Below are positions 1 through 12,846 of a stretch of DNA of 12,846 bases, piece after piece. The stretch spans positions 1 through 12,846 of the forward strand of contig JACMKG010000133.1 of NCBI GenBank assembly GCA_014380255.1, written 5' to 3'. Position 1 is the first letter of the stretch; each line of letters opens with the position of its first letter. Below the pieces are notes generated by a model, which had not been told where the DNA came from, searched no databases, and saw only the letters and a list, made by a program, of their open reading frames with translations. This DNA is from Prolixibacteraceae bacterium (GTDB taxonomy: Bacteria > Bacteroidota > Bacteroidia > Bacteroidales > Prolixibacteraceae). Made by a program: the position numbers and the translations under genes.

Positions 1-35
1 CGGTGCTTCTTTGCTGGGAATTCCCCACACTTTCC

Positions 36-100
36 TACGATCTGTACTGTATCTGTATTGTATCTGTACGAATAGGGAAATAATAGTACAGTTACAGTAC
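36..100. repeat. Small 11-bp-phased repeat with inverted arms
   Basis: The heptamer ATCTGTA occurs at 40-46, 51-57 and 62-68, exactly 11 bp apart. The stretch 44-58 (GTACTGTATCTGTAT) pairs with 86-100 as an inverted repeat, 13 of 15 positions complementary, around a 27-nt spacer. The element lies about 135 bp beyond the stop codon of the minus-strand M1 peptidase gene. The period equals that of the larger element at 11984-12162, and both contain CAATAC/GTATTG cores. I infer that they are the same kind of element. The left window edge prevents judging whether it is complete. Confidence 0.6.
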
Positions 101-145
101 TAAAAGAGATTAAATCCTGGAAAAGTATAGGCTAATTTGATGCAG

Positions 146-156
146 TGAACTACCCC
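146..156. other. C-rich motif TGAACTACCCC, possible half of a dispersed palindrome
   Basis: This short GC-rich motif stands out in AT-rich DNA, 46 nt from the end of the 36-100 repeat. From memory, unverified, many Bacteroidota genomes carry intergenic hairpins of the form TGAACTACCCCG...CGGGGTATCAAACC. This copy would be the left half only, with no paired right half nearby. A matching right half (GGGGTGTATCAAACC) is at 12211-12225, next to the other 11-bp element. Confidence 0.25.
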
Positions 157-234
157 TGTGATGAAATGGAGTTATCTTCTAAAAATAAGAAACCCATTCG
201 TTCGTTATATACGACAACAAAGCTTACCCATTAC

Positions 235-3200
235 TTAATGGTCAATTCCCTGACGTAATTGGATTTGATTGAAAGAATCTAATTGGAAGATAAATCGGAT
301 ACGATCTTTGAATGAACCACTGATGGATTCTATGTTTGGAGAAACCCATAAAGGAACAAAGATCTCGAAAATGTTCCAGATACCTGTTTTAAGCCCAGTC
401 TCCCAGTAGAACGTGGGAATGTTTCGAGCATCCGCTCTATGATCATTCAACAGAAGGTTCACAAAGGGTTTAATGGGAATGCTGGATACCTTGCCAGGCA
501 GATTACTTGTCAAGGTTACTGATGCCAACCATTTACTGTAACCGAGATGATTATTTACTGGTGAAACAAGTCCTCCCTCGGATAATGTCATTTGTCGTGA
601 CCAGAAAGAAGAGGAAGGGCCGGCAAAACGATTGGGATAAGTTCCTTGAAATAGATACATTTCACGGCCACTTCTTCCCCCGGGGGCAAAGGAATAGAAA
701 GGAACTTCCGATGTGTTTCTAAGCATGGCTCCTGCAAAAAAGCGCAGGTCGAAGCCTTGCTTTTTACCATAAAAGCTGTATCTGTATTTAAACTCAACAG
801 ATGATTTTTGATACGACTTATTAATCTCCAAAGAGGCCAGCATTTGGAGTGGATTAATCAATGCATTCTTTTCAAGCTGATATCCCAATTGGACATATGA
901 GTTCATGCTTGCTTTTTGAAAATGTTCAATTTGAAACAGATCAGATGCTGCAATGTAATAACTCATTACCTTGTGCTGAAAGGGATTATTCATGTTCCCT
1001 TTTCTGAAATAAAGATCAATCCCTGTTTTTATTTTGTGGTAATCCTGGTTTCCCGGAGCGCCGAACTTTGTTGCTTCAAGAGATAAAGTAGCCATCCTGA
1101 TAAAATGATCAAAAGGGGTCATATTCCATGCAATTCTCCCAAACCCTGCCAATCTGGAATTGTTGAATGAATAGAATGGCATAATTAAATACTCAACGGG
1201 TTTTGATATCAGAAAGCCGTTGTGCAGGATCATTCCCACCATAAATCCATTTTCTCTGTTCCAGTTGATGGCAGGGATATACATTAGAGACCGTTTGTCT
1301 GGGTCATCGAATGTGAAAAAGAGCTGGGCATTCAATGGATCTGCTCTTGGAAAGATTTTTCGGATATGGATATTATTGTTGAGCCTGAACAATTCGGGCG
1401 TGACATGTCTTGGGTCAATTCTTATTTCTGAATAATTTCCTTCGGGCAATTCAATCCACTTTTGCCCTTTAAACCCATCATGCCACTGTTCAAATAGAAT
1501 TGAATCACCCATCATCCCTGCAATTACCAACGGTGAACTCAATTCTCTTTTGTTTTTTACAAGTACATTTTTGTTTTTTAGCCTGACTATCTTATAATCG
1601 AGCCGTTTGGTGGTACCTACAAAATCATTGAAAAACCAATTTAAACCTTTGGATGAATTAGATTCAAACACGTTTTGCAGATCGGCAGGCTGAGGATGCC
1701 TGAATCTCCATTTCTGGTAATACGCCTGCATGGCCGAATCAAAAGCTGAATCCCCAAGATATTCTCTTAGATAATCAAACCCTGTAGCCGCTTTATTGTA
1801 TAGAATAATGCCATAATTCATCAGGCTATACTCCGGGGCAGCCAGATTGATGGGTTGTTCCATGTTGGTGCGGGAAGATAAAAGCCATTCCAGTTCCTGC
1901 ATTCGCTGAACCGGCATCTCATCGATATTGAAAAACTTTGCCTGCTTTCTGTTTTTCAGGTATACTTCCCATAGCTTTTTCCCCGGATAACGTTCATTCA
2001 TATATCGGGCAGTGTAGGCACTTGTTATTCCTTCATCCATGTATGGATAACGCCTTTCATTGGATCCAAGGGCACTGTAAAACCAATTGTGCGCGATCTC
2101 ATGGGTCAATACCTCATTCAGCGACCAGGCATCATCGGCAAGGCCAATAACGGTGAGTGCCGGATATTCCATTCCGGCTCCCGCATTCAGCGCACTTTGA
2201 ACAGCTGTAAAACTATTGTAAGGATAATCTCCAATGTGGTGGGAGAAATAACTGATCGAATGGTTGATGTATGAGATTGCATTTTGCCATAGGTCGGCCT
2301 GCAAATCTGTAAACATGGCCCATGAGGTTATTTCCTTGCCCGACCCAGGAAGAATCACTTTCCCTTTGCGCACATGAAAGCGCTTGTCGGCAAACCATGC
2401 AAAGTCGTGAATATTTCTTTCCGTATAACGCAAGGTCTTCATTTCTGTAGAAGAGGGTGGGAACGAAGCTCCTTGAATCTTTAACGGATTAACAGAAAGG
2501 GTATCTAAAGCAAGCATGGTTAGTTTATCGATCTCCTCTTCATTTTGCAGGTTTCCGGTCGAACCCACGATATAGTTTGATGGCAGCGTTATGCTCACGT
2601 CATAACTGCCAAATTCAGAGTAGAATTCTCCCTGGTCAAGGTAGGGCATAGGATGCCATCCATCCTTGTCATATACAGCAGGCTTAGGATACCATTGAGA
2701 AATCTGGTATGACTCGCCTATGTGTCCCAGACGGGATGTAACACCCTTAGGAAGCTTTATGTGGAAGGGAGTGGTAATCTGAATGGTATCTCCGGGCAGC
2801 AGTGGCTTATTGAGCAGGATATGGCAAATATCAGGCTGATCAACCAGTATACTCCATTCAACCGGTTTTTCATTCACCTTAAAATCCAATGAATCAATAC
2901 TACCTTGTAAATCAGGATCGTCGAAAAGTTGCTCTTTGCCGCGCATGCGTAAAAGCTGTTTAGCCAAGGCGGTGTTATTGTTTGAATAGGCATTGGGCCA
3001 CAAATGAAAGTATAAGTAGAGAAGGGTATCAGGAGAATGATTGATGTATATAATATTCTCAAAAGCACTTAATTCATGGCGTTTATCATCCAGTGTTACC
3101 TGAATTGTATAATTTACTTCCTGCTGAAAGTATGGTCTGGATGATGCTTCGGAACAGAATGTAATAATCCAAAGAATAAGTACTATTATCCCTTTAAAAA

Positions 3201-3237
3201 CATTCATATTAATGTTACAGAATACCCTGGCAATCAT
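235..3237 (-). CDS. M1-family (gluzincin) metallopeptidase with C-terminal beta-barrel-like region
   Basis: A predicted zinc aminopeptidase of family M1, exported. The zinc site is HEIAH at residues 379-383 followed by Glu402 in DEG, giving the M1 spacing HExxH-x18-E. GAGMEYP at 353-359 is the substrate-binding GxMEN-type motif, with Tyr in place of Asn, which some M1 branches show. Tyr480 in the YNKAATGFDYL context fits the catalytic tyrosine. At 1000 residues it is longer than a minimal M1 enzyme. After about residue 620 it has alternating aromatic and polar strands without catalytic motifs, which looks like an outer-membrane beta-barrel; this is inference. The start is ambiguous: Met11 (base 3207) gives a much better signal peptide (MNVFKGIIVLILWIITFCSE) than Met1, and neither has a clear ribosome binding site. 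It lies 103 bp after the DUF6600-like gene, with no obvious terminator between, so co-transcription is possible. Confidence 0.85.
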   Translation of the reverse strand: MIARVFCNINMNVFKGIIVLILWIITFCSEASSRPYFQQEVNYTIQVTLDDKRHELSAFENIIYINHSPDTLLYLYFHLWPNAYSNNNTALAKQLLRMRGKEQLFDDPDLQGSIDSLDFKVNEKPVEWSILVDQPDICHILLNKPLLPGDTIQITTPFHIKLPKGVTSRLGHIGESYQISQWYPKPAVYDKDGWHPMPYLDQGEFYSEFGSYDVSITLPSNYIVGSTGNLQNEEEIDKLTMLALDTLSVNPLKIQGASFPPSSTEMKTLRYTERNIHDFAWFADKRFHVRKGKVILPGSGKEITSWAMFTDLQADLWQNAISYINHSISYFSHHIGDYPYNSFTAVQSALNAGAGMEYPALTVIGLADDAWSLNEVLTHEIAHNWFYSALGSNERRYPYMDEGITSAYTARYMNERYPGKKLWEVYLKNRKQAKFFNIDEMPVQRMQELEWLLSSRTNMEQPINLAAPEYSLMNYGIILYNKAATGFDYLREYLGDSAFDSAMQAYYQKWRFRHPQPADLQNVFESNSSKGLNWFFNDFVGTTKRLDYKIVRLKNKNVLVKNKRELSSPLVIAGMMGDSILFEQWHDGFKGQKWIELPEGNYSEIRIDPRHVTPELFRLNNNIHIRKIFPRADPLNAQLFFTFDDPDKRSLMYIPAINWNRENGFMVGMILHNGFLISKPVEYLIMPFYSFNNSRLAGFGRIAWNMTPFDHFIRMATLSLEATKFGAPGNQDYHKIKTGIDLYFRKGNMNNPFQHKVMSYYIAASDLFQIEHFQKASMNSYVQLGYQLEKNALINPLQMLASLEINKSYQKSSVEFKYRYSFYGKKQGFDLRFFAGAMLRNTSEVPFYSFAPGGRSGREMYLFQGTYPNRFAGPSSSFWSRQMTLSEGGLVSPVNNHLGYSKWLASVTLTSNLPGKVSSIPIKPFVNLLLNDHRADARNIPTFYWETGLKTGIWNIFEIFVPLWVSPNIESISGSFKDRIRFIFQLDSFNQIQLRQGIDH

Positions 3238-3340
3238 CGGGAGGCTTTATGGCTGATGTTTGCCTGTCTGTAAATGATCGAAATGTCCATTCTTTATTCA
3301 ATTAGATTAGTCTGATTTTTGGGTACTTATTTCTATAATT

Positions 3341-4726
3341 TTAACGTCTTCTGCTTCCTGAAGGAGCTGTATATTTCTGTTCCTGCTCCTGACGTGGTGT
3401 AGGTTGTGTCTGTGGTAGCTGCTGGCTTCTTTCCGTTTGCTGTTGCTTGATCTGTTGACGCTCCTGTCTTCGTTGTTGCTGTTGCTGCTGCTTTTCCAGT
3501 TGTTGCTGTTGTCTTTCAACTTGCTGTTCCTGCCTACGTATCTGTTGCTCCTGCTGTTTCATTTGCTGCTCCTGCCTGGTCCGGTCCTGCTTTTCTACCT
3601 GTTCCTGTTGAATTCTGATACCTTCTGATTGTGATGGTACTGTTTGCTGTTGTGACTGATTTGGTTGCTCCTGTCTTATTTGTTGATTCTGCCTTTGCCT
3701 TTCCAACCTTCTGCGCTCAGATGGCTGTTCTTGCTCATCAAATGTTGGCTGTTGTGGTTGGGCCTGAGGCATAGGTTGGCTTTTCTCCGTCTGCTGCTGC
3801 CTGGTCATGCGTTCTGACCGGCGCCTTTCAACTTGCTGCTGAGGTCTGGTTTGTTGCCGATCCTCTCTGTCCTCAATGGGGTTTACATTGTTTCTTGTAT
3901 TGCTCGTCCCCCTATCTTTTACAGGTTTTATGTCCTGCAAATCCGTTACTTTTGATGGAGCCGACTGATTGCCTGCCGTCCTTCGCACCCTAGGCCTGTA
4001 TATTCTTAATTCCTCGTTATCCAGTTTCTGCCCTGGTCTTTCATAGTCCTGGATTCTTACCCTGTTAACTGCCCTTCCAGTAACTCTTTCAACATTTTCG
4101 GCAGGCGGACCTGCTACATAGGTTGTATTGCGTCTTCTGTCAACTGTCGTATGGTCGATAACCCTTGAATCTTCAAGGATCGAACTGTAATTGCCCCTGT
4201 TGATATAATACCTGTGAATATCTCTTCTTCCAAAATCCCTGTCACGTATAAAGTTCCAGCGGTTTATATCCCGGTATCCTTCATTGAAGCTATTGCTGAT
4301 GCCCATCCCCGGTCGCATTGGCGCCCATCCGTAGTAGCCGTCTCCACTTCTCCAGGTAACCCATGCAGGACCCCAGTCATTATCGGGAACCCAAAACCAA
4401 CCGTAGCGATTATCAAAATCCCAGCGCCCATAATGAAACGCGGCCCATCCCCATCGGTAATCGGATACCCATGTCCATCCATAATCTGACATGACCCAAT
4501 GCCCGTTCGTGGAGTAAGGGGCAAAATCCCGCCGTACATCCGGCATCCATACATACCCGTAATTGGAATAATTGACCCACTGGCCGTAAGGGCTTAGCTG
4601 ATCGTAGAAAAGCTGAAAATCGACCGTTTCATCTTGTGTATATACAGGTTCCTGCTGCCTGACTGCACAGGAATAATTCAGCAGGATCAGCAGAAACAGA
4701 CTGGCAGTTTTAAATAGTGGTTTCAT
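3341..4726 (-). CDS. YXWVP-repeat (DUF6600-like) probable lipoprotein with Gln/Arg-rich tail
   Basis: Residues 1-20 form a signal peptide ending in LLNYSC, so Cys20 is a plausible lipidation site, although Asn at -3 is atypical. Residues 46-140 carry repeated Trp/Tyr motifs such as YGYVWMPD, GHWVMSDYGWTWVSD, GWAAFHYGRW and YGWFWVPDNDWGPAWVTW. These are characteristic of the DUF6600 / YXWGXW-type families, whose function is unknown. Residues 140-270 are Arg- and Asn-rich. From about 290 to 450 the chain is almost entirely Gln, Arg and Glu with long polyQ runs, either disordered or coiled coil. It is probably periplasmic or envelope-attached, and the basic tail could bind anionic polymers (inference only). 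The upstream region carries motifs shared with the other genes of this block. The M1 peptidase gene follows on the same strand. Confidence 0.8.
   Translation of the reverse strand: MKPLFKTASLFLLILLNYSCAVRQQEPVYTQDETVDFQLFYDQLSPYGQWVNYSNYGYVWMPDVRRDFAPYSTNGHWVMSDYGWTWVSDYRWGWAAFHYGRWDFDNRYGWFWVPDNDWGPAWVTWRSGDGYYGWAPMRPGMGISNSFNEGYRDINRWNFIRDRDFGRRDIHRYYINRGNYSSILEDSRVIDHTTVDRRRNTTYVAGPPAENVERVTGRAVNRVRIQDYERPGQKLDNEELRIYRPRVRRTAGNQSAPSKVTDLQDIKPVKDRGTSNTRNNVNPIEDREDRQQTRPQQQVERRRSERMTRQQQTEKSQPMPQAQPQQPTFDEQEQPSERRRLERQRQNQQIRQEQPNQSQQQTVPSQSEGIRIQQEQVEKQDRTRQEQQMKQQEQQIRRQEQQVERQQQQLEKQQQQQQRRQERQQIKQQQTERSQQLPQTQPTPRQEQEQKYTAPSGSRRR
3410..3610 (-). repeat. Low-complexity CAA/CAG (Gln) codon tract inside the DUF6600-like gene
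   Basis: On the plus strand this reads as many GTTGCTGCTG-like runs, densest at about 3465-3535. It encodes the polyGln/Gln-Arg tail in the frame of the 3341-4726 gene. Such tracts change length by slippage, so the tail length may differ between strains. The frame stays open throughout, which argues that it is translated and selected. Confidence 0.7.
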
Positions 4727-4780
4727 GAGTTATAGTTTTAAATGCCACAATAATTATCTACACCGTTAACAGAGAACCCT

Positions 4781-4797
4781 TGAATGCCCAATTTGTT
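4781..4797 (-). promoter_or_regulatory. Shared GCCC/GTT motif upstream of the DUF6600-like gene
   Basis: The plus-strand sequence TGAATGCCCAATTTGTT lies 55-71 bp before the start at 4726. It is nearly the same as 6256-6273, upstream of the beta-barrel gene (one substitution and one inserted T). It also resembles 7149-7162 and 5422-5438. A repressor or activator site is one reading; the evidence is by-eye comparison only. Confidence 0.3.
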
Positions 4798-4871
4798 GGC
4801 ATTTGAACCTTCAATTTCAGAATCTTATTTCAAGGCTTTATACTTTGAATTATTTATGGCATTAAAAGAAT

Positions 4872-4909
4872 AATTATAACGCTCTGCCACCATACAGGAC
4901 GTTATAATT
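4872..4909. promoter_or_regulatory. Perfect 10-bp inverted repeat AATTATAACG / CGTTATAATT
   Basis: Arms at 4872-4881 and 4900-4909 are perfectly complementary around an 18-nt spacer. They lie in the 267-bp gap between the 105-residue protein gene and the DUF6600-like gene, about 150-180 bp before the latter's start. The arms contain CGTTATA, also present as GCGTTATA at 5431-5438 and 7155-7162 upstream of two other genes of the block. The long spacer and lack of a T-tract fit a dimer-binding operator better than a terminator, but this is inference. Confidence 0.35.
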
Positions 4910-4993
4910 TTAAATAACTCTGAGAATTAACGAGAATCAGTAATCATTCATTATTCCCAATTCCCAGAAGTTATTTGGGATTAATCAAAATTA

Positions 4994-5311
4994 TTAAGCC
5001 AATAAAAGAACTAAAAGAAGAATCAGAGCAACGGTGGCAACACTCACATAAATATATCCACCATCTCTTTTTAAATTCTCTTTTGTAGTCTTCAGTTCTT
5101 TTCTCAATTCACGCTTTTCGGTAACAGTTAAGTTTGACTTATCCAGATCACGTATTTCTTCGATACGCTTTACCATACGGTTAACTTCTGCTTCAGTTAG
5201 TTTGTTTTCAATTTTGTCAACCTTAACAAGTTTTTTAGATTTCGCTCCAAAGGTGGTTGGTGCACTTAATGCGAAAACCATTAATAATACAAAGAATAGT
5301 TTTGTTCTCAT
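4994..5311 (-). CDS. Small exported coiled-coil protein with C-terminal membrane anchor
   Basis: I do not recognise a named family. The 105-residue product starts with a signal peptide (residues 1-23, ending TTFGA), then a charged Lys/Glu-rich helical region (24-83) that looks like a coiled coil, then one strongly hydrophobic segment (86-105) that ends the protein. A cleavable signal plus a C-terminal anchor would place the helical domain in the periplasm, tethered to the inner membrane. The upstream region has a direct repeat with 21-bp spacing (5377-5408), shared in form with the upstream region of the YtxH-like gene. It is probably a single-gene unit in the envelope-protein block. The coding potential is convincing because of the signal, coil and anchor order. 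Confidence 0.75.
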   Translation of the reverse strand: MRTKLFFVLLMVFALSAPTTFGAKSKKLVKVDKIENKLTEAEVNRMVKRIEEIRDLDKSNLTVTEKRELRKELKTTKENLKRDGGYIYVSVATVALILLLVLLLA

Positions 5312-5376
5312 TTTGATATGTTTTAATATTAATATGAAATGAATACTTAAAAGTAATTGTAACCTTATTTTATATT

Positions 5377-5408
5377 GTTACACAATTTTGAAAATAAGTT
5401 ACACAATT
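5377..5408 (-). promoter_or_regulatory. Direct repeat GTTACACAATT x2, 21-bp spacing
   Basis: GTTACACAATT occurs at 5377-5387 and again at 5398-5408, exactly 21 bp (two helical turns) apart, 66-97 bp before the start at 5311. ATTGTAAC at 5356-5363 is a partial inverted copy. A second 21-bp-phased pair of the same type lies at 7157-7188, before the YtxH-like gene. Direct repeats with two-turn spacing are typical of response-regulator sites, for example LytTR types, but the sequence does not match the published LytTR consensus well. Confidence 0.4.
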
Positions 5409-5421
5409 CAATATAAACAGT

Positions 5422-5438
5422 AGCCCCATGGCGTTATA
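5422..5438 (-). promoter_or_regulatory. Shared GCCC/GTTATA motif upstream of the 105-residue protein gene
   Basis: The plus strand reads AGCCCCATGGCGTTATA here, 111-127 bp before the start at 5311. It matches TGCCCAAGCGTTATA at 7148-7162 apart from the first base and two extra bases in the middle. The copies at 4781-4797 and 6256-6273 are looser. Confidence 0.3.
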
Positions 5439-5487
5439 CAGAAAAACAAGGATGGTTAATTCCTAGGTATTTTATGTATTTAAAAAC

Positions 5488-5520
5488 AAAAATCCCGTCA
5501 CCGGAGGTATCGGGATTTTT
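5488..5520 (-). terminator. Rho-independent terminator below the beta-barrel gene
   Basis: A perfect 10-bp stem AAAAATCCCG (5488-5497) / CGGGATTTTT (5511-5520) encloses a 13-nt loop that itself contains ACC/GGT. On the minus strand the stem is followed by TTTTTGTTTTTA-like sequence, so it suits the minus-strand transcript ending after 5675. A 10-bp direct repeat GATGGTTAAT flanks it at 5451-5460 and 5531-5540. The remaining bases 5521-5674 hold nothing else I can recognise. Confidence 0.8.
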
Positions 5521-5674
5521 CAATTGGTATGATGGTTAATCTGTTACTGTTTTATTCAGTGCTAAAACATCTGATGTAATAAATCTTCAAATTATTGTTT
5601 TACCGAATGGGGTTCAAATTTTTCGATTTAAGTTCTATCAGGTGTTAACTGTATCCTGGGAATTTAGAATTGTT

Positions 5675-6175
5675 CTATATTTTAATTGTCAATCCCACTT
5701 TACCCCCCGAAAAGGCATTACCACTTCCGAACTCCAGATTAAGGCCTACTTTGTTTGAGAAATAATATCTTGCTCCGATCTGAGCACCCAGGCCTAATCC
5801 GGAATTATGGTTCCCCTTGTATGCATCAGGAGATGACCAAATATAAAACCCAAGGTTTAACCCTGCATAAAGGTCCCAATTGTTATTCACTTCAAGGATT
5901 CTGTTAAAATGATAGTTCGCATTTCCTGAAATACCGGTTATGCTATGACTGTAATCATCGTCATTCCAACGCTCATTGTAATCACGAAAAGATAATTCAC
6001 CTCCAATGGAAAAATCATTTCCCACACCATGATCAAGTCCAAAATAGATGGGTACTCCCCAATCGGATAATCCTACGCCTAAATTTAATTGATTTCTTCC
6101 CTTTGGGAAAGGGTTTTGACTAAAGGTTGATGCCGAAATTAAAGCCAATAGGGTAATTAATAGAATTCTTTTCAT
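5675..6175 (-). CDS. Small outer-membrane beta-barrel protein
   Basis: The 166-residue product has a signal peptide (residues 1-20, ending STFSQ, a common Bacteroidota cleavage context). About eight alternating amphipathic strands with Gly and aromatic residues follow, such as NQLNLGVGLSDWGVPIYFG, DWDLYAGLNLGFYIW-like and GLNLEFGSG segments. This pattern fits the general outer-membrane beta-barrel (OmpW/PorT-like) families of about 150-200 residues. The protein ends in KVGLTIKI rather than a terminal Phe. Its substrate or partner is unknown. It lies 155 bp after the small lipoprotein gene, is closed by the terminator at 5488-5520, and has a shared motif upstream at 6256-6273. It could form its own unit or be read through from the YtxH/lipoprotein pair. 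Confidence 0.75.
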   Translation of the reverse strand: MKRILLITLLALISASTFSQNPFPKGRNQLNLGVGLSDWGVPIYFGLDHGVGNDFSIGGELSFRDYNERWNDDDYSHSITGISGNANYHFNRILEVNNNWDLYAGLNLGFYIWSSPDAYKGNHNSGLGLGAQIGARYYFSNKVGLNLEFGSGNAFSGGKVGLTIKI

Positions 6176-6255
6176 ATTTATTTATTAAGGTATTTATTAT
6201 TGTTAGTTTTTTGTAATTTCCGCATGATTCCTTCAAACTTAAACAAAATAACAAC

Positions 6256-6273
6256 TGAATGCCCTATTTTGTT
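6256..6273 (-). promoter_or_regulatory. Shared TGAATGCCC..TTTTGTT motif upstream of the beta-barrel gene
   Basis: The sequence TGAATGCCCTATTTTGTT is 81-98 bp before the start at 6175. It is close to 4781-4797 in front of the DUF6600-like gene. Two nearly identical 17-18-bp stretches in front of different genes suggest a common regulator. Confidence 0.3.
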
Positions 6274-6330
6274 AAGTCATTTTATAATTTTACTATAACT
6301 ATTTATACCAACTCCTGCCGATATTCTATT

Positions 6331-6786
6331 TTATTTGTCCTTTAAATAATTTGTGGTTAATATAACATCCGTGTTGTCAGGATATTGTACACTTGGATCA
6401 TTTTCTGCTGTTAGGAATATTTTCTTTGGTTTTACTGAAGAAACAGTCTCAAATGAGCCTTTCAAACTTTTTGACATAAAAGAATTGCTGCTTTTTATCT
6501 GTCCTATATTCTTCGTTTCATTGTCATCTCCTTCCATCCAAACAACATACGTACTTCTGGGATGTTGGAGATACATCGGATCTGCCAAATTTGATATGTT
6601 AACGTTTATCACATAGTTATCATTCTTATCTTGTTTAACACTTACGACTCCTTCTGCTGCCGGAACAATGGTGGATCTGGCAAATTTAGTCTTGGTAGCA
6701 CATGAATCAAATGTCAAAGCCATGATGATGGCTAAGAATAAGAACAAGATATTTCTTGCTATCGGATATATTTTAAGAGTTTTCAT
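6331..6786 (-). CDS. Small probable lipoprotein of unknown function
   Basis: The 151-residue product has an N-terminal hydrophobic signal followed by LTFDSC, with Cys29 as the likely lipidated residue. Asp at -2 is unusual for a lipobox but tolerated in Bacteroidota. Residues 40-151 form a single beta-rich domain with STYVVWMEGDD, TKNIGQIKS and KKIFLTAENDPSVQYP segments. I recall similar unnamed Bacteroidota proteins, but they have no assigned function. The gene starts 17 bp after the YtxH-like gene's stop, so the two are almost certainly one operon. This suggests a shared envelope or stress role. Confidence 0.7.
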   Translation of the reverse strand: MKTLKIYPIARNILFLFLAIIMALTFDSCATKTKFARSTIVPAAEGVVSVKQDKNDNYVINVNISNLADPMYLQHPRSTYVVWMEGDDNETKNIGQIKSSNSFMSKSLKGSFETVSSVKPKKIFLTAENDPSVQYPDNTDVILTTNYLKDK

Positions 6787-6803
6787 ATCTTTAAATTTTA
6801 AGG

Positions 6804-7082
6804 TTATAAACTTTTATACTTCAATGAATCTGCACTTTCTTTGGCTTTTGCTGTTGCATTTTTAAGTTTATTTTCGGCAATTTTTTCAAGTTCTTCTGCC
6901 TTGCTTAGCAAAGACCTGGCTTCCTCTTTCATTTTGTTAGCCAGGTCTTTAGACTTGCGTGCAATCCTGTTTCTGGTTCTGCTGCCTTTGTAAGGTGCAA
7001 ACAAAAGACCAATGGTTGCTCCTAAAAGAGTTCCAATCATAATTGCTCCAATAACTTTACCGGTGACATTTGAATTTTCCAT
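6804..7082 (-). CDS. YtxH-like membrane protein
   Basis: The 92-residue product has one N-terminal membrane segment (about 8-29, VIGAIMIGTLLGATIGLLFAP) with GxxxG-type packing. The YtxH hallmark LLFAPYKGSRTRNRI (22-36) comes next, then a long Lys/Glu/Ala-rich helix to the C-terminus, probably a coiled coil in the cytoplasm. YtxH-domain proteins are widespread small stress-associated proteins whose biochemical function is not established. It is the first gene of a two-gene operon with the lipoprotein gene (17-bp gap). Its upstream region holds a 21-bp-phased repeat and a GCGTTATA core. Confidence 0.85.
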   Translation of the reverse strand: MENSNVTGKVIGAIMIGTLLGATIGLLFAPYKGSRTRNRIARKSKDLANKMKEEARSLLSKAEELEKIAENKLKNATAKAKESADSLKYKSL

Positions 7083-7147
7083 TGTGTAATGTTTTAAAGT
7101 TTAAAATTCTAAATGATGTTCATTATACAAAGGTGTACGTATTCAAT

Positions 7148-7188
7148 TGCCCAAGCGTTATATATCTTTTTAAAAATGTTACACATTT
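7148..7188 (-). promoter_or_regulatory. 21-bp-phased repeat and GCGTTATA core upstream of the YtxH-like gene
   Basis: GTTATATATCT at 7157-7167 and GTTACACATTT at 7178-7188 are 8/11 identical and exactly 21 bp apart, 75-106 bp before the start at 7082. TGCCCAAGCGTTATA at 7148-7162 overlaps the first copy and matches a motif at 5422-5438. The same spacing and the same GTTACACA core occur in front of the 105-residue protein gene, which supports co-regulation. Confidence 0.4.
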
Positions 7189-7242
7189 CCAGTACTATAA
7201 TTATGCTTCTGTTCTATCCTATAGATATTCTTAACTCTCCTT

Positions 7243-8328
7243 TTACCCTAATCGTATCTCAACTTTTTTTTCCATATAATCACTAAATGATTCTGTAGCT
7301 TTTGTAATTAATTGTTCTTTAATGATAACGTGAGGCCTGAAATAATCTGTTTCAATGAGTATATGATCTTTCTTTTCCGTCTTTTTCCAAAGGCCACTTA
7401 TTTGTCCGTTTACCAAAATAACTGGTCTGAAAATACCGTTGCTCGAAATGGCTTTTTTGTGATCTTCCATGGTAATCGAAGCGCTGCGGTTTTTGTAGCT
7501 GATCAGAAATTCATCAAATGCAGGAAGCAGATAGACAGAATCAGTAAGCTCGGGGGTTTTTATATCCAATTCCGAAAGCCAGTATGTATCTGATGCTATC
7601 TTAACTGAAACAAGGTCGTTTTTAACACTTTCCAGCGCTTTTCTGCCATCTGCTGCCGGTAAGCCCGACCACCATAAAAAATCGGCAAGAGTAGCTGGTC
7701 CATGACTCGAAAAGTAACTTTTTGCAAGCTTTGCCAACGCTTCTTCTTTGGTCAGTGTTTTTTTTACCGGAACTCGTTTACTCAGCAGTGCGTAAGTTTG
7801 CTTTTTCCCTTTAAGTGGACCACTGCAAAGGACTCCGTCAATTTCTGCACGAAGCATGATATGAGAGGCGCGCTGAAGGTCTGTTGGAATACCTGCCGAA
7901 TCAAGTGCATGAAGCAATTCTTCACGGGTCAAGGATTGATCTTCCCGGGCATTGATCGCATCTTCAATGACCAAATAACTCGTATTGACCAGCAGTTCGG
8001 TAATCCCCAATTCCCGATGCCTGGAATTTAAAACTGATTTAATCTGAGGTGCGGTAAGTTGTAGCATCCAGTAAATGTCATCAGCCGACACGAAATGCCA
8101 GGTTGGACGCATAAGGTGTGTACGGAGAATTTCACCTTGATTAAAGGCAGATTCAATCTGTGTTTCAGTCATATGTGGCATTCGTATGCCAATCGCCCAT
8201 TTGGCCTGGTTGTAATCCTGTGCCTGCATAGCGCCCATCCATGCAACAAGTTCTTTGGGTGCCTGAAACATGGATGTTGCCAATTGTTGGTTCTTTAAGC
8301 GAATAGTGGAAATCTCTTTTGAATCCAT
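7243..8328 (-). CDS. AlkZ/HTH_42-type winged-helix DNA-binding protein
   Basis: The 361-residue product belongs by eye to the COG3214 / HTH_42 family, which includes DNA glycosylases such as AlkZ and YcaQ that act on alkylated or cross-linked DNA. The conserved N-terminal block MGAMQAQDYNQAKWAIGIR (residues 31-49) contains Gln35-Ala-Gln37, which fits the Q-x-Q catalytic motif described for AlkZ as I recall it. HLMRPTWHFVSADDIYWML (about 71-89) is the second family signature. The length is typical, with winged-helix modules expected across residues 90-300. There is no signal peptide, so it is cytoplasmic. It stands alone, 160 bp before the YtxH-like operon and divergent from GH31. Whether it is a glycosylase or only a DNA-binding relative cannot be decided here. 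Confidence 0.8.
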   Translation of the reverse strand: MDSKEISTIRLKNQQLATSMFQAPKELVAWMGAMQAQDYNQAKWAIGIRMPHMTETQIESAFNQGEILRTHLMRPTWHFVSADDIYWMLQLTAPQIKSVLNSRHRELGITELLVNTSYLVIEDAINAREDQSLTREELLHALDSAGIPTDLQRASHIMLRAEIDGVLCSGPLKGKKQTYALLSKRVPVKKTLTKEEALAKLAKSYFSSHGPATLADFLWWSGLPAADGRKALESVKNDLVSVKIASDTYWLSELDIKTPELTDSVYLLPAFDEFLISYKNRSASITMEDHKKAISSNGIFRPVILVNGQISGLWKKTEKKDHILIETDYFRPHVIIKEQLITKATESFSDYMEKKVEIRLG

Positions 8329-8403
8329 AAAAATGGCTTTTCTAGCTGTTTTTTGCTAATACAACCTTATTTATGCATAATTGTTTACCCGGCCAATATT
8401 TGA

Positions 8404-8434
8404 TTTGCAGAAAGAAGATAAAAGCGTATTTTTG
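8404..8434 (+). promoter_or_regulatory. Bacteroidota-type promoter of the GH31 gene
   Basis: TTTG at 8404-8407 and TATTTTTG at 8427-8434 are separated by 19 nt, matching the phylum's -33 TTTG / -7 TAnnTTTG promoter. Transcription would start near 8441, giving a leader of about 250 nt before the ATG at 8695. That leader contains the heptad repeat at 8544-8648. No closer promoter match was seen. Confidence 0.6.
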
Positions 8435-8543
8435 CTAGAAATTGTAATAAGTACATTAAATATATAGTTGCTAATAATCAATGGGTTCTACTAATTAACG
8501 CAAGTTGTCAGATATACGAATTGAAAGAGTTATTGAAAAAGGC

Positions 8544-8648
8544 GGCTAGCGGCTAGCGGCTGGCAAGAAATGCTTCGATCAGAGGCAATGGATGCTGATA
8601 GCGGCTGAGTTTTGCCAGTAGCCAGCAACCAATAGCCAGTAGCTAGCA
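8544..8648. repeat. 7-bp-unit repeat arranged as two opposed arrays
   Basis: The left array has three heptads: GGCTAGC (8544-8550), GGCTAGC (8551-8557) and GGCTGGC (8558-8564). The right array has five, in the complementary sense: GCCAGTA, GCCAGCA, ACCAATA, GCCAGTA and GCTAGCA (8614-8648). TGGCAA (8561-8566) pairs with TTGCCA (8612-8617), and the outer heptads are self-complementary GCTAGC. The 49 nt between contain another GCGGCTGAG. The arrays lie in the predicted 5' leader of the GH31 mRNA, so an RNA hairpin could form there. Heptanucleotide intergenic repeats are known in filamentous cyanobacteria (STRR) without a settled function. Confidence 0.65.
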
Positions 8649-8694
8649 ACTTGAATTATTTAGTAAAACGCATTAACTTATACCTGTCATATCT

Positions 8695-11538
8695 ATGAAT
8701 AAATTACTGTTTTTATCTTTTGCCGTGCTGTTACTGTCGGCATGCTCGCAAAAAGTCTGGGAAAAGACTTCCAATGGAGTGCTTATTTACCCAACTTCCC
8801 ACCCTGCAAACGGAGCTAAAACCATTGGCCTCGAGGTGGTGAATGATCAAATTATTAGGGTGGTTGCATCTCCCGCTAATGAGCTTACAAAATCTAAAAG
8901 CCTGACCGTGGTCGACAGTTTAGGCAAACAGGTAAGCTTTGAGGTCGTTGAACAGAACGATAGCATCATCCTGTCTACTTCCAGGCTGAAAGCCAAAGTA
9001 TCCATGGCTACAGGAGATGTGAAGTTCTATGATGAGAACAACAGGCTCATTTTACAAGAACGCGAAACGGGCAAATCATTTACTCCCATTACGGTGGAAG
9101 GAACCGATGGATATACTTTTTCACAGGTCTTTGAATCTCCTGATGATGAAGCGTTCTACGGTCTGGGCCAGCACCAGTCGGATGAATTCAACTACAAGGG
9201 CCTCAACGAAAGCCTATTCCAATACAATACCAAGGTGTCGGTTCCCTTTGTGGTGTCCAGTAAAAACTATGGTATCTTATGGGATAATTACTCGCTTACC
9301 AAGTTTGGCGACCCGCGTGATTATGCTGAAATGAGCCAGTTCCAATTGTTTAATGCCAAAGGCGAAAAGGGTGGCCTGTCTGCTCTTTACTACACGAATT
9401 CGGATACTAACCAGGTATATGCCAATCGCGATGAATCGGCTATCGACTACGAAAATCTCACTACCATTAAAAACTTCCCCGAAGGGTTCCAGTTCAATAA
9501 TTCAACCATCGTTTGGAAAGGAATGATTGAACCCAATGAAAGCGGGGAATATCATTTCAAGCTTTACTATGCCGGTTATACCAAAGTGTTTATCAACGAT
9601 GAATTAATTGTTCCTGAGCGCTGGCGCACGGCATGGAATCCAAACACCTATAAGTTCACCAAAGAATTGGAACAGGGCAAACGGTATTCGATCCGTTTGG
9701 AATGGAAACCTGATGGGGGCACTTCTTATATTGGACTTAAAGCACTTAGTCCCAGACCTGAAGCCGACCAGAATGCCTTAACGCTGACTTCGGAAATGGG
9801 CGATCAGATTGATTATTATTTTATCCGTGGAAATAACATCGATGAGGTGATAAAAGGATATCGGGAGGTGACGGGCAAAGCGCAGATCATGCCTAAATGG
9901 GCCATGGGTTACTGGCAAAGCCGTGAACGGTATAAATCGGCTGATGAACTGGTGAACGTGGTGAAAGAATACCGCAAACGTCAGATTCCACTGGACAACA
10001 TCGTGCTTGACTGGAGTTACTGGCCCACTGAATCATGGGGATCTCATGAATTCGATACGGCTCATTTTGCTGATCCTGCCGGAATGGTAAGCCAGGTACA
10101 CGATCTGAATGCCAAGATCATGATTTCCGTATGGCCTAAATTTTATCATACCACCGATCATTACAAGGAATTTGATTCCAAGGGATGGATGTATCAGCAA
10201 GCCGTTAAGGACAGTGTGCGCGACTGGATCGGCAAAGGTTACATTGGCTCATTCTACGATGCTTACAATCCGGATGCAAGGAAACTGTTCTGGAACCAGA
10301 TTCATGAACATTTGTATACCAAAGGGTTTGACGCCTGGTGGATGGATGCCTCTGAACCGGATATCCTTTCCAATGCCAGTATCGAATACCGCAAGAAACT
10401 CTCTACCCCGACAGCACTCGGCCCGTCAACCAAATATTTCAATGCCTATGCCCTGATGAACGCCGATGCCATCTACAACGGACAACGCGGCGTTGATCCC
10501 AACAAGCGGGTATTTCTGCTCACACGCTCCGGTTTTGCAGGACTGCAACGCTATTCAACAGCTACCTGGAGTGGTGATATCGGAACACGCTGGGAAGATA
10601 TGAAAGCGCAGATTTCGGCTGGCTTGAACTTTGCCATTTCCGGAATTCCATACTGGACCATGGATATTGGTGGTTTCTGTGTGGAAAACCGTTATGCCAA
10701 TGCCAAAGAAGGTTCGGAAGATATGAATGAATGGCGCGAGCTGAATAACCGCTGGTACCAGTTTGGCGCTTTTTGCCCCCTTTTTCGCAGCCACGGCCAA
10801 TATCCTTACAGGGAGATATATAATATCGCCCCTGAAAATCATCCTGCCTATAAAAGCATGGTATACGTCAACAAACTGCGTTACCGCTTGATGCCTTATA
10901 TTTATTCTTTGGCAGGAATGACCCATTTTGATGATTACACCATTATGCGGGCCCTGATTATGGATTTTAACGGAGATACCAGAGTCAACAACATTGGCGA
11001 CCAGTACATGTTCGGGCCATCGTTGATGGTAGCGCCCGTGTATCAGTACAAGGCTACCTCACGCGAAGTGTATTTCCCCGAGGCCAACGGCTGGTATGAC
11101 TTTTATACCGGAAAATATGTTGATGGAGGACAAAAAGCGGAAGTGAGCGCTCCTTATGAAAGAATGCCTTTATTTGTGAAGGAAGGTTCCATTGTGCCTT
11201 TTGGTCCTGAAATCCAGTATGCTTCTGAAAAGCAGGCTGATGTGATTACCCTCTATGTATATACGGGGAAAGATGCTCAGTTTACCCTGTATGAGGATGA
11301 AGGAGTGAATTACAATTACGAACAGGGCAAATACGCTACCATCCCGCTTACCTACGATGAAGAAACCGGCAAACTGACCATTGGTGATGTAAAAGGAGCT
11401 TTTGATGGAATGCTTACCTCACGCACCTTCAACATCGTATGGGTAGTCAAAGACAAACCAGTTGGTTATGACTTAAGTAAAGCGGCAGATACTACCGTTG
11501 CCTATACAGGTAAAATGGTGGAAGTGACCAGGAATTAA
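8695..11538 (+). CDS. GH31 family lipoprotein with PA14 insert, probable alpha-xylosidase
   Basis: A retaining glycoside hydrolase of family 31, on a lipid anchor: the signal ends LLLSAC with Cys17. Order: N-terminal beta-sandwich (about 20-225), PA14 insert (about 226-352), TIM barrel (about 385-740), C-terminal beta domains (about 740-947). Asp551 in WWMDASEPD is the expected nucleophile and Asp628 in WSGDIG the acid/base. The length and the PA14 insert match alpha-xylosidases such as BoGH31A of the Bacteroides ovatus xyloglucan locus and Cellvibrio CjXyl31A. It should release alpha-xylose from xyloglucan oligosaccharides, although another alpha-linked substrate is possible. No SusC/SusD, regulator or other hydrolase lies next to it, so it is not in a visible polysaccharide utilization locus. 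It has its own promoter (8404-8434), repeat-bearing leader and terminator. The ATG at 8695 is supported by the signal peptide. Confidence 0.9.
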   Translation: MNKLLFLSFAVLLLSACSQKVWEKTSNGVLIYPTSHPANGAKTIGLEVVNDQIIRVVASPANELTKSKSLTVVDSLGKQVSFEVVEQNDSIILSTSRLKAKVSMATGDVKFYDENNRLILQERETGKSFTPITVEGTDGYTFSQVFESPDDEAFYGLGQHQSDEFNYKGLNESLFQYNTKVSVPFVVSSKNYGILWDNYSLTKFGDPRDYAEMSQFQLFNAKGEKGGLSALYYTNSDTNQVYANRDESAIDYENLTTIKNFPEGFQFNNSTIVWKGMIEPNESGEYHFKLYYAGYTKVFINDELIVPERWRTAWNPNTYKFTKELEQGKRYSIRLEWKPDGGTSYIGLKALSPRPEADQNALTLTSEMGDQIDYYFIRGNNIDEVIKGYREVTGKAQIMPKWAMGYWQSRERYKSADELVNVVKEYRKRQIPLDNIVLDWSYWPTESWGSHEFDTAHFADPAGMVSQVHDLNAKIMISVWPKFYHTTDHYKEFDSKGWMYQQAVKDSVRDWIGKGYIGSFYDAYNPDARKLFWNQIHEHLYTKGFDAWWMDASEPDILSNASIEYRKKLSTPTALGPSTKYFNAYALMNADAIYNGQRGVDPNKRVFLLTRSGFAGLQRYSTATWSGDIGTRWEDMKAQISAGLNFAISGIPYWTMDIGGFCVENRYANAKEGSEDMNEWRELNNRWYQFGAFCPLFRSHGQYPYREIYNIAPENHPAYKSMVYVNKLRYRLMPYIYSLAGMTHFDDYTIMRALIMDFNGDTRVNNIGDQYMFGPSLMVAPVYQYKATSREVYFPEANGWYDFYTGKYVDGGQKAEVSAPYERMPLFVKEGSIVPFGPEIQYASEKQADVITLYVYTGKDAQFTLYEDEGVNYNYEQGKYATIPLTYDEETGKLTIGDVKGAFDGMLTSRTFNIVWVVKDKPVGYDLSKAADTTVAYTGKMVEVTRN

Positions 11539-11567
11539 AAACCTAATAAGATACTTTTATTAAAAAG

Positions 11568-11603
11568 CAGGCAGCTCAATTTTGAGCTGCCTGTTTTGTT
11601 TTT
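11568..11603 (+). terminator. Rho-independent terminator of the GH31 gene
   Basis: A 10-bp stem CAGGCAGCTC (11568-11577) / GAGCTGCCTG (11584-11593) with loop AATTTT is followed by TTTTGTTTTT. It lies 30 bp after the GH31 stop codon. An A-run precedes the stem, so some activity in the opposite direction is possible. Confidence 0.9.
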
Positions 11604-11983
11604 ATAAGCATTTGAAATTGTGTTTAGAAATTAATAAGACATCAATCAATGTTGTTTATTGAGGGAATTTAGAAATACAAGAATGTTTAGATCCATCATT
11701 CAATAGTTGCAGTTGAAAAGGAATCATTAAAATAGGACAGGATGGGTCTTTTTAAAAATCTCACTTTAAAAGAACATCTTAGTAACTGGACATAACCCTG
11801 ATATGCTAATCTTATGTATCTTATTCTTAGATAAATAAGATTGTGTTTAAGGGGTGTTTGTTCGGTTGCTAAGATCAAAGAAACAGAAATTAAGATTTTT
11901 AAATGTAGATGTTCTTGGACTAACTTCTTTGGTCTTATGCTTTTTCTGTTTGTTAAAAGATTAACTAAACGTTGTTGATAAAT
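11604..11983. other. Gene-free AT-rich stretch with a 14-bp hairpin
   Basis: No convincing gene was seen. The clearest structure is a stem at 11808-11821 / 11829-11842 (AATCTTATGTATCT with AGATAAATAAGATT, one mismatch) with a 7-nt loop and no following T-tract. AAGAACATCT at 11770-11779 is inverted as AGATGTTCTT at 11907-11916. No promoter matching the phylum consensus was found, so an RNA gene here is unsupported. Confidence 0.4.
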
Positions 11984-12162
11984 CAATACGAACCCAATAT
12001 AAAGTCAATACGCATTCAATGGTTAATGGGTAGTTTATAGGTAGATTATAGGTAGCTTATAGGTACATTATAGGTTCATGAACCTATAATGTACCTATAA
12101 GCTACCCATAAAGAACCTGTTTACCATTGACTCTGTATTGACTTTGTATTGAATTTCTATTG
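11984..12162. repeat. Long inverted repeat built from exact 11-bp units
   Basis: The left arm holds eight consecutive 11-bp units from 11984 to 12071. Four start with CAAT (11984, 11995, 12006, 12017); the next four have GGGTAG/AGGTA starts and TTAT ends (12028, 12039, 12050, 12061). The right arm holds seven units (12086-12162) that are the reverse complements in the same order, ending in four ...ATTG units. The centre is AGGTTCA|TGAACCT at 12072-12085. Bases 12051-12106 form a perfect 56-bp palindrome without a loop. The outer units pair imperfectly, and the left arm has one extra unit. No gap or partial unit breaks the 11-bp phase. The element lies between the terminators of two convergent genes, so it is probably not routinely transcribed. 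Function unknown. Confidence 0.9.
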
Positions 12163-12198
12163 AAATAACACGATACAAATGGAAACAGTTACTGGGCC

Positions 12199-12237
12199 CA
12201 TGCCCTCAGCGGGGTGTATCAAACCACGCGAGGCATG
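12199..12237. other. GC-rich bulged hairpin containing GGGGTGTATCAAACC
   Basis: CATGC at 12199-12203 pairs with GCATG at 12233-12237, then CTC/GAG and GCG/CGC pair inward with one-base bulges. The loop region carries GGGGTGTATCAAACC (12211-12225). This GC-rich block lies in AT-rich DNA about 40 nt beyond the 11-bp repeat element. It may be half of a dispersed Bacteroidota palindrome whose other half resembles 146-156; that link rests on memory. Confidence 0.3.
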
Positions 12238-12283
12238 CTTGGCTAGGATTTTAGGGGATCAAGTGTTTTGCAGGAGTTAGGGC

Positions 12284-12323
12284 AAATAACAAAGGCAGCC
12301 CAATAGAGCTGCCTTTGTTATTT
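12284..12323 (-). terminator. Strong hairpin terminator of transketolase
   Basis: A perfect 16-bp stem AAATAACAAAGGCAGC (12284-12299) / GCTGCCTTTGTTATTT (12308-12323) encloses an 8-nt loop, 76 bp below the transketolase stop. The AT-rich outer half supplies a U-rich 3' side in both directions, so it can act bidirectionally and would also stop plus-strand transcripts. Confidence 0.8.
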
Positions 12324-12399
12324 AGAATATTATTAGATCAACTTTTCCAAAGATTAATAAACAGTAACTAAACTTTGGAAATGTTCTTTAGATCGAAAG

Positions 12400-12846
12400 T
12401 TACGCCAGTATTTCCTTTACCTGGTTGTAAACATTCTGGGCAGTGAAGCCCAGTTTCTCGTCCAGTACCACATAGGGAGCTGAATATCCAAAAGATTCCA
12501 ACCCGAATACCTTGCCATCAGCCCCTACCAAACCTTCCAGGTTAACAGGCAACCCGGCTGTCAGGCCGAATTTCTTGACTCCCGCGGGCAATACGCTTTG
12601 CTGGTATTCTTTGTTTTGACTGCGGAACAATCCTTCGGAAGGAACTGAAACGATCCGACATTTGATGCCTTCTTTTTCAAGTAACTCAGCGCCTTCAACC
12701 AATGTGGCTACTTCCGAGCCGCTGGCCAGTAAGATCACATCCGGAGTACCGGCTGTATCGGTTACCACATAGGCTCCCATAGCTGCCTGCTGTGCTTCGG
12801 CGTAACGGTTTTCTGTGGAAGGAAGGTTTTTTATATTCTGGCGTGA
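12400..12846 (-). CDS. tkt: Transketolase, C-terminal part (runs off the right edge)
   Basis: The frame stays open from the stop at 12400 to the window end, giving at least 148 residues; the internal ATG at 12780 is not the real start. Upstream of that Met the frame reads SRQNIKNLPSTENRYAEAQQ, the expected transketolase linker. The visible part is the C-terminal third domain: DVILLASGSEVATLVEGAELL, a GIKCRIVSVPSEGLFRSQ strand-turn, SFGYSAPYVVLDEKLGFTAQNV and the C-terminal helix. The thiamine-diphosphate-binding domains lie outside the window. Transketolase moves two-carbon units between sugar phosphates in the pentose phosphate pathway, in the cytoplasm. It could accept pentose carbon from xylose released by the neighbouring GH31 enzyme, but the two genes are convergent and not an operon. 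Confidence 0.93.
   Translation of the reverse strand, partial: SRQNIKNLPSTENRYAEAQQAAMGAYVVTDTAGTPDVILLASGSEVATLVEGAELLEKEGIKCRIVSVPSEGLFRSQNKEYQQSVLPAGVKKFGLTAGLPVNLEGLVGADGKVFGLESFGYSAPYVVLDEKLGFTAQNVYNQVKEILA

Follow-up and report, generated by a model that had tools for sequence, protein, structure and literature searches.

The window analysed here, a 12,846-bp stretch of DNA from a Prolixibacteraceae bacterium, carries an 11-bp-phased palindromic array (hereafter, the element) between a GH31 family glycosidase gene and the C-terminal part of a transketolase gene (tkt), which converge on it as stated in the first-pass annotation of this DNA (Table 1). The starts of the element and of a second, decayed array are 11,954 bp apart in the lag scan, and 28 bases of the decayed array (41–68) match another family of arrays in the relative G012 (loci L122 and L166). 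An AlkZ-like DNA glycosylase gene (7243–8328) lies two genes to the left of the element. Upstream of the GH31 gene, at 8542–8643, lie opposed arrays of two 7-bp units, GCGGCTA and GCCAGTA; 7-bp arrays are common also in G012, in G020 and in loci of other Bacteroidota. On the contigs of G012 and G020 they are about as common as 11-bp arrays, and we regard them as a separate matter.

Table 1. Positions of the element, its parts and its neighbours in the window
Feature	Position	Strand	Basis or remark
Second, decayed 11-bp array (ATCTGTACTGT units)	40..94	.	Lag scan
GH31 family glycosidase, left neighbour	8695..11538	+	ORF and protein domain scan
11-bp-phased palindromic array (element)	11984..12162	.	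Lag scan, homology, palindrome search
Left outer units CAATACGAACC, CAATATAAAGT, CAATACGCATT, CAATGGTTAAT	11984..12027	.	CAATGGTTAAT is the transition unit
Left inner units GGGTAGTTTAT, AGGTAGATTAT, AGGTAGCTTAT, AGGTACATTAT	12028..12071	.	
Perfect 56-bp palindrome	12051..12106	.	Centre GGTTCATGAACC at 12073-12084
Right inner units and transition: CCTATAATGTA, CCTATAAGCTA, CCCATAAAGAA, CCTGTTTACCA	12083..12126	.	
Right outer units TTGACTCTGTA, TTGACTTTGTA, TTGAATTTCTA and start of next	12127..12162	.	
GC-rich hairpin AAATAACAAAGGCAGC/GCTGCCTTTGTTATTT	12284..12323	.	Likely tkt terminator; outside element
Second tkt-side hairpin	12340..12385	.	Outside element
Transketolase C-terminal part, right neighbour	12400..12846	-	ORF and protein domain scan

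The element consists of four outer units starting with CAAT, inner units of the AGGTANNTTAT type and the centre GGTTCATGAACC, followed by the mirror image. The CAAT starts reported at 11984, 11995, 12006 and 12017 are all present, and the 11-bp rows continue to 12162. The phase itself is real: identity at lag 11 over 11984–12162 was 0.667, compared with at most 0.417 in 20,000 shuffles, and when lags 3–39 were scanned, lag 11 (0.67) was followed by lag 22 (0.53), the next best being lag 18 (0.41). No perfect palindrome is longer than the one of exactly 56 bp that had been noticed by inspection, and the arms measured from its centre are 95 and 84 bp long, a difference of one 11-bp unit. The earlier count of fifteen exact units needs correction, as the 179 bp comprise 16 units plus three bases and 'exact' is true of the length of the units, not of their sequence. 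Complementarity between the arms is 77% over 93 nt, a slide of one arm by one unit pairs slightly better (0.773) than the chosen axis (0.744), and both strands fold more stably than 200 shuffles (z = −14.7 and −14.2).

The GH31 gene of the window shares 80–86% identity with its thirteen nearest loci and lies near Prolixibacteraceae. In one relative, Prolixibacteraceae bacterium UBA10471 (G012, the genome of locus L012), the element gave 37 matches at 18 places, indicating that it is a multi-copy and not a single-copy sequence there. Homology with these copies falls inside 11978–12180 and most copies span about 11980–12168; this array alone, with no tail, is the part common to the window and most G012 copies, which by eye read (CAATACNAAGT)n as outer units, a transition, (GGGTACATTAC)n as inner units, the centre TTCATGAA and the mirror image. 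Searches of 17 genomes besides G012 with the element gave no match in 13 and one short weak match in each of the other four, and a G012 copy used as query against 140 genomes of the family found G012 itself and three short matches in G065 only. No lag-11 run was present in 80 loci of relatives (1.01 Mb). Some relatives with the same gene order have no array, as judged by eye at four GH31–tkt junctions (L008, L010, L011 and L013), while the class is found elsewhere in the family; one outcome that the first-pass annotation had named as refuting its reading has thus occurred in part. Taken together, these junctions and the 80 loci indicate that the class has a patchy distribution and was not present ancestrally at the GH31–tkt junction. 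Downstream of GH31 in L008, L010 and L013 there is a different hairpin, CACCCTGAAC...GTTCAGCATGAC, and no 11-bp array there.

The 11-bp phase is not confined to one sequence. In G020, G079 and G082, which belong to the same family, about 40 places each were found (the best 40 candidates per search), mostly with unrelated units that keep the 11-bp phase and the inverted symmetry. Contigs C1–C20 of G012 (170,527 bases) contain ten lag-11 runs, corresponding to eight elements after arms were joined across N gaps, none of which belongs to the family of the window; TTCGAAGGTAG, GGAGTAGGGTT, CTGTAATGTAT and GTAGATAATTC are among their units, and in some cases the array is direct, with no second arm visible. 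At least five further unit types occur in G020, among them ACCTTGTGTGT, GGTATGACAGT with CGAATTTGTTA, and GTACGAGATAA. Two families were recognized in G079, a (GGGTAACCAAA) and b (GGACAAACCAT), and G082 has TCCGTCCTTAA together with TCCATGGTTTG, the latter resembling family b. G079 and G082 have an inner unit in common, and the window has one family in common with G012. The arrays are roughly 80–260 bp long. Thus, dispersed palindromic arrays form a class that is defined by strict 11-bp phase and inverted symmetry, not by sequence, and array-rich genomes hold several unit families each, mostly their own. The proposal that phase counts more than sequence is borne out by the unrelated units that keep it in several genomes.

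Strictness of the phase was judged by the steps between motif cores and not by a pairwise indel count, which is incomplete (411 1-bp gaps over 300 pairs of whole arrays). In G020, the core GGTA[TC]GA recurred at 172 steps of 11, 11 of 22, one of 33 and one of 34, and CG[AT]ATTTG at 210 steps of 11, 34 of 22 and one of 33, with none at 10 or 12 for either core. AAGGGTA in G079 gave 63 steps of 11 and four of 22, and GGTA[CG]AT in G012 gave 60 and three; the outer core TCAATA of G012 gave 52 steps of 11, 13 of 22 and 11 at other distances. With looser cores, 431 steps measured 11 or 22; off phase were four short steps (6, 7, 10 and 14) and some longer breaks. Across 40 G020 copies, outer and inner units kept one register at 38 of 39 left-hand joints (outer to inner) and at all 39 right-hand joints (inner to outer); the distance across the centre was 15 in 30 of the 40 copies and 26 in four. 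The left tail anchor was in register in 18 of 19 readable copies, the right anchor being less clear. Unrelated units in one register are not expected from tandem duplication of one unit. Over 800 kb of G079, a scan of lags found 24 runs at lag 11, 18 at lag 22 and zero to four at ten other lags.

These observations bear on ordinary tandem-repeat slippage, or an assembly artefact, in which the phase would be unconstrained. Such an origin would accommodate the change of unit number by whole units and the N gaps inside arrays in some G012 scaffolds. It is made highly improbable by the same period in unrelated sequences and genomes, by two unit types in one register, by the lag-11 excess in G079 and by the even spacing described below; moreover, such arrays were found repeatedly, in several genomes and also in a contig of 4.47 Mb, so the assembly artefact that the first-pass annotation had allowed for is unlikely. 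In G012 loci L125, L128, L133, L134 and L137, scaffold N gaps lie inside or beside palindromes, and this placement suggests that assembly breaks at these palindromes and that draft genomes undercount arrays. A common repeat of about 130 bp with inverted symmetry lies beside 11-bp elements at 12364–12498 of L130 and 4548–4682 of L134.

A simple pattern was also counted across genomes. GTAx5 at spacing 11 matched in 14 of the 140 family genomes; at control spacing 10 it matched in ten, with one locus each, and at control spacing 12 in 38, above spacing 11. Twelve being a multiple of three, this higher number probably reflects coding repeats. G009, G010 and G021 are among the family members in which the pattern had no match, although the counts at the three spacings agree on this only in part. 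G012, G020 and G079 had no forward or reverse match at spacing 10 or 12. The reversed control at spacing 11 was high in G079 (53), G080 (78), G082 (16) and a few other genomes; we read this excess as arrays with other units, which were seen directly in G079 and G082, not in G080. In a wider draw, spacing 11 matched in 21 of 395 genomes of the phylum, including G012, and the 20 loci viewed were by eye mostly direct arrays. Four genomes of this draw (G213, G484, G441 and G520) have GTATAGATAGT-type 11-bp direct arrays in common, and in G484 one such run by eye exceeds 20 units. Among viral sequences, IMG/VR contigs L081–L100 except L089 form one phage family by eye, in which an ORF that we take to resemble the start of a small terminase is preceded by two to four TTATAGGTAAC-type 11-bp units; these units are possibly a packaging site. 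L101 and L089 carry other short 11-bp arrays.

Pairing across the axis was compared with pairing after slides of one unit. On average, the axis paired better in G020 (0.847 versus 0.719 and 0.751; best in 20 of 36 copies), in G012 (0.784 versus 0.657 and 0.666; best in 10 of 12) and in G079 (0.606 versus 0.53 and 0.481; best in six of the seven loci, out of 30, that passed the length filter). The inverted symmetry could act in DNA or in RNA. A-form double-stranded RNA has about 11 bp per turn, and a long RNA hairpin (a 3' UTR structure, a terminator or dsRNA) would explain the phase in this way and agree with the strong stems predicted for both strands. However, in 34 tail-oriented G020 copies, 2,449 of 2,703 aligned arm positions pair, and the mismatches comprise 30 G.U and 30 A.C; the fold energy was lower on the oriented strand in 14 of the 34 copies (P = 0.41). 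Equal numbers of G.U and A.C and equal folding of the strands give no sign of selection on one RNA, and RNA function was rejected as the main reading after these comparisons. In addition, no Rfam family matched at gathering score anywhere in the window.

Gene orientation led to the same view. Of 12 runs in the first 400 kb of G079, three lie between convergent, four between tandem and three between divergent genes, and the 42 G020 loci comprise five convergent, 17 tandem and 12 divergent cases, the rest in both genomes being at edges or inside crude ORF calls; these classes were compared with intergenic space by eye. The special tie to convergent genes suggested by the window is therefore not upheld, since arrays also lie between tandem and divergent genes. 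Their presence between divergent genes in relatives also led us to reject the terminator reading and counts against RNA hairpins in general, which we consider very unlikely. The stem of the window element is AT-rich without a T run, unlike the GC-rich stem and U run of an intrinsic terminator. The earlier preference for a DNA-level role over a terminator or an RNA role thus gains from both the lack of an RNA mismatch signature and the occurrence of arrays whatever the orientation of the flanking genes.

Arrays of all families together are spaced more evenly than chance in G079 and G020. The scan of 0–800 kb of G079, which was blind to family and from which two weak runs (80131 and 355872) out of 24 were dropped, gave 22 arrays of two families with gaps of 35.7 ± 8.0 kb and a coefficient of variation (CV) of 0.22, compared with a mean CV of 0.96 and no value below 0.43 in 20,000 random placements. 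When the two weak runs were kept, the CV was 0.34, still under all draws, and the minimum gap was not unusual (P = 0.08). Families a and b alternate irregularly in this one series. Genome-wide BLAST located at least 79 places in G079 (at least 40 of a and at least 39 of b), with a minimum gap of 24.5 kb and a CV of 0.48 (lowest draw, 0.67); the BLAST maps comprise the best 40 of 74 candidates in G020, of 77 and 57 in G079 and of 48 in G082, and the series are incomplete. Among the best 40 candidates of each family, a alone was not even by CV (0.90, P = 0.35), with one gap of 618 kb, though it was even by its minimum gap of 29.8 kb; b alone was even (CV 0.43); and b avoided a, the nearest pair being 26.0 kb apart (one set rotated against the other: minimum, P = 0.00015; median, P = 0.0047). 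On three G020 contigs (C2, C76 and C80, picked for length and for holding matches), 28 arrays had a mean gap of 19.1 kb and a CV of 0.52 (P = 0.0007), whereas the 7-bp arrays found as a control with the same scanner on the same contigs were not even (CV 1.25, or 1.07 with neighbours merged). In G082, 38 places of one family, among the best 40 of 48 candidates, had a minimum gap of 27.6 kb (P = 0.0004). Null placements were uniform over the chromosome, including genic DNA, and the length of G082 was set to 5.2 Mb. Random sequential parking with an exclusion of 25–27 kb reproduces the G079 spacing (CV 0.20–0.21), whose regularity exceeds that of a simple hard-core gas (0.36, P = 0.03).

Conservation of individual sites was also assessed. 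At G020 locus L286, which came into the comparison because it was fetched around an array, the tkt end is 87.6% identical; similar hairpins come next, and about 105 bp beyond them stands an 11-bp palindrome whose units are unrelated, so that in both the window and L286 such a palindrome lies about 105–120 bp past the tkt-side hairpin. Other relatives with tkt near GH31 have no array at tkt. Positional conservation, promising at tkt, was not borne out across all testable flanks: an array was present within 1.5 kb of 4 of 27 orthologous gene ends, against an expectation of 8.1% (P = 0.17), and the weak G079 run at 80131 accounts for two of these four. The genes that flank two G082 sites (L394 and L405) lie side by side in G079, where no array is present within 4 kb.

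Alignment of 29 G020 copies revealed conserved tails of about 75 bp outside the arrays, the two tails being by eye largely unlike each other, which suggests that the copies have spread. The arrays could then be selfish elements of the foldback type, that is, non-autonomous palindromes held about 25 kb apart by the target exclusion of a shared transposition machine; Mu and Tn7 immunity are examples of target exclusion. The number of places (at least 40 for one G020 family, and at least 40 for family a and 39 for family b in G079), the conserved tails, the lack of significant site conservation together with the array-free counterparts of L394 and L405, and a spacing like that of random sequential parking all agree with this explanation. 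Set against it are the exclusion in G079 between families with no sequence in common and the common array without a tail in the window copy and G012. In addition, Y1 transposases, the one type tested, numbered one in G079, zero in G080, two in G082 and six each in G012 and G020, compared with 2–14 in seven other genomes (ten in G003 and 14 in G041), indicating that they are not raised with arrays; amplification of the REP/RAYT kind is therefore unsupported. Exclusion without function would suffice for the spacing, given its fit to random parking with 25–27 kb exclusion, and we hold such exclusion without a host function to be nearly as likely as the DNA-site reading set out below.

The long near-palindromes and AT-rich units would also suit a cruciform that extrudes under negative supercoiling and absorbs the turns of its interval, and such a supercoil buffer needs no dedicated protein; the presence of about one array per interval, between genes of every orientation, agrees with it. 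It leaves unexplained the strict 11-bp phase and the two unit types in one register, and only 7 of the 24 lag-11 runs in G079 coincide with a palindrome in which 27 or more of 35 stem positions pair. SbcD is part of a nuclease that cuts long hairpins. It scored above the cut-off in G020, G079, G080 and G082 and in five of seven other genomes, with no match in the draft G012; its presence in G020, G079 and G082 speaks against the buffer, which we consider unlikely. Loss of SbcCD as the reason that the palindromes are tolerated is likewise unsupported by these SbcD matches. A cruciform map of Escherichia coli exists (PMC6060812).

Among the matches listed in a search of the open-access literature and few subscription journals, no description of 11-bp-phased dispersed or evenly spaced palindromes was found. 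Foldback elements of eukaryotes have inverted repeats built of short tandem repeats, and Tm1 is reported as one of them. Long inverted repeats of tandem units and dispersed copies of one sequence family are the points of likeness with the arrays, which differ in their even spacing and in a period fixed at 11 bp across unrelated families. REPs, in the available text of PMC3733652, are palindromes of 20–40 bp with a GTAG or CGTC tag, associated with RAYT transposases in some prokaryotic genomes, and they resemble the arrays in being dispersed palindromic repeats in many copies. Unlike REPs, the arrays are about 80–260 bp long with an 11-bp period, free sequence, even spacing and no Y1 excess, and by eye no tetranucleotide tag is common to their families. 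The heptamer arrays described in the accessible part of PMC4679880, such as TAACTGA, are intergenic arrays of short units like those studied here, mostly direct, some of them in Bacteroidetes, and upstream of start codons in the main species; their unit is 7 bp, and the 7-bp arrays of G020 are not evenly spaced. In Porphyromonas gingivalis, a 77-bp inverted repeat at one regulatory locus is bound by the HU protein PG0121 (PMC3969353, as far as its available text goes); it resembles the element as an inverted repeat of very great length, studied as DNA for the proteins that it binds, and 77 equals 7 x 11. The element also differs from a CRISPR array in consisting of contiguous 11-bp units without spacers, and no Cas domain was found in the eight window proteins scanned.

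The closest parallel to the period itself is parC of plasmid R1, in which ParR requires two 11-bp repeats for binding, parC sequence and repeat spacing varying among families (PMC9426499, from the part available). Both parC and the arrays consist of 11-bp direct repeats in arrays. Unlike parC, one centromere per plasmid beside parM, the arrays are many palindromic sites on the chromosome; no par genes were found among the window proteins, and the neighbours of the array are the GH31 and transketolase genes (in the window only).

Four features have to be explained together, namely a geometry fixed at 11 bp while the sequence is free, two arms in opposition, the absence of a strand preference and, across families, a single copy per interval, and a DNA site for a protein polymer fits them best. 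We therefore propose, with a probability of about 0.4, that the arrays are DNA-level sites that spread in the foldback style, are kept at about one per interval and may be where a putative protein with an 11-bp pitch assembles. Copies would spread like foldback-type elements, and about one would be retained per chromosomal interval (about 36 kb in G079 and about 19 kb in G020). With unrelated unit types in one phase and different families in one series, the feature that matters for function would be an 11-bp geometry on a pair of opposed arms. The likeliest mechanism would be a multimeric putative DNA-binding protein that assembles cooperatively, each 11-bp unit taking one protomer and each arm one filament, in a geometry perhaps like that of ParR on the 11-bp repeats of R1 parC, and the assembled array may serve as the anchor or boundary of a chromosomal loop or supercoiling domain. 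B-DNA has 10.5 bp per turn. Repeats of 11.0 bp drift against this, so that binding on one face would need supercoiled or untwisted DNA or a protein with a pitch of 11. Further points against the proposal are the lack of significant site conservation, the absence of arrays in G079 at the counterparts of L394 and L405, the array-free relatives that have the neighbourhood of the window, the uneven CV of family a alone and the fit of the spacing to plain parking. The even spacing is observed, and the anchoring of loops or domains is inferred; the earlier suggestion of chromosome organisation is thus supported by the spacing in G079, G020 and G082, and is still put conditionally here. A somewhat more doubtful variant is a lattice maintained by the host, in which evenly spaced sites recognized by their geometry and not by sequence would mark loop or supercoiling domains, with one site per 20–36 kb, and in which the units would change from species to species but the phase and the even spacing would last.

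If the arrays are selfish, an exclusion of about 25 kb between families with no sequence in common would be an unexplained form of target exclusion. If they are instead DNA-level sites for a protein assembly, regular chromosomal sites set by helical phase and symmetry and not by sequence would constitute a genome element of a new kind, and, with the sites, their spacing and apparently array-free related genomes known, they would offer a direct handle on how bacterial loop or supercoiling domains are set.
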